Shown one piece after another: positions 1-62,925 of a stretch of 62,925 bases of DNA; position 1 is the first letter of the stretch; each line of letters opens with the position of its first letter. The translations under genes and the position numbers were made by a program. The DNA is from Bdellovibrionales bacterium RIFOXYC1_FULL_37_79 (GTDB lineage: Bacteria > Bdellovibrionota > Bacteriovoracia > Bacteriovoracales > Bacteriovoracaceae), in contig MEQB01000040.1 of assembly GCA_001770015.1 (NCBI GenBank), positions 1 through 62,925 of the forward strand, written 5' to 3'. Under the pieces are notes generated by a model that worked only from the letters and a program-made list of their open reading frames with translations, had not been told where the DNA came from and ran no database searches.

Positions 1-219
1 TGGAATTTAACACCCGAACAAGCGCCGATATTAACCGAACACAATTGAATGGTCAACCATATTTTTTTATATTTTAAAAATATTTTTTTATTCATCATTT
101 CCCCAGGCTAAAAGGCCATGAAATGCGGTTTTTAATCACTTGAATTTTTTTCAAAAGGCCAAAAACCTGTGATTTTTTATCCCAAAAAAGATCATGTAAA
201 AATCCTAAAACCAGGTTTT
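1..219. other. AT-rich non-coding edge of window
   Basis: No supported gene lies between the window edge and the pheT stop. The sequence is very AT-rich. A 9-bp inverted repeat (194-202 with 217-225, ATGTAAAAA/TTTTTACAT) spans the pheT stop and could be a weak terminator, but it has no GC-rich stem. Confidence 0.4.
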
Positions 220-2637
220 TTACATTTTTAGCACAAAACCAGCCTGACCAGCCACTTCGATCAACTGATTTTTCGATTTTTCTAAAAAATCACCATCCAG
301 GGTTTTGTCAGGGTTATTAAAAGTGGCCCGAAGGGTAACTGTTTTTTGTTCAGCACTGATGTTATAAACATCCACCACCCTTATCGAGACTAATTCCTTT
401 ATATTAATTTTTTTAAAACACGCTAAGATCTCACCAACAAAAATGTTTTTACCTGCTAAAAGAGTCCAGTCAAAAGTCGAACTGGGAAATTTTTCAATTG
501 GTTTATACTTTATGTTTCCCCGGTCTGATTTATCTTCAAAGGAAGATAAATCAATGATTGCCATTGATAAGTTTCCCTTCATTTTATAATTTCGTAAAAC
601 CAGCGGGTGAACGGATGTAATGACCCCATTCATTTTACCCATGATACGGACATTCAAAAACTCGAAGGGATGACAACCAAGCCAGGTTTCATTTAATAAC
701 AATTCACTTTTAAACTGTCCCTTTTGCTCCATCACAAATGGCACTTTGATATCACTCATTAACTTCTCTACGGTGTTGGCCAAATCAAGAAAAACATTGT
801 CTGTTTTATGATAAAAAACCACACCTAAATGATTACTTTCTTTTGAAAAGTTTTTGCTATCTTTAAGGTAGCTTCTCCCTATCTCAAAAAATTTAAATGC
901 TTCGAAATTTTTTTGATTTTTAGCTGCGGCATCCAGCAGTGACGGAATCAAAGAAGGCCTCATCAACGCACAATCTTCAGACATGGCATTGATAACGGTA
1001 ATTGCGGGAGTAGTCCAACTGGCCTTGTCCAGAAAACTTTTGCCAACCATGGGATAGGTCATAACTTCAAAGGAGTTTCCCTTATACACCATAAAATCCT
1101 TAATCTTTCTATCAAGCCTCATGGCGCTGGATAGATTAACGGGTTTGATTTCCAAATGAGGAGATGATTCTGCGATATTATCGTAACCAATTATCCTGCC
1201 GATTTCTTCGATAATATCTGCTTCATATTCAATATCTTTGGTGGACCTGAAACTTGGAACTTCCACTTCCAAGTTATCCCCGTCAAGGCCATGAACTTTA
1301 AAACTCAAGCTCTCAAAAATTTGTATTATTTTTTCTTTTTTGATTTCAGTTCCAAGCACCATATTAATTTTAGCAACAGTGGTTTTAATTTTAAGTGGTT
1401 TTTTTTCTTTCCAATTCTCTCCAGCATATTCAAGTTTGCCAATCACTTTTGCCATCGGACAAATTTGCAAAATAAGCTCAAGCGTTCTAAACATGGTCCG
1501 TTCCAGCAAGGCGCTATCAAGAGATTTTTCATATCTTTGAGATGAATCGGTACGCAGACCCAATCTCGATGAGGTTTTTCTAATCGGGGCACTTTTCCAG
1601 TTAGCAACCTCCACAAATATTTTGCTCGTTTTATTCGTCACTCCACTTTTTTGACCTCCCATAATACCTGCAAGAACCAATGGCCCGGTGGAATCACAAA
1701 TAACCGTATCCGTCTTAATCAAGTTTCTTTTTTCTTCATCCAACGTTATAAATTCCGTCTCTTTTCCCAGCTGTTTAATAATGAGTTGGTCTTTAATCAT
1801 CTCCCTGTCAAAAATATGCAGTGGCATACCCAGTTCAAGCATAACGTAGTTGGAGATATCGACAACATTATTAATCGGCCGAAGACCACATGCAGTTAAC
1901 CTGGATTTCATCCAGTCCGGACTATCCCCGATAACGACGCCGTCCAAAGACAATCCATAATATCCAAGACCGGCACATTCCCCCTCTATGCGTGGAACTA
2001 TAGGTGATTTAGCGCTGGTAAAATTTTTTCTAAGCTTGTCTTCCCATTTATGATCAAATGGATTTTTAAGGGCCAAATTGTAAACAGCACTAAACTCCCG
2101 GGCCATGCCGAAGTGTCCCCACAAATCGGGCCTATGGGTAATCGACTTGTTATCAATATCCAGTAAAACATCGGGTGATAAATTTAAATACTCGCTCATG
2201 GATTTGCCAAGCGGTGCTTCGTTTGCAAGTTCCATTAATCCGCTGGAACTTTCACTTAGCCCCAGTTCCTTTTCTGAACACAGCATGCCTTCTGACATGA
2301 TCCCTCTAATTTGTTTTGGAACCAGGGTAAATCCGTCAGGGAAAGTCGTACCCAGTGGCGCATAAGGAATTTTTAATCCAACTTTGACGTTGGAGGCGCC
2401 ACACACCACCGTTTTATTTTCTTTTCCGGTAGTGAAGGTTACCAAATTAAGCTTATCCGCTTCGGGGTGTTTTTTGATCTCTTTAATTTGCGCAATAATT
2501 ATCTGTTTAAGATGCGGACCAGTCTCTTTAACTTCTTCCACTTCAGCCGTAGCAAGCGTAAATCTTTTTTTAATTTCTTCTTTGGAAAGTTTCGGAAGTT
2601 CAACAAATTCTTTGATCCAGCCTATAGAAATCAACAT
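220..2637 (-). CDS. pheT: Phenylalanine--tRNA ligase beta subunit
   Basis: This 805-residue protein is the beta subunit of the alpha2-beta2 enzyme that charges tRNA-Phe in the cytoplasm. The N-terminal MLISIGWIKEFVEL is typical of PheT. It is followed by a tRNA-binding OB domain (about residues 40-150, with VVCGASNV), the B3/B4 editing and B5 regions in the middle, and a C-terminal ferredoxin-fold anticodon-binding domain (about 710-805). The length fits full-length bacterial PheT. It lies 11 nt downstream of pheS on the same strand, so the two are almost certainly co-transcribed. Confidence 0.97.
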   Translation of the reverse strand: MLISIGWIKEFVELPKLSKEEIKKRFTLATAEVEEVKETGPHLKQIIIAQIKEIKKHPEADKLNLVTFTTGKENKTVVCGASNVKVGLKIPYAPLGTTFPDGFTLVPKQIRGIMSEGMLCSEKELGLSESSSGLMELANEAPLGKSMSEYLNLSPDVLLDIDNKSITHRPDLWGHFGMAREFSAVYNLALKNPFDHKWEDKLRKNFTSAKSPIVPRIEGECAGLGYYGLSLDGVVIGDSPDWMKSRLTACGLRPINNVVDISNYVMLELGMPLHIFDREMIKDQLIIKQLGKETEFITLDEEKRNLIKTDTVICDSTGPLVLAGIMGGQKSGVTNKTSKIFVEVANWKSAPIRKTSSRLGLRTDSSQRYEKSLDSALLERTMFRTLELILQICPMAKVIGKLEYAGENWKEKKPLKIKTTVAKINMVLGTEIKKEKIIQIFESLSFKVHGLDGDNLEVEVPSFRSTKDIEYEADIIEEIGRIIGYDNIAESSPHLEIKPVNLSSAMRLDRKIKDFMVYKGNSFEVMTYPMVGKSFLDKASWTTPAITVINAMSEDCALMRPSLIPSLLDAAAKNQKNFEAFKFFEIGRSYLKDSKNFSKESNHLGVVFYHKTDNVFLDLANTVEKLMSDIKVPFVMEQKGQFKSELLLNETWLGCHPFEFLNVRIMGKMNGVITSVHPLVLRNYKMKGNLSMAIIDLSSFEDKSDRGNIKYKPIEKFPSSTFDWTLLAGKNIFVGEILACFKKINIKELVSIRVVDVYNISAEQKTVTLRATFNNPDKTLDGDFLEKSKNQLIEVAGQAGFVLKM

Positions 2638-2648
2638 ATATACCTTCT

Positions 2649-3710
2649 TTAGTAGCTTTTAAATTGGTTAATAAAACGTAAATCCGCGCCATGAATATTT
2701 CTGATATCATCAATTCCAAAACGCATCATCACCAAGCGATCAAGGCCCATCCCAAAGGCAAAACCATTCCATATCTCAGGATCAATTTTACCGGCCTTTA
2801 AAACGTTCGGATGAATCATGCCACAAGGAAGTAGCTCAAGCCATCCAGATTGTTTGCACACACTACAGCCCTTGCCTCCACAGATCAGGCATTTAACATC
2901 CAGCTCGAAACCAGGTTCCACAAAAGGAAAAAAGCCAGGACGCAGTCTGACTTCCACATCCTTTTTAAATATTTCTCGAAGGGCCACTTTCATAAAATAA
3001 ATCAAATTAGCGACTGAAATATTTTTATCTACCAACATCCCTTCCACTTGGTGAAAGACTGCTTCGTGGGAGGCATCGATTTTTTCCGCCCGAAACACTT
3101 TTCCCGGAACAATAAATCTAAAAGGAGGTTTGCGCTTTAGCATCCCTCTGACTTGAACGCAACTGGTATGCGTTCGCAGTAACCGTTTCTTCTCCTCGGT
3201 CGAGTCCTTATCATGAAACCAAAATGTATCTTGCATATCTCTGGCGGGATGGCTTGGAGGAATATTGAGCGCATCAAAATTATAAAACTCCTCTTCAATA
3301 TGTGGGCCATCCAAAACTTCAAATCCCATGGATACAAAAATATCCTCAATTTCTCTTTTAATCGCACTTAATGGGTGAAACCCCGCATGCATGGTATCAG
3401 TTTGTTTAACATAGTCCCTATAGGTAATGTCTATCTGACTAGTTTTTAATGTTTCATTGATCTCACTACTTTCGATTTCACTTAACTTATGGGTAATCAG
3501 GTCTTGAATTTGATCCTTGACGATATTGACTTTGGAACCTATTTCTTTTTTCTCTTCCAAAGAAGCATTTTTAAGGCCTGACATAATATCCGCAATCGGA
3601 CCTTTTTTCCCAAGATACTTGGATTTTATATCTAAAACTTTTTCTTTTTGGGTTACTCCGGATAAATCTTTTTTCAGTTCATCAAGCAATTGATCTAATT
3701 TGTGTGACAT
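2649..3710 (-). CDS. pheS: Phenylalanine--tRNA ligase alpha subunit
   Basis: This is the catalytic alpha subunit of Phe-tRNA synthetase, a class II enzyme. Visible features are the N-terminal coiled-coil arm, motif 2 around FRAEKIDASHEAVFHQVEG, a four-cysteine insertion (CLICGGKGCSVC) and motif 3 (FGMGLDRLVMMRFGI). The frame is open further upstream to 3857. The start at 3710 is preferred because MSHKLDQLLDEL is where PheS homology begins, because TAAGGA lies just upstream, and because the longer version would run into the terminator at 3797-3841. The protein is then 353 residues, normal for PheS. Confidence 0.96.
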   Translation of the reverse strand: MSHKLDQLLDELKKDLSGVTQKEKVLDIKSKYLGKKGPIADIMSGLKNASLEEKKEIGSKVNIVKDQIQDLITHKLSEIESSEINETLKTSQIDITYRDYVKQTDTMHAGFHPLSAIKREIEDIFVSMGFEVLDGPHIEEEFYNFDALNIPPSHPARDMQDTFWFHDKDSTEEKKRLLRTHTSCVQVRGMLKRKPPFRFIVPGKVFRAEKIDASHEAVFHQVEGMLVDKNISVANLIYFMKVALREIFKKDVEVRLRPGFFPFVEPGFELDVKCLICGGKGCSVCKQSGWLELLPCGMIHPNVLKAGKIDPEIWNGFAFGMGLDRLVMMRFGIDDIRNIHGADLRFINQFKSY

Positions 3711-3731
3711 CTTCAATATCCTTACTTCAAA

Positions 3732-3762
3732 ATTATAAAACTCATAAAATATAACATGGCAA
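3732..3762 (-). promoter_or_regulatory. Candidate pheST promoter
   Basis: On the minus strand TTGCCA (3762-3757) and TATAAT (3737-3732) are separated by 19 nt and lie about 22 nt before the pheS ATG. The spacing is longer than ideal. A separate promoter is needed if the hairpin just upstream really ends the preceding RNA. Confidence 0.35.
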
Positions 3763-3796
3763 CTATCCAACTTGAAGTAAGAATTCATGAAAGACA

Positions 3797-3841
3797 AAAA
3801 AAAAAGGCCAAATTTGCAGTCGATCCACTGCAAATTTGGCC
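3797..3841 (-). terminator. Rho-independent terminator of the upstream RNA
   Basis: A perfect 15-bp inverted repeat (3806-3820 with 3827-3841; arm GGCCAAATTTGCAGT) with a 6-nt loop is followed on the minus strand by an uninterrupted run of nine T residues (3805-3797). The plus strand has no T-run. It therefore ends a transcript arriving from above 3841, not pheS, which begins further downstream. Confidence 0.85.
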
Positions 3842-4236
3842 TGTATGAAAACATCACACGAAGTGAATAAGTTGTTCCTAAAAAGGAATGTTTCTGTTTC
3901 CTACAAGTGCCAGGCCCTTAATACTTCCTCCTTGCGAAAAAGGCTACTGAGACCAACACACTTCCATGGATTCAAAAGAATGTACGAAAATTTTAAAAAC
4001 CAAAACTAGAAGCCTGGGAGCTTTCCCACATAACCTCCTCCAAAAAACCACCTTTTCCAAAAGAATACTCGCCATATTCCTTTGACCCGCTTGGTTACCC
4101 GACTGACGTCGGCAAAAAGTGGCCTTTTACCGTCTAGGCAGCTTACCAACCCATATCCGATCACTTAGGGCGAAGCTTTGTTCCTGGCCCTTTCGGCACC
4201 AGTCACCTTTATCTACGGGCTTTAATCAATAGTACT
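3797..4236 (-). ncRNA. Candidate structured non-coding RNA (riboswitch-like, about 440 nt)
   Basis: No protein gene fits these 440 nt, and the region ends in a strong minus-strand terminator. On the minus strand a hairpin capped by GAAA (4202-4184) is followed by CAAAGC and then CCTAAG (4169-4164) and TATGG (4155-4151). These are the two halves of the classical 11-nt GAAA-tetraloop receptor. Further hairpins include GAATA/TATTC and TGGGA/TCCCA. The order of a GAAA hairpin, CAAAGC and a CCTAAG/TATGG receptor recalls class I cyclic-di-GMP (GEMM) riboswitches. The size recalls merRNA, the abundant GEMM-type RNA of Bdellovibrio. The ligand core is not convincingly recognisable, and the helix closed inside the receptor is very short. 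The 5' end is an estimate. It could also be an unrelated structured RNA or a leader. Confidence 0.55.
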
Positions 4237-4430
4237 GCGAATTCATTTTCAAATGAATTAATAAGAAAATTTTTTTTAAAAAACTAAGGAATTGATTGAT
4301 TTCATAGGAATAAAAATTTGAAACATCAATGAGATTCCAACGATCACAAGATAACTATTGGTTTTTGGTAAGCTGCCACTTTTTTCCCAGTAAAATCAGT
4401 GAACTTTAATATGACTTGCAACAAATCATT
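4237..4430. other. Intergenic, probable promoter region of the RNA
   Basis: This AT-rich stretch lies between the hldA stop and the candidate RNA. No gene is visible. TACTAT at about 4234-4229 on the minus strand is a possible -10 element for the RNA, but no good -35 is found at standard spacing. Confidence 0.3.
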
Positions 4431-5462
4431 TCAAATACCGGCTGAAGTGAATTCGGCAGTATTGATTCTATTATAAAATGAAATCAATTCATCGCAACTG
4501 ACGGTAGCCGTCCCTCTTTTGCCAACCACCACGCCGGAAGCGCAATTACCCATCCATACCGCTTCTTCAAAGGTCCCTTTGGCCAAAAGTGCTGCGGTAA
4601 TGGTACTAATGGAGGTATCACCAGCTCCTGACACATCAAAAACTTCTCTGGCAACGGTGGGAATAGTCTTAAGTCGTCCATCTCCACCTCTATCCATGAG
4701 GGCCATTCCTCCTGCACCCAGGGTAATGACCAACATCTGCAAATCCAGTTTTTCCATTAGCGTATTGGCCACCTCCAAAAGATCAAAACTTCTGCCCCCC
4801 AACGATCTACTCATGGCAATTGCCTCGTCCTGGTTGGGCTTTAACAACATGGCCCCATGATAATATTCAGGGGGCGTCATCCGACCGGGGTCCACCGTAC
4901 AAATAACTTGCTTTTGGTTTGCCATTTGAATAATAGTTTGAGTCAAATTTTTTGAAAAGACACCTTTACTATAATCCTCTAAAATAATCGCACCATGGGC
5001 ATCCATCATCTTCTCAACATTTTGTAAAATACTTTTCTCAGAATGATTGTCCAGCATTTCCCTGGTTTCGTAATCGACTCTGCATATTTGTTGCACATTC
5101 GTGGTAATACGTTCCTTACAAGTGGTCATTCTCAGTTTGGACTCGATTATGCCATCCAAGGTTATATTGCTTTTTCTTAAAATACTTTTAAATAATTCTC
5201 CGTTAATATCTTTGCCAATAAGCCCACACAAAGTCGATTTTAAATTAAGGGTATTTAAATTATGCGAAATATTAGCGGCCATTCCCAGTTTGACCGTTTC
5301 TTCCTTGGCCTCCAAAACTGGTACCGGAGCCTCTGGAGAAATTCTTTTGACTGATCCCAACGTATATTTATCAATCCCAACATCCCCCACCACCAAAATC
5401 GGTTTACTTGTTTTAAAATTGTCCAATATATAAAAAAATCTTTCTTTAGAGATTAGATTCAT
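4431..5462 (-). CDS. hldA: D-glycero-beta-D-manno-heptose-7-phosphate kinase (HldE N-domain type)
   Basis: This is a PfkB/ribokinase-fold sugar kinase most like the kinase half of HldE/RfaE, which phosphorylates heptose-7-phosphate on the route to ADP-heptose for the LPS core. It begins with the family-typical ILVVGDVGIDKYTLGSVKRISPEAPVPV. It carries the ribokinase signature DVSGAGDTSIST with the catalytic aspartate near the C-terminus. There is no C-terminal nucleotidyltransferase domain, so this is the stand-alone HldA form (343 residues). The start at 5462 is chosen because AGGGG lies 6-7 nt upstream. It overlaps the end of the upstream glycosyltransferase gene by 17 nt, which suggests coupled translation in an LPS-core operon. 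Confidence 0.88.
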   Translation of the reverse strand: MNLISKERFFYILDNFKTSKPILVVGDVGIDKYTLGSVKRISPEAPVPVLEAKEETVKLGMAANISHNLNTLNLKSTLCGLIGKDINGELFKSILRKSNITLDGIIESKLRMTTCKERITTNVQQICRVDYETREMLDNHSEKSILQNVEKMMDAHGAIILEDYSKGVFSKNLTQTIIQMANQKQVICTVDPGRMTPPEYYHGAMLLKPNQDEAIAMSRSLGGRSFDLLEVANTLMEKLDLQMLVITLGAGGMALMDRGGDGRLKTIPTVAREVFDVSGAGDTSISTITAALLAKGTFEEAVWMGNCASGVVVGKRGTATVSCDELISFYNRINTAEFTSAGI

Positions 5463-6582
5463 GAACACCCCTATCATCAATAACTTTATTAATTATAAAT
5501 AATTCTTTTACATGAACCAAAACATCATCCACCTCAATTTTGGCCATGCATTTATAATAAAAACATTCTTCCCTAGCACAAAAAAATTGTTCACCACACA
5601 CCACATCTGGAATCAACACCCGGCATTTCTCATGGCTTCTGCTAAAAGGGCCCCAGCGCATGGCCGATTGGACTTTGATGGGGGAATAGATAGCAATCTG
5701 TGGTATATCCAAGCAATTTGCCAAATGAGTGGTGCCCGTACTAGGTCCTATAAAGAGAGTGGCATTCTTCAAAACTTTTAAATATTCCTTAAGCCCGAGA
5801 ACTCCACCATCATAAAAAAATATCTTCTTATTCAAATGTGTAAATTTATCATCCTGCAAATACCCTTTTATCTTGTTGATAAAGGGCAAATCCGCTTTGG
5901 TAAAGGAAACCACAAAAGTAAATCGACCAGGCCACATCTCTTCCATCTCAGACATCAGACTGGTGAAATTAAACATCGGCCAATTGAGCGTATGCCCCAC
6001 CATGCCCGGATGGATAATGATAATTTTCTCCCTCCACTCGATTCCTTGTGCCAGTACTCTTTGTTTCAATCGCTCTTTGGCATCCACAACGTCCTGACTT
6101 GGAATATTCAACAAGGGACGTAATTTTTCCCGGTCTTTAAATTGATATTTAATTTTGAATTTTTCCAAAAGCAAAAGATTATAATCACTTTCATGCATTT
6201 CCACCAAGGATCGTTTTTGTCTTATCGCATGATTGAGAAACACAAAACTTTGCCATTTTGACCGCAGCCCTCCCCTGAATTTAATTCCCTTCAACCAGGC
6301 AAAGAAACTGGGAAAATGACTTCCCGCCATGAAAAAATAGGCATCTATTTCATGTGAGAATATTTGCTTAAACGAATGAACCATGCGTGCAGGCCAATAA
6401 GCATGTCGATCCATCACCCAAATCTTGTCAACCCAGTTATAATACTCAAAAATATCCTTCGATTTATGGGATACCCAAAAAATGATTTCAGCGTCTGGAT
6501 GATGTTCTTTAATCAGTTGGGCAACCGGCAGGGTTAAAAGGGTATCACCAATGGCATCAGTTCGATTTATTACAATTCTCAT
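5446..6582 (-). CDS. Family 9 glycosyltransferase, ADP-heptose:LPS heptosyltransferase-like
   Basis: This 378-residue protein has the two hallmarks of GT9 heptosyltransferases (WaaC/WaaF/WaaQ). The N-terminal motif is RTDAIGDTLLTLPVAQLIK, and the C-terminal donor-binding motif is GPSTGTTHLANCLDIPQIAIY. It should transfer heptose or a related sugar onto inner-core LPS at the cytoplasmic face of the inner membrane. It sits between cmk (4-nt overlap at ATGA) and the heptose kinase gene (17-nt overlap), which fits LPS-core synthesis. A cluster of cysteines near the C-terminus (CGEQFFCAREECFYYKC) is common in this family. Which heptose position it modifies cannot be told. Confidence 0.88.
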   Translation of the reverse strand: MRIVINRTDAIGDTLLTLPVAQLIKEHHPDAEIIFWVSHKSKDIFEYYNWVDKIWVMDRHAYWPARMVHSFKQIFSHEIDAYFFMAGSHFPSFFAWLKGIKFRGGLRSKWQSFVFLNHAIRQKRSLVEMHESDYNLLLLEKFKIKYQFKDREKLRPLLNIPSQDVVDAKERLKQRVLAQGIEWREKIIIIHPGMVGHTLNWPMFNFTSLMSEMEEMWPGRFTFVVSFTKADLPFINKIKGYLQDDKFTHLNKKIFFYDGGVLGLKEYLKVLKNATLFIGPSTGTTHLANCLDIPQIAIYSPIKVQSAMRWGPFSRSHEKCRVLIPDVVCGEQFFCAREECFYYKCMAKIEVDDVLVHVKELFIINKVIDDRGVHESNL

Positions 6583-7274
6583 ATACTCAGATTCTGGGAT
6601 TGGGCTTTTTTTACGATAATCCTTTTAACCGTCTCAATCACCTCCAGGAAATTCAAATCACTGGTATCCAGCAACTCAGCATCGTGGGCCTTGATAAGCG
6701 GAGATTCCTCTCGATTGATATCCCGTTGATCCCTTAATTCAATATCCTCAAGTATCTTTTCAAAAGGGATATCCTGTTTATGCATATCCTTGAGTTGATT
6801 AAACCTACGCAATGCCCGTACCTTCGCACTGGCGGTCAAAAATATTTTACAAAAAGCGTGAGGAAAAACCACCGTCCCGATATCCCGTCCTTCCATCACA
6901 CATATTTTTTTTAAAACCAGCTCCCTTTGGATTTTCGTCAAATAATCCCTGACTTCTTTTATTTGAGAAACCAGAGACGCCAATTCGGAAACCTTATGCT
7001 CTCTAATCTTTTGGGTTAAATCCACTCCGTCCACTCTTACTTGTACTGACTCGCTTTCACCATAACCGAATTTTAAATCCCTTAACGCATGGAAGAGTTC
7101 TTGATTCGGCGTCAAGATCATGTGCTTATGATCCAGATAATATCCCAAGGCCCGATACATGGCCCCGGTATCCACATATAAAAAACCCAGTTCCTTGGCG
7201 ATCGCCTTGGCAATGCTTGATTTACCACTTCCAGATGGCCCATCAATCGCAACTACTTTATCAACATTCATCAT
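6579..7274 (-). CDS. cmk: Cytidylate kinase
   Basis: The enzyme phosphorylates CMP and dCMP for nucleic-acid and lipid-precursor synthesis. It has the P-loop VVAIDGPSGSGKSS at the N-terminus, the substrate motif DTGAMYRA, and GRDIGTVVFPHA. The length of 231 residues matches the family. The start at 7274 (ATGATGAAT) is preferred over the upstream in-frame start at 7301 because AAGAGGA lies about 9 nt before it and the P-loop then begins at the usual distance. The stop overlaps the glycosyltransferase start by 4 nt, so the genes are translationally coupled. Confidence 0.95.
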   Translation of the reverse strand: MMNVDKVVAIDGPSGSGKSSIAKAIAKELGFLYVDTGAMYRALGYYLDHKHMILTPNQELFHALRDLKFGYGESESVQVRVDGVDLTQKIREHKVSELASLVSQIKEVRDYLTKIQRELVLKKICVMEGRDIGTVVFPHAFCKIFLTASAKVRALRRFNQLKDMHKQDIPFEKILEDIELRDQRDINREESPLIKAHDAELLDTSDLNFLEVIETVKRIIVKKAQSQNLSI

Positions 7275-7361
7275 CACTTTAAATCCTCTTAAAAAACTCA
7301 AACCATCCTATCTTAGCAATTTGGTTGACAATAGATCAAAGAAAAAACTCTCAATTGGCCA

Positions 7362-8261
7362 CTAATTATTCAGATTTTTATCCATGGTAACTAAAACTGG
7401 TCGGGAAGCATTTTCCACGGTTTTGATATATTCCCTGGTTAAACGGCGATAAGCCTTTTTTACTTTTTTAAAATATTGATTGGTTGAAATGACTTCATTT
7501 TGTTCATCTATGAGCTGTTTAACTCTCGCCGGCCCATGATTGTAGGCCATAGTGGCCAGAATATAATCGTTATCGAAATAATCCAACAAATACCGCAAAT
7601 AAAAAATACCCATTTCGATATTGGTGCCTGGACTCCACATTAAATCATAAATACTCCCCTCTTCCAGATCCAAATTCAGCTTTTGAGCAATGAATTTTCC
7701 CGTACCAGGCATTATTTGCATCAGCCCCCGCGCATCCATGGGGCTTCTGGCATTATTTTCAAAATGGCTCTCCACCCACATGATGGATATTATCCAAAAT
7801 GGATCAACCTGGTACTCGGTTGCCAGATGCATAGTTTTTCTAACATATAGTTTAAGTTTTTGTTGATAAATTTTGGGAACTGATTGCAAGATGAGTGTCT
7901 CAAATTCTTCACCCGATATTTCTGACGAACGATACAAACTGACTTGTCCAAAGGGGCGAAAAACCTCCTGAAAAAGATAGTTTGGCTTGGGAGCCAGATC
8001 TGAAAAAAACCAGTTTTCCATGAAATGCCCCAATTTATAGACCATCCAGTTTTTCAGTCCCTTCACGTCCTGCAACGAAATAGCAAAAACATCAGTGTGC
8101 CATTGTCCCTGACTATAACCGGCGGTCTTATGTTTTTTTTCCTTGATCGAAAGAGACAAGGAAAACAAACTAAATGCCATCATTGATACCATCAAAACGT
8201 TGGCCTGACGGGCCCCCAGCTGGAGCAAAAAGCTTCTAAAACCTGCGACATATTTTTTCAT
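7362..8261 (-). CDS. Membrane-anchored lytic transglycosylase (SLT/MltC type)
   Basis: This 299-residue protein has an N-terminal hydrophobic segment (about 20-38), so it is probably exported and membrane-anchored. The C-terminal half is an SLT goose-lysozyme-like domain. The catalytic Glu is in VESHF (about residue 164), followed by SPMDARGLMQIMPGTG and MAYNHGPARV, all standard for transglycosylases that cleave murein to anhydro-muropeptides. In this type of organism it could act in cell-wall turnover or in remodelling prey peptidoglycan. It is 88 nt upstream of cmk and may share its transcript. Confidence 0.92.
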   Translation of the reverse strand: MKKYVAGFRSFLLQLGARQANVLMVSMMAFSLFSLSLSIKEKKHKTAGYSQGQWHTDVFAISLQDVKGLKNWMVYKLGHFMENWFFSDLAPKPNYLFQEVFRPFGQVSLYRSSEISGEEFETLILQSVPKIYQQKLKLYVRKTMHLATEYQVDPFWIISIMWVESHFENNARSPMDARGLMQIMPGTGKFIAQKLNLDLEEGSIYDLMWSPGTNIEMGIFYLRYLLDYFDNDYILATMAYNHGPARVKQLIDEQNEVISTNQYFKKVKKAYRRLTREYIKTVENASRPVLVTMDKNLNN

Positions 8262-8398
8262 CCATGGTTATTTCTCTCGAAAACCACTGGATGTAAACCC
8301 CCCAACCACGATTTGATCGAATTTTAGGAAAAAAGACCTTTCGCACAATTATCAAAATTATTAAAATAATGATAACTTCTGCTTGATCCTTCTGGCAG

Positions 8399-8427
8399 TT
8401 AAGGTAAAATTTTCTAGTAATTATAAT
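8399..8427 (+). promoter_or_regulatory. Candidate promoter for the YyaL-type gene
   Basis: A perfect TATAAT (8422-8427) lies about 65 nt before the ATG at 8493, with a weak -35 (TTAAGG, 8399-8404) at 17 nt. The intergenic region is divergent with the transglycosylase gene. Confidence 0.4.
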
Positions 8428-8492
8428 AGTTAACCTGCAAATGTTTCCATGTGCGATGACCACAACTCAAAGCAATAACCAGGAAAAAAATA

Positions 8493-10529
8493 ATGAATGA
8501 TAAAAAACTTTTCAATCGTCTCGAAAACGAAAACTCCCTTTACCTCAAGCAGCATTGTACCAATCCCATTGACTGGTGGCCATATGGACCACTTGCCATT
8601 TCCAAAGCTCAAGACGAAAACAAACCGATTTTTTTATCCATCGGCTACAGTGCCTGTCACTTCTGTCACGTCATGGCCAGAGAATCATTTACCAATCAAA
8701 ATATTGCCAATCTGCTTAACGAAAAATTTATATGCATCAAAGTGGATCGGGAAGAATATCCAGACCTGGATAATTTTTATCAATTGTCAGCTCACATCTA
8801 TATGAAAAGAAATGGATGGCCCCTTTCGGTGTTTTTGTTGCCCAATCTAAAACCCTTTTTTGCCGGAACCTATTTCCCTTTTGAATCAAGTCATGAACAG
8901 GCCAGTTTTTTACAAGTGATAACCGAATTATCTGACATTTATCAAAATAATCGTGTCTTAGTCGAAGAAAATGCCAACAAAGTCTATGACGCTCTCTGTG
9001 AAGGCATCATCCCAAAAGAAAAGGTTGAATTTGAAGGACATTTTCCCCACCCCCTAGCTGTTATCAGCGCGGTTAAAACCTTTGAAGACAAGGAAAATGG
9101 AGGATATGGAACCAATCCGAAATTTCCCAATTTTCCCTATCACGAATGGATCATCGAACAAATCCTTGAAGGAATAGTCGATAAGGATAAAGGATCGCAT
9201 GCCATTTTTAGTATTGAAAAAATTCTCACCAGTCCCCTCTACGATCAGATCCGCGGGGGCATCCATCGATATACCACCGATAAGGAATGGATGAAGCCCC
9301 ATTTTGAAAAAATGCTCTACGATCAAGCCGGACTTTTAAAATTACTAGCTAAAGCTGGACTCCTCTATCCATCACCCCTCATCTATGATGGCCTTATTCA
9401 GACCCTCGACTATTTAAGCAAGGAAATGAATAATGATGACCAATATTTATTCAGTAGTCAAAGTGCCGAGTCTGAAGGAATTGAAGGTCTTTATTATTTA
9501 TTTACCGAAGAAGAATTTGAAAAGTCCATCTCTGACGAATATCAAAAAGACATAGCTGATTATAAGAATTGGTTTAATATCAAAAAAGAAGGTAATTACC
9601 GGTATGGTCTCAATACCCTTTCTTTCAATCTTCAATTTAAAGACCAGATCCTTTCCTCCCAAGGATGGAGTGTCGTTCGTAATTTAAAGAAGATGTTGTT
9701 CCAAGAAAGATCTGTCCGCATTCCGCCCCTGACTGACACCAAAGGCATTGCTAGCTGGAATTTTGCCCTCATGACGGCACTGATTGATGTGGTTCAATAC
9801 TGCCCAATCGACAGTATCAAAGAAAATGCCCGTAATATGCTGGAGCTTTTTACTAAAAAACTGGAAGCGGCTTTTATTAACGAAAATAATTTTCCCTTGA
9901 TTGATCACACCACCACGAAAAAAAATAATTATCCTCTTAGCGAAGATTATATTTTTTACGCCGAGTTTTTGCTACGACTTTATGAACAAAATGGAGACCT
10001 CACCAATAAAGTTAAATTTTTTCAAGTCCTCGATTTTATCAGACAGGAATTTATCCGTGATGACTCCCTTTACACCAGGCCTATCAGGCAAAATGAGGCC
10101 GAGCACTATCCCAACCAAAAAGTCCAGGCCTATGATAATGCTTTTCGCTCCTGCGCCATTATTTTGATTCAACTAAATATCAAGGCCATGCTGCTTTCCA
10201 AGAACCAGGATTATCTCTCCCCAAACACCATGGTGGAACGACTGATCAATGAATCGTTGCAAAACCCCCTTAACGCCGGAGAGGCCATGCGTGTTTTAAC
10301 CTACCCTCTAGCGGCATACAAAATGGTCACCGTACCACAAAGCTGGCTGGCAGATCCACGTTTTAAAAAATTCACCAATTATTTTATGCCCAGATTCACA
10401 TTTGATTATCATCAGGAGGATAATCAAACCTGGCAGATATGCTCATCGCAGTCCTGTGAGTTGAAAGGAACCGGCTTTGATGAATTTGAAAAATCGCTCA
10501 AGCCTCAACCCATAACTGAAACTAATTAA
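8493..10529 (+). CDS. YyaL-type thioredoxin-domain protein (DUF255)
   Basis: This 678-residue protein belongs to the conserved YyaL/SSP411 (spermatogenesis-associated protein 20-like) family. The N-terminal thioredoxin-like DUF255 domain starts as usual with NRLENENSLYLKQH and contains the CxxC site SACHFCHVM (Cys55, Cys58) and KVDREEYPDLD. The rest is an alpha/alpha-barrel resembling N-acylglucosamine 2-epimerases (GGIHRYTTDKEWMKPHFEKM). No enzymatic reaction is firmly established for the family. There is no signal peptide, so it should be cytoplasmic. It overlaps the convergent membrane-protein gene by 8 nt. Confidence 0.92.
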   Translation: MNDKKLFNRLENENSLYLKQHCTNPIDWWPYGPLAISKAQDENKPIFLSIGYSACHFCHVMARESFTNQNIANLLNEKFICIKVDREEYPDLDNFYQLSAHIYMKRNGWPLSVFLLPNLKPFFAGTYFPFESSHEQASFLQVITELSDIYQNNRVLVEENANKVYDALCEGIIPKEKVEFEGHFPHPLAVISAVKTFEDKENGGYGTNPKFPNFPYHEWIIEQILEGIVDKDKGSHAIFSIEKILTSPLYDQIRGGIHRYTTDKEWMKPHFEKMLYDQAGLLKLLAKAGLLYPSPLIYDGLIQTLDYLSKEMNNDDQYLFSSQSAESEGIEGLYYLFTEEEFEKSISDEYQKDIADYKNWFNIKKEGNYRYGLNTLSFNLQFKDQILSSQGWSVVRNLKKMLFQERSVRIPPLTDTKGIASWNFALMTALIDVVQYCPIDSIKENARNMLELFTKKLEAAFINENNFPLIDHTTTKKNNYPLSEDYIFYAEFLLRLYEQNGDLTNKVKFFQVLDFIRQEFIRDDSLYTRPIRQNEAEHYPNQKVQAYDNAFRSCAIILIQLNIKAMLLSKNQDYLSPNTMVERLINESLQNPLNAGEAMRVLTYPLAAYKMVTVPQSWLADPRFKKFTNYFMPRFTFDYHQEDNQTWQICSSQSCELKGTGFDEFEKSLKPQPITETN

Positions 10530-11646
10530 TATTTTTGGGTAAATCTCTCCCGATCCTTTTATTATTTTTATTGCGTTTTTTATTGCGGTTACCAGCTCCA
10601 GCCAGCTGATCTGATTTCACATGGGAACTTCTTATTAACACCGAGTCCACTATTTCGATTACTTTTGCATGAAGCTCTCGTTCATTGACTAAATATTTTC
10701 CCGGCGCTTGACCGATAGGCGCCGGAAGCGTTTGCTCGGTCATTGTTTTTTCCAACAAATTTTTCGGGGATTTCATCCCGACCACTTTTCTTAACCATCC
10801 GGCAAATAAAACGGTCAGGGATACTCCCAAAAAAGCAAGCAAGGACATTCCTCTTAAGTACTCGATTAATTCATGCAACCAGATAGAATTTTCTTTTTTA
10901 ATTTGCACCATATCTTGCATGAGTGTTATATAAATTTTTACTTTCTTACTATTTTTCAGATAGGTATTACTAAAAGCAAATAAATTATTCAATTCGTTAG
11001 CGGCTTCCCGGAGATAATAAAGTTTTTCCAGGACTTTTTCCTTGGCATCAGTGGTAACCTTGGCTTCCAAAATAGTATTTTCAATTTTTTGTAAAACCGC
11101 TTTCCACGGGCCCAAGGTCACCACTTTGGTCTTGAATAATTTACCTTCCAGTTCCTCCCAAAGCGCCACATACTCTAATAAATAAGCATGATTCATCGAC
11201 ATATTTTTACTCTCAAAATAGTGTTTTAAATCCGTGATATTCTCTTTAAAAACTTCCACCTTGGCATTGGAGGAATATTCCAAATTACTTTGATTTAGGT
11301 CCTCTTGTAACCCAGTTAACATGTTTTGATATTCCTTGAGATACGTTTGATCCGCTAAATCAAACTCAGCAAGCATCGCTTGTCCTTTTAAAAGCCAGTT
11401 CCTCTTGGCGACGATCTGTTGTCTAAAATTGTTGGAAAAATCTGTCTCCTTATATTCCTCAAAAAGCTTCAATGCCGTTTGCAGTTTTTCCAGTTTTTGA
11501 TAATTGGACCAGAGTAAATCAGTGGGGGACGTCTGGAGCGGGCCATATTGAATAAGCAAGCGATCACATAAAAAAATTCCACTTAATAATAATACGCCTA
11601 CGATAAGCACCGAAATATCTAAGGCAAACCGTACATTTTTTTTCAT
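10522..11646 (-). CDS. Two-TM protein with large extracytoplasmic helical domain
   Basis: No family is recognised. About 374 residues contain a TM helix near the N-terminus (about 8-28), then roughly 230 mostly charged helical residues, a second TM helix (about 268-288), and a cytoplasmic tail ending in a very basic stretch (NRNKKRNKNNKRIGRD). The topology is that of a four-helix-bundle sensor without an attached signalling domain. The basic tail may contact nucleic acid or acidic lipids; this is a guess. The 3' end overlaps the convergent YyaL-type gene by 8 nt. Confidence 0.75.
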   Translation of the reverse strand: MKKNVRFALDISVLIVGVLLLSGIFLCDRLLIQYGPLQTSPTDLLWSNYQKLEKLQTALKLFEEYKETDFSNNFRQQIVAKRNWLLKGQAMLAEFDLADQTYLKEYQNMLTGLQEDLNQSNLEYSSNAKVEVFKENITDLKHYFESKNMSMNHAYLLEYVALWEELEGKLFKTKVVTLGPWKAVLQKIENTILEAKVTTDAKEKVLEKLYYLREAANELNNLFAFSNTYLKNSKKVKIYITLMQDMVQIKKENSIWLHELIEYLRGMSLLAFLGVSLTVLFAGWLRKVVGMKSPKNLLEKTMTEQTLPAPIGQAPGKYLVNERELHAKVIEIVDSVLIRSSHVKSDQLAGAGNRNKKRNKNNKRIGRDLPKNIN

Positions 11647-11910
11647 CACCACACCCCATGATTCACATTCAACTAAAATTTTACTATGGAAGACCGGCGA
11701 CCAAAACTAATTATCAGGATGGCCATATTTTACCCTCCTGTAAAATACCTTACCAATTTATTTTTCCAAATAATTTAGCAATAGTTAACTCATGGGTGCC
11801 AATGATTTTTGCCATTTAAATATGAGGGGTGAGCTAATAAATTAAAACCTTTGTAAATTCCCTTATCCAAATAATCGGTTATTGGTTATACTGGTATCTG
11901 GATAAAATAT

Positions 11911-13863
11911 ATGAAATCAACTAGATTATATAGTTTGAAAGTGATTCTTTATTTCAGCTTGCTCACTGGTAGTTTGCATAGACCGTTATTAAGCGCCACC
12001 ATCTGCTCCTATGAGGACGATGCCTATCTGAAGGAGCAGCAGACTCAATGTACTGAAGCCAGCAAAGAGTGGGTTTGTGAACTCAACCGGTGTATGACCA
12101 AGGAAAATGCGGTCGATACCAGACAACAATTAGAGCAATGTGCCAGCTTGGAAGATAGTGTCCAGATCAAAGCATGTGTCGATAACCTCGCCAATCAAAA
12201 ATCCGGGAAGCCTGATATTGATTATTCCAGTGCCAAGGAAGGACTAACCCAGACCGCTTACGGAATGTCCCTGGGGTTGGTGACCATTGGTTTTTTAAGC
12301 AAAGACAGCAAGGCCCGTTGTATGTCAAAAACGATTCTGACCGGTGCAGGCCTTGGGTTTATAGCTATGGAGCTATACCAATATTTTTTACTAAAGGACA
12401 AACTGGAAAAATATCGCAAGGAATACCGGGAAAAAGAAATAGCCGACGCCACTTATAATGCCCAGGTTGATGCTTTTATTTATTTAAAAAGGGAACAGGA
12501 ACTGATCCGTGATATTGCGAAAAAGAAATACTATATCCATTTGACGTTAACTGCAGCTTTTGCCACGGCCAGTGCAGTAGCCTTGTATGAAATGCTGGCT
12601 CCCGGGGCCACCAAATGCCAAGCAACCGCCCCTAAACCAATCGCCTCGTTTGAAAATAACCAGATCGAACTGACCCTCCTTTTTTTACATGATACTTTTT
12701 TTCCAAGTGCCATGGGTAAGGACAAACTGACTTATGGTGACAAGGAATTCAAGGATTATCTTCCACTACTACTTGGAGCAGGGGCCACCACCTTGGTGGG
12801 ACTGACCACTTCGCTTGGTAAATATTTTACCAGTTCGGCGGGAATTGCGACGGTCTCCACCCTGGCGGCTTTCCTTTCCTATCAGCTGGCAAACGAACAT
12901 AAAAAAGTGGAGTCCCAGGCCAAAGATAATATCAAAAAAATTGATGAAGCCTTGAAAGAATTTACCGCCGATGCCCAGCAATTTTGTCCTGATGGGCGGG
13001 AGGATTTAAGTAACCCCCTCTGTTACTGTTTCAACAGCGATGGCAGCGCCAACCATGATCATTCGGCAAGCAACACTTGTCAGAAATTATGGCACAGTAC
13101 CTTTGTCACCGCCACCGCCAGCGATTACGCCAATGCCTCCCTATTGGGGGAACAGGGATGTGTTTCCAAAGACGAGCAATTCGATCCTGATTGCAACTGT
13201 AAGCAAATGATCAATACCAAAACCGGTGATGATGCTTGCCTCAAGGCCGTTCCCAAGTCTTTTGATCTTGGAAACCTTGCCTCCGCCGTGAACTTAAAGT
13301 CTACTGAAAAAGAGCTCAATGACTTACTTAAAGGAAATTTAACAGCCGCCAACCTAAACGATGCTGACCTTTCTCAAAAGGCCACCCGCCTTCAAGATGC
13401 CAAAGAAGCGCTGCTACGCCAATTTAATAAGGACAAAAAAACCCCCTTCGTTTTACCTGATGACGAACAAAATAAATTACTACTCAAGCAATTTGCTCCG
13501 GATTCGCTCTTAAAGGATGCCGGTAATGGAGTCCTTAGCAAACCGTTGAGCGAGATGTTTCCTATCAATCAAAATGCCGGTGATAAAAAATTGCAAGAGG
13601 CGGTTAATAATTTGATTCCCAAAATCGGCTACAAATCTACCGATGCCAAAAAAACAGCTGTGGCCAAAAATGACGAATTGGATTTTAATGTAAGTTCATC
13701 CAGAACTTCTCGCCAAGCGGGCGAATTGCAATTTGCTCAAGATAAAGATAAATTCAAATTCAGCAAACAAGATATTCATGACAACAAAGATCAATCCCTC
13801 TGGGATATTTTATCCAATCGATACAACCGATCCGGACTTATGAGATTATTTGCGGATGAATAA
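11911..13863 (+). CDS. Large exported membrane protein with C-terminal SLW..SxRY motif
   Basis: This 650-residue protein is of unknown family. It has a signal peptide or TM helix at residues 1-30, then a cysteine-containing segment. Several hydrophobic stretches follow (about 110-125, 145-155, 205-225, 285-330), so it is probably an integral envelope protein. A cysteine-rich section (about 360-440, FCPDGRED..LCYCF..CNCK) follows. The last residues carry DQSLWDILSNRY, which recurs at the same place in the exported protein encoded at 15157-17343. Its stop overlaps the ATG of the VanY-like gene (ATGAATAA), so the two are coupled. Confidence 0.8.
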   Translation: MKSTRLYSLKVILYFSLLTGSLHRPLLSATICSYEDDAYLKEQQTQCTEASKEWVCELNRCMTKENAVDTRQQLEQCASLEDSVQIKACVDNLANQKSGKPDIDYSSAKEGLTQTAYGMSLGLVTIGFLSKDSKARCMSKTILTGAGLGFIAMELYQYFLLKDKLEKYRKEYREKEIADATYNAQVDAFIYLKREQELIRDIAKKKYYIHLTLTAAFATASAVALYEMLAPGATKCQATAPKPIASFENNQIELTLLFLHDTFFPSAMGKDKLTYGDKEFKDYLPLLLGAGATTLVGLTTSLGKYFTSSAGIATVSTLAAFLSYQLANEHKKVESQAKDNIKKIDEALKEFTADAQQFCPDGREDLSNPLCYCFNSDGSANHDHSASNTCQKLWHSTFVTATASDYANASLLGEQGCVSKDEQFDPDCNCKQMINTKTGDDACLKAVPKSFDLGNLASAVNLKSTEKELNDLLKGNLTAANLNDADLSQKATRLQDAKEALLRQFNKDKKTPFVLPDDEQNKLLLKQFAPDSLLKDAGNGVLSKPLSEMFPINQNAGDKKLQEAVNNLIPKIGYKSTDAKKTAVAKNDELDFNVSSSRTSRQAGELQFAQDKDKFKFSKQDIHDNKDQSLWDILSNRYNRSGLMRLFADE

Positions 13864-14536
13864 AAAAATGCTTGCAGAACTGACCGGCATGACCCAGGAT
13901 CATCTTATTTTTCATAAAGATCTTAACTGTCATATTCATAAAAAAATCTTCCAACCTTTAAGTGACCTTGCGACTCACCTTGAAAAAAATCAATTCAAAC
14001 TTCATATCGTCAGCTCTTTTAGGTCATATGAACATCAAAAACGGATATGGGAAGAAAAAGTGAGTGGCAAAAGAATCCTGCTCGATGAATTCGAACTTCC
14101 CGTTGATGTCAAAAAAATCGGCCCGACGAATTTACTCTTTTCCATTCTCAATTGGTCCATGATACCCGGATTTAGCAGACATCACTTGGGCAGTGATCTC
14201 GATGTATGTGATACCCGAAAGCTGGCACCGGACTATCAAATAAAACTCACCAACGAGGAATGTGCCGCAGAAGGCCCGTTTCATAAGTTCCATGCTTTTC
14301 TTGATGAGCTCATCGAAAACGATGAGTGCTATGGTTTCTTTCGGCCTTATACCGGCCTATCCCGAGGGGTAAAACCAGAGAGGTGGCATCTTAGTCATCA
14401 GGAGGTTTCCAATTCTTATCTAAGTCAGCTAAGTTTGGAGGTCTTTACCAATTTTATCGACCACTCGGATCTTTCTTTAAAAAAAGAGATCCTCGATCAT
14501 GCGGAAATTATTTTTAACCAATTTATCAAACCATAA
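13856..14536 (+). CDS. VanY-like D-alanyl-D-alanine carboxypeptidase (M15B)
   Basis: This is a zinc metallopeptidase of the VanY/DacB M15B type that trims D-Ala from murein peptides. Both metal motifs are present: SRHHLGSDLD (residues 107-116) and ERWHLSH (175-181), plus the substrate motif SSFRSYEHQKRIW. The length is 226 residues. No signal peptide is visible, which is odd for a murein enzyme; it may act on cytoplasmic muropeptides or leave by another route. The ATG at 13856 overlaps the stop of the upstream large exported-protein gene. The in-frame TTG at 13850 is a less likely start. Confidence 0.87.
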   Translation: MNKKMLAELTGMTQDHLIFHKDLNCHIHKKIFQPLSDLATHLEKNQFKLHIVSSFRSYEHQKRIWEEKVSGKRILLDEFELPVDVKKIGPTNLLFSILNWSMIPGFSRHHLGSDLDVCDTRKLAPDYQIKLTNEECAAEGPFHKFHAFLDELIENDECYGFFRPYTGLSRGVKPERWHLSHQEVSNSYLSQLSLEVFTNFIDHSDLSLKKEILDHAEIIFNQFIKP

Positions 14537-14542
14537 TATGGC

Positions 14543-14950
14543 TCACTCTGACCCGATGGCCTTAAGCCAATCCTCGGTTGGCCTGATCAGTTTCCTCTCC
14601 CGTAAATCCATAAGCCCCATGGTGAAATCCATATTGGAGACCACTTTTTCATCGGCGTTATAGATAATCTGGGACATACCCATCACCAGTTTATTCTTAA
14701 GTCCGGTATATTGAGACGTAATGACCACTTCTTCCCGATTGGTTAATTCTTTTTTGAACACCAGATGCAAATCCAACAAGACCGGGCCTTGCTGATGTGC
14801 TAAAACCCGGGCAAGGCCAAAGCCCCGCTTGGTAATAAAGTCCCACCTGGCCTCTTCATACAAATGCAAATAGGTGGCATTATTAACGTGTCCAAAACTA
14901 TCCAGATGTTTTTCCAGAATGGTAAGCGGATACCTAAAAATCAAAGCCAT
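14543..14950 (-). CDS. Hotdog-fold acyl-CoA thioesterase (4HBT/YbgC-like)
   Basis: This 135-residue protein has the 4-hydroxybenzoyl-CoA thioesterase-type pattern: LDSFGHVNNATYLHLYEEARWDF, with the usual Asp/His-Asn-Asn active-site region near residue 20, then a beta-rich second half. It probably hydrolyses an acyl-CoA in the cytoplasm; the chain specificity cannot be read. It is transcribed against its neighbours, and its stop is 6 nt from the convergent VanY-like stop. The start at ATG 14950 is chosen over an upstream in-frame TTG. Confidence 0.85.
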   Translation of the reverse strand: MALIFRYPLTILEKHLDSFGHVNNATYLHLYEEARWDFITKRGFGLARVLAHQQGPVLLDLHLVFKKELTNREEVVITSQYTGLKNKLVMGMSQIIYNADEKVVSNMDFTMGLMDLRERKLIRPTEDWLKAIGSE

Positions 14951-15122
14951 AACCAAACCTTATCTCCCCAGTGCCCACATTGGTGGTCACTTTTTTTTAA
15001 GGTTAACCCTGAAAGAAGATCTTCGTCAAAAAAAATACATAATAATTTCAAAAGATTATCCCCTAATTTATTTTCCAAGCGTTTTACTCAAGTTTATATC
15101 CAGTCGAGACGATAAGCAGAAG

Positions 15123-15128
15123 TATAAT
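15123..15128 (+). promoter_or_regulatory. Candidate -10 element
   Basis: TATAAT lies 29 nt before the ATG at 15157. No clear -35 is found at 16-18 nt. Confidence 0.3.
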
Positions 15129-15156
15129 GGTTTTTAGAAACACCGGTGAGAAACCT

Positions 15157-17343
15157 ATGAAAAAAACAATGATTAGTTTAATTCTTCTTTGTACTTATTT
15201 CACTCTTACAACCATCAGAGTATATGGAAAAGTAATCGATGAGGAAAATGTGAGTGGTCTGTATAATGAGGCCATACTGGTCAACCGGGATATGCCAGCT
15301 CTAATTGATCAAACCTACCTTGATAAACTTCATACCGTCAGGGATTTCGGCGCAAATTTTGATATAAAACCATATAAACACCCCCTTAAAAAGGGTCAAC
15401 ATGAAAAGGAGTCTTTGGCCAGAGCATCCTATGCAGGCACCCCTGGATTCATGACCTGTCAACAAGCCAACTCTAAAAATTGGAAACAGGTGGCGAGCAA
15501 ACAACAATCCAATGAAATACTGGAATCCTCCTTTCTCGCAGGCTATCGGGATTTTACCCAAATCCAAGAGGATGAAATCAATAAGCATGTTGATGATATA
15601 AATGAAAAAGGCAAGGATTGGAATAATCAGCGCAGCGAGCTTCTAAGCGCCATCCAATTCTGCAAGGACAAAGAATCACAGTCCTGCCACGAGGTCAAAA
15701 AAAAGATAACAGATCTTGTGGCATCATCGGAATATCTCACCTCCAAAATGCACGAGTTACTTACCCTTCTAGGAGAGTATTTCAACGAAAACGAGCGACA
15801 ACTGGCCCAGCTACAAACCTGTGCGGGGTTGGCGGCCATGACCCACTACGTGGATTACGATCAGGATGATGTCGGCGGAGGCAAATCCACCAAAAGTTTT
15901 GATGGCAAAATTCTTTGTTACTCCGACGGCGTTGAAACCCAGGACTATAAAGCCTGTTCGCGAGCGGTAACCGCCTATAATGCAGCGGCTATCGGACAAA
16001 AAGGGCTGGAAGTTGTTCAGGGAGTTATTGTTCAGGATAATTTGATGGACAAGCAAATGGATCTGATGAGCAAAACGGCCACCTCCGCAGCGGACATCAC
16101 GAAAAATACTTTTGAGGCCCAGAAGGCCAGCATCGAGGAACAAGAAAAGGTATCCCAGCAAAGAGTGGTCTTTCATGGGGCCAAGCTGGCGGCCATGATC
16201 GCTATTCACCAAACCTATCCCACCACGGACGAAATGATCAAATCCTGCTCGGAATCGGGTATCCGGGGTAATATCGGGGTCAAATTACGAAACACAGTTA
16301 GGGATAGTATCAATCAATACATCACCAATATCGAAAAGACGGTGGAAAACGACGTGAACTGGAAACACAACAAAGAGAAAATGATCGCCCAAGATAAAAA
16401 AATGGAAAAAACCTATGCCGACACGACTCCTCGGGATATATGCAAATATGTCATTGATTCCGGCGAATTTAGTCTGCTTAAAAACCAGAACGTCAAGGAT
16501 ACGCTTAAAGAAATCATGCTGACCGCTGGCATCGATATGGCATCGGAAGGATTGACGGCCAGTATTTTAAACAAACAAGTGGATCGCCTGGATGATGCCA
16601 TCGCCAGCATTGATGGCTTTACACCGGAGGATTTACCAGGACTGCAACCTGAGGCAGTGCTACGCAGATATTGCGAGCAATATCCCAATGATCCCAAATG
16701 TGCAGGATTCACCTCTCCGTACCAAGGTACCAATTGGGATGGCGGAGGCTTTGGTTTTGATGGAGGCTCTGGACTAGCAACCGAGATAGGTGCTCCGGGT
16801 AGGGCCGATGACCAAGCAGGTTTGGCATCCACGGGAGCCGCTGCTAATGCAGGTGAAGGCGCCGTATTCATAGCAGATGAACCCATTGATAAAGGTTCCG
16901 GTTTTATAGACACCCCTCCCTCACCAGGAAACCTTAAGGATCTAGGCGGTGGTGGTGGTGCAGTCGGTGGTTCAGTGGAAGGAGGAGGCGGAGGACTATC
17001 ACCAGGCGGTGGTAATAACAATCAAGCTGCTCCAAGAGAATTTGTCAGTAAAGTGGAGATACCCCAATACGCAGGTGGTAGCGCAGATTTTAGTTATTTA
17101 GGGGGCAAAGGGGTGGACAGCAAAACCAAACCCACCGATGATAAAAATCCCTTGGCCGATTTTTTTAAACAAAAAGAAGGTGCTAAAAATAATCAAGATT
17201 TAAATTTTGGTGCAAGAAGTATTGCTTCCCAGGACGGTAGTTCGCTTTGGAAACTCATTTCCGATCGATATTCAAAAGCTGCCGAAAAAAAGCAACTGCT
17301 TGACCCAGAAACCATTGAAAACTCCATGGACACCGATTTTTGA
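15157..17343 (+). CDS. Large secreted protein, glycine-rich, with C-terminal SLW..SxRY motif
   Basis: No family is recognised. The start at 15157 is preferred because a clean signal peptide begins there (MKKTMISLILLCTYFTLTTI, cut near VYG) and GGTGAG lies 8 nt upstream. About 728 residues comprise a helical, coiled-coil-prone part with scattered cysteines, then a low-complexity Gly-rich linker (GGGGGAVGGSVEGGGGG), then a tail with SSLWKLISDRYSKA. That tail motif matches the end of the exported protein at 11911-13863. The protein is probably periplasmic or surface-exposed and may work with that neighbour. Confidence 0.82.
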   Translation: MKKTMISLILLCTYFTLTTIRVYGKVIDEENVSGLYNEAILVNRDMPALIDQTYLDKLHTVRDFGANFDIKPYKHPLKKGQHEKESLARASYAGTPGFMTCQQANSKNWKQVASKQQSNEILESSFLAGYRDFTQIQEDEINKHVDDINEKGKDWNNQRSELLSAIQFCKDKESQSCHEVKKKITDLVASSEYLTSKMHELLTLLGEYFNENERQLAQLQTCAGLAAMTHYVDYDQDDVGGGKSTKSFDGKILCYSDGVETQDYKACSRAVTAYNAAAIGQKGLEVVQGVIVQDNLMDKQMDLMSKTATSAADITKNTFEAQKASIEEQEKVSQQRVVFHGAKLAAMIAIHQTYPTTDEMIKSCSESGIRGNIGVKLRNTVRDSINQYITNIEKTVENDVNWKHNKEKMIAQDKKMEKTYADTTPRDICKYVIDSGEFSLLKNQNVKDTLKEIMLTAGIDMASEGLTASILNKQVDRLDDAIASIDGFTPEDLPGLQPEAVLRRYCEQYPNDPKCAGFTSPYQGTNWDGGGFGFDGGSGLATEIGAPGRADDQAGLASTGAAANAGEGAVFIADEPIDKGSGFIDTPPSPGNLKDLGGGGGAVGGSVEGGGGGLSPGGGNNNQAAPREFVSKVEIPQYAGGSADFSYLGGKGVDSKTKPTDDKNPLADFFKQKEGAKNNQDLNFGARSIASQDGSSLWKLISDRYSKAAEKKQLLDPETIENSMDTDF

Positions 17344-17502
17344 TGGCAAAATGCCCCTTGCATGCCCAAGAAGAAGCCAAAGCCATTGCATGACTTATCT
17401 AATCACCTGTAATTATTAAATAATTTCTGAATAATCATGGCATCATCTTTGAAGATAATTAAGTCAGGTTGAAGGCCGGTCTTAACTCATGGAGGGGCAT
17501 TC

Positions 17503-17586
17503 ATGAAAACCCACAATATTAATTTACTTAAAAGATTTATCAATATCGTTATCCTGGTTTGTATCATGTTTTTAGTCGCATCATAG
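17503..17586 (+). CDS. Candidate 27-residue single-TM peptide
   Basis: This tiny frame encodes MKTHNINLLKRFINIVILVC... and stops after 27 residues. It has a strong ribosome site (GGAGGGG, 17491-17497) six nt before the ATG, and its second half is a hydrophobic helix preceded by Lys-Arg. This is the layout of a small membrane peptide, for example a type I toxin-like or regulatory microprotein. It fills part of the 329-nt gap between 17343 and 17673. No homolog is known to me, and it could be chance. Confidence 0.4.
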   Translation: MKTHNINLLKRFINIVILVCIMFLVAS

Positions 17587-17672
17587 ATTCAATTTATAAA
17601 AACTAAGATCTTGCTTGTTGGCATTCAACCATCTAAGATGATTGGTAAGGGTTCACTTTTATCCAACGGATT

Positions 17673-18713
17673 ATGAAAACAACCAAGACCAACCTACTTT
17701 TTGCAGAATTTATCAACGCCGCTGGTTACCAAGAACGCATTTTACAAGCGATCGTGCATTACAGCTCACTTTCCAGCGATGTCAACGTACTTAATCTGTG
17801 TGTAAAAATGCATGATGATTTATTCATCCTGCTAACCGACAATATTTTGTGCAAAGGTTTCTATTTGGCCGAAGAGAGCCAAAACCCCTCCCCCAGAGAA
17901 ACCTTGAGTCACTTTCAATCCTCCATGAAAGTGATTGAATACCTGCTTAAAATGAACCTGCATACTGACTATCTGACCAAGACTGTAACCAAGATCATTA
18001 ATTTAATTTATCAACATGCCCAGTTGTTGCATGAGGAAATTATCAAAAAAACCAATCTCACGATCGACTATCCGAGGGTTAACCTGACCCAGATGCAAGA
18101 CCAATCTCAAAACATGGCCGTACCATTGTTTTATTTAGATGACCAGAGATTCGAATTGGATGAATCTCAAACACCGGTTTTTTCCCTGGATTTTAGAAGA
18201 ATCGATCGTTGTAATGAACTCATCAAAGACGGTCACCAGAAAATATTCGAAAAAAAATACCCCGAGGCCCTGGACCGTTTTCTCAAAGCGGCCAGCTATA
18301 ACGCCACCGCAGAAGTGCTCACCTTGATTGGCTGGAGTTATTCCTTAACAGGAAATATACCAAAGGCCCGGGAATACTGTCTTAAGGCCATAAAAAAAGA
18401 TCCAGACTTTGGCCCGCCCTACAACGATATGGGAAACTACTTGCTCATTGAAAACCGTCTGGATGAATCCCTCAAATGGTTTGACCTGGCCAAAAAATGC
18501 CGAAATTATCAGCACCGGGAATATCCGTTTATCAACGCCGGCAAGGCCTATATTAACAAAAAAGAATTTGCCAAGGCCCTCATGGAGTTTGAAAAGGCAC
18601 TGACGTTTACCCCCTACAATAAGGAATTAACCGAGACCATCAACCGCCTTAAATCATCTTTAAAAAATACCTATATCAAAGAAACTTTTTTAGAAGATGC
18701 ACCTCTACAATAA
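17673..18713 (+). CDS. Tetratricopeptide-repeat protein
   Basis: This is a 346-residue cytoplasmic protein without signal peptide. The N-terminal half is helical (flagellar FliS-like length and pattern, but not assignable). The C-terminal half has at least three TPR units (about residues 190-320; A..LIGWSYSLTGNIPKAREY, PPYNDMGNYLLIENRLDESLKWF, FINAGKAYINKKEFAKALMEF). TPR arrays bind other proteins; the partner is unknown. It lies 17 nt before the Nif3-like gene and probably heads this operon. Confidence 0.82.
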   Translation: MKTTKTNLLFAEFINAAGYQERILQAIVHYSSLSSDVNVLNLCVKMHDDLFILLTDNILCKGFYLAEESQNPSPRETLSHFQSSMKVIEYLLKMNLHTDYLTKTVTKIINLIYQHAQLLHEEIIKKTNLTIDYPRVNLTQMQDQSQNMAVPLFYLDDQRFELDESQTPVFSLDFRRIDRCNELIKDGHQKIFEKKYPEALDRFLKAASYNATAEVLTLIGWSYSLTGNIPKAREYCLKAIKKDPDFGPPYNDMGNYLLIENRLDESLKWFDLAKKCRNYQHREYPFINAGKAYINKKEFAKALMEFEKALTFTPYNKELTETINRLKSSLKNTYIKETFLEDAPLQ

Positions 18714-18730
18714 AAACATCGGAATGGATT

Positions 18731-19498
18731 ATGCTTTTAACCAGAGATAAATTAGATCTTTTTTTAAATCAGTATTTGGATGTAAAAAAATTTGACGACT
18801 ATTGCTTGAATGGACTGCAAGTGGAGGGACGACAACCCATCAAAAAAATATGCTTTAGTGTTTCAGCATCTAGGGAAAATATAGAAAAAGCCGTATCGAT
18901 GAAGGCCTGTGCCATGATTGTTCATCACGGAATTTTTTGGAAAAATAATCCAGTAGATTCCATCAAGGGTCCACTAAAAAACCGGCTTGTCCCGCTTATT
19001 AAAAATGATATCAATTTATTCAGTTACCACTTACCTCTTGATGGGCACAAAAAAATTGGTAATGCTGCAGTCATTGCTGCCCAACTTGGCCTTTTAAAAG
19101 TGCAACCATTTTGTTTATACAAAGGAGCTTTTATTGGCGTCAAAGGATGTTTTAAAAGTAAAACCTCCCCTGCGGTTTTGGAAAAAAAACTGGAGCACTT
19201 GCTTAAGCATAAAATAGTAGTATCAACCCCATCTGCAACTTTAGGTTTACGCACCATGGGCATCATCACCGGAGGTGGTGGATCATTTTATAAATACGCC
19301 AGTAAAGATCAGCTGGATTCTTATTTGACCGGAGAAATCAGCGAAAATGACTGGTTTGATGCCAAAGAATCAGGGCTGTGCCTCTTTGCCGGTGGACACA
19401 ATGCCACCGAAGAGTTTGGTATCCTTGCCTTAATGAAACTTATCGAAAAAAAATTTAAAATAGACTGTGAATTTATAAAATCTTATAATCCCATCTAA
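18731..19498 (+). CDS. Nif3-like dinuclear metal-centre protein (YbgI family)
   Basis: This 255-residue member of the Nif3/YbgI family forms toroidal hexamers with two metal ions per subunit. The metal ligands fit IVHHGIFW (His pair), YHLPLDGH and the C-terminal GGHNATEEFG. The family is sometimes annotated GTP cyclohydrolase 1 type 2, but its true substrate remains uncertain. LNGLQVEG at the N-terminus is a strong signature. It lies directly downstream of the TPR gene and just before two small exported-protein genes. Confidence 0.93.
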   Translation: MLLTRDKLDLFLNQYLDVKKFDDYCLNGLQVEGRQPIKKICFSVSASRENIEKAVSMKACAMIVHHGIFWKNNPVDSIKGPLKNRLVPLIKNDINLFSYHLPLDGHKKIGNAAVIAAQLGLLKVQPFCLYKGAFIGVKGCFKSKTSPAVLEKKLEHLLKHKIVVSTPSATLGLRTMGIITGGGGSFYKYASKDQLDSYLTGEISENDWFDAKESGLCLFAGGHNATEEFGILALMKLIEKKFKIDCEFIKSYNPI

Positions 19499-19515
19499 AC
19501 CTCCAGGATAATATT

Positions 19516-19746
19516 ATGAAAATTTGTTTTTTAATCACTGTATTTTGTATGCTTTTACTTACCACGTTGGCATCAGGGCTTAAGACTGAAGATTTAAAAA
19601 ACACGGTCATTGACACCAGTACCAAGAGTTCGGAAAATATAAATCCCGAAGAACAAAAAAAAATCCAAGAGGCCCTCACCAACTATCAAAAAAAAATAGA
19701 AGAAAATAATAAAGTTCTAGAAGAAATCGACAAAAACGATAAATAG
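19516..19746 (+). CDS. Small exported charged protein
   Basis: This 76-residue protein has a signal peptide (MKICFLITVFCMLLLTTLASG). The mature part is a short Lys/Glu/Asn-rich helix likely to form a coiled coil (EEQKKIQEALTNYQKKIEENN). It is of no recognised family. It lies 17 nt after the Nif3-like gene and 11 nt before the next exported protein, so it is part of the same operon. Confidence 0.65.
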   Translation: MKICFLITVFCMLLLTTLASGLKTEDLKNTVIDTSTKSSENINPEEQKKIQEALTNYQKKIEENNKVLEEIDKNDK

Positions 19747-19757
19747 GAGTGTCCATT

Positions 19758-20438
19758 ATGATCAAAACATTATTTCTTATCACCATGCTTTTGCCCGCCA
19801 CTATTTTTGGACAAGGTTTTGAAAATTTCAAAATAGGAGAAGGTGCGAAATACTATATAAAAACGCAAAATAACGCTGATGTGGAAGTATCCATCTATTT
19901 TGCGGATGTAAAAAAAGAAAGTATCTCGGTGGAATTTTTTATGGATGCACAAAACACGCTTGTTCCAGTAAAACTCTACCAACAATTCCTGCTTTCAAAA
20001 AAAACTGATGGAAGTCTTACGATCAAAGAAGGCTATATTCAAGGGCCTGATCAAAAACATCCCCAAAAAATGAGTAGCGACTCATTTAGTAATCATAATG
20101 GGATTGAATTAAATGATTTTCTTTTTAGTGATGAAAAAACACTAAACACCGCTTTAGTTGAGGTCGCTACCTTGAAAACCCAAGCCGGAACTCTTTCTGC
20201 CAATCACTATCGTAAATCACATAACAACCAGACGGTGGACTTTTGGATTGCAAAAGAAGCAAAACCACTCGGACTGGTCAAATTAGTATCAACTGGCTCC
20301 AAAAATTCCAACCAAAACTATGAGCTTGAACTGATTTCACTATTAAAAAATGTCAAAGCGGCCATCAATCCTAAAGAGGCCAAAAAAATGGATGCAAAAG
20401 GAAAGGCCTTAATCAATACGCCGCTTAAATGGTGGTAA
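19758..20438 (+). CDS. Exported protein of unknown function
   Basis: This is a 226-residue protein with a signal peptide (MIKTLFLITMLLPATIFGQG). The mature region is rich in alternating beta-type sequence without cysteines. A start at ATG 19758 is chosen because GGAG (19746-19749) is correctly spaced; an in-frame GTG at 19749 coincides with the ribosome site itself. It is last in the plus-strand operon that begins with the TPR gene. It is probably periplasmic; no function is assigned. Confidence 0.72.
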   Translation: MIKTLFLITMLLPATIFGQGFENFKIGEGAKYYIKTQNNADVEVSIYFADVKKESISVEFFMDAQNTLVPVKLYQQFLLSKKTDGSLTIKEGYIQGPDQKHPQKMSSDSFSNHNGIELNDFLFSDEKTLNTALVEVATLKTQAGTLSANHYRKSHNNQTVDFWIAKEAKPLGLVKLVSTGSKNSNQNYELELISLLKNVKAAINPKEAKKMDAKGKALINTPLKWW

Positions 20439-20454
20439 GATATAAAAATTTTTC

Positions 20455-20472
20455 CACGATAATAATATCGTG
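20455..20472 (-). terminator. Weak hairpin terminator after fic
   Basis: CACGATA (20455-20461) and TATCGTG (20466-20472) form a 7-bp stem with a 4-nt loop. On the minus strand it is followed by GGAAAAATTTTT. It lies between two convergent genes, where a terminator is expected. Confidence 0.4.
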
Positions 20473-20483
20473 TCCATAGCTAG

Positions 20484-21761
20484 TTATCTTGCTTGCAAAA
20501 GTCTTTGAGCTCTCTCTAAGGCCAAATCTATATCACTCCCATATGGCCTAGATAAAATGGCGATGAGTTCTTCAGCAGCATAAATTCGTTTTCGATTCTC
20601 TAATTCCCGGAACCTGATAATTTTTTTTCTCTTTAAGGCATTAATTGCATCTACGCTGGCAGTTTTAGAAATGCCAAGTTCCTTTTCAAGAAAGGACGAG
20701 CAAATTATAGGATTAGTTAGCATTAACTTTAAAGCACGTCTAGGAGCAGAATTATCCCTAAATTTTGATATTTCCTGCCATTTCCTTTCCAGTTCAATTA
20801 TAGCTTTCCTAGTTTCTCTATTTTCCTGATCAGTTTCTATGATGGCATTACAAATAAATTCTATCATGGGAATATAGTTTAATTTCTTCTGGGCACTTTC
20901 CAGAGATTTTCTATAATCATCTTTATATTTTTCGACATAACCAGATAGATAAAGCGGCATATATCCTGAGCATACCATTTGGAGTGGCCAGAGCATCCTG
21001 CCAGTGCGCCCATTTCCATCTGTAAAGGGATGAACTGCTTCAAAATGAACGTGACCAATCGCCATTCTGATTGGTAAGCTTGGGCCTCCTACTGAAGCAT
21101 CGCCAAGCTGTGCCAGTTTTTCATCGCCAAGCCAATCTAGTACCTCTCTTAAACATCTTTTAACTTGTGAAGGTGGAGCTGGATTATAAATGGAATTTTC
21201 TCTTCTAAGTCCTCCTCCAATAATCACAATCGAACCTGATTTTCCCTCTGTCCTTAAACTGCCTGGAATCCCCGTAGCAAACGGATCGTTTTCAACAATT
21301 TTTTTATGAATTTTACATATAAAATCCTCATTAAAAATTTTTTCTTTTTTCTGCTTTGCCACTTCTATCATCTCTTCAAGTATGTTGGCATAACATCTAA
21401 CTGCCTGATGCTGATTTTTTCCTTCGTTTTTATCACAGATTTCACCTGGAGTCAGAGCATGATCTATAGTTGACCACGTTCCTTCCAATCTGGAAGAGCA
21501 AACCACTTCTTGTCTGACAAATAAATAGTGAATCAATTTATCTAATGGAGTCGCTTTATCTATAGAAGGTAGTCCCCCAATTACCTTGAGTGCAACGGAT
21601 AATAACTTGGCAGGCAACTGACCATCTATTTTTTCAGGAGGAGCCGGAGGAACTACAAAATAAATGTTTTCAAACCCAACAGATTTTATTTTGGTAGCGC
21701 CATAACCTCTCTCTTTTGTAAAAGGTGTCCTAAGTTGAATGTGTAATTCTTTAAGATTCAT
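20484..21761 (-). CDS. Fic-domain AMP-transferase with N-terminal inhibitory motif and C-terminal winged helix
   Basis: Fic enzymes usually transfer AMP from ATP to a target protein. The active-site loop HPFTDGNGRTGR (residues 244-255, catalytic His244) is complete. A class II-type inhibitory motif, (S/T)xxxE(G/N), is present as SSRLEG at residues 89-94, so the enzyme is self-inhibited by its own N-terminal helix. After the Fic core, residues 340-415 look like a winged helix (ICSSFLEKELGISKTASVDAINAL), as in the common DUF4172/Fic-HTH architecture. It has its own putative operator upstream, and no antitoxin gene is adjacent. It is probably an accessory stress or self-regulation gene. Confidence 0.93.
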   Translation of the reverse strand: MNLKELHIQLRTPFTKERGYGATKIKSVGFENIYFVVPPAPPEKIDGQLPAKLLSVALKVIGGLPSIDKATPLDKLIHYLFVRQEVVCSSRLEGTWSTIDHALTPGEICDKNEGKNQHQAVRCYANILEEMIEVAKQKKEKIFNEDFICKIHKKIVENDPFATGIPGSLRTEGKSGSIVIIGGGLRRENSIYNPAPPSQVKRCLREVLDWLGDEKLAQLGDASVGGPSLPIRMAIGHVHFEAVHPFTDGNGRTGRMLWPLQMVCSGYMPLYLSGYVEKYKDDYRKSLESAQKKLNYIPMIEFICNAIIETDQENRETRKAIIELERKWQEISKFRDNSAPRRALKLMLTNPIICSSFLEKELGISKTASVDAINALKRKKIIRFRELENRKRIYAAEELIAILSRPYGSDIDLALERAQRLLQAR

Positions 21762-21773
21762 ATGACACCTAAA

Positions 21774-21850
21774 ATAACCTGGTTTTGTTTCTAATTAAAA
21801 CCAGGTTATCACAATAACCCGGTTTTTAGCAACCAATAAAACAGGTTAAC
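21774..21850. promoter_or_regulatory. Palindromic operator cluster upstream of the Fic gene
   Basis: A perfect 13-bp inverted repeat (ATAACCTGGTTTT, 21774-21786; AAAACCAGGTTAT, 21797-21809) is centred about 30 nt before the Fic ATG. A third half-site, ATAACCCGGTTTT (21814-21826, one mismatch), and a degenerate fourth, AAAACAGGTTAA (21839-21850), follow. The spacing and proximity to the start suggest binding of a dimeric regulator, most simply the Fic protein's own winged helix. There is no T-run typical of a terminator. Confidence 0.6.
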
Positions 21851-22102
21851 AACTTGTACCAATTGAGCCTTCTTATGATTGAAATTTTAATCCTAAGAGT
21901 GAAGTCGGAAGTTGTAAAAAAAAATCGGCCCTTATTAAAAAAGCACCAGAAATTTAATCAGAATAAATAACGGGCATTTTAGCGTTTTAAACAATTATCT
22001 TTTCATCAACAAAAACTCTCCTTTGTTTTCACATCAACAAAGTTTCTGGAGACAAAAAGCAGTTGAATCCATCTATAAAAATCACCAAGAAGAAATCCAT
22101 TA
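21851..22102. other. Intergenic, nothing recognised
   Basis: Together with the operator region this forms the 341-nt gap between the Fic gene and the next minus-strand gene. No conserved site, hairpin with T-run or small gene is supported. Confidence 0.4.
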
Positions 22103-22651
22103 TTATTTCATAAAAACAAAGCTAAAATCATGTGATCCGCTTTGGGGGTCAACTAGCGACCATGAATCGTTTATCCTAATGGCCACTTTTTGATGACTGA
22201 TCAGGCTATCATCATATCTCCAACCGCCATCACAATACCACCGATTATTATAGGAGGCATAAACCGCAGGACAATTCTGTTCGTTAAATAACACATTTTG
22301 AAATTTACCCGTAAATCTATTATCATTGGCAGCATACTCTAAAAAGATGGACTGATTATAAGTGCTTCTCTGTCCACCTTCACTCACTAAATATGCTTCA
22401 ACAACGTCTGATGAAGTAATAGCCCCCCCCGCCTGCACATTGATCCAAATATTAGTAGCGTACATCCGCATATTAAGAGTCTGTCCACTAACATCCTCAT
22501 TTCTATTAATCATATAATCCAAAGAAAATTTTATGCTTCCAGTGTCAGAATTCGACATAAAAGACTGGTGACTCCAATCATCTGCTAAAACCGTAGAAAT
22601 ACTGATAAGCAGTACACATAAACAACTAATACCAAACCGTTTTATTTTCAT
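22103..22651 (-). CDS. Secreted protein of unknown function, beta-rich
   Basis: This 182-residue protein has a signal peptide ending at VLADD and a strong ribosome site (GGGAGGGG). The mature chain is rich in Tyr, Asn, Ser and Trp with predicted beta strands, and has two cysteines (NCPAVY, WYCDGG) that could form a disulfide. It resembles small adhesin- or lectin-like exoproteins in composition only. It is the last gene of the minus-strand array of short secreted proteins. Confidence 0.72.
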   Translation of the reverse strand: MKIKRFGISCLCVLLISISTVLADDWSHQSFMSNSDTGSIKFSLDYMINRNEDVSGQTLNMRMYATNIWINVQAGGAITSSDVVEAYLVSEGGQRSTYNQSIFLEYAANDNRFTGKFQNVLFNEQNCPAVYASYNNRWYCDGGWRYDDSLISHQKVAIRINDSWSLVDPQSGSHDFSFVFMK

Positions 22652-22880
22652 AATCCCCTCCCAGAGGCTGCATCAAAAAAAAATGATCTCTGACTTATAG
22701 TAGAAATTAAAATCAAAAGCAACGTACTATGAAAAACATTCAACTCGGAGTAAGGACTGAAAATTCTTCTATGTACGGCCTGACTTTTAGGGATACCTTG
22801 CTTTAAAAAAATTAAAGCCGTTCAAATAATTGAACAAAATCTTCGCATGATAAATTGAACCATACTCCATCTTTTAGTAA

Positions 22881-23291
22881 TTATTTACAAATTAATCTTC
22901 CATTATCGTCTGTTGCTATAATTTTTTTTCCTCCAGATTGAAAAATAAATCCAAACGACATTTCATTTGGAGTACCAGATATCTCAGTATATGTTTTCCC
23001 GTCTATATTAAGGATTAACATTTTCCCATCATATGGCACAAAATAACCTATTGCATCTTGAACTGAATGAAGGTCGGTGACCTCTTCTTGAATATTTGCA
23101 AACGCTTTAGCCGCTATGATTATTTGTTGTCTTAAAATTAGTGGTAATTCCTCTGCTGTATTTTTACTTAGATCTTTTAGATTAAGCTCAAACATAACCT
23201 CTGGTGTGAATTGCTCCAATGTACATGCTTGATCACCAGAGTAAGCTGTATTTAAAAAAAATATACTTATCAAAATTAAAAATGATTTCAT
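22881..23291 (-). CDS. Secreted protein of unknown function
   Basis: This 136-residue protein has a signal peptide (MKSFLILISIFFLNTAYSG), a cysteine immediately after it and one at the C-terminus, possibly bridged. The start is supported by GAGAGGG upstream. No family is recognised. It belongs to the secreted-protein array. Confidence 0.7.
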   Translation of the reverse strand: MKSFLILISIFFLNTAYSGDQACTLEQFTPEVMFELNLKDLSKNTAEELPLILRQQIIIAAKAFANIQEEVTDLHSVQDAIGYFVPYDGKMLILNIDGKTYTEISGTPNEMSFGFIFQSGGKKIIATDDNGRLICK

Positions 23292-23313
23292 ATGCCCTCT
23301 CTCATTTATTTCA

Positions 23314-23339
23314 GACAGGCTCGATTAGTTGAGCCTATC
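23314..23339. repeat. Intercistronic hairpin
   Basis: AGACAGGCTC and GAGCCTATCT pair with one mismatch around an 8-nt loop, between two minus-strand genes. There is no following T-run, so a classical terminator is unlikely. Confidence 0.3.
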
Positions 23340-23370
23340 TTTGTATATAGTTATTAACCCAAGCCAAGAA

Positions 23371-23697
23371 TTAAGCATTATCTCCAAGAGATTGTTGCGT
23401 AACGATAGTACAAGATTGAGCATCGAGCAAAAGAGCAAAGTAATTTTGATAGTAACCATTTGATTCAGTTAAAAAGAAAACTTCTACGTTTGATTTAGTA
23501 TTATTATAAAATTCGCCAAAATAGGCTTGACCTTCTTCACCAGGTTCTAAGATCCGGCTTTTCTCGGTGAGCAAGCTGATATTTTTGTTCTGTGAGCTAT
23601 TGATATCAATGATTGCTCGTGTAACCGTTTGTAAGCACCCAGCATAAGCTCCAGTAGAAAGAAGAGTCACAAAAATAATAGTTGTAAGTTTTTTCAT
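23371..23697 (-). CDS. Small secreted protein of unknown function
   Basis: This 108-residue protein has a signal peptide (MKKLTTIIFVTLLSTGAYAG) and a Cys pair (CLQT near the new N-terminus, SCTIV near the end). The start is supported by GGGGAG. No family is recognised. It belongs to the same minus-strand array. Confidence 0.68.
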   Translation of the reverse strand: MKKLTTIIFVTLLSTGAYAGCLQTVTRAIIDINSSQNKNISLLTEKSRILEPGEEGQAYFGEFYNNTKSNVEVFFLTESNGYYQNYFALLLDAQSCTIVTQQSLGDNA

Positions 23698-23773
23698 ACA
23701 TTCTCCCCAAAATTGTTAACCGCATTTTTTATAGTAGATACCATCATATTGTAAGTTATTTGTATTTGCGGTT

Positions 23774-23832
23774 CACGGTTCTAATCTGCCACTACTTGCG
23801 TCTAACATGATCGTTCGTAGATAAGAACCGTG
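23774..23832. repeat. Long-loop inverted repeat downstream of an A-family gene
   Basis: CACGGTTCT (23774-23782) and AGAACCGTG (23824-23832) are perfect inverted repeats 41 nt apart. They lie directly after the stop of the A-family gene. They are too far apart for a simple terminator; they may be a remnant boundary or protein site. They are absent downstream of the second A copy. Confidence 0.4.
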
Positions 23833-23845
23833 TACTTTTAACGAA

Positions 23846-24244
23846 TCAAAATTTTTTCATTGAACAAAAACCACGAATAATGGAATTATTATCACGCATT
23901 CTACGCATATCAACTTCTATTTTATCTCCAACGACTTCGCTATTTGTTCTAGCGACAACACCTGAAAGCACATCTTTAATTTCTAAGAAGACTCCAGTTT
24001 TATTGGGGTCACCGAATATCTCTTCACTAATGAGGATTTCAAAATTGTCAATTTCACCGGTAGCAGATGTGGCGAGTTTATCGCTTAAAATTTCCATTTT
24101 TACTTCCACGGGATTTTCCCATTTCCTTGTTTCAAAATTAAATTTTTGAAGCTCTACCTTGCAGACTGCACTTGGCAGATTCACTACTGCGAATGACATT
24201 TGGGAAACCAATAAAATTATTGCTGCTAATAATAAGTTCTTCAT
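23846..24244 (-). CDS. A-family small secreted protein (copy 1)
   Basis: This 132-residue protein has the signal peptide MKNLLLAAIILLVSQMSFAV. The start is fixed by AAAGGAG upstream, so the frame open to 24271 is not used. The mature domain has two cysteines (AVCKVEL, GFCSMK) that probably pair. It is nearly identical in DNA and protein to the gene at 26450-26842, so the two arose by recent duplication. The same leader and signal peptide also precede the chimeric gene at 26923-27354. Function unknown; presumed periplasmic or secreted. Confidence 0.72.
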   Translation of the reverse strand: MKNLLLAAIILLVSQMSFAVVNLPSAVCKVELQKFNFETRKWENPVEVKMEILSDKLATSATGEIDNFEILISEEIFGDPNKTGVFLEIKDVLSGVVARTNSEVVGDKIEVDMRRMRDNNSIIRGFCSMKKF

Positions 24245-24246
24245 AA

Positions 24247-24372
24247 TTTTTTTCTCCTTTGTTGCTATCAACTTTTTTTTGAATAGTTTCTTTTAAATCG
24301 TTTTTGAATTAAAAACAATGAGAGGGGACGTATATGTGCGCCAAAGCTGACCCCATATGAAATTATTTCATG
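24247..24372. repeat. Direct repeat, copy 1 (partner 27357-27484)
   Basis: About 125 nt containing the upstream leader of an A-type gene plus the last codons of a B-type gene are nearly identical at the two places. They share the hairpin-like segment between GGGGACG and GACCCC, and the palindrome ATGAAATTATTTCAT. They mark the B-to-A junction of a duplicated unit. Confidence 0.8.
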
Positions 24373-24915
24373 CTCTTCTTATAATTGATTATTATATGAG
24401 CAATGTCTTGCAGACGAAGTGGCTCATATCGAGATTCGGCACAATAATAAATATGTGGTGTAAAAAACCTACCATCCCTATCCTTGCCTACTATCGCATT
24501 GTCATAAATATAAGCAGCAAGACCATCCCTAGTCCAAATATTTTCTCTGATAATGGATCGGTCAAAAAAACTGTAGAAATGTAAAAACTCATACATTTCG
24601 CTGGAAGCGATACCGCATTCACTAAAAACTGTTAGATCATTAATTTCTCGTAAACTGTAATTATGGTCAAAAGCATAGGCTCTTTTCACGGATTGAAGTA
24701 CCAGCCTATGATCAATTTCTAAAATTTTATTGGCCCTAATTTTTTTACCTGTTAATAAGAAATTGGCGCGTTCCATTTCTTCATAAACATCATATTTATA
24801 AAGACGAGCATTAATTAATTTCACGGGCCCTTTGACTATCTAAGTCTCCTTGCAGTTCAGTAATCCTATAGATCATTTCATGGGTTATGGTAGCGACTTT
24901 ATTAATACAATCCAG
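24363..24915 (-). pseudogene. Truncated B-family copy
   Basis: This stretch is almost identical to the 3' 550 nt of the intact B gene (27666-28212). It begins abruptly near 24915, inside the coding sequence, and lacks the signal peptide and first 180 or so residues. A 4-nt insertion near 24818 shifts the frame relative to the intact gene. A downstream GTG (24824) could start a 153-residue remnant, but it would have no export signal. I read it as a decaying duplicate. Confidence 0.8.
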
Positions 24916-24932
24916 CTATGGTGAGTTCGGTG

Positions 24933-24967
24933 AAAGACCCATCCAAGTGGAGTGCGTATGGGTCTTT
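24933..24967. repeat. Perfect 10-bp hairpin at a duplication boundary
   Basis: AAAGACCCAT (24933-24942) and ATGGGTCTTT (24958-24967) are perfect inverted repeats with a 15-nt loop, followed on the plus strand by TTTTAG. It sits 18 nt outside the breakpoint of the truncated B copy. It may be a terminator in the plus direction or a remnant of a mobile unit. Confidence 0.5.
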
Positions 24968-25020
24968 TAGATTTCAGGAGAAAGGATTTGAATCCTACAA
25001 GTCCAGCTTTGTGTCTTGAA

Positions 25021-26094
25021 CTATTCAATTACGGTTAATTTTAAATTAGATCTTCCCATTAGCTTATCTTGAAATATATAAGTGCTCGGGTCTATGGTTA
25101 CTCCAGAGTGACTCCAAAGTATTTCACATTTTATGACCTTATTGGTTGTATTCACAGGATTGCAATTACCTGCAAGAGCCAGCATTAACTTTTCACCTTT
25201 AAATTGTTCAAGATAAGTACCATTTACTCTTTGATCTAACTTTTCAAAAAAGGCATAAAGTTCTAATCGATTATTGTAATTGCTATCGATATAACCAAAA
25301 GATTTTTTATAATAGGGCTCACTAATCTTAAAAGTTGCACCATTTTCATTATTATTATCCTTTAATAGTTCAAAGTTTAAATCAAGAGAGACGATGTCGC
25401 CATCTATCAGGCCCATAGTTCCAGAAATGGAATACTCTTGCGAGAAAAAGTTACTTGAAACTGTTGCGGGCATATTACTGTTGGATGGATCATTACTACT
25501 ATTATCAAGCTCAACTTTATAAGTAATCATCCGCTCTTGAGGTTTTTCAAACGTATTAGCAATTTTATCATAAATACAATCGATATCATGATCTGGTTTT
25601 CTATAATTTTCTTTTGTTGAACTTCCTACTTCATATTGCCACCATGGCATCGTATGAATATTCTTGTGTTTATAAAGAAGTTGTTGTTTTTTATTTTTCC
25701 ATATTATTCTCGTATTCTCATCACCATTTGCATAAGGATCGTTATAAGAGAATTTTTCCAATAAGATGATGTCACCATTTGATTTTGTAGTCATTGTAGT
25801 AACAGTTGCTGTTCTAGCTCCTCCTCCGCCAATTTGAAAAGGTTGGTAATTTTCTTGAGTACCAATATTTATATTAGAAAATTGCTTATTTATATTTTTT
25901 CTATCTATACTCCATAACACCAACGAAGCTTGCCGTTCTTCGTCCTTGTAGATCCCTAAATTCGTTGGACAGTAATTTGTAAAATGTTCACCTTTAAGGT
26001 TTTTTACTAATTTATATTCACCAACCATTGTCCAAGTATTGGCAAATAGAAAATTTGAAAATAATAATGCCATGATAGTGATAGGTGTTTTCAT
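25021..26094 (-). CDS. Secreted protein of unknown function
   Basis: This 357-residue protein has the signal peptide MKTPITIMALLFSNFLFANT and a polar, beta-prone mature domain. It has cysteines at NYCPTN, DCIYD, GNCNP and KCEIL. It contains a charged Asn/Ser-rich middle (DNSSNDPSNSN). No family is recognised. It lies between two copies of the A/B duplication and was not itself duplicated, so it was probably an original resident of the locus. Confidence 0.7.
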   Translation of the reverse strand: MKTPITIMALLFSNFLFANTWTMVGEYKLVKNLKGEHFTNYCPTNLGIYKDEERQASLVLWSIDRKNINKQFSNINIGTQENYQPFQIGGGGARTATVTTMTTKSNGDIILLEKFSYNDPYANGDENTRIIWKNKKQQLLYKHKNIHTMPWWQYEVGSSTKENYRKPDHDIDCIYDKIANTFEKPQERMITYKVELDNSSNDPSNSNMPATVSSNFFSQEYSISGTMGLIDGDIVSLDLNFELLKDNNNENGATFKISEPYYKKSFGYIDSNYNNRLELYAFFEKLDQRVNGTYLEQFKGEKLMLALAGNCNPVNTTNKVIKCEILWSHSGVTIDPSTYIFQDKLMGRSNLKLTVIE

Positions 26095-26449
26095 GTATAT
26101 TCTCCCTTTGATTATAGATTTCGTGCTTCAGTATAGGAGAAGAAATAAATTTTGAGAATCCAAATTAACACATTGTGTAAATACTACTCGCATCTCTATT
26201 ATTTACAGAGTCATCCCAAGGGTTAACATACTGAAAATAGATATAGCGAACCAAGGATAGGTTGTTATCTACAGTGCTGAGATAAACAGGACCACCTGAA
26301 GCTCTACTCTATCTGTATGGATTTCTTCGAGGTAAAATGAATTATTTTTAATTCTCGGCCTAAAAACTAAAGTTGAAAAAAAACATGACCGATACTAGCG
26401 AACCTCCCAAAAGTTTGGTACTGCCCCTAGCATCAGCCACCTATCAAGA
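26095..26449. other. Intergenic 355 nt, nothing recognised
   Basis: This stretch separates the 357-residue secreted protein from the second A copy. I see no gene, no convincing terminator and no repeat shared with the other A/B junctions. Confidence 0.4.
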
Positions 26450-26842
26450 TTATTTCATTGAACAAAAACCACGAATAATGGAATTATTATCACGCATTCT
26501 ACGCATATCAACTTCTATTTTATCTCCAACGACTTCGCTATTTGTTCTAGCGAGAACACCTGAAAGCACATCTTTAATTTCTAATAAGACTCCAGTTTTA
26601 TTGGGGTCACCGAATATCTCTTCACTAATGAGGATTTCAAAATTGTCAATTTCACCGGTAGCAGATGTGGCGAGTTTATCGCTTAAAATTTCCATTTTTA
26701 CTTCCACCGGATTTTCCCATTTTCTTGTTTCAAAATTAAATTTTTGAAGTTCTACCTTACAGACTGCACTTGGCAGATCCACTACCGCAAATGCCATTTG
26801 AGAAACCAATAAAATTGTTGCTGCTAATAATAAGTTCTTCAT
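26450..26842 (-). CDS. A-family small secreted protein (copy 2)
   Basis: This is the near-identical paralog of the gene at 23846-24244, 130 residues, with signal peptide MKNLLLAATILLVSQMAFAV. It starts at the ATG preceded by AAGGAG; the upstream extension to 26905 is not used. It ends two residues earlier than copy 1 (CSMK). The few differences are mostly synonymous or conservative, which suggests recent duplication with the coding function retained. Confidence 0.72.
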   Translation of the reverse strand: MKNLLLAATILLVSQMAFAVVDLPSAVCKVELQKFNFETRKWENPVEVKMEILSDKLATSATGEIDNFEILISEEIFGDPNKTGVLLEIKDVLSGVLARTNSEVVGDKIEVDMRRMRDNNSIIRGFCSMK

Positions 26843-26922
26843 AATTTTTTGCTCCTTTGTTGCTATCAATTGTTTTTGAATAGTTTCTTTTAATGTGTGT
26901 GCCAAACCTGCTCTATATGAAA

Positions 26923-27354
26923 TTATTTCATGATCTTCTTATATTCAATTATCATACGGGCAATGTCTTTCAAACGAAGTGGCGAATATCGAGATTCGAC
27001 ACAATAATAAATATGTGGTGTAAAAAACCCACCGTCCCTGTCCATATCTTCAATCACATTATCATAAATAAAAGCAGCCAGACCATCCCTAGTCCAAATA
27101 TTTTCTCTGATAATGGATCGGTCAAAAAAACTGTAGAAATGTAAAAACTCATACAGTTCACTTGAGGCAATACCACCTCTTTCACCACAATCACCAAAAA
27201 CTGTCAGATCATTAATTACGCTTAAATTATAACCATGATCAAAAGCATAGGCTCTTTTAACGGATTGATGTACCAGCTCATGATCAATTTCGACTACCGC
27301 AAAAGACATTTGAGAAAGCAAAAAAATCGTTGTTGCTAATAATAAGTTCTTCAT
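26923..27354 (-). CDS. Chimeric secreted protein: A-type signal peptide fused to B-type C-terminal domain
   Basis: The first 21 residues (MKNLLLATTIFLLSQMSFAV) are the A-family signal peptide with its ribosome site. From EIDHELVHQSVKRAYAFDHG onward the sequence is the C-terminal 120 residues of the B family (27666-28760). The product is 143 residues and in frame throughout. It is clearly diverged from the B gene (for example GDCGERGGIASSEL versus SECGIASSEM), so it has been kept for some time. It looks like an expressed, exported, shortened B domain created by deletion inside a B-A-B-A tandem. Confidence 0.78.
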   Translation of the reverse strand: MKNLLLATTIFLLSQMSFAVVEIDHELVHQSVKRAYAFDHGYNLSVINDLTVFGDCGERGGIASSELYEFLHFYSFFDRSIIRENIWTRDGLAAFIYDNVIEDMDRDGGFFTPHIYYCVESRYSPLRLKDIARMIIEYKKIMK

Positions 27355-27356
27355 AA

Positions 27357-27484
27357 TTTTTTTTCTCCTTTGTTGCTATCAATTTTTTTTGAATAGTTTC
27401 TTTTAAATCGTTTTTGAATTAAAAACAATGAGGGGGGACGTATATGTGCGCCAAAGCTGACCCCATATGAAATTATTTCATGCT
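27357..27484. repeat. Direct repeat, copy 2 (partner 24247-24372)
   Basis: Nearly identical to 24247-24372: the A-type leader followed by the final B codons. Here the B remnant is cut off after the ATGAAATTATTTCAT palindrome and GCTCTT, so no B coding sequence continues into it. It marks the same recombination junction. Confidence 0.8.
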
Positions 27485-27665
27485 CTTGTAACCGACTGCA
27501 AGAGCAAGTGAAGGAGTGATTTAGAATAATTTGAATATTCTGAACTGGCACTAATCAGAATTTATCGGAATGTTATGTTAAATGAGCACAAATTATTTGA
27601 AGATCAATCCTAAGATTTTTTTCAAATTACATAAAGGAAAGGCACGGTCCACCCGACTATTGAAA

Positions 27666-28760
27666 TTATTTCATGCTCTTCTTATAATTGATTATCAGAT
27701 GGGCAATGTCTTGCAAACGAAGTGGCTCATATCGAGATTCGGCACAATAATAAATATGTGGTGAAAAAAACCTACCATCCCTGTCCTTGTCTACTATCGC
27801 ATTGTCATAAATATAAGCAGCAAGACCATCCCTAGTCCAAATATTTTCTCTGATAATGGATCGGTCAAAAAAACTGTAGAAGTGTAAAAACTCATACATT
27901 TCGCTGGAAGCGATACCGCATTCACTAAAAACTGTTAGATCATTAATTTCTCGTAAACTGTAATTATGATCAAAAGCATAGGCTCTTTTCACGGATTGAA
28001 GTACCAGCCTATGATCAATTTCTAAAATTTTATTGGCCTCAATCTTTTTTCCTGTTAATAAGAAATTGGCACGTGCCATTTCTTCGTAGACTTCATATTT
28101 ATAAAGACGAGCATTAATTTCACGGGCCCTTTCACTATCTAAATCTCCTTGCAGTTCAGTGATCCTATAGATCATTTCATGGGTTATGGTAGCGACTTTA
28201 TTTATACAATCCAATCTTCCGTAATTTAAATAATCCTCCACCCATCCTTGCTTTTGAATATTTACCTTATTGCCTTTCCTGCTGGCCAACTGAATTTTGG
28301 TATCCATAGAACCCGTAAGATCTTTAGGAAGATGACCTTCATCATTAATTTCTTCAACATTATCTACCAATGTCCAAATCATCTGGTTTATTTGTTCCTC
28401 TAACAGATCAAATAGTTCTGGAAGCACCAGAAAAATGTCAAATAATTTATTGGTCAAGGCATAACATTCTGAATCTTCGAGGGAAAGTGGCTTACATATA
28501 TTTAATCGAATTTTTTTATAAATTTCCACAAAATGATCATATTCAAAGATATGCATATTCAACTTGCTTTGAACAGCGTACTCATTATATTTGTACTGAT
28601 AAAGATCCAGTAAGGTTAATCTTTTATCGACAAAAAATAAAAGAAATCTTGTTGTGTTAGTAATGCCATCGGCTCCATTACCTATTCGGTCTACCCCTGC
28701 TGATAACAACGGACTAATTAATATTACGGTAATCAATAAAATATTTTTAATTAATCTCAT
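27666..28760 (-). CDS. B-family secreted protein, intact founder copy
   Basis: This 364-residue protein has the signal peptide MRLIKNILLITVILISPLLSAG. It is mostly helical, with cysteines at NICKPL, ECYAL, RLDCINK, ECGIAS and YYCAES. The C-terminal 120-200 residues recur in the chimera (26923-27354) and in the truncated copy (24363-24915), so that part is probably a separate domain (motifs VKRAYAFDHNYSL, LHFYSFFDRSIIRENIW). No known family is recognised. Its start overlaps the end of the TIGR02147 regulator gene by 14 nt, so the two are co-translated and very likely functionally linked. Confidence 0.78.
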   Translation of the reverse strand: MRLIKNILLITVILISPLLSAGVDRIGNGADGITNTTRFLLFFVDKRLTLLDLYQYKYNEYAVQSKLNMHIFEYDHFVEIYKKIRLNICKPLSLEDSECYALTNKLFDIFLVLPELFDLLEEQINQMIWTLVDNVEEINDEGHLPKDLTGSMDTKIQLASRKGNKVNIQKQGWVEDYLNYGRLDCINKVATITHEMIYRITELQGDLDSERAREINARLYKYEVYEEMARANFLLTGKKIEANKILEIDHRLVLQSVKRAYAFDHNYSLREINDLTVFSECGIASSEMYEFLHFYSFFDRSIIRENIWTRDGLAAYIYDNAIVDKDRDGRFFSPHIYYCAESRYEPLRLQDIAHLIINYKKSMK

Positions 28761-29547
28761 TATCGCCTTCCTTTTGCATCATGGGAATCACTTGCATAGA
28801 TATTTGAAAAATGTCGTTTTGTTCATCTTCACCCAAAAGCTCCGCCAGATTATCTTGAAACTCTCGAATCATGGCCTTTACTATTGGCAACTTTTGTTTG
28901 TTTCCTGTTATAACAATCGCCGAGTAGTCTCTTAAATTAATATCTACTTGAGATAATTTTTCTTTTGCCAAATCCAAACGATTTAAATGACCTTTTTGAA
29001 TAGCAGAAGAAATTTTATCCTCGGACGTTTGAATATTTTTGGCGGTTCTAACCAGTCTTCCATTTTTATCTTCCTTTAAAAGATTAACCTGAAGCAAATT
29101 GGCCAACACTTCGGTCGCTCTTGCTAGGGAAATATCGAGTTTATCCGAAATGATCTCCGGGGTGATTCTTTGGTCATGCAATTTAACCAAATTTAAAACC
29201 ACCAAGTATTCCCATTGCGAGATGGTATTGTAATGAATTTCTTCATTTAGAATCTTAGCATCCATGTGTGACAATACAGGTTGTTTCAGGCCAAGCTTAT
29301 GATTGATGGCACTTCTTACAAAAAGCCCTTCCTCTAATGGCGATAAGTTAATCTGGCGAGCAATATCTTGTGCTCTCTTGGATGGCAGCTTTCTTTTTCC
29401 TTTTAAAATTGAACTTAAATTTGAGGAATCCATTTTTAGATACTTAGCAAATGCCCTTAGGGAGTAAGAACGATTTATTTTTTGCTTCTTGAACAGTTCT
29501 TCATTTAATTTTGATATGTAATAGGGGGATTGGATATTTTCATTCAT
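28747..29547 (-). CDS. TIGR02147-family HTH regulator
   Basis: This 266-residue protein has the family pattern: an N-terminal segment YYISKLNEELFKK and an HTH with YSLRAFAKYLKMDSSNLSSILKGKRKL and a PSKRAQDIARQINLSPLEE tail. A middle winged-helix-like region (EIISDKLDISLARATEVLANL) and a long C-terminal domain follow. This family is frequent in Bdellovibrionota and Fibrobacter and usually lies beside genes for exported proteins. The start is supported by AGGGGAT. It is first in the minus-strand array and overlaps the B-family gene, so it is the obvious candidate to control it, by an unknown signal. Confidence 0.87.
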   Translation of the reverse strand: MNENIQSPYYISKLNEELFKKQKINRSYSLRAFAKYLKMDSSNLSSILKGKRKLPSKRAQDIARQINLSPLEEGLFVRSAINHKLGLKQPVLSHMDAKILNEEIHYNTISQWEYLVVLNLVKLHDQRITPEIISDKLDISLARATEVLANLLQVNLLKEDKNGRLVRTAKNIQTSEDKISSAIQKGHLNRLDLAKEKLSQVDINLRDYSAIVITGNKQKLPIVKAMIREFQDNLAELLGEDEQNDIFQISMQVIPMMQKEGDNEIN

Positions 29548-29927
29548 CTTATCCCCTTTTTAACACAGAACAGCATAAATGACCACATTGCATGTCAAAA
29601 TTATATAACAAAGATTAACTTGAGGGGGCAAGTCTTCCATTTACTAACGATTTAGATAAATTCTTTTATATTCACATATGGTAGGTTAATATATTTTAAA
29701 CGCCAGACTAAATAAATTTCAATTAGTTGCATTTTTTAAATCCACTGAACTAGCTAACTTTCCATTGAATTTGTATTAAAACTATACAGTCTAAATATAA
29801 TTTAAACATCCATTAAGCTAATAAGTATGTAACGTCTTGTTTTATCTTAGTGTTAATTGGCAAAAGATTTGCTCATTACTTAACATTAGTAAGATTTTGT
29901 TTAAAAACAACAAACTTGGAGGTCAAA
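29548..29927. promoter_or_regulatory. Divergent promoter region, 380 nt
   Basis: No gene is present. On the minus strand TTGACA (29598-29593) with TATGCT 15 nt further is a candidate for the regulator gene; the spacing is short. On the plus strand TTGTAT (29771-29776) and TATAAT (29796-29801) are 19 nt apart and could serve the gene at 29928. Binding sites for the TIGR02147 protein are expected here, but no clear palindrome is seen. Confidence 0.35.
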
Positions 29928-30389
29928 ATGTTTAATCTACTATTACGCTCATTAAAAAGTACCTGTCATTTATTCGTATTCACCGTAGCTTTTTGTCTCA
30001 TTAGTGGACTCGTCTCCTCTTCCTACGCCCATGCGGGAATTGAGGACACACTTAAGGTGAATCCAAATGACTTAGTTAAAGCCATGCAGGATTTCCGGGC
30101 TGGCTTAAATTTCGCAGCTATGTATAAGAATCCCACTCAGGCCTTAAATCATGTGCAAGAGGTTGTTAAACATGCAGTTAAAGCTAACGTAATCCCTCCT
30201 GAAATCATTAATGCCGCCCTAGTCAACATGTTCAGTAAGTTAGGTGTGACGACCCTTCTGGTAACGACAGCCGCTGGCGTCCTTGTATTTACCGCAGATA
30301 ATTCTCAAGCCTGTGAATTTGGAATAGAAGAGAGTTCTGTAGCAGATCCAGAGGTCAATGCGCTACTTGGAAATACCGATGATAAATAG
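29928..30389 (+). CDS. Exported protein of unknown function
   Basis: This 153-residue protein starts at the ATG with a perfect GGAGG 5 nt upstream (29918-29922). It has a signal peptide-like hydrophobic segment (about 12-33, ending SSYAHAG) and a second hydrophobic stretch near residues 110-124 (TLLVTTAAGVLVF). It may be membrane-inserted. It has a single C-terminal cysteine. It is divergent from the TIGR02147 gene and followed within 22 nt by another exported-protein gene. No family is recognised. Confidence 0.68.
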   Translation: MFNLLLRSLKSTCHLFVFTVAFCLISGLVSSSYAHAGIEDTLKVNPNDLVKAMQDFRAGLNFAAMYKNPTQALNHVQEVVKHAVKANVIPPEIINAALVNMFSKLGVTTLLVTTAAGVLVFTADNSQACEFGIEESSVADPEVNALLGNTDDK

Positions 30390-30411
30390 TTCCAAAATCA
30401 AAGGACGACTC

Positions 30412-31692
30412 ATGCAGATTCGGACAAATAACAAAGTTTTCCTAATCGCGCTGACAGTTTCACTACTTTTCTTTTTACTTGAAGCTCAAGCTGGAACTTT
30501 AAAATACTACGAAAAATTTAAGCCTGCCGAATGTACCAAATATCAACAAACTGACGAATATGTTCAATGGCAGTCTAAAATTCGGATTTTAAAAGAGCAA
30601 AGATTATTTCCATCACTGGGAAGTACTGGATTGGAACAAGAGCTTCAAAGGATCGCTAAAAGCAGAGGCATGTTGGAAGAATTTGAAAGTCAGAGTGAGC
30701 GAGACCGTGGCCTAAGAAGCGAGGGCAGAAAACTTGCCCAATTAGGACTAAATCTTACTATCAAATTAAAGACACATGCCTTGGAAATTTTAGAAACTGA
30801 TCAAACCAATATGACAACTTTTTTGGATACTTTAAAAGCATGTGCTTTAGAGGAATGTGAGGGTGGGTGCCAAAAATCTGAAATTTGCACAAAAGATCTT
30901 CCTGCCAAGATGGCCAGTTTACAAGAACGCCTGAAATTAATGCGCCAATATTTAGCACTGATGTACATCACCAGAGGCGATCTAACCTCGAGCGATCTCG
31001 TAATGCGAAGACTAACCCATCCTAAAGCCGTCTCTTATTTGACCAAACAGGATGAAGATTCCGCCGAAGTAATGTTGGAGGCTTTCTCTCCAACTGAGCT
31101 TGAACAACTAACTCTCAAAATGAATCGAGGCAATACCAACGGCCCAGAAAAAACCTATTTATCAATCATAAGCCAATCGCCTTTTTTGGCCCATATCTCA
31201 AAACGAGAACTCACTCCTGATGAACTCATCAAAGCACTAAATATACAAAATAATAAGGTCTCTTTGGCCAAAAAAACAATAAATCATCATGCCGAGATGC
31301 TTTACCTCACTCCCTTGCTCGCACCACTTGTGAATTTAAATGAAGAAAATGGGCCACGAACCTGTGCTTACATCGATGGACTATTAGATAATTTTAACAA
31401 AAAAGATTTCGCTGAAAGAGTATTTTTTGCTTCAATTAACTTTTACTTACTGATGTCTGCTTGGGAGTTGGGAATGCTCAAGGCAATGGCCTTCACCGTT
31501 GGCTCTGGAGCGCTGATTGATCATATAGCGAAACAAAATTCCGAGGATTTTTTTACGGATTACTCATCTTTCTGTGCCTCAGCCAATTATGCCCCCCATG
31601 GGGAAAAAAATGAAATTTGCAACATGCAAATGATTAATACTTTACAAAAAAGAAAATTGAATCTACTTATTGAAAATTTAATGCTCCCATAA
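30412..31692 (+). CDS. Exported helical protein of unknown function
   Basis: About 426 residues. The start at 30412 is preferred because AAGGA is 6 nt upstream and the signal peptide then begins at once (MQIRTNNKVFLIAL, ending EAQAG). An ATG at 30379 overlapping the previous stop is the alternative. The mature protein is mainly helical, with a short cysteine cluster (CALEECEGGCQKSEIC, about residues 140-155) that suggests disulfides. A hydrophobic stretch near residue 350 may be a TM segment. No family is recognised. Confidence 0.7.
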   Translation: MQIRTNNKVFLIALTVSLLFFLLEAQAGTLKYYEKFKPAECTKYQQTDEYVQWQSKIRILKEQRLFPSLGSTGLEQELQRIAKSRGMLEEFESQSERDRGLRSEGRKLAQLGLNLTIKLKTHALEILETDQTNMTTFLDTLKACALEECEGGCQKSEICTKDLPAKMASLQERLKLMRQYLALMYITRGDLTSSDLVMRRLTHPKAVSYLTKQDEDSAEVMLEAFSPTELEQLTLKMNRGNTNGPEKTYLSIISQSPFLAHISKRELTPDELIKALNIQNNKVSLAKKTINHHAEMLYLTPLLAPLVNLNEENGPRTCAYIDGLLDNFNKKDFAERVFFASINFYLLMSAWELGMLKAMAFTVGSGALIDHIAKQNSEDFFTDYSSFCASANYAPHGEKNEICNMQMINTLQKRKLNLLIENLMLP

Positions 31693-31853
31693 TATACATC
31701 AATTTTTTCAAGTCCACTTAAGTATTTATATTAATCAAGTTATCCCTTTTTGACGCCTTCAGCTGTGAAAGATTTTTCAGTTAGCTCTTTTAAGTGAAAT
31801 CAGCTATATTCCCTTTGAATTTTTAATCAGCAATTTGTTGTTTTGGAGTCTTT

Positions 31854-34800
31854 ATGAGTTTTCGAATAACTGATCATCCCGTCATTGATTTTCCAGCGAA
31901 CAAACCCAAAGTCACCTTCACTTTTAATGGTAAGGAAGTGGAAGGTTTGGAAGGAGAACCGATTATTGTTTCACTGCGGGCCAGTGGCATTATTAAATTA
32001 AAAGAAGGCTCCAAAAAGCACACTCCCTACGGCCCTTTTTGCATGCAAGGCCGCTGCTGTTCCTGCGCCATGACCGTGGATAAAAAGCCTAATGTCATGA
32101 CTTGTGTCACTCCGCTAAAAGAAGGCATGAGTGTCAAATATATGGGTGATGATCTCGATAAAGAAATTTTTAAAAAACTTCCCACTAAAAGAATTGATAT
32201 TTCCCCCGGCCAATTCTCCCAAAAGGCTCCCAAATGTGAACTGGCCATCATAGGTGCCGGGCCTGCAGGCATGGAAGCCGCCTTAATGGCCAAAGAAGCA
32301 GGAGTTAAAAGTGTTGTCCTGTTTGACGATAAGGATTATCTGGGAGGACAATTAAGACTGCAAACTCACACTTTTTTTGGAAATAAAGATTTAGGCGCCA
32401 GTATCCGTGGCTATGAAATCGCCAACCATCTCAGGCAAAAAATTGAAAAAACCGACATTGATATAAGACTTGGCAGTACCGTAGTTGGTCTTTATCCGCT
32501 GAACATGATTGGTTTTAGAGATGAGGATAAACTTAATTTTATCATGGCAAATAAAATAATCTGTGCCACAGGTGCTAGCGAACGCTTTCTCCCCTTTCCG
32601 GGCAATTGCCTTCCAGGCGTCATGGGTGCCGGAGGTGCTCAAACATTTATGAATATTCACGGAGTAAAACCCGGGAAAAAAGTTCTGGTAGTAGGCGGAG
32701 GTAATATTGGCGTCATTCTTGCCTATCAGCTGATTCAGGCAGGTATTGAAGTGGCCTGTGTGATTGAGGCTTCTTCCAAGATGGGAGCTTATGAAGTACA
32801 TGTCAAAAAACTGCAGGCCTTGGGAGTTCCTCTGTACACCAATCACACCATTAAACAGGCACTCGGTAGTGACTGTGTCGAAGGTGCCACGATTGTCGAA
32901 TTGGATAAAAACTGGAATCAAATGAGTAATACCGAGAAAACATTTGCTTGTGATACCATTTGTCTGGCCGTCGGACTTTCCCCCCTGAATGAATTATTAT
33001 GGCAGGCCGGATGTGAATTCACTTTCTCCAACGAGCTGGGGGAAGTTCCCATTTTTGATAAATTCAGGCAGAGCAGTAACCGGGATATTTTTGTAGCAGG
33101 AGATTGTGCTGTTATTGGAGAAGCCTCCATCGCCAGGCTGGAAGGAAGAATTGCCGGTCTGAAAGCATCGCTTGATCTTTCCTACCCTCATCCGGATTTT
33201 AATGTGAAGTTAGATGAGGCCTTTCATCTTTTGGATAATATTCAAACTGGCAGTTTCGGTTACCGTCTGGGTCTTGGTAAAAACAAACTGACGGAATCCG
33301 CACCAAAAGAAAATTTCATACCCAAAAAATATTTGCAAAAACTTTCTCCCGAGGATTTTAAAGGCAAAGAAAAAAAGATTCTCATCCATTGTAACCAGGA
33401 TATTCCGTGCAATCCATGTGAAGGCTCATGCCATCTGGGGGCCATTAAAATTGGTCATGAGATTAATCAGCAACCATCCGTTGACCATGACATATGTAAA
33501 GGCTGCGGTGTTTGTCTAACCGCTTGTCCAGGACGGGCCATCCGGCTGGTACAATATAACTACGACCATTTAAACTCCCTGCTCACCATCCCCTTTGAAT
33601 TTCATCCCTACCCTGAAATCGATGCTCCCGTGGAAGTGCTTGATCAAGAGGGGCATTTTCTCTGTCTGGGAAAAATAAAAATAACCAAGACCCCCAAGGA
33701 TAAAACCGGATGTGGTACCATTTCCATCATTGTGCCCAAAGCGCATGCCTTTGATGGAGTAACCCTTAATCTTTTAAATAACCGGCCCCAAAAAACCGAC
33801 AATGAAATAACTTCCACCCCAAATCAGCATCCTTCCCTGGATTTGAATGCCTATGTTTGCCGCTGTGAAGAAGTAACTTATCAAGATGTACTGGATTTAA
33901 TTAAAAGCGGGGTCACTAATATTAATGACATCAAAAGACAAAAACGGGTCGGCATGGGGCAATGCCGGGGACTCTCATGCACCAGTATTATTGAAAATAT
34001 TTTAAAGCAAGAACTTAAACAGAGTAAGGAACATATTCTTAATATTAAAAAAAATAGAAGAACTATCTACCGCCCCCCCATTAAAAGAATCACTCTCGGC
34101 GAAGCCGCCAAATTAAAATTTTCCAAGGAAGAGATTAAACTTTTTGAAGGCATTGAAACCGTGCGGACCATTCCCCAGGAAATCATTAATACCTTTGTTC
34201 CCAAAAAAGTTGATGTTAGCGTGAACCAAAAATCCAAATATGTCATCATTGGTGGCGGGATCACCGGAATCTTTACCGCTTGGTGGCTTGCTAAGCTGGG
34301 GGCATCCGATATCACCGTGATTGAATCCAACTTCCTGTCATCAGGACAAACCGGGGCATGCCTCGGAGGCATTCGCACCGGTTTCAATACCAAGGGAAAA
34401 GTCAAAAGGGCCCAGAAGGGACTTGAAACCTATAAAAATGCCTTTGATTTGATCAAGGAAGACATTGGCTGGTATCAAGGTGGATATGCCTATCTTTCTT
34501 TTGATGAGGCCACCAATCAACTCTTTAAAGACAGTTTCTCCACTTGGGATCAGGCCCAAGTGGGTTACACCTATCTAACCGATAAAAATGCTTTTAATCC
34601 GATTGTTCCAGGCATTGACTCAGAAAGGGTTTCCAGCATTGTGCATTTCCCTGAATCGGGTGGGGCCAACCCTTTCAGGGCCACTTATATGTTTGCTAAG
34701 GATGCCGAGATTATGGGTGTTAAAATTCATACCAATCACGAAGTCATAGACATTCTTAAAAGCGATAACCAGGTAAAAGGGATAATTGTTTTTGATAAGG

Positions 34801-35399
34801 AAAAGCAAATTTATAAACAAATAGCTTGTGAACATGTCATCAATTGCGCCGGAACCAGTTCAGTTCGGGTTGCTAAAATGGCGGGCATTGATTTATCTGG
34901 ACAAATCTTTATCGAAAGACATGGGGCCTTTATCACAGAAAAAATGCCGTTTTGGCTTGATCCCTTGGTGGTTTCTTACCATCCTGAACTATCTGGTTAC
35001 TGGCAACAAAAAAGAATGGAAAAAGGAGTTGATGAGGGGGAAATTGTGGCCTGCTACAGCTCCCAAAACCCCATTATTGGCTTTAATACCCACTCCTATA
35101 TTTACTTTCTGGCAAGAATGGCAAAGGCCATGCTTTTATGCCAGCCCTCCATGGCCGACGTGGGGATTATTCGTAATTTTGCCGAACACTATGTCGGGAG
35201 ACATTCGGGGGTACCCATCATTGGAGACACCCCGGTTAAAGGTTTTTGGTTAAATATTGCTAAAAAAGGACACGGCTTCATGTGTGCGCCTGGAGATGGC
35301 TATGCTTTAGCAAAAACGATCATAGACAACCAAAGACACGAATGGATTAATGAGTGTACGATTGGGGAAAACCCCACTTTTACCGAAACCATGAAATAG
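31854..35399 (+). CDS. Four-module flavin/iron-sulfur amino-acid dehydrogenase fusion (HcnABC / proline-dehydrogenase complex-like)
   Basis: One 1181-residue chain joins parts that are usually separate subunits of cyanide synthase, opine oxidase or archaeal proline dehydrogenase. In order: an HcnA-like 2Fe-2S domain (Cys63, 68/69, 71, 84); an HcnB-like pyridine-nucleotide oxidoreductase with FAD motif GAGPAG (134-139) and NAD(P) motif GGGNIG (281-286); two 4Fe-4S clusters (CNQDIPCNPCEGSC and CKGCGVCLTAC, 513-558); a BFD-type 2Fe-2S domain (CRC at 669-671, CRGLSC at 704-709); and a C-terminal DAO-type FAD domain (GGGITG, about 800-805). No signal peptide is present, so it acts in the cytoplasm or on the inner membrane. 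The amino-acid substrate is not readable. It stands alone between unrelated genes. Confidence 0.88.
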   Translation: MSFRITDHPVIDFPANKPKVTFTFNGKEVEGLEGEPIIVSLRASGIIKLKEGSKKHTPYGPFCMQGRCCSCAMTVDKKPNVMTCVTPLKEGMSVKYMGDDLDKEIFKKLPTKRIDISPGQFSQKAPKCELAIIGAGPAGMEAALMAKEAGVKSVVLFDDKDYLGGQLRLQTHTFFGNKDLGASIRGYEIANHLRQKIEKTDIDIRLGSTVVGLYPLNMIGFRDEDKLNFIMANKIICATGASERFLPFPGNCLPGVMGAGGAQTFMNIHGVKPGKKVLVVGGGNIGVILAYQLIQAGIEVACVIEASSKMGAYEVHVKKLQALGVPLYTNHTIKQALGSDCVEGATIVELDKNWNQMSNTEKTFACDTICLAVGLSPLNELLWQAGCEFTFSNELGEVPIFDKFRQSSNRDIFVAGDCAVIGEASIARLEGRIAGLKASLDLSYPHPDFNVKLDEAFHLLDNIQTGSFGYRLGLGKNKLTESAPKENFIPKKYLQKLSPEDFKGKEKKILIHCNQDIPCNPCEGSCHLGAIKIGHEINQQPSVDHDICKGCGVCLTACPGRAIRLVQYNYDHLNSLLTIPFEFHPYPEIDAPVEVLDQEGHFLCLGKIKITKTPKDKTGCGTISIIVPKAHAFDGVTLNLLNNRPQKTDNEITSTPNQHPSLDLNAYVCRCEEVTYQDVLDLIKSGVTNINDIKRQKRVGMGQCRGLSCTSIIENILKQELKQSKEHILNIKKNRRTIYRPPIKRITLGEAAKLKFSKEEIKLFEGIETVRTIPQEIINTFVPKKVDVSVNQKSKYVIIGGGITGIFTAWWLAKLGASDITVIESNFLSSGQTGACLGGIRTGFNTKGKVKRAQKGLETYKNAFDLIKEDIGWYQGGYAYLSFDEATNQLFKDSFSTWDQAQVGYTYLTDKNAFNPIVPGIDSERVSSIVHFPESGGANPFRATYMFAKDAEIMGVKIHTNHEVIDILKSDNQVKGIIVFDKEKQIYKQIACEHVINCAGTSSVRVAKMAGIDLSGQIFIERHGAFITEKMPFWLDPLVVSYHPELSGYWQQKRMEKGVDEGEIVACYSSQNPIIGFNTHSYIYFLARMAKAMLLCQPSMADVGIIRNFAEHYVGRHSGVPIIGDTPVKGFWLNIAKKGHGFMCAPGDGYALAKTIIDNQRHEWINECTIGENPTFTETMK

Positions 35400-35463
35400 T
35401 AACGGTAAGATATCTTAAATCGTTTCTTGATAGTTGAATCATTTTTTACTACAATTAGAGTTG

Positions 35464-36270
35464 ATGAAAGTATTTTATTGGATAAGATACAATCTTGGTA
35501 AGGTTTTGCTTACCTTGATTATTGGTTGGGCCTTGATTACAGGTCTTAAGTTTTTTTTCCCTGCCAGCAGTTCCTATAAAACCGGTAAAAACCGGCCTTC
35601 ATCCATTGATTTCCGTCCGATCAAGGAGGGAAAACTTAGTAATTATAATCGCCGACCAAGACAACATCTTGAAAAAATCAAACCCAAAAAGAAACCTTTC
35701 AAAACCATGACCTATACCGATTCCACGCGCAATGAAAACCAATTCACCATCAGTGATGAAACCCAAGGCATGCTGGTTGAAATGAGAAAGGAACTCAACG
35801 ATTATGGCATACTCATGGAAGACCTGCTGATGGCGGTAGAAGCATATTACCAGAAAAATAAAAAATCCAAAAAAAGTCCTACCAAGAATCAAATAATGGA
35901 TTTGCTCCCCGATCATATAAGGGAGCTGGTGCCTGAAAACAAGAGAAAATTTAAAATAGCTGAAGAGGACAAAAGTAAAAAAGACAAAAAAGACTCCAAA
36001 ACCAATAATACTGCGGAAAACGGGCCAATCCCCTCTGAGATTATCACCACTGACGGACAAGAAATAAAAATAGACAAGGATGCCACCCTTGAGACAGAAA
36101 CCCCGGAACCGGCAAGCAGAAAAAAAGCCAATAATGCTCTAAACGAAGAAGCCGATGAAAATCACGAAGCAGATACTTTAACCAATAATAAAAAGAATCC
36201 TGACGAGGAAGCCTCCTCCAGGGAACAACCGCCCAGTAGCACCCCTAGTGAAGCACCGGAAGAATACTAA
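35464..36270 (+). CDS. Single-TM protein with highly charged disordered tail
   Basis: This 268-residue protein has a TM helix (about residues 10-29; VLLTLIIGWALITGLKFFF) followed by a Lys-rich stretch (KKKPFK), a short helical part, and about 120 residues of low-complexity Glu/Lys/Asn/Pro sequence. The start at 35464 is chosen over an upstream in-frame TTG (35434). A terminator follows directly. It is of no recognised family and could be an envelope-spanning or scaffold protein. Confidence 0.68.
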   Translation: MKVFYWIRYNLGKVLLTLIIGWALITGLKFFFPASSSYKTGKNRPSSIDFRPIKEGKLSNYNRRPRQHLEKIKPKKKPFKTMTYTDSTRNENQFTISDETQGMLVEMRKELNDYGILMEDLLMAVEAYYQKNKKSKKSPTKNQIMDLLPDHIRELVPENKRKFKIAEEDKSKKDKKDSKTNNTAENGPIPSEIITTDGQEIKIDKDATLETETPEPASRKKANNALNEEADENHEADTLTNNKKNPDEEASSREQPPSSTPSEAPEEY

Positions 36271-36303
36271 AAAAGAAAGGCCCACTTAAAGTGAGCCTTT
36301 TTT
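36271..36303. terminator. Bidirectional rho-independent terminator
   Basis: GGCCCACTT and AAGTGAGCC form a stem (one G-U pair) flanked by an A-run on the left and TTTTTT on the right. It therefore can end both the plus-strand gene before it and the convergent pilin gene. Confidence 0.85.
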
Positions 36304-36331
36304 AGGTTATATACTACAAATCAGTACTTGC

Positions 36332-36889
36332 TTAATAGCCTGGACGAATGTGAATGAGCCGTTTTAAATTATCAATACTCCAAGTATCGCAAGTTCCCAC
36401 CGTTGCAAAATTTCCTACGATAAATCCAGCAGCGCCTGCTCTAAAACCTGTTTCTGAGGCAGTAAGCGTCGGTAACCCCGTACCTGCTAAGGTAGCAATC
36501 GCCGCAGCGTTACCTATTTTTTTACCAGCTGGAAATTGTGCATTCGCCGCCGCATAGTTTGGACAACTAGCTCCATTAGTCACTGCTATCGCTGCACCAG
36601 TGGCATCAGATCCGGAAGTATAACCAGTCATATAATATCGCTGAGCCGCTTCGTCGGTTGGATTATACCCCATACTGGTCAGACAGGTAGCATAGACATC
36701 GTAGTCCGATGCAAAAGCTTGCTCGGCTGTATAAATCGCAGACAAGTGCAGCTTGGCTTCCGACGTCTTTGACTTAGCCTGATACTTTTTAAAGTTTGGG
36801 ATAGCAACTGCAGACAAAATACCGATAATAGCGACAACCACCATGAGTTCTACCAGGGTAAAACCCTCTCTTAATCTTAGAATCTTCAT
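36332..36889 (-). CDS. Type IV major pilin, PilA-like
   Basis: This 185-residue protein has a prepilin leader cut between Gly9 and Phe10 (LREG/FTLVEL) with the conserved Glu5 of mature pilin, followed by the hydrophobic alpha1 helix (MVVVAIIGILSAVAIPNF). The C-terminal part is Ala/Gly/Thr-rich with three cysteines, giving a D-loop-like disulfide. Type IV pili are needed for prey entry in Bdellovibrio, which makes this a likely predation-related surface protein. No other pil gene is nearby. A possible sigma-54 promoter lies 100 nt upstream. Confidence 0.92.
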   Translation of the reverse strand: MKILRLREGFTLVELMVVVAIIGILSAVAIPNFKKYQAKSKTSEAKLHLSAIYTAEQAFASDYDVYATCLTSMGYNPTDEAAQRYYMTGYTSGSDATGAAIAVTNGASCPNYAAANAQFPAGKKIGNAAAIATLAGTGLPTLTASETGFRAGAAGFIVGNFATVGTCDTWSIDNLKRLIHIRPGY

Positions 36890-36991
36890 AAAACCTCCGT
36901 TTAAAAGTAATTAAAGTTAATTACTCGTTATTGTTGAAAGTAAATCCATTGAGAGGATAAAATTCCAACCGGGATCAAAGTCATCTTGATT

Positions 36992-37009
36992 TGCAAACCC
37001 ACTTCCCAG
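36992..37009 (-). promoter_or_regulatory. Possible sigma-54 promoter of the pilin gene
   Basis: On the minus strand GG (-24) and GC (-12) are spaced by 10 nt within TGGGAAGTGGGTTTGCA; TTTGC matches the -12 element well, while the -24 element lacks the usual CAC. Sigma-54 control of pilA via PilR is known in several bacteria. The match is partial. Confidence 0.3.
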
Positions 37010-37273
37010 GTCAAAAGCTGACATGAAAAAAATTCGTAAATCAAAATGCCGATTACAAATATAATACTCTCTATTTCATTCTAACTTAAAAAATAATGAA
37101 ACCAAAATAATAAATAAAGTATTATTCATCTGTTAAACCCGCATCATCGAAAGATCCTGCACTCCCTATCAAAAACATAACTTTTTGATAGTACAATGAC
37201 TGCCTCAATCTATTGGCACTTTGGTCTGGTCGGCGCTTGCAATGTTATTGATTTTTCGATTCCATCATAGAGT
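37010..37273. other. Gene-free stretch upstream of pilin
   Basis: Part of a 643-nt gap between 36890 and 37532. No protein gene is supported. A small RNA ending at the hairpin at 37278-37310 is possible because no coding gene otherwise needs that terminator. Confidence 0.3.
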
Positions 37274-37310
37274 AAAAAAGGGGGCCTTCTGCAAAGACCC
37301 CCTTCTTTTT
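37274..37310. terminator. Strong orphan terminator hairpin
   Basis: AAGGGGG and CCCCCTT pair around a 13-nt loop, preceded by A-run (37274-37279) and followed by CTTTTT. It can act on both strands. No protein gene ends within 380 nt on the left (plus direction). On the minus strand no gene ends to its right, which suggests an unannotated RNA. Confidence 0.7.
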
Positions 37311-37532
37311 CGGCTTCCTGCCTCTTTGGTAAGATAAACATCCTGTTCATCCACACTTTCATTATAACCAATATTTCAATTTGAAACATTAAAAATTTTC
37401 ATGGAAATTATTGCCGAAACATTTAATCAAGTTTTACTCTCCCGAGACGTATTCTTGCCCTCAATTGACTGCCATCAAACGATCAGGCTAATATATTGAA
37501 ATAAGAGTCACTATGATAGTAAGGAAAAGCCC

Positions 37533-37895
37533 ATGGCCAAGAGTCTGACCAAAACGATCGGAGCTATACTGAGAAAAGTATGGGTAAAAGAAAAATTTAC
37601 CCATCAAACATTTACTTACTTTATCCCCGCCCCTCCCGAGAGAAAAACTGGATACCGGGAAAAGCAATTTGATAAAATAGTTTTTGAACTGCTCAATAAC
37701 AAAGGTTATGAAATCATCTCCATCCATACGCAAAACTGCCACCAACAAAGCGGGATGTGGGTCATTTTAGAACTCCAAACGTTGAACTCCAATGCCCAAG
37801 CTGATTTAGACTTCCCGTCCGCACCAATCTCTAAAGAGCAAACCGCCAAACCAAAGGTGACAACCGAGATCGAGGGGTTTTATTATCTTGATTGA
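37533..37895 (+). CDS. Small cytoplasmic protein of unknown function
   Basis: This 120-residue protein is basic at the N-terminus. The segment FDKIVFELLNNKGYEIISIHTQNC...GMWVILELQT has an alpha/beta pattern like small DUF4177-type domains, but the match is not certain. No signal peptide. It overlaps the next gene by 8 nt, so they are co-translated. Confidence 0.62.
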   Translation: MAKSLTKTIGAILRKVWVKEKFTHQTFTYFIPAPPERKTGYREKQFDKIVFELLNNKGYEIISIHTQNCHQQSGMWVILELQTLNSNAQADLDFPSAPISKEQTAKPKVTTEIEGFYYLD

Positions 37896-39198
37896 ATGCT
37901 GGCCAAAAATATTTCGTTTCCCATTATTTTCAGCATGGTTGATGATGACCGCTTGCAGTCTCATTATCAGGATGGATAACCTGGATAATAATTTCCCTAC
38001 CAGTCATCATGACCCTCAAAAATTAATTCTAGGCCAGGTAAAGTCCAACGACCTGGTGGCCACCACGGACAATGAAATCTATCGGCACTATCAACAGGTG
38101 ACATCCAGACTGGTCAAACCTTTAACCTTGGTTGAAAAGTTTGTGCTTGTGTCCTTGATCCAAATGAATTTAAGACCGGATTTGGCCTCCCCCACCTCTT
38201 CGCTTCATATGGTAACCAACCTCTCCCGACAGAAGGAATATCATGCCTATCTAGGGGAAAATGACCTCTCCTGGCCTTATCTTGCCGGACTGGAAGAGTT
38301 GCTGATCAAACACCGATCCACTTATCGGTTATTACAATTTGCTTCCTGGCTGGATCTTTATTTCAAAGAAGCCAAGTCCGTGGGAAATGAACTGGCCTAT
38401 TTTTTAAAGGAGCAAAAAGATAATCTGGAAAAACATGCTATTTTAAAAAATACTTTTTTAAAGGCCAAACAACCGCTAAGCATCGGCGAAACCCTGCCAC
38501 ATATACCATATGTTAAACTAATTAAGATTTTTCATTCTAAACACCGAAAAGTAAAACATCAAAATACCCTGCTGCCCTATCACCTGCCTTTTCAAAACCC
38601 CGCTTATCAGGGAGTTAATATTCAGTGCAACTATAACTTTGGCCTTTATGACCAAGCTAAATATTATATTCATAAACAGGCCGTACCCAATCTCTCCGTT
38701 GGCATAATGGACAAGTCTGGAAATTATCTCATGGGCACCTCCACCCAAAACTTAACCAACCTCCGTCCAGTTGAAGAGACTTTTTTGATGGCAGGCACCC
38801 CCCACCAGGATAATCTTTCCGTTTGTTTTATAAAAAATGAAACCAACCAAAGTCAATTCTCCATAATCTCCACTGACTCCAGGGACCCCGGCCAGCTTAT
38901 TTACCATCTCATCCAATACGAAATTTTTAATTCAAAAAACTTATTGGAAACCAGCGAATATCTCAATTTCCCCAGGCACCTTTTTTTAATCGATCCGCTG
39001 AGAATGGTGTACGAATCAGAAAAAGGCTCCAACCAGCAACTTAATCGTTTTCTATCCATGAATTTTCCCATCTATCATGCCGACTCCATTGGTAATTTAT
39101 GGTTGTTTGCTTCCTTTGAAAAACTCGGCCAGCACGGAATTGTAACCGACTCCCGCAAACAGTATTTTCTCAACAGTCCCGTTTCCACAACAAAATAA
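37888..39198 (+). CDS. Putative lipoprotein of unknown function
   Basis: This 436-residue protein has a hydrophobic N-terminus with a lipobox-like MTAC (Cys about residue 22), so it may be a lipid-anchored envelope protein. The body is mixed alpha/beta with no recognised motif. It overlaps the small upstream gene by 8 nt. The exonuclease gene follows 63 nt later on the same strand. Export is likely but not certain. Confidence 0.66.
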   Translation: MIECWPKIFRFPLFSAWLMMTACSLIIRMDNLDNNFPTSHHDPQKLILGQVKSNDLVATTDNEIYRHYQQVTSRLVKPLTLVEKFVLVSLIQMNLRPDLASPTSSLHMVTNLSRQKEYHAYLGENDLSWPYLAGLEELLIKHRSTYRLLQFASWLDLYFKEAKSVGNELAYFLKEQKDNLEKHAILKNTFLKAKQPLSIGETLPHIPYVKLIKIFHSKHRKVKHQNTLLPYHLPFQNPAYQGVNIQCNYNFGLYDQAKYYIHKQAVPNLSVGIMDKSGNYLMGTSTQNLTNLRPVEETFLMAGTPHQDNLSVCFIKNETNQSQFSIISTDSRDPGQLIYHLIQYEIFNSKNLLETSEYLNFPRHLFLIDPLRMVYESEKGSNQQLNRFLSMNFPIYHADSIGNLWLFASFEKLGQHGIVTDSRKQYFLNSPVSTTK

Positions 39199-39261
39199 AA
39201 AATGGTCTTTTATGATTTTTAAGCATATAATTTTTTCTCAACATTTTAGAGGAAAACCAAA

Positions 39262-39846
39262 ATGAAATACCTATCCTTGGATATGGAAGCCACTGGTCTT
39301 GGTGCTCATGACTTAATGATCGAATTTGCGATGATCCCCTTTTGCAGCGAATCCCTTTCCTTTGAAAATAAACTAAGCAGACACTTTTTCATCCAATGCC
39401 CAAGCTTTGAAATCTTGAAACCAACCCTTCCTAACTGGGTCATTGAACACAATCAAGAACTGATTAACAAGGCCCATACCAGCGGCATCAGTTTGGAAAA
39501 ATTTAAAAATGAGCTGGAAATCTGGCTTTTATCTGAAGAAGTAAACACTTATTTTTCCACCAATGCCAAAGACAAAATCACGATCTTTGGAAAATCACTA
39601 AACGCCATTGATCTGCCTTTTCTTAACCGGGATCTGGGGTTTGAGTTTATGAGAAAATATTTTAACCATCAAACATTGGATTTATCCAGCGTCGTGATGG
39701 GACTGGTGGATATGAACAAACTTCCTAAAGCCTGTTTATCCGGCAGCGAATTGATGAAACATTTCAACTTTGGCGAGGTTGCCCACACCGCCTTGGAAGA
39801 TGCGATAAACACCGCCAAGCTTTATTTCAAACTACTCTCTTTATGA
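39262..39846 (+). CDS. DEDDh 3'-5' exonuclease (DnaQ/oligoribonuclease-like)
   Basis: This 194-residue protein has ExoI DxE (YLSLDMEATGLG), ExoII with Asp in LNAIDLPFLNRDL, and ExoIII HTALEDAINTA (His and final Asp). All four acidic ligands and the His are present, so it should be an active exonuclease on DNA or short RNA. It is closest in size to oligoribonuclease or the DnaQ epsilon core. It faces the M23 lipoprotein gene with 7 nt between the stops. Confidence 0.85.
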   Translation: MKYLSLDMEATGLGAHDLMIEFAMIPFCSESLSFENKLSRHFFIQCPSFEILKPTLPNWVIEHNQELINKAHTSGISLEKFKNELEIWLLSEEVNTYFSTNAKDKITIFGKSLNAIDLPFLNRDLGFEFMRKYFNHQTLDLSSVVMGLVDMNKLPKACLSGSELMKHFNFGEVAHTALEDAINTAKLYFKLLSL

Positions 39847-39853
39847 AAAAACC

Positions 39854-40504
39854 TTAGGGAGTCTCCACATAACTTAAGGGATTCAAAGCTTTTGAGTTGT
39901 ATCTGATTTCAAAATGCAAATGAGGTCCCGTTGATCTTCCAGTGGAACCCACTTGGGCAATGACCGATCCCTGATGAACCTTATCTCCCTTTTTGACATA
40001 CAGTTTTTTTGCGTGAGCATAAACAGTAAAAAAACCATTCTTATGAGAAATAACGGCGATATTACCATAACCACCAAGTTCCGCACCTGCATAAACCACT
40101 AAACCCCCTTGCGAGGCAAGAATGTGACTGCCCTTTTTTGCTGGTATATCAATTCCATCATGGGGACTACCCCGACGTTTACCAAAGGGACTAGAAACTT
40201 TTTTACCCGCCGGAACCGGCCAGATAAATTCACCTTTTTTAATATGATAAGTTGGACTTTCGGCAAGCCCCCATTGATCATATCCTCCCATCAGACCGGT
40301 GGTGGTTGGAACAAACACCCATTCACCCTTTAAAAATTGCTTACCCGGATTGGCACTTTCAATGATCCATACCGGAACATCATAGGCATCTGATAATTTC
40401 AAAAGATCATTATCCTTGACCAATTTTACATACTGGCCACTTTTAATATGGGAACACCCACAAAGCATCATCACACATAATATTAAAGGCCATAATTTTT
40501 TCAT
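39854..40504 (-). CDS. M23 (LytM/NlpD-like) peptidase lipoprotein
   Basis: This 216-residue protein has a lipobox (LCGC, lipidated Cys17), a LysM-like short region (about 20-65) and a C-terminal LytM domain. The zinc motifs HDGID and GPHLHFEI are both intact, so it can be an active endopeptidase, unlike E. coli NlpD. It probably acts at the outer-membrane/periplasm side on murein cross-links. It is 28 nt downstream of surE; the surE-nlpD neighbourhood is a familiar arrangement. Confidence 0.9.
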   Translation of the reverse strand: MKKLWPLILCVMMLCGCSHIKSGQYVKLVKDNDLLKLSDAYDVPVWIIESANPGKQFLKGEWVFVPTTTGLMGGYDQWGLAESPTYHIKKGEFIWPVPAGKKVSSPFGKRRGSPHDGIDIPAKKGSHILASQGGLVVYAGAELGGYGNIAVISHKNGFFTVYAHAKKLYVKKGDKVHQGSVIAQVGSTGRSTGPHLHFEIRYNSKALNPLSYVETP

Positions 40505-40531
40505 ATCAAATCAAAATACTCAAAAAAAAGT

Positions 40532-41314
40532 TTATAAAAATCTTGCAAATATTTTTGAGCGACATGCAAACTCATCGGGTAAAAAATATGAAAGTTTAAG
40601 ATCTGAGACCGAAATCTGCTTATGCTTGATTGCCATACCATCGCTATCAGGTATTTTTTCCACTATACCCTTTTTACCCCCGATCCAATAATAGGCCCTT
40701 CCCCTGGTATCCTCTCTTTGTTCAATATCCTTGGGATATTCTATAAATCCAGGCACCGTATATTTAATCCCCTCCAATTCCTGGTAGGGCAAGTTAGGTA
40801 CATTGATATTTAAAAGGGCATCTTTTTTTATTTCCAAGACTCCATCATTTTCAATAAATTTTCTTAAAAATACAGAAGCCGTGGAATAAAACACCTCGCT
40901 TTTAGTCTCATCTTGAAAAAACTCATTGTACTTGACCGCCAGGCTAATAGCGATGGAGGGTATTTTTAAAATCATCCCTTCCCGGGCGCCGGCCACCGTA
41001 CCTGAATAATAGATATCTTGCGCCATATTCGCGCCCCGGTTTATACCGGAAATAACCAGGTCAATCCCCACCTCTTTAAACAAATGCTTAACTCCCATCA
41101 CCACACAATCCGCCGGATATCCGCTACAACCATAAATATTTTTATCAATTTTTTTTACTCTGAGATAATCATGCAAGGTTATAGTGTGTCCCGAAGCTGA
41201 CCGCTCCACCAGGGGTGCCACCACAAAAACGTTGGCAATTTTATCAAGCTCATGTTTTAGGTTAGTAATTCCTTCGGCATTAACCCCATCATCATTGGTT
41301 ATCAAAATATTCAT
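40532..41314 (-). CDS. surE: 5'/3'-nucleotidase SurE
   Basis: This 260-residue phosphatase removes phosphate from nucleoside monophosphates and is linked to stationary-phase survival. The N-terminal metal motif ILITNDDGVNAEGI and the GCSGYPADCV, SGINRGANMAQDI and YSGTVAGAREG motifs are complete. Its start overlaps the stop of the next upstream gene by 4 nt (ATGA), so it belongs to the operon running from lptD. Confidence 0.96.
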   Translation of the reverse strand: MNILITNDDGVNAEGITNLKHELDKIANVFVVAPLVERSASGHTITLHDYLRVKKIDKNIYGCSGYPADCVVMGVKHLFKEVGIDLVISGINRGANMAQDIYYSGTVAGAREGMILKIPSIAISLAVKYNEFFQDETKSEVFYSTASVFLRKFIENDGVLEIKKDALLNINVPNLPYQELEGIKYTVPGFIEYPKDIEQREDTRGRAYYWIGGKKGIVEKIPDSDGMAIKHKQISVSDLKLSYFLPDEFACRSKIFARFL

Positions 41315-42009
41315 AACATTCCTTTCATATATTTTTTTAATAATTCATAATCAATATTTCGATAGGACAATTCGACCTTATTATTGAGAGGAAGGGATAT
41401 TACGTTGAATTGCAAATAATGAAACAATGAAGGAAACACATCTTCATCCCAATCCATGGAGAGCATGACCTCCACTTTTCGGTGTGGTTCCAGTTTTTTC
41501 ACCAGTTTTAAAAAACCTCCGGCAAACTCTCCAAATTTTCCGCTTTGCTGAAGATGATGTAAATAGGAATAGGATAAATTAATCGCCCTTAAATATTTAC
41601 TGGATAAAAAATCCTCCAAGTGATGTCTTTCATCCAAATGAAAAAGATAAGGAGTTTCAAACGATTCATAAAAAAGAACATCCAGCCCATCGGAAAATTC
41701 TAAAAAAAGATTGTCCATTTGAGCAGTGGCACTATCGGTTTTAATCGCCGCTTCTTTCACATCATTTAAAATCTTTTTAATGACATATTCCTTCTCATTT
41801 TCAAAATGTAAATAATATCTATTCCAAGGGCGAAAACTGGTTTTAATGATATCCAGCAAAACATACTCTTGGACAAAATTGAAACTTTTAGGTCTTAAAT
41901 CAAAGGAAAAATCATTAATTTTCAACTCTTCTAACATCGTTATGGTTTTTTGATTATAAGTCCCGTCTATCTTGATTCTTGAACTCATTATGGTAAGAAA
42001 CTCCATCAA
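41311..42009 (-). CDS. TrpF-like TIM-barrel protein, function uncertain
   Basis: This 232-residue protein resembles phosphoribosylanthranilate isomerase at its start (RIKIDGTYNQKTITM and FDLRPKSFNFV, compare KICG and FRPxSPR) and at its end, but the catalytic Cys of KICG is replaced by Asp. It is unlikely to be a normal TrpF. It overlaps the glutamine amidotransferase by 4 nt, which points to a paired role. It could have a derived enzymatic or regulatory function. The family call is tentative. Confidence 0.45.
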   Translation of the reverse strand: MMEFLTIMSSRIKIDGTYNQKTITMLEELKINDFSFDLRPKSFNFVQEYVLLDIIKTSFRPWNRYYLHFENEKEYVIKKILNDVKEAAIKTDSATAQMDNLFLEFSDGLDVLFYESFETPYLFHLDERHHLEDFLSSKYLRAINLSYSYLHHLQQSGKFGEFAGGFLKLVKKLEPHRKVEVMLSMDWDEDVFPSLFHYLQFNVISLPLNNKVELSYRNIDYELLKKYMKGML

Positions 42010-42641
42010 TTTTTTAAAGTTGATCCATTATTGCACAATTTATTTATAAGCGGTAAAAAAAATATTTCCGGGAAAGAGGTCCCGATTGATTCGGGATGAA
42101 ACTGATAAGTTAAAAGATTCTTACCAGATGCCCCCATAATCGCGCCGTGATAATATAAATAAGCGAAGTTTTTTACCTGGATATTTCCCTCCACCACCCA
42201 GGAATTATATAACTGGACTTGCACGATTTTCCCACGCATCTGGGGAGGATAGATACTCCAGGCCGGTAACCTTATCGATATGCTTTCACCATGCCTTGGT
42301 CTTTTAGCAAGGACCAGCTTATGTCCCAGATGGTGAAGAATAATCTGATGTCCCAAACAAATCCCCATATTAAAAAGCTGCTGATTATCAAGGCATTTTT
42401 TGACTACCGGATTAATAGCTTCATACTCCGACACCGTTCCAGGACCAGGCCCCCAAATAATGACCTGATTTTCCGTTTGGTCCGCAGTTAAAAAGACTTC
42501 CAGCTTATCCCACGGACAAACTTGAATATCACTACAGATATGATAAATCTCAAACAATCTTTTACATTCCGCCACTATGTTATAAGTAAAACTGTCATAA
42601 AAATCTACCACTAAGATCCGTTTATTATTTTTCGTCATCAC
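42006..42641 (-). CDS. Class I glutamine amidotransferase (TrpG/PabA-like)
   Basis: This 211-residue protein has the amidotransferase triad: nucleophile Cys in GICLGHQIIL, and His/Glu in YQFHPESIG. The opening VVDFYDSFTYNIV and WGPGPGTVSEYE are typical of the glutaminase subunit of anthranilate or aminodeoxychorismate synthase. No TrpE/PabB partner is nearby; the only companion is the TrpF-like gene. It lies 3 nt downstream of lptD. The substrate cannot be fixed from sequence. Confidence 0.85.
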   Translation of the reverse strand: MMTKNNKRILVVDFYDSFTYNIVAECKRLFEIYHICSDIQVCPWDKLEVFLTADQTENQVIIWGPGPGTVSEYEAINPVVKKCLDNQQLFNMGICLGHQIILHHLGHKLVLAKRPRHGESISIRLPAWSIYPPQMRGKIVQVQLYNSWVVEGNIQVKNFAYLYYHGAIMGASGKNLLTYQFHPESIGTSFPEIFFLPLINKLCNNGSTLKN

Positions 42642-42644
42642 CTG

Positions 42645-45158
42645 TTAAAAACCACCAAAGCTTTTTTTATTATAATTAAATATAAAATTAAAAGAGATTT
42701 TACTTTTTTCCAATCTGGATTTGGTATAGGCCACCTGAGTTTTCCAACAGTCATTATTAGGGGCATAAATCAGCTTATAAACTTGATTTTCTTCCAGCTT
42801 TTTTTCCATATCATACATCAATTCGTAGTTTAGGGTGATAACAGAAAGCGGAGTCAGACTCCCCCTGAATAAGACTTTTTTATGTACGGGATCACTGGAA
42901 GGATCATAATTAATCCCAATCGAAGCCTCGCCCAGCGCAAACGCCTGGGTCAAGGTGGTGACCAGATAATGTTTATGATCCGTATAAAAATAATAATCAG
43001 CAAGGCTCACCGTCGTTTTATAAATCGTAATGCCGGTATCCACCAAAAGACGGGTTAATCGCTTGTAAAGCTCCGGGTCCTGGGTGTTCAAATTATATCC
43101 TTGCGAAACATTAAAATACCCCAGGGTACTATAATGAAAATTTTGTCTTAGATATTTTCCGTCCTCATAAGGGTTAAAAAAATCTGGATTTTTTTTTAAA
43201 AAAGAATTTTCCCATCGCAACTCTATCGCATTACCCTTGGGGATTGAGGTCCGGGAGGCGACATCCTTGAGTTCATGTTCCCGCTCTCTTCTGACATCCC
43301 ATGAATCAAAAACACCATTATCCTCTTCAATTTGCTCCTTGAATCTTTCATTACCTGAAACTTTGGAATCAAATATCTGATAATGTTTCAAGCGATAAAT
43401 CTGGGAATGCCGATAGCTGTTATTTACAAAATCAACACGATCTTTGGTCAATTCACTATTAAAAGGCGGTAAATTTCCCACGACATCACTATTGGCATTT
43501 TGACTTTTAAGCGTTTGTTGGTCTTTGGAAATAGGAATGCTTTCCGTCGGTATGCTGCTTTTGTAGGCCAATCCCCATATTTTTTCCAACTCAAAGGAAA
43601 TTTCATTTTCCATTTGATAGGCACTTTTGGAAAAAGTTTTTTCATTTTCATAGGGAAAACGATACTCCTGATAATCCAGGCCGTATCTGGTTTTAAATTC
43701 CACCGGGCCTATATCAAAATATTTCCAATTAATGTAGGGCCTGAAATTATACCGGTTGGCATTCCTAATGTAGGCATCTTCCTGTCTTTTATCCTGCCGA
43801 AACACCGTTAAATCAGATGAACCACCGGCCACAATACTTTTAAAGAAAAACATATCCGATTTAATCAAGCGTAAAGGAGTAAGATTCATGGTTAACTTGG
43901 GAAGAATCTGGACGTAGGATTCATCAAAGCCCTGCGGCTGTGGAACCAACAGATTTCTTCTCCTATAGGCCTCCACCTCCAAATCTATAAAATCAAGTCT
44001 AAAATTAAAGTTTGATTGTCCCCCCAGATCCAAATCGGTCACCCGCGAGTCCGTGTACGTTCGATAATCTCGGATTATATCCAGTTCTTTTGAATCATTA
44101 AAATAAAAGTGGTGATTAAACCAATGTCCGAAGGTCACATGATGTTCATAATCAGAAAAATGCCTGAAGAATTTATCGCCCGATTGTTTATCATCTTTTT
44201 TCTTGATTTGATAAATTTCATCATGGGAAGTCAGTGATCCCAGTTCAAACCATTTCCGGTCCCCCAGGACATGACGGTATTCAAATTCCCCTCCCAATCC
44301 CCGTTTGCCCCATACCGAAGGAGTAAGCGTCATATCGTTTTGATCGCTTATCGCAAAAAACCACGGCTGTTGATAAGTAAATCCATCCTCCACATTAAAA
44401 CTGAACTGGGGAAAAAGCAGTCCGGTTTCCCGATCTTTTTTAATCGGCAAAACCAGGTAAGGCACATACATGGTGACCACCCCTTTGACCCGGAAAAAAG
44501 CATGCCAGACCCGGACATATTCCCCCACGGTGACTTGGACTTTTTTTCCGTAAACACTCCAACTCTCTGGACAGTCCTTGCAGGTGGTGTATTCCGCTTC
44601 CTCTGCATAAAATTCATTTTTTTTGATGCGGGAGATTTTTTTTCCAAAGACGATGAAACTGCTGGTAATGACTTTAGCATTTTTCAAGGAAAGATAACGG
44701 GATTTGATATTATAATAAAGCTCTGAACCATACATGGTGATCTCAGGCGCAATAAAACGCACATTACCTTTGATTTCAATATCACCAGTCAAAAGGGAAA
44801 TTGTCGCTTTCTCACCATAAAGGGAATTTCTCTTATGAGTAATAATAACATTACCGATGGCCTCAAAATATTTTTCCTTGACCTTGCGATAATATTTATC
44901 AGAGATAATATTAACTTCATCTCCGATGGATAGATTTAAAGACTCTCTTGCCGACACACAGGGACTAAAAAAAACCGTAAAAAAAACTACGCCAATTATA
45001 AGAATCTTGAATTCAAGGGGAAATTGTCTTAAGAACCGTTTTTTGCACTTCCCCCACGAAATAATATGAACCGACCACCATAACCGATTTGTGTTTGAAA
45101 AAAGCTTCAGTAATTTTTGTTTCCCAGGTGTTTCCAATATATGTGACCTCAACCACAC
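42645..45158 (-). CDS. lptD: LPS-assembly protein LptD
   Basis: LptD forms the outer-membrane barrel that inserts LPS. The mature part starts with an OstA-like periplasmic domain (about 72-190), continues with YAEEAEYTTCKDC and the VPYLVLPIKKDRETGLLFP stretch typical of LptD, and ends in a long barrel. The real start is unclear. The signal peptide begins near residue 52 (ILIIGVVFFTVFFSP), but no ATG, GTG or TTG lies in frame there. The only ATG is 45158, which gives a 50-residue pre-sequence and a 146-nt overlap with folC. Either a long leader or an unusual start codon (for example ATT at 45005) must be used. Confidence 0.88.
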   Translation of the reverse strand: MWLRSHILETPGKQKLLKLFSNTNRLWWSVHIISWGKCKKRFLRQFPLEFKILIIGVVFFTVFFSPCVSARESLNLSIGDEVNIISDKYYRKVKEKYFEAIGNVIITHKRNSLYGEKATISLLTGDIEIKGNVRFIAPEITMYGSELYYNIKSRYLSLKNAKVITSSFIVFGKKISRIKKNEFYAEEAEYTTCKDCPESWSVYGKKVQVTVGEYVRVWHAFFRVKGVVTMYVPYLVLPIKKDRETGLLFPQFSFNVEDGFTYQQPWFFAISDQNDMTLTPSVWGKRGLGGEFEYRHVLGDRKWFELGSLTSHDEIYQIKKKDDKQSGDKFFRHFSDYEHHVTFGHWFNHHFYFNDSKELDIIRDYRTYTDSRVTDLDLGGQSNFNFRLDFIDLEVEAYRRRNLLVPQPQGFDESYVQILPKLTMNLTPLRLIKSDMFFFKSIVAGGSSDLTVFRQDKRQEDAYIRNANRYNFRPYINWKYFDIGPVEFKTRYGLDYQEYRFPYENEKTFSKSAYQMENEISFELEKIWGLAYKSSIPTESIPISKDQQTLKSQNANSDVVGNLPPFNSELTKDRVDFVNNSYRHSQIYRLKHYQIFDSKVSGNERFKEQIEEDNGVFDSWDVRREREHELKDVASRTSIPKGNAIELRWENSFLKKNPDFFNPYEDGKYLRQNFHYSTLGYFNVSQGYNLNTQDPELYKRLTRLLVDTGITIYKTTVSLADYYFYTDHKHYLVTTLTQAFALGEASIGINYDPSSDPVHKKVLFRGSLTPLSVITLNYELMYDMEKKLEENQVYKLIYAPNNDCWKTQVAYTKSRLEKSKISFNFIFNYNKKSFGGF

Positions 45159-46317
45159 CTATAAGTTTACCAGAAATATCCCTAAAGGAAACATGATTAT
45201 TATCCTCTCCCGTCACAGTTTGAATGGTCCAGGCCTTGGGATGATTGAAACAACATAGTATCAAATTTCCAAGCACAGAAGAATTTTGCTTGAGTATTTT
45301 AAGCATATGATAAATATCTTGCTCCGATCTTTTAGAAAAAGAAACCAGGGTGTAATCAATGGCGGAATACAGGGATTTGGTCCGTGATACCTGCAGTTGT
45401 TCAATAAATTTTCTAATGCCGTCAATATTATGTGCACCATTAAAAATAAATTTTCCCAAAGTGGTCGTGAATTCCTCCATCCGTGCCTTGAAATTCATCT
45501 CTTTCAAATAGGCCAATTCATCATGGTGCACGCATGCCACTTGAAATTTTTGAAATAAAAAATTTGCAAGCTGGGTTGCCATTTGACGGTTTTTATATCG
45601 GTAGGAATGATCCTTTTTCAACTGATCCAAAGCATAGAGATCCATCCAAGGAATATCATTTTCCACAATATATTGGCGGGTTATTTCCCGCAAATAACCA
45701 AGCTCCAAACCGGTTATTAATAATCTTTGCGGCCTGGTGATTCCCAGTTTTTCCATCAGAATCTTTTTATAACCCTTTCCCAATATATTCTCATGGTCCC
45801 TGGAGATCGAAGTGATACACATTAAATTAGCATCCAGCAAATTAGTGGCATCCAGTCTTCCCCCTAGGCCCACTTCTAAAATAACCACCTTCACCTGGCT
45901 TTTCAAAACCTCATATAAAAACACATAAAATAAAAACTCGTAGTAGGAGGCTTCTTGCAAAACTGGTTGAGTGTCGTATAAATAATCAAAACTCTCCAAC
46001 AGTTTGATAGGGTTTATCTCCTGTCCATCAAAGCGAAAACGTTCGTTGGCTGCCAGGATATGAGGGGAAGTCCACAAGGCAGTGCTTATTTTTCGGCAAG
46101 ATAAAAGATACTCCAAACTCAAGGCCGTTTCGCCTTTGCCGTTAGTGCCCGCAATCGTCACCACTTCCAATTTTCGGCTATTAAATTCGGCCAAGATACT
46201 GGCAAAAATTTTTTGCGTCCGACTAAAATCACCTTTGAAATTCTCCCGATCAAAATGGGTGGATAACCAGGTGTCAATTTTTTGAAGATCTGACATATTG
46301 TTATTTTTAACTGACAT
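45013..46317 (-). CDS. folC: Bifunctional folylpolyglutamate/dihydrofolate synthase
   Basis: This 434-residue Mur-ligase-fold enzyme adds glutamate to dihydropteroate and folates. It carries the P-loop ATP site TIAGTNGKGETALSL and the following LEVGLGGRLDATNLLD. A C-terminal substrate-binding domain completes the FolC architecture. Neither ATG at 46317 nor at 46296 has a clear ribosome site; the longer form is given. The 3' end overlaps the lptD frame. It is 16 nt after the GGDEF gene. Confidence 0.93.
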   Translation of the reverse strand: MSVKNNNMSDLQKIDTWLSTHFDRENFKGDFSRTQKIFASILAEFNSRKLEVVTIAGTNGKGETALSLEYLLSCRKISTALWTSPHILAANERFRFDGQEINPIKLLESFDYLYDTQPVLQEASYYEFLFYVFLYEVLKSQVKVVILEVGLGGRLDATNLLDANLMCITSISRDHENILGKGYKKILMEKLGITRPQRLLITGLELGYLREITRQYIVENDIPWMDLYALDQLKKDHSYRYKNRQMATQLANFLFQKFQVACVHHDELAYLKEMNFKARMEEFTTTLGKFIFNGAHNIDGIRKFIEQLQVSRTKSLYSAIDYTLVSFSKRSEQDIYHMLKILKQNSSVLGNLILCCFNHPKAWTIQTVTGEDNNHVSFRDISGKLIGVVEVTYIGNTWETKITEAFFKHKSVMVVGSYYFVGEVQKTVLKTISP

Positions 46318-46333
46318 AAAAAGATTTTAAAAT

Positions 46334-47410
46334 TTATCCATGTCTTTCAAGCAGTGGGCCATCTTGAAATAAAACTGGATTTTCCAACTCATTATTTCCT
46401 CTCACACAATTTCTTCCGGCACTCTTGGCCCTATACATTGCCTCATCGGCGGCACGTACCAACCCTTTGGCCGTAACCGTATTACTTCCCGGCCTGGTAA
46501 TGGAAAACCCCACACTCACCGTCCTTTTGGTTTCATCCTTGCCCATTTTGAAATGATAATTTTCAACCTCGGCCCTGATTCTTTCACAAAAGATTTTGAT
46601 CCCTTCCAGATTAGTCTGCGTCACCACTACCAGAAATTCATCACCACCAAAGCGGGCCCCCAGATCAATATTTCGCATATTGCGTTTTAAAATTTTTCCC
46701 ACTTCACTTAAAACATGACTCCCGAATAAATGGTTATGATCATCGTTGACGTCCTTGAAATGATCCATATCCAACATGATGACACCAATGGAGTGACTAA
46801 ACCTCTCCCCTCTGGCGAGTTCTCCTTCAATCTTTTGATACACCGACCTCATATTATAAAGTCCGGTCAGATCATCAATCTCAATTAACTTTTCCGTATC
46901 CCTTAATTTTTTTTCAGTATTTTTAAGCAGGGTGGTTTCACTTCCAATAATAACCCCCTCTTCAAAGTTATTGTATTTTTTCCCAACCACTTTGAAATAT
47001 CGATTCTCGCCCTCAATGACACTCAAAATTTCTTGAGAAAGACAGGCATCATGAATTTTAAAAAGTTCTTTGGCAAACTCATAAAATTTACTATCCTTGC
47101 TTTGAAATCCAATTTTTTTGCCCTTATATTCAGGACATTTCTGCCCCAGAGAACGATTGACTCCCTGATATTCCAGTTTATCCGTGATCCAGGAAATCGT
47201 ACAAGGCGCCAACTCGGCGACAATTTGTAATTTTTCAATTTTCTCCTTGAGCAACGCCAAATCGTAGCTCATTTCCAGAAAGCCTTTATCCACTTTCTCC
47301 AAAAAACCACCCAGCAATACCCTGGTATTTTCGTCCAGCATTTCTAAATTATTGGATTCTTCCAATAATTTAATCAAATCCTTGCTCTTAATATTCTTTC
47401 CCATAACCAT
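46334..47410 (-). CDS. Diguanylate cyclase with PAS-like N-domain and I-site
   Basis: This 358-residue protein makes c-di-GMP. The C-terminal GGDEF domain (about 175-340) has an intact GGDEF (255-259), the Mg/nucleotide motif DDLTGLYN, and an inhibitory I-site RNID (246-249) five residues upstream, so product feedback is expected. The N-terminal half (about 60-170) is a PAS-like sensor domain without TM helices, hence a cytoplasmic enzyme. Predatory relatives use c-di-GMP to choose lifestyle. The window also contains a riboswitch-like RNA that may respond to it. Confidence 0.92.
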   Translation of the reverse strand: MVMGKNIKSKDLIKLLEESNNLEMLDENTRVLLGGFLEKVDKGFLEMSYDLALLKEKIEKLQIVAELAPCTISWITDKLEYQGVNRSLGQKCPEYKGKKIGFQSKDSKFYEFAKELFKIHDACLSQEILSVIEGENRYFKVVGKKYNNFEEGVIIGSETTLLKNTEKKLRDTEKLIEIDDLTGLYNMRSVYQKIEGELARGERFSHSIGVIMLDMDHFKDVNDDHNHLFGSHVLSEVGKILKRNMRNIDLGARFGGDEFLVVVTQTNLEGIKIFCERIRAEVENYHFKMGKDETKRTVSVGFSITRPGSNTVTAKGLVRAADEAMYRAKSAGRNCVRGNNELENPVLFQDGPLLERHG

Positions 47411-47484
47411 ATACTTTGTTCTTTGGTTTAGTTAATTATAAAAAAGAAATTGATAATTAGAAAGGAAAAACACCCAAATCAGAC

Positions 47485-49497
47485 CTAAAGAAGAAATCTT
47501 AACTCAGTTAACTCCCTGATTTGATCTCTAAAGGAGGCGGCATCCTCAAATCTTAGTTCTCTCGCCGCTTCTTTCATCATTTCTTTGAGCTTAACAATTT
47601 GACCATCAATATCCGCAGAATTTTTTATATTATAGGACCGGGACTTATCAACCTTTTTATTTTTTGATGATTTTTCCCCTCTAATCGTGTCGAGAATACC
47701 ACCTGAAATACCTTTAATTATGCTCTTGGGAATAATCTGGTTTTCATCATTGTAACGTTTTTGCACTTGCCTTCTTCTTAAGGTTTCATTAATGGCAAGT
47801 TCCATGCTTTTAGTTTTTTGGTAAGCGTAAAGAATACATCTTCCGTCAACATTTCTGGCCGCCCTGCCTATCGTTTGAATCAGGGCGCGGTGTGATCTTA
47901 AAAAACCCTCTTTATCAGCATCCAAGATGGCAACCAGACTCACTTCAGGAATATCAAGCCCTTCCCGTAAAAGGTTAATACCAATTAAAATATCGTATTT
48001 ATTCATCCGCAAATCTGTGATAATTTCAATTCTTTCAATCGTATCAATATCAGAATGAAGATATTTCACCTTCATGCCAGCGCTTGAATAGAAATGGGTC
48101 AGCTCCTCTGCTAACTTTTTAGTCAAGGTGGTTACCAGAATTTTACCACCTGCTTTGATATTTTTTTTGGCCTCGAAAAGCAGATCATCGACCTGATTAG
48201 AGGCATCCCTGACCTCCACCAAGGGATCCAGTAGTCCGGTAGGCCTTATGATTTGTTCAATAAATTCGCCACCGGATTTGGCCAACTCAAACTCTCCCGG
48301 AGTGGCCGATACATATAATACATTATCAAGTCTTTGTTCAAACTCCAAAAAATTAAGCGGCCGATTATCCAGGGCACTTTTTAGTCTAAAACCATGATTC
48401 ACCAGCGTTTCTTTTCTGGAGCGATCCCCCATGTACATACCTCTTACCTGGGGCAAAGTCATATGCGACTCATCCACAATTAAAAGATAATCTTGCCCAA
48501 AAAAATCCATCAAGGTGGGAGGTGGCTGCCCCTCCTTGTAACCGGTCAGATGCCTGGAGTAATTTTCAATTCCAGAACAAACCCCGATCTCCTCAAGCAT
48601 TTCCAAATCATAGAGGGTTCTTTGTTCCAAACGCTGTTTTTCTACCAGTTTGTTTTCTTTTTCCAGCTCTTTTAATCTGACTTGCAGTTCAAGTCTAATA
48701 TTGATAATGGCGTCTCTTAATCTTTTTTCGCCAACCACGTAATGACTTTTGGGATAGATGGTAATCTTGGTTAGATTTTGAGTGACCAATCCTCGCAAAG
48801 GATCGACCAAAGAAATTTTTTCAATCTCATCTCCAAAAAATTCCAGGCGCACCACTCGACTATCTTCGTAAGGGGGAAAAACCTCCACCACATCACCACG
48901 CACCCGAAAGGTTCCTCTTTTAAAATCATAATCATTTCTTTCATATAAAATGCTTACCAGATTTTTTAACAATTCATCCCGGTCAATTTTACTACCCACA
49001 AACAGCGTCGTTTTTTGCGCATTATATTCCTCTGGAGAACCAATGCCATAAATACAACTGACACTTGATACGACAATCACATCATCTCTTTCCAATAAGC
49101 TGCGGGTGGCACTATGTCTGAGTTTATCAATCTCATCATTGATGGATGAATCTTTTTCTATATAGGTATCAGTTCCTGGCACATAAGCTTCCGGCTGGTA
49201 ATAATCATAATAAGACACAAAATATTCAACCGCATTATCCGGAAAATAGCCTTTGAATTCCCCGTAAAGCTGGGCCGCCAGAGTTTTATTGTGGGCCAAG
49301 ATCAAAGTCTTCTTTCCCATTTGGGCGATCACATTGGCCATGGTAAACGTCTTTCCGGAACCTGTGACCCCCAGGAGGGTCTGATATTTTTTATCTGCTA
49401 AAAAGCCTTTGAGTAGTTCATTAATCGCTCCGGGCTGATCTCCGCAGGGAGAATAGTTGGATTTCAGTTTGAATACACTTGGATTAAATTTGCCCAT
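47485..49497 (-). CDS. uvrB: Excinuclease ABC subunit B
   Basis: This 670-residue helicase of nucleotide excision repair loads onto damaged DNA with UvrA and recruits UvrC. It has Walker A (GVTGSGKT) near residue 45, the beta-hairpin with [13 protein letters not shown], the helicase motif [10 protein letters not shown], and a C-terminal UVR domain (about 626-661) that contacts UvrC. It is 5 nt downstream of cysS, part of a gltX-cysS-uvrB operon. Confidence 0.97.
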
Positions 49498-49502
49498 CTA
49501 GT

Positions 49503-50987
49503 TTATTTATAAGACCAGGTAATGGTTCCATCAGGAGAATCCTTTAAAACGATTCCCGAGGCATCCAGCTCTTTTCTGATCTCATCTGCCCGTCCCCAGT
49601 TTTTAGAAGCTCTCGCCTCTTTTCTTTCGACAATAAGTTTTTCAATGATTTCGTTGGATAATTTATTATCTTGTTTTGAAATATTTTTCTTGGCCCGCTC
49701 AACCGTTTTTAATACTTCCAAAGGATTATCATAAATCATTCCCACCGCATCCTTGGTCAGCATGATCATCACATCAACGGCCTTGATCAAATCGAAAGTC
49801 AGCTTTTTCTTGGTAATAAAATCCAGCTGTTCATCCAGATAATCCCGATTAACCATTCTGATCATGGAAAAAAAGTGGGCAATGGCACCAGGGACATTAA
49901 AATCATTACTCAAGTCCTTCTTCATTTTATTAACCAAATCATCTATTTTTAAAGCCAGCTCATCACTGCCCATGGAATCAACATTTTTTGATTTAGCGGC
50001 ATTATAATAAATGATAAATTTATGAATCCGCTCCACATCCGAGATGGCCCTTTCAATCGCTTGCTCCGACCACACCATCACCGTCCGATAGTGAGCGGAA
50101 AGCAACAACTGCCTAAGCACCACTCCCCCAAATTTATCAGTAAACTGTCTTATGGTGACCACGTTCCCCAGGGATTTGCTCATTTTAGTATCACCAAAAT
50201 TCAAAAACTCATGGTGACACCAATAATTACAATACGCCTTTCCATTGCCAGCTTCCGATTGGGCAATTTCATTTTCATGATGAGGAAACATCAAATCCAC
50301 CCCACCATGATGAATATCAAAGGTCTCCCCCAGATATTTTTTACTCATGGCCGAACACTCAATATGCCACCCTGGACGCCCTTTTCCCCAAGGAGACTGC
50401 CAGAAAATCTCTCCCTCTTTGGCCGGTTTCCAAAGGACAAAATCGGATGGATGTTTTTTCTTATCATCCACTTCCACCCTATTTCCATGTTCCAATTGCT
50501 CCAACTTCTTTTTGGATAGCTTCCCGTAAGCTCTAAATGCAGGTACATGAAAAAAAACTTCGCCATCTACGACGTAACCAAAACCATTTCTTATAATATC
50601 TTCAATCAGTTTAATTATTTCTGGAATTGTTTCAGAAACCAGCGGAGTATGAGTGGCAGGCAGCATCCCCAGTTCATTCATGTCTATATTACATTCATCT
50701 ATAAATCTTTTCGCATAAACAAGCGCATCCTCATTTTTTTCTTTGGCCTTATTGATAATCTTATCATCCACGTCGGTAAAATTTCGAACAAAGGTCACTT
50801 GATATCCAAGTGATTTAAAAATTCTATGAATCAGATCCCCCACAATCAACGCCCTAGCGTTTCCCACATGAATAAAATCATAGACGGTAGGCCCACAGGA
50901 ATAAAATTTAACCTCTCCAGCTTTTACTGGTACAAAAGGTAATTTTGAACGGGTTAAATTATTAAAGATTAGCACTTTTTCGGTCAT
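49503..50987 (-). CDS. cysS: Cysteine--tRNA ligase
   Basis: This class I synthetase of 494 residues has the zinc and HIGH region SCGPTVYDFIHVGNARALIV, the zinc ligands further on (HIECSAM, HHENEIAQ), and KMSKS (DTKMSKSLGN). It is complete and of normal length. It lies 5 nt after gltX and 5 nt before uvrB, in a tight operon. Confidence 0.97.
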   Translation of the reverse strand: MTEKVLIFNNLTRSKLPFVPVKAGEVKFYSCGPTVYDFIHVGNARALIVGDLIHRIFKSLGYQVTFVRNFTDVDDKIINKAKEKNEDALVYAKRFIDECNIDMNELGMLPATHTPLVSETIPEIIKLIEDIIRNGFGYVVDGEVFFHVPAFRAYGKLSKKKLEQLEHGNRVEVDDKKKHPSDFVLWKPAKEGEIFWQSPWGKGRPGWHIECSAMSKKYLGETFDIHHGGVDLMFPHHENEIAQSEAGNGKAYCNYWCHHEFLNFGDTKMSKSLGNVVTIRQFTDKFGGVVLRQLLLSAHYRTVMVWSEQAIERAISDVERIHKFIIYYNAAKSKNVDSMGSDELALKIDDLVNKMKKDLSNDFNVPGAIAHFFSMIRMVNRDYLDEQLDFITKKKLTFDLIKAVDVMIMLTKDAVGMIYDNPLEVLKTVERAKKNISKQDNKLSNEIIEKLIVERKEARASKNWGRADEIRKELDASGIVLKDSPDGTITWSYK

Positions 50988-50992
50988 ACCTT

Positions 50993-52426
50993 TTACCCCA
51001 CTCTTGCTCTTAAAACATTAATTGGTGTAAGTGAGACTAATTCCTTTACATCCGCACCATGGGCACTTCCGGTTAAAACCCCTCTTAGTCCCATGAATAA
51101 AGGTTTGCCTTTGATTTTTAAATTTTGTTTTAAATCTTCCATCCATTTGGCCACTTCATCGATGGTTACAAATTCTTTTCCTCTGGCAATCATCAGACTT
51201 AATTCCTTTTTCATAAAATCTTTAATCTGGGGAGTACTCTCCCAGGAATTTATTTCATCCATTTCAGGTGTTTGATCAATCGCTGGATCAAAAATCCTAT
51301 CCAGCATGGGCACCATCTCCCCTATTAATTCAACTTTGTCTTTAAAAATCCTGACCACCAACATTTTATGGACGTCATCGTATTCAAAGAACTTGTGATT
51401 TTTAGGTAGCACATTGGAAAGTTCACGCACCAGACGTTCCTCACTAAAATTTCGCAAATGCTGTCCGTTGGTCCACTTGAATTTTTCATTATCAAACATG
51501 GCAGGGGATTTTACAAATCGATCCAAGCTAAAAACCCGCACAGCTTCCTGCAAATCAAAGATCGTTTTCTCTTCCGGATGACTCCAGCCCAAAAGACACA
51601 TATAGTTGAGGATCGACTCCGGCAAATAAGACAGTTCTTGATACGAAGCCAGTGAAGTGGCGCCATGCCGCTTGGAAAGTTTTTGTCGATCACTACCAAT
51701 GATAAGTGACACATGCGCAAAAACTGGTGGTTTCACGCCTAAAGCTTCATAAATCATCAACTGTCTGAGCGTATTGCCCACATGGTCCTCCCCTCTGATC
51801 ACATGACTTATTTTCATCATCCAATCATCCACCACACAGGCATAATTATAAACCGGAAGACCAGAAGATCGTAAAAGGACAAAATCCCCCACCATATTTT
51901 CGGGAAAGATTACCTCCCCTTTTACTTTATCCACAAATGCATAAGATTTTGGTGGAACCAGAAAACGCACTGCCGCTTGCTCTCCCTTGGCAATTCTTTT
52001 CAAGGCATCCTCCTTGGAGATATGCCGGCAGGTTCCATCATAGTGCGGATCGATCTTTTGGGCCGCTGCGAGTTCTTTTTTCCTGGTAATCTCCTCATCG
52101 GTGCAAAAACAGTAGTAAGCCTTCCTTTGATCAATCAAATCATTGGTTACTTTTTTATAGATAGAAAGCCTCTCTGATTGTCTATAAGGCCCATAGTCTC
52201 CAGGTTTATCCGGACCTTCATCGTGCTCAATGCCCAGCCATTTAAGCCCATTTACTTGCAAATCCTCATACTCCCGCTTGCTTCTTTGGGCGTCGGTATC
52301 TTCAATTCGCAGCACAAAGGTTCCGCCTACCGATTTAGCATATAAATAGTTATAAAGTGCCGTACGCACTCCTCCAATATGAAAATTACCGGTGGGGCTG
52401 GGGGCATAGCGAACTCTGACTGACAT
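50993..52426 (-). CDS. gltX: Glutamate--tRNA ligase
   Basis: This 477-residue class I synthetase has the HIGH motif (PTGNFHIGGVRTALYNYL), KLSKRHGAT, and a C-terminal anticodon-binding region ending in the expected GVLTGSAHGADVKEL-like segment. Whether it charges tRNA-Glu only or also tRNA-Gln cannot be told. A perfect 22-bp palindrome lies 69 nt upstream. It heads the gltX-cysS-uvrB operon. Confidence 0.96.
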   Translation of the reverse strand: MSVRVRYAPSPTGNFHIGGVRTALYNYLYAKSVGGTFVLRIEDTDAQRSKREYEDLQVNGLKWLGIEHDEGPDKPGDYGPYRQSERLSIYKKVTNDLIDQRKAYYCFCTDEEITRKKELAAAQKIDPHYDGTCRHISKEDALKRIAKGEQAAVRFLVPPKSYAFVDKVKGEVIFPENMVGDFVLLRSSGLPVYNYACVVDDWMMKISHVIRGEDHVGNTLRQLMIYEALGVKPPVFAHVSLIIGSDRQKLSKRHGATSLASYQELSYLPESILNYMCLLGWSHPEEKTIFDLQEAVRVFSLDRFVKSPAMFDNEKFKWTNGQHLRNFSEERLVRELSNVLPKNHKFFEYDDVHKMLVVRIFKDKVELIGEMVPMLDRIFDPAIDQTPEMDEINSWESTPQIKDFMKKELSLMIARGKEFVTIDEVAKWMEDLKQNLKIKGKPLFMGLRGVLTGSAHGADVKELVSLTPINVLRARVG

Positions 52427-52494
52427 AAATGGATCCTTTTTTATTACAGATTTCTGTCAAGCAAGAGAAGTTTAGCTCATGGATAATTAATTGA

Positions 52495-52516
52495 AAAGGT
52501 TTTGTACAAAACCTTT
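52495..52516. promoter_or_regulatory. Perfect 22-bp palindrome between carD and gltX
   Basis: The sequence from AAAGGTTTTG to CAAAACCTTT is fully self-complementary. It lies 26 nt after the carD stop and 69 nt before the gltX start. It has no loop, which argues for a protein operator rather than a terminator, although a T-rich stretch is not present either side. Confidence 0.5.
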
Positions 52517-52541
52517 GTCATAAGCGACAGTCAGGCGGGGT

Positions 52542-53015
52542 CTATTGAAAACACGAATCGATCATTTCTTTAACGTCTTTTTTTTCAGCTTGCTTGGAAA
52601 GCGAAATTTCTTGGGCCAACAAATCTTTGCAGGTTTCCAACATTTTCTTTTCACCAAACGACAAATTCTTTTTCGTCTTTAAAAGAAAAAGTGATCTTAA
52701 AACATCGGCAATTTCCAGCAGTGAACCAGTCTTAATCTTAAGCATATATTCACGATATCTTCGATTCCAAGTGGTATTATCGATTTTCACGTCATGATTT
52801 TTTAACAGGGAATAAACTTCTGACACTTCATCCGTATTTACCAAGGGACGTATCCCGGCTTCCGAATCAGTGGGAACCATGATAGTCATTCCGTTTGAAA
52901 TCAACTTCAAAACATAGAACGCTTTTTTTCCTGAATCTAACTCTCTTTCTTCAATATTGCATACTTGAGCGACACCATGGCCCGGGCAAACAGCATAATC
53001 TCCAATATTAAACAT
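52542..53015 (-). CDS. CarD/CdnL-family transcription regulator
   Basis: This 157-residue protein has the CarD N-domain that binds RNA polymerase beta (MFNIGDYAVCPGHGVAQVCNIEERE) and a C-terminal helical DNA-contact domain (RYREYMLKIKTGSLLEIADVLRSL). CdnL/CarD proteins stabilise open complexes at stable-RNA and growth promoters and are common in Bdellovibrionota and myxobacteria. It follows ndk by about 120 nt and precedes gltX. Confidence 0.93.
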   Translation of the reverse strand: MFNIGDYAVCPGHGVAQVCNIEERELDSGKKAFYVLKLISNGMTIMVPTDSEAGIRPLVNTDEVSEVYSLLKNHDVKIDNTTWNRRYREYMLKIKTGSLLEIADVLRSLFLLKTKKNLSFGEKKMLETCKDLLAQEISLSKQAEKKDVKEMIDSCFQ

Positions 53016-53138
53016 GCAATGCTCCTAAAAAGATAAATAATCATACTCCTTATACCGCTAGGCGAAATCAAAAGCAATTGAACTGTAAAATATACAACAA
53101 ATTAAATACAATTGGTTTACGCGGCGTGGTGAAATAAA

Positions 53139-53567
53139 TTAGAAGCGAGTAAAGACCTCGTTCTCGTCAAAAAAATAAGCGACTTCTCTCTTGGCAGAAA
53201 CTTGAGAATCTGAACCGTGCACTGCGTTTTGTTCAAGCGAACGAGCATACATTTTTCTAAGCGTACCAGGTTGGGCCTCCGCCGGATTGGTGCTCCCCAT
53301 AATATCGCGGTTTCTTTTTATGGCCTCTTCACCTTCTAAAACCAAGAGCAGGACCGGTCCCGACGTCATGAAATTAACCAGTGAACCAAAAAAAGGTTTG
53401 CCCTTATGTTCAATATAAAATCCTTCCGCCTTTTCTTTGGAAAGATGTGTAAATTTGGCCGCAGCAATTCGCAATCCTTCCGATTCATACCGTAAAATAA
53501 TATTTCCAATATTGTTATCAACCACTGCATTGGGTTTTATAATACATAGTGTTTTTTCTACCATCAT
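53139..53567 (-). CDS. ndk: Nucleoside diphosphate kinase
   Basis: This 142-residue enzyme transfers the gamma-phosphate between nucleoside triphosphates and diphosphates via a phospho-His. The active-site motif NAVHGSDS and the opening [12 protein letters not shown] are complete. It starts at an ATG behind a GGGGGGG ribosome site. It lies 16 nt after sucD, so it belongs to the sucC-sucD-ndk operon. Confidence 0.97.
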
Positions 53568-53583
53568 TGAAATCCCCCCCGGT

Positions 53584-54468
53584 TTATATTAATTCCTGAT
53601 CAAAGATCAATTTCTTAACTTTTTGAGTAATCTTATCAGGAGACCGTACAATGTTAACAGCACATTCTTCAAAAACTTCTAATTTTTTTTCAGCCGAATG
53701 GATGAGTGAATTGATTTCCATACCAGAGTGTCCCACTTGCCTATCTCTTGGCATCATACTTCCTGCAACATAGGCCACCACAGGCTTGGAAACATTTTTT
53801 CTTATATAGTGGGCCACATCGATTTCGTAATTGCCTCCAATTTCACCCAGGATTAAAATCAACTTGGTGGCATGATCTTTTTCAAACAACTTGATCACAT
53901 CAATAAAATCACTCCCTATCACGTTATCTCCCCCCAACCCTACGCAGGTGGATTGTCCGATTTCCTGTTTCGTTAACTCCGACACCATTTCGTAAAGCAA
54001 ACTTCCCGACCGCGATACCACTCCTACATTGCCAGGCATGAAAATAAAACCCGGCATAACCCCCACTTTGCATTCCCCGGGGGTGATGACGCCCACACTG
54101 CTTGGACCAATGAGCTGCGATTTCGAGTTGCGTAGTATGGATTTAAGCTTAAGCATATCGTGTAGTGGCACACCCGTAGTAGTACATACAATAAGTGAAA
54201 TTTCAGCCTCAATGCATTCCAAGATACCATCTAACACCAATTGAGGTGGTAAAAACATCATCGCCACGCTGGCCCCAGTGTTTTTTTGGGCCAGTGAAAT
54301 GGTATTAAAAATCCGCACACCATCTTTCGAGGTGCCTCCCAATCCGGGAACCACTGCTCCTACCACATTTGTGCCATATTCAAGACAGCTGGTCGTATGA
54401 AATTGGGCCAAAGGACTATTTAACCCGATGGTAATCATGCGTGTATTTCTATCCAACAAAATTCCCAA
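53584..54468 (-). CDS. sucD: Succinyl-CoA synthetase alpha subunit
   Basis: This 294-residue subunit carries the CoA-binding Rossmann domain and the phosphohistidine loop, here GHSGMEI (usual GHAGAII), plus [20 protein letters not shown]. It is the TCA-cycle succinate thiokinase partner of the sucC product 2 nt upstream. The sequence is more divergent than average around the active-site loop, but the His is kept. Confidence 0.94.
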
Positions 54469-54470
54469 AT

Positions 54471-55640
54471 TTACCCCTCACTCTTTTGCTTAACTTTTTC
54501 TAAAATATAGGTGACACTTTCAGACAGATCATCCAGCAAGGTGATTTGAGGATTACCGGCAAGCAGTTTATGCGCCGGCACCTTGTTAATCCCATCAATC
54601 CGGCCAACAATTGGTATTTCAATCTTATTGGCATCCAAGATTTCCCGCAGGCCTTCGGCGATCTCATCACTTTTAACCATTCCATTAAAAAAATTAATAA
54701 AAATTAACTTTATATGCTTGTCTTTTAACATGATCGAGAGAGCTTTTTTAACCCGGTCCTTACCGGCGGTTCCCCCCACATCAACAAAGGCGGCAATGTC
54801 CCCCCCTTTATGTCTTATTAAATCCACCAAGGCCAGACCGATGCCGGTCCCGTTCACCAGACAGCCGATATCACCTTCAAACATGACATAAGATATATCA
54901 TTGCGATAAGCCTCCAGTTCCAGATCTTGCAATTCATCCTTATCAGTTGCCAGTTTCAGCATGTCCAGATGCCGAAACACCGAGTTTTGATCCATGATCA
55001 TATGGGCACCTGATATTATTATTTCATTGTCTTCACTGAGATAAACCGGTCCCATGTTTAAAAATTTTAGATCAAATTTTAAAAAAAGTTCATAAAATGT
55101 CTTGAAATTTTTTATGGACTTTTTAATCGCTTCGTTATCCATATCCAGAAAAAAACAAATTTTCCGGGCAATAAATTGAGAAAACCCCGCCGCAAAATCC
55201 ACTGCCACTACAAAATGATCATCGCTTTCCTTATTGATAAAATCTTTAGGTAGCAATCTTCTTTTGGAAACCAAAAACACCGTTTTGGCCTTGGATCCGT
55301 CAAAAAAAAGTGACAGGTAAAACACCCTCTTATAGGGTATCGCCTCCTCCAAAATTATTTCAGTTACGGGTATCTTTTTCTCACTATGAAGTGCGGTCAA
55401 TTTCTCCTCAACGATCTCCTTGACTTTATCAATCGCAGCATCCTTACTACTGGCAAGAGTCACATCACCAAACCGCTCTTTTCCCCTCTCATAGGAATGC
55501 GGACGTAAAAAAAATTGTTCTCCTTCTAGCGCATTAATAAATTCCCGGGCGTGGTCAAAATTTTTTAAAATATGATAATCCAGAACCTTAATTCCATTTT
55601 CCTTCAACAATTGCTTGGTATCACTTTCTAAAAAACGCAT
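54471..55640 (-). CDS. sucC: Succinyl-CoA synthetase beta subunit
   Basis: This 389-residue ATP-grasp protein is the nucleotide-binding subunit. It is recognised by length, by partnership with sucD, and by the C-terminal CoA-ligase part (FVDVGGTAGKDRVKKALSIML, INFFNGMVKSDEIAEGL, VGRIDGIN). The ATP-grasp half is clearly more divergent than in E. coli. Upstream, 33 nt away, ends the GYF-domain gene. Confidence 0.9.
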   Translation of the reverse strand: MRFLESDTKQLLKENGIKVLDYHILKNFDHAREFINALEGEQFFLRPHSYERGKERFGDVTLASSKDAAIDKVKEIVEEKLTALHSEKKIPVTEIILEEAIPYKRVFYLSLFFDGSKAKTVFLVSKRRLLPKDFINKESDDHFVVAVDFAAGFSQFIARKICFFLDMDNEAIKKSIKNFKTFYELFLKFDLKFLNMGPVYLSEDNEIIISGAHMIMDQNSVFRHLDMLKLATDKDELQDLELEAYRNDISYVMFEGDIGCLVNGTGIGLALVDLIRHKGGDIAAFVDVGGTAGKDRVKKALSIMLKDKHIKLIFINFFNGMVKSDEIAEGLREILDANKIEIPIVGRIDGINKVPAHKLLAGNPQITLLDDLSESVTYILEKVKQKSEG

Positions 55641-55673
55641 TTAATTCCTTTTACACCAGGACCGTTGACCAAA

Positions 55674-57254
55674 TTACTCCGCCTTGCCTGTTTGCTTCTC
55701 CAGATAAACGATATGCTGCTTCACAAGGACCCGATGACGGTTCAACTTCTCTTGCAAATCTTTAATCAGCATCGTCTTGGTACTATCAGTTAGAGTATTA
55801 AATTTTTGGGTTTTGACCACTATATCGGCGACAATTCCACCCATCTCTTTCCCGGTGGTCAAAAACTCATTATACATTTGCTTTCTTTGCTGACTTATAT
55901 CTGAAATATCATCATGAATTTTCTTATTTTCGGTCATGATACCCTGGAACACCGGACTTATGTTATTAGCATAGGCCCGATTAAAATCATCTAAAAACGT
56001 CTTGGATTTTTTTGATGAAGTGATCACTTTATTAAAAATATTGGAGATCTGATCCATCAGTCCAAGTAGCGTGCTATAAGACTCCAAAAGCTCCAAAAGT
56101 GGACGCTGCTTATGATTCTCCCTTTGAGTCACGTAATCTTCCAGTAGTTTACCAAACTTGGAAGGTGACCATCCCTGCAATAATACCGTTTTCTTAATTT
56201 TAAAGCTGCGCTCATAATCCATAAAATAGGTTTCAAAATATTTTATATTTTTAAAAAACTGCTTTAAAGTGGGCATTAACCCGAGTTCATGAACATAGAT
56301 TTCGGCTTCGTAATAACCTGGAATAAATTTTTTACCTTTGACCACTTCCAATTGATCAAAGCGGGCAAGATGATTATGCACGACAGCCTGGCTGAAAAAA
56401 ACCACTTCTTCCTCTCCTAATATTTTATCCTTAATTGATTGCAAGGTCAGGTGGATCAAATAATCTCCATCCTTATTCACCGTCATCCAGAGCGATTTTT
56501 GTTCATCCTGCAAGGCCAGATTGACCTGAAAACCTTTTTTCAGCGTAATGGTTTCTTTCAATCTCATATGATCATCAACCGTCAATCCCTGCAGCTCCTT
56601 AAGCTTTTGTTCCGCTGGCACCAGTAGAAAAGTCATCCCCACTAAAACCATAATGGCCAAAGCAGCAATAATCTGTTTACCGTAGGAAAACTGCTCCGGT
56701 TCCAATAAAACATTTTCAGGTGCCGGCTCAATAGAGGCTTCATCCTGATCGACCTCTGATACCAAAGAAGCAGGCATCACCAGGCTTTGGGCACTGGAAG
56801 GATCCACCGTCTCCTCAGATACTGGAAGTAATCTTTCGGGTTCCGGTGAGTGTTGAACTATATCCACCGGTACAAACTCGACATGTTCCTCTTCTTCATT
56901 AAAAATGAAATTCTCGCTAGTTTCACTGAGCGCAGGGATAACCTCACTTTCCTCAGCTACTGGTAACTCCTCATCCAACCCGGCTTCTTCCACATCCGCT
57001 TCATCCAAATCCACCACTCGTTCATCCAAATCATAAATCGGAATTAGATCATCGCTGACGGCCTGGTTTTCACTACTATCGATAATGCTATAAAGTTCCC
57101 TGACCTGGGATAGGGGTTCCCATCCACCAAGTCCCTCTTTCCACACCAAAGATTGATGGCCAATGACATCATCATAGAACATGCGAAACATCTCTTCAGA
57201 TGAAAAGGGCCCGGTATGATGATCCTGATTAAATACAAACCAAACTTTTTCCAT
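55674..57254 (-). CDS. Membrane protein with N-terminal GYF-2 domain
   Basis: This 526-residue protein begins with a GYF-2 (DUF4339) domain (WFVFNQDHHTGPFSSEEMF, residues 1-55) that usually binds proline-rich peptides. A 140-residue acidic, Glu/Pro-rich linker follows, then one TM helix (195-213), then about 310 residues of helical domain on the other side. The GYF domain and acidic linker should be cytoplasmic, the rest periplasmic. Its partner is unknown. It heads the sucC-sucD-ndk operon. Confidence 0.8.
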   Translation of the reverse strand: MEKVWFVFNQDHHTGPFSSEEMFRMFYDDVIGHQSLVWKEGLGGWEPLSQVRELYSIIDSSENQAVSDDLIPIYDLDERVVDLDEADVEEAGLDEELPVAEESEVIPALSETSENFIFNEEEEHVEFVPVDIVQHSPEPERLLPVSEETVDPSSAQSLVMPASLVSEVDQDEASIEPAPENVLLEPEQFSYGKQIIAALAIMVLVGMTFLLVPAEQKLKELQGLTVDDHMRLKETITLKKGFQVNLALQDEQKSLWMTVNKDGDYLIHLTLQSIKDKILGEEEVVFFSQAVVHNHLARFDQLEVVKGKKFIPGYYEAEIYVHELGLMPTLKQFFKNIKYFETYFMDYERSFKIKKTVLLQGWSPSKFGKLLEDYVTQRENHKQRPLLELLESYSTLLGLMDQISNIFNKVITSSKKSKTFLDDFNRAYANNISPVFQGIMTENKKIHDDISDISQQRKQMYNEFLTTGKEMGGIVADIVVKTQKFNTLTDSTKTMLIKDLQEKLNRHRVLVKQHIVYLEKQTGKAE

Positions 57255-57348
57255 AATCCTTCAATTTATCAATTTTCAATCACTTTGTTATTATATTATC
57301 CTTTTGTTCAACTACCGTCAAAATTTTGAATTGCGTGGAGGTAAAAAA

Positions 57349-58119
57349 ATGGAAAAAAAACTGGCACTAATCACCGGAGCCACTTCCGGAATTGGACAAG
57401 CGACCGCCAAACTCTTTGCCAGCCGGCATATCAATCTCATTCTTTGTGGCAGGCGCAAAGAGCGTTTGGAGATGTTAGAAAAAGAACTCGGACAATCGGT
57501 GGACGTGGACATTTTGGCTTTTGATATTTCCCAGCCACATGAAGTTAAAAGCGCATTTTTATCCATCAAAGAACAGGTTCCCCATATAGATATTCTCATT
57601 AATAATGCTGGCAACGCCCACGGGCTTGGTCCCATCGATAAAGGCGATATGAACGACTTTGAAAAGATGATCGATACCAACCTAAAAGGTCTTTTGTATG
57701 TATCCCAGGAAATCATCCCTTCCATGGTGAAAAAAAAATCAGGGCATATCATCAATCTAGGGTCCATTGCCGGCAAGGAAGTCTATCCGAAGGGCAATGT
57801 CTATTGCGCCACTAAATCTGCGGTGGATGCCTTGAGCAAGGCCATGCGAATTGATCTGGCAGAACATCAGATCAAAGTCAGCAATATCAATCCCGGACTG
57901 GTGGAAACTGAATTTTCCCTGGTCAGATTCAAAGGCAATCAGGAATTGGCAAAAAAAACCTACCAGGGTTTCACTCCGCTTACTCCCTTTGACATAGCTG
58001 ACTTAATTTATTTTATAATTTCTAGACCCGTGCATGTCAACCTGGCCGATTGCCTGATTCTTCCCTTGGCCCAGCCTTGTGCCACCACGGTCATTCGAGA
58101 AAGTACCCGAGAAGGATAG
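57349..58119 (+). CDS. Short-chain dehydrogenase/reductase (YdfG-like)
   Basis: This 256-residue enzyme has the cofactor motif TGATSGIG, NNAGNAHG, and the catalytic Ser...Tyr-x-x-x-Lys (LGSIAGKEVYPKGNVYCATK). The pattern is close to YdfG-type NADP-dependent 3-hydroxy acid dehydrogenases. The start at 57349 is preferred because GGAGG stands just upstream; the open frame back to 57304 is not used. It is a cytoplasmic enzyme with unknown substrate. Confidence 0.92.
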   Translation: MEKKLALITGATSGIGQATAKLFASRHINLILCGRRKERLEMLEKELGQSVDVDILAFDISQPHEVKSAFLSIKEQVPHIDILINNAGNAHGLGPIDKGDMNDFEKMIDTNLKGLLYVSQEIIPSMVKKKSGHIINLGSIAGKEVYPKGNVYCATKSAVDALSKAMRIDLAEHQIKVSNINPGLVETEFSLVRFKGNQELAKKTYQGFTPLTPFDIADLIYFIISRPVHVNLADCLILPLAQPCATTVIRESTREG

Positions 58120-58172
58120 TCCGGTTATTTCCCCTAAAAAAAAACTATCATGATTTTTAAACTTTGCTACAC

Positions 58173-58178
58173 TATAAT
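58173..58178 (+). promoter_or_regulatory. Candidate -10 for the chemoreceptor gene
   Basis: A perfect TATAAT lies 57 nt before the ATG at 58235. The -35 at standard spacing is poor. No sigma-28 element (GCCGATAA) is seen. Confidence 0.3.
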
Positions 58179-58234
58179 CTGCGTACGCTCACATAATAGA
58201 CATAATTTGTAGTCGTTTCAAAAAGGATTTTAGT

Positions 58235-59632
58235 ATGAAAATTGATAAGAAAATTGTACTTGGTTTTGTCGCCATCACCGGTATGATCGTTGCGGTAACC
58301 ACCACCTCTTTTTTTTCCTTTAACAATTTTGTAAAATTATTCAATCAAACCCAGGAAAAAATTCAGCTGGCGAAATTCACCACCGAAAAAGAAATTGATC
58401 ACCTGATGTGGGCCGACAATATCTCCAAAGGCCTGATCGAGGAAAAGGCCATCAACATAACCTTTGATCCCACCGCCTGTGGAATTGGTAAATGGATCTA
58501 TCAAAGCTTACAGGATAAAAACTTCTCACCCGAAGTGATGAAACATATTCACGAACTGGAACCGGTCCATAAATTACTTCACGAATCAGGTAAAGAATTA
58601 CTCGGTCAATTTTCTGAGTCCAATATTATTCCCGCTACCAACCGCACGGGGGCCATCAACTACTACGCCCAACACACCGCTTTACATCTGCTTAAAGTGC
58701 GAGAAAAAGTCGGCAATATCAAAGAGGCCCTCAACCATGAAGTAACCGGACTAAACCAAAGTGTGGCCAATACCACCAAATTTGTTTTTACCCTGTTGAT
58801 CGTAGTAAGTATCGTGGCCATTCTTGCTTCAATCTTTTTTGCAGTCACCAGTGCCAGAGGACTTTTTAAATTCGCCCAAAATCTTTTACAGTCCAGTGAC
58901 AAGGTGGTGCATACTTCGCAAGATATTGCCAGTCGAAATCAAGAATTGGCCTCTCGAACCGAAGAACAGGCTTCCTCGCTGGAAGAAACCGCCTCCACGC
59001 TGGAGGAGGTCACGGCCACCGTCAAGCAAACCACCGATAACACCAGTAAGGCTTCTAAATTGACTAAAGAAGTTCTAGATAATGCCAAAGAGGGTTCGGA
59101 CACCTCTAAACACGTGCAAACCGCCATGAATGAAATCACCACCAGCAGCCAAAAAATTGCCCAGATCGTTGACATGGTCGATGAAATCGCTTTTCAAACC
59201 AATATTTTGGCCATCAATGCGGCCATCGAAGCGGCCAAGGCTGGAGACCTGGGAAAAGGTTTTGCGGTGGTTGCCATAGAAGTCAGGGATCTGGCCCAGA
59301 GATCCTCGGATGCCGCCAAAGACATTAAAGGTCTGATTGATACCAGCATTGGCAAAGTGGAAAATGGTTCCATGCTGGTAAAATCCAACGGCGAAAAACT
59401 GGAAGAAATCACCGAAGGCATCCAAAAAGTCAACGACATCATGTTGGAAATTTCGGCTGCCACCAATCAACAATATAGTGCCATTCAACAAATCAACATC
59501 GCCGTAACCCAAATTGATACAGTCACTCAGGATAACTCCAGGATGGTGGAGGAAGTGGCCCATTTCAGTGAAAACATGAACGGTGTGGCCCAAGAAATGG
59601 ATCAAGCAATTAAAAATAATTTATCCGTATAA
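58235..59632 (+). CDS. Methyl-accepting chemotaxis protein with CZB-like sensor domain
   Basis: This 465-residue chemoreceptor has TM1 (about 6-30), a sensor domain, TM2 (about 178-202), and a cytoplasmic signalling hairpin with the conserved tip EIAFQTNILAINAAIEAA. The sensor part carries the CZB zinc pattern: HLMW (His56), CGIGKW (Cys82), then LEPVH (His112) and LLH (His116). CZB domains are usually cytoplasmic zinc/oxidant sensors, so this extracytoplasmic placing is unusual. No HAMP domain is evident after TM2. A ligand other than zinc is possible. Confidence 0.9.
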   Translation: MKIDKKIVLGFVAITGMIVAVTTTSFFSFNNFVKLFNQTQEKIQLAKFTTEKEIDHLMWADNISKGLIEEKAINITFDPTACGIGKWIYQSLQDKNFSPEVMKHIHELEPVHKLLHESGKELLGQFSESNIIPATNRTGAINYYAQHTALHLLKVREKVGNIKEALNHEVTGLNQSVANTTKFVFTLLIVVSIVAILASIFFAVTSARGLFKFAQNLLQSSDKVVHTSQDIASRNQELASRTEEQASSLEETASTLEEVTATVKQTTDNTSKASKLTKEVLDNAKEGSDTSKHVQTAMNEITTSSQKIAQIVDMVDEIAFQTNILAINAAIEAAKAGDLGKGFAVVAIEVRDLAQRSSDAAKDIKGLIDTSIGKVENGSMLVKSNGEKLEEITEGIQKVNDIMLEISAATNQQYSAIQQINIAVTQIDTVTQDNSRMVEEVAHFSENMNGVAQEMDQAIKNNLSV

Positions 59633-59635
59633 TAA

Positions 59636-59681
59636 AAAGCAAAACACTCTGCCACCGGACCCTAATCCTTAGGCAGAGTGT
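59636..59681 (-). terminator. Terminator for the minus-strand gene at 59707
   Basis: ACACTCTGCC (59644-59653) and GGCAGAGTGT (59672-59681) form a perfect 10-bp stem with an 18-nt loop. On the minus strand TTTTGCTTTTT follows, while the plus strand has no T-run. It sits between convergent genes. Confidence 0.7.
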
Positions 59682-59706
59682 ACGTATATAAATCCAAGTA
59701 AGAAGA

Positions 59707-61251
59707 CTATTTTGAGGCTATTTCTCTTCCCTTTTTCCAATCAGGATCAAAACAACTTAACAAATTCTCCAAATCCTTCAACTCTGCGTCGGTCATTTGG
59801 CTAATTAATGTGAGGTAGTCATCGGGGTAATTTTTAAGCTTTTCCGGAGTGAGTTGTAAATACTTATAAACTTCTACCATCAAGAGAGCTCTATTTTCAT
59901 CGTATATGAGAGGTTCAAACTGCTTCTTAACGTCTAAAGGCGCTCCACCCATCTGTGAACAATCCCCACAATTTCTAGCATCCTCTGTTATAAATACTGT
60001 TTTACCTTTGCCAGAACTCTTGAAGTATTTATCATCATATAACCTTTCGAGAAAGTTATGAATACTGGTGCTGCCTTCTCTACCATATTTTCTACCCTTA
60101 CTACTCTCCTTAAACGCTTCCGTTTTCGCCACTACATCCTTAAGGCTACCGCCACTCGCAAGGGCCTTCGCAAAAACTTCCGTAACCTTGTTCCCATCTG
60201 CATCGGATATAAGCGGTGAATTGTACTCACACACGTTGGCAAAATTTGATACAATCATAGTGGCATCTAGATCAGTAGAAATCTTCACTGCTGCATTCTG
60301 ATTATTTTTTCTAAACTCTTGAATTAATTTTGCAAAATCCTCCGGCCCGTATTCCTTACGAAGTTTGAACCGTCCCATGTCCTTACTTCCTGCCTGGAGG
60401 TCTTCAATCTTTTTTGCCATCAACTGTCTTCTGGCTTCTGGATGCATTTTAAACAATTCACGAAGTTCAGTTAATGCGTCTAGATTATTGGGAAGTGCTT
60501 GAAAAAGTGCGGTAAGTCCCATCTTGCTTATAATTTCACGGGCCTTATCTTCACTGGCGATCTTATCGGGACTCCTCAGCAGTGCGCGCAGTTTTTCATT
60601 TTCATTTGCTTGACCTAGGATGGATTCCAATTGTTGATTGCGTTCTATCTGAGGAAGCACATAGTCCCTGTTGTAATTCGATTTATCCATATTCTCCATC
60701 GCAAAAATACTCTTATTTGGTTTTGGTGACTCATCGAGGCCACTACGTCCAAAATATCCTTCTTCCTTGCCTGCTGTCACATAAACATGAAGACTGCCAG
60801 TTTTATCCTTGCTAATATTGACACCAGCTTGGGCAACTGATTGTTCAACCTGCTTAAAAGTACCTTTTCTGAGATTGACCGGTGGGATGACGATCCCTTG
60901 TTTTTTAAGATAGTCCACTAAACTTCCCAATTGGCCATGATTCTCATTTTTGATCAATACTCCATCAAATGATGTCCCGACCCATGCCACCCCGATACCG
61001 CGCTTCGGTTGGGTCACCACCGTCTCAGGACCTGCTGAGACATGCACGACGATATCCTCTAGAGGAACACCTCCCTCGGCAAGGGACTTAATCATGATGG
61101 CCACCCGATCAACGGCGGCTTTATTTTGATGAGCATCATCCTGGGCCCCTTTCATCCCTCCCAGCCAGATGACGTATTGATCCCTGGCCACTGACACATT
61201 CGAGCTAAGCATAAAAACTAAACATAAAAAAAAGAGGTTGACGTTTTTCAT
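59707..61251 (-). CDS. Large secreted protein of unknown function (possible HAD-like motif)
   Basis: This 514-residue protein has the signal peptide MKNVNLFFLCLVFMLSSNVSVA. The N-terminal third is alpha/beta, the middle is helical (about 200-310), and the C-terminal part contains STDLDATMIV (327-331 = DxDxT) with VFITEDAR further on, resembling HAD-phosphatase motifs I and II. A cysteine pair (CGDC) follows. The HAD reading is weak; the function is not assigned. It stands alone next to a 600-nt gene-free gap. Confidence 0.72.
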   Translation of the reverse strand: MKNVNLFFLCLVFMLSSNVSVARDQYVIWLGGMKGAQDDAHQNKAAVDRVAIMIKSLAEGGVPLEDIVVHVSAGPETVVTQPKRGIGVAWVGTSFDGVLIKNENHGQLGSLVDYLKKQGIVIPPVNLRKGTFKQVEQSVAQAGVNISKDKTGSLHVYVTAGKEEGYFGRSGLDESPKPNKSIFAMENMDKSNYNRDYVLPQIERNQQLESILGQANENEKLRALLRSPDKIASEDKAREIISKMGLTALFQALPNNLDALTELRELFKMHPEARRQLMAKKIEDLQAGSKDMGRFKLRKEYGPEDFAKLIQEFRKNNQNAAVKISTDLDATMIVSNFANVCEYNSPLISDADGNKVTEVFAKALASGGSLKDVVAKTEAFKESSKGRKYGREGSTSIHNFLERLYDDKYFKSSGKGKTVFITEDARNCGDCSQMGGAPLDVKKQFEPLIYDENRALLMVEVYKYLQLTPEKLKNYPDDYLTLISQMTDAELKDLENLLSCFDPDWKKGREIASK

Positions 61252-61833
61252 TGGTTTGTCCTTGTGTTGTATATTTTAAAAAAAATCCATCGCCATTATT
61301 TTCTTTAGCTTCTTTAATTTTATTTTGCTCCTAATTTACAAACAACAGATGTCTCTTCTTTTTTACTGTTTTAGAATAATAATAGTCGCTTGAATGAGCA
61401 CCCCTGTTTCACAACTAACATCCCCAAAGCCTACAATTGTAGTCACACCCCAAGTAACTATTTGATTTTCAGAGCTAACTAAACACAAATATTTTACTAA
61501 AAATTTTGATTAATTAACAAAAATTAATACTACTTTTGAGCTTTATTCATAAATCGAGCTGTCAATTAAAGATCATCACATTAAAAGATGCAGAAGGGGT
61601 CGCATGGAAATTACTTAGTAGTAAAATATAAATCAAAAGACCCAAGTTTCAGACCTGGCTAGCATGATAAAAAATATTGAAGAGAATTTGGACATAGATT
61701 ATTTTTTCAATTTTTGCTATTGAAAATTGCGGATTGTGAAATAGAGAACTGGTACCAGCCAGTGGACGATAGGCCTCGGGGACATCAGACATAATAGATT
61801 AACTGTAAATGATCATTGTACCTTTTGAGCCTC
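61252..61833. other. Gene-free region of about 580 nt
   Basis: AT-rich sequence with no supported gene. An imperfect palindrome-like run around AATTTTGATTAATTAACAAAAATTA (about 61502-61526 when read in part) is the only visible structure. It may be a boundary between the core genes and the accessory ATPase. Confidence 0.35.
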
Positions 61834-61862
61834 TTGACAGCACTCCATAAATGTCGTACAAT
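61834..61862 (+). promoter_or_regulatory. Near-consensus sigma-70 promoter of the ATPase gene
   Basis: TTGACA (61834-61839) and TACAAT (61857-61862) are separated by exactly 17 nt. This is the best sigma-70-type promoter in the window. The expected transcription start, 6-8 nt after the -10, falls on the ATG at 61870, so the message should have no 5' leader. Confidence 0.8.
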
Positions 61863-61869
61863 TATGGAT

Positions 61870-62925
61870 ATGTATCCACGCAGTCTTAAGCCATTGAAAT
61901 CAGCTTCTTTTTTGTTGTTCGGAGCAAGAGGAACTGGGAAATCTACACTCGTCAAATCTCTTTATGAAGGACAATCGAATCTTTTTATAGATTTGTTGAT
62001 AGAGGAAAATGAGTTTCGGTTTTTAAATAATCCAGATGATTTGTATAAAATGGTTGATAAAAAAAGCAATCAATATGATTGGGCTATCATTGATGAGGTT
62101 CAAAAAATTCCCAAACTCCTTGATGTAGCCCATAGAATTATTGCAAATCCTAAAATAAAGACAAAATTAATATTAACAGGGTCAAGTGCTAGAAAATTAA
62201 AAAAAGGTGCTGCTAATTTACTGGCCGGAAGGGCCTTTGCAAATAATTTATTTCCGCTCACTTTTTTGGAGCTTGGGGATGATTTTTTACTGGATGATTA
62301 TCTTAAATGGGGAGGATTACCCGGGATATATGGTTTTAAGGAAAGCGAAGAAAAAAAAGAATACTTAAGAAGCTATTGCTCAACTTATATGAAAGAAGAA
62401 GTTTGGAGCGAACAATTAATTAAGAACCTCGCACCTTTTCGAAGATTTTTAGAAATTGCATCTCAAATGAACGGAGAAATCATTAACTTTGCGAAAGTCT
62501 CCAGAGAGGTAGGATGTGATAATAAGACAGTCCAAAACTATTTTTCAATATTAGAAGATACGCTGCTTGGCTTTCAACTTGATGCCTACCATACGTCTGC
62601 TCGTAAAAGATTAATTGAAAAGCCTAAATTTTATCTTTTTGATTGTGGTGTAAAAAGAGGATTGGATAAAACTCTTAATGTTGAGTTGCAGTCTGAAACT
62701 TATGCTTATGGACGGGCGTTTGAACATTTTATCATCACTCAAATGTTTGCTCTTTCACATTATAAACGACTGGATTATTCTTTTTTTTATCTAAAAACTA
62801 AAGATGGAGCAGAAATAGATTTGGTGATTGAAAGACCGGGAAAGAAAATTGCCATCATCGAAATAAAATCTGCCAAGCGTGTAGACACGGCAGATGTAAA
62901 AAACTTAAAAATTTTTGCTAAAGAT
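61870..62925 (+). CDS. AAA ATPase with DUF4143 C-domain (3' truncated by window end)
   Basis: At least 352 residues run open to the window edge. The N-terminal AAA_14 domain has Walker A (GARGTGKS), Walker B (WAIIDEVQKIP) and a sensor-like LTGSSARKLKKG. After a winged-helix-like middle (FAKVSREVGCDNKTVQNYF) the DUF4143 domain has a PD-(D/E)xK-like end (EIDLVIE...IIEIKSAK). Such proteins are frequent, often mobile, and of unproven function. There is no ribosome site; the ATG at 61870 coincides with the predicted transcript start. The ATG at 61864 lies immediately after the -10 and would not be in the message. Confidence 0.85.
   Translation, partial: MYPRSLKPLKSASFLLFGARGTGKSTLVKSLYEGQSNLFIDLLIEENEFRFLNNPDDLYKMVDKKSNQYDWAIIDEVQKIPKLLDVAHRIIANPKIKTKLILTGSSARKLKKGAANLLAGRAFANNLFPLTFLELGDDFLLDDYLKWGGLPGIYGFKESEEKKEYLRSYCSTYMKEEVWSEQLIKNLAPFRRFLEIASQMNGEIINFAKVSREVGCDNKTVQNYFSILEDTLLGFQLDAYHTSARKRLIEKPKFYLFDCGVKRGLDKTLNVELQSETYAYGRAFEHFIITQMFALSHYKRLDYSFFYLKTKDGAEIDLVIERPGKKIAIIEIKSAKRVDTADVKNLKIFAKD

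Follow-up and report, generated by a model that had tools for sequence, protein, structure and literature searches.

Organization of the locus

The window, i.e. the whole stretch of 62,925 nucleotides analyzed in this study, carries pheS and pheT on the minus strand, with a PfkB-family kinase (ORF 4431-5480) upstream on the same strand. Between the kinase and pheS, the initial annotation had described a structured RNA with a GAAA-capped hairpin, a CAAAGC motif, two halves of a tetraloop receptor and a terminator. All these elements were recovered on the minus strand at the same positions (Table 1). The terminator is slightly longer than the 15 bp first described, its 16-bp stem with a 6-nt loop occupying 3842-3805 before a run of nine T; 0.7 terminator-like sites are expected in the region by chance. 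The ATG of pheS is located at 3710, about 86 nt past the T-run, and the mechanically called pheS ORF of 402 amino acids merely begins upstream, at a GTG. No convincing frame covers the RNA, in agreement with the earlier statement that no protein fits. The conserved part begins at about 4221 and the terminator forms the 3' end, with a predicted gene length of roughly 430-450 nt.

Table 1. Features of the RNA locus and their positions in the window.
Feature	Position	Strand	Remark
Putative free-standing RNA gene, whole extent as initially annotated	3797..4236	minus	5' end approximate
Predicted aptamer, diverged c-di-GMP-I (GEMM) domain	4130..4221	minus	R2 score and in-register RF01051 matches of sister copies
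Possible closing helix, GCCCGT (4220-4215) with GCGGGT (4090-4085)	4085..4220	minus	moderate support
Equivalent of Vc2 G20, ligand contact	4207	minus	G in 43/43
P2	4180..4206	minus	covariation in 6/7 helix pairs
GAAA hairpin CTGGTGCCGAAAGGGCCAG	4202-4184	minus	
A at the Vc2 C44 position	4182	minus	opposite an invariant U (4148) of the P3 bulge
CAAAGC	4180-4175	minus	
Equivalent of Vc2 A47, stacking between the ligand's two guanines	4179	minus	A in 43/43
P3 with 11-nt tetraloop receptor CCTAAG/TATGG	4141..4176	minus	covariation
Receptor half CCTAAG	4169-4164	minus	
Receptor half TATGG	4155-4151	minus	
CC with equivalent of Vc2 C92, ligand contact	4137..4138	minus	CC in 43/43
Second conserved hairpin, with a 12-bp stem and GGCGA as loop (GGNGA in the family)	4057..4085	minus	
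Shine-Dalgarno GGAGGAGG (4041-4034) and short frame GTG GGA AAG CTC CCA GGC TTC TAG	4006..4041	minus	
Intrinsic terminator, 16-bp stem and T9	3796..3842	minus	

P2 starts with the pairs G4206-C4180 and T4205-A4181, followed by a tandem G-A and by the GAAA-capped stem (GAAA at 4194-4191). In P3, receptor positions C64, T65, A125, T127 and G129 are conserved. The inner helix of the receptor, previously described as short, is indeed short in the window copy, whereas in relatives the first apical pairs covary. A complement resembling ACCCG/CGGGT, which could close the domain, is found in many, though not all, copies. In about 33 of 43 copies, the hairpin 3' of the aptamer keeps its GGNGA loop on a stem that varies in sequence and still pairs.

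No sigma-70-like promoter was recognized just upstream of the window copy; in relatives from one genus, TTGACT...TATACT-like sequences were seen by eye upstream of the RNA. At 4377-4365, some 150 nt 5' of the aptamer, a 13-nt segment is perfectly complementary to the 3' strand of P3 (4149-4137). A complement of this length to that strand is absent from all other copies, and it is probably due to chance or specific to the window. A search for tRNA and tmRNA genes found none, and no match to the RNA was detected in viral contigs.

The 440-nt sequence gives a better fold than its shuffled versions (z = -4.3), much of which is due to the terminator; for the 200-nt core by itself, the effect is weaker, with z at about -1.8. 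The minimum-energy fold of the single sequence was discarded, being at odds with the covarying aptamer.

Conservation and identity of the aptamer

Sequence conservation provides the decisive argument for a real RNA. By blastn, a single clear homologue was detected (E = 4e-16, 70% over 195 nt), which belongs to a different genus of the family. A sequence pattern derived from this homologue and the window copy led to further copies. Six pattern matches (L031, L038, L041, L043, L045 and L046) lacked the rest of the aptamer, were mostly coding and look like chance. A covariance model made from eight copies (R1) gave one strong match each in some 40 of the 129 family genomes, and two in one contaminated assembly. 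A second model (R2) was built from 41 other copies, with the window copy left out. R2 recovered the window copy with 81.7 bits (E = 1.3e-18); R1 had helped to align the 41 training copies, so that this leave-one-out score tests the letters and not the alignment frame. No other R2 match was found in the window genome at E <= 0.1. Among the family genomes, at least 45 of 129 carry strong R2 matches, almost always as a single copy. Since nearly two thirds of the family genomes have no detectable copy, the function of the RNA is not universal in the family.

The initial annotation had proposed to look for compensatory base changes in relatives, and these are extensive over the 43 aligned copies. 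Standard pairs occupy 97% of the helix cells and both sides have changed in 16 of 20 pairs. The covariation score is 0.884, as compared to 0.27 for shuffled and at most 0.12 for slid controls; this alignment was fitted to the structure, and a MAFFT alignment of eight copies gave the same picture.

The proposed Rfam search gave a divided answer. Scanning the whole window returned nothing above gathering scores, and no RF01051 (c-di-GMP-I) match was found in the window's own genome. A relaxed scan of the locus produced chance-like matches only, the window copy being unreported even at E <= 10 and hence short of the RF01051 cut-off of 35 bits. Two sister copies, in contrast, came just short of this cut-off with 33.9 bits (E = 0.0028) and 29.9 bits (E = 0.027), both aligning with RF01051 full-length and in register. 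A few family members exceed the cut-off (36-45 bits), and not all of them are clearly of the window type. The weakest of the family matches (G096, G123 and G124) do not look like the window-type RNA, nor does G087, which is over the cut-off and has a 3' part without the conserved domain.

Conversely, when applied to other families, R2 found their RF01051 loci at matching positions, the best being L176 with 61.0 bits (E = 5e-13). With 51.9 bits in Rfam, this intermediate passed both models. The P2 and P3 stems, with their GNRA tetraloop and receptor, are supported by covariation and by the positions of the motifs. The window aptamer is thus almost certainly a diverged c-di-GMP-I (GEMM) aptamer; because the window copy scores under the Rfam cut-off, we file it as a diverged relative and not as a curated RF01051 member. 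The initial annotation had also considered a new RNA class, which would share just the GNRA tetraloop and receptor with GEMM. The low Rfam scores of the window copy and of most family copies would fit such a class, but the full-length, in-register and reciprocal matches, the intermediate passing both models and the conserved ligand-contact bases largely exclude it for the aptamer, leaving it extremely improbable.

Vc2 numbers were assigned by way of the Rfam alignment of the sister copies and the Vc2 sequence. The bases equivalent to the Vc2 ligand contacts G20, A47 and C92 (PMC4744006) are invariant in 43/43 copies, as are the neighbors corresponding to G21, C46, A48 and C93. By contrast, the interhelical Watson-Crick C-G pair (C44-G83 of Vc2), which all GEMM RNAs are reported to have (PMC4744006), is altered. 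Position C44 is occupied by an A in 43/43 copies, with a facing U in the P3 bulge in 42/43. A compensatory A-U in place of the C-G is plausible, with the register of the bulge uncertain by one base. By this comparison, the P2 internal loop and the interhelical pair are derived features of the window-family aptamer.

These derived features could point to a GEMM fold with a changed ligand, e.g. cGAMP or another dinucleotide. However, binding of cGAMP goes with G20A and that of c-di-AMP with G20A/C92U (PMC7288161), and neither pattern occurs in the window family, where G20, A47 and C92 are invariant; the G at the G20 position thus argues for c-di-GMP. The genome also encodes c-di-GMP signaling domains (4 GGDEF and 16 PilZ). 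A changed ligand is therefore very unlikely, and c-di-GMP is most probably the ligand of the window RNA. The contig of the RNA also carries one of the four GGDEF (diguanylate cyclase) domains, at 46409-46879 of the window. In view of the Rfam score and of the change in a defining tertiary pair, our claim for the window aptamer is descent from a c-di-GMP-I aptamer and a predicted function like that of one.

Relation to pheS

The RNA had been described as lying upstream of pheS, which holds for its position and does not extend to its function. Among the copies examined, about 40 of 43 lie downstream of the kinase, and pheS follows within about 1 kb on the same strand in 32 of 43. Together with the order of aptamer and then terminator, this arrangement is what would be expected of a cis-acting riboswitch leader, in which ligand-dependent termination controls pheS-pheT. 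But the RNA is divergent from pheS in one genome (L152), no pheS is found nearby in six others (L106, L111, L112, L113, L114 and L168), and the neighbors differ in other families. Moreover, pheS keeps a normal gap and start in genomes without the RNA. In family genomes with no detectable copy, the kinase stands almost directly before pheS (four examples) or before another gene. We know of no control of phenylalanyl-tRNA synthetase by c-di-GMP. A leader function is therefore quite improbable.

Terminator-like hairpins were found about 290-530 nt from the start of the aptamer in roughly 27 copies. The separate terminator, the divergent orientation in L152 and the lack of a nearby pheS in other genomes speak against a pheS leader, and the window RNA is very likely free-standing.

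In L189, L192 and L193, the gap between kinase and pheS contains an AGGAGG site and a GC-rich terminator-like hairpin, and the aptamer is unrecognizable. This gap is possibly a version of the RNA that has lost its aptamer.

Possible roles and comparison with known RNAs

A strong Shine-Dalgarno sequence followed by start-[Gly/Asp/Glu]-Pro-stop is located 3' of the aptamer in 27 of 42 family copies (L097-L103, L110, L111, L149, L151, L155-L159, L161 and L163-L172), as compared to 0.12 expected in shuffles, the count taking related sequences as they are, uncorrected for kinship. These mini-ORFs use all four Pro codons, several Gly, Asp and Glu codons and all three stops, with synonymous changes, which indicates coding rather than an RNA motif. 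The window copy has the Shine-Dalgarno sequence and a frame without Pro-stop. In other families, 8 of 34 loci have an ORF ending in DPPPE-stop, DPPPK-stop or similar on the 5' side of the aptamer; the antisense strand of the 34 loci contains none of this type. More such ORFs occur in further loci, mostly 100-125 nt before the GCAAAGC core. Shine-Dalgarno-led examples 5' of the aptamer are seen in L086, L087, L088, L090, L091, L185, L052, L063 and L070, and L091 has three DPPPE/DPPPK-type ORFs in a row.

According to Hayes 2002, as cited in PMC7246954, termination in E. coli can stall at a C-terminal proline. The Shine-Dalgarno sequence and minimal ORF 3' of the aptamer might cause ribosomes to be loaded onto the RNA and to pause there. 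That such engagement of ribosomes belongs to the RNA's function is possible, if somewhat doubtful. It is more speculative still, and on balance unlikely, that c-di-GMP-binding RNAs throughout the phylum deliberately engage ribosomes by combining an aptamer, a strong Shine-Dalgarno sequence and a very short ORF whose last codons form a proline motif that stalls termination, start-Gly/Asp-Pro-stop in the window family and DPPPE/K-stop in others. If true, a very abundant RNA would tie the c-di-GMP level to the holding of ribosomes or to its own stability.

Across Bdellovibrionota, 149 of 369 genomes match RF01051, with a single match per genome in all but one. In some families (L092, L095, L096, L182 and L183), the gene immediately downstream of the aptamer RNA resembles queE by eye, with a radical SAM motif (..RLTGCNLRC.YCDSAYAF..). 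In G146, which we take to be B. bacteriovorus HD100, the match (1073868-1073951, minus strand) is located inside merRNA. This RNA of 445 nt (1,073,741-1,074,185, minus strand) is massively expressed in attack phase, storage of c-di-GMP has been proposed as its role, and no evidence was found for its conservation beyond the Bdellovibrio lineage (PMC3627812). The published coordinates also contain a Shine-Dalgarno-led ORF of 12 codons (MRTHEHHDDELK-stop).

The window RNA would be made as a discrete transcript, and its aptamer would bind c-di-GMP. By analogy with merRNA, the RNA would hold the dinucleotide as a store, released on a change of cell state, instead of switching a downstream gene. We propose storage as the main role only tentatively. 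A pure store would not need to stay upstream of pheS, as 32 of 43 copies do, and this counts against it. Being free-standing and having conserved segments beyond the aptamer on its 3' side, the RNA could also act in trans as a ligand-controlled small RNA, pairing with target mRNAs through a seed region gated by the aptamer. However, the conserved 3' segment reads as a Shine-Dalgarno sequence and codons and not as a seed, and the abundance of merRNA argues for a structural role (PMC3627812), making a trans-acting RNA unlikely.

Altogether, the locus probably encodes a free-standing non-coding RNA with a diverged c-di-GMP-I aptamer in its 5' part and its own terminator, the counterpart of merRNA. 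The suggestion of a merRNA-like c-di-GMP-binding RNA, made in the initial annotation, is supported by the RF01051 matches of the sister copies, the reciprocal R2 matches, the invariant contacts and the single copy per genome across the phylum. For merRNA, the reservoir role is a proposal, and its reported conservation is restricted to Bdellovibrio. With single-copy loci of c-di-GMP-I found in most families of Bdellovibrionota, and with a derived subtype in the window family that escapes Rfam, such RNAs would be a standing part of c-di-GMP signaling in the phylum. Their conservation also singles out parts that can be tested, such as the short ORFs, which are not described in the merRNA paper.

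The c-di-GMP-II riboswitch (RF01786) shares with the window RNA the presumed ligand alone, having no sequence or structural relation to it, and was unmatched in all Rfam scans (window, locus and sister copies). With RF01051 of the Vc2 type, the window RNA shares P2, P3, the GAAA tetraloop, the 11-nt receptor, the CAAAGC junction, the equivalents of G20, A47 and C92 and the 3' UUGCCGA. Unlike RF01051, the window-family RNA has C-G or U-A as second P2 pair, a tandem G-A as P2 internal loop, an A for the interhelical C (43/43), an invariant U in the P3 bulge and no cis-regulated gene.

The resemblance to merRNA is closer in organization. Both RNAs appear to be free-standing, single-copy RNAs of similar size (about 440 nt for the window RNA, about 445 nt for merRNA) with a c-di-GMP-I aptamer, their own terminator at the 3' end, no dedicated downstream gene and a short Shine-Dalgarno-led ORF. 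They differ in aptamer subtype and neighbors, and the aptamer begins about 230 nt into HD100 merRNA whereas it is near the 5' end in the window RNA. Judged by size, copy number, aptamer, terminator and the lack of a dedicated downstream gene, the window RNA appears to be its family's counterpart of Bdellovibrio merRNA, a likeness that consists in the aptamer and gene-like traits, the flanking domains having been compared by eye only. The two may represent one rearranged ancestral RNA, or two RNAs sharing an aptamer.
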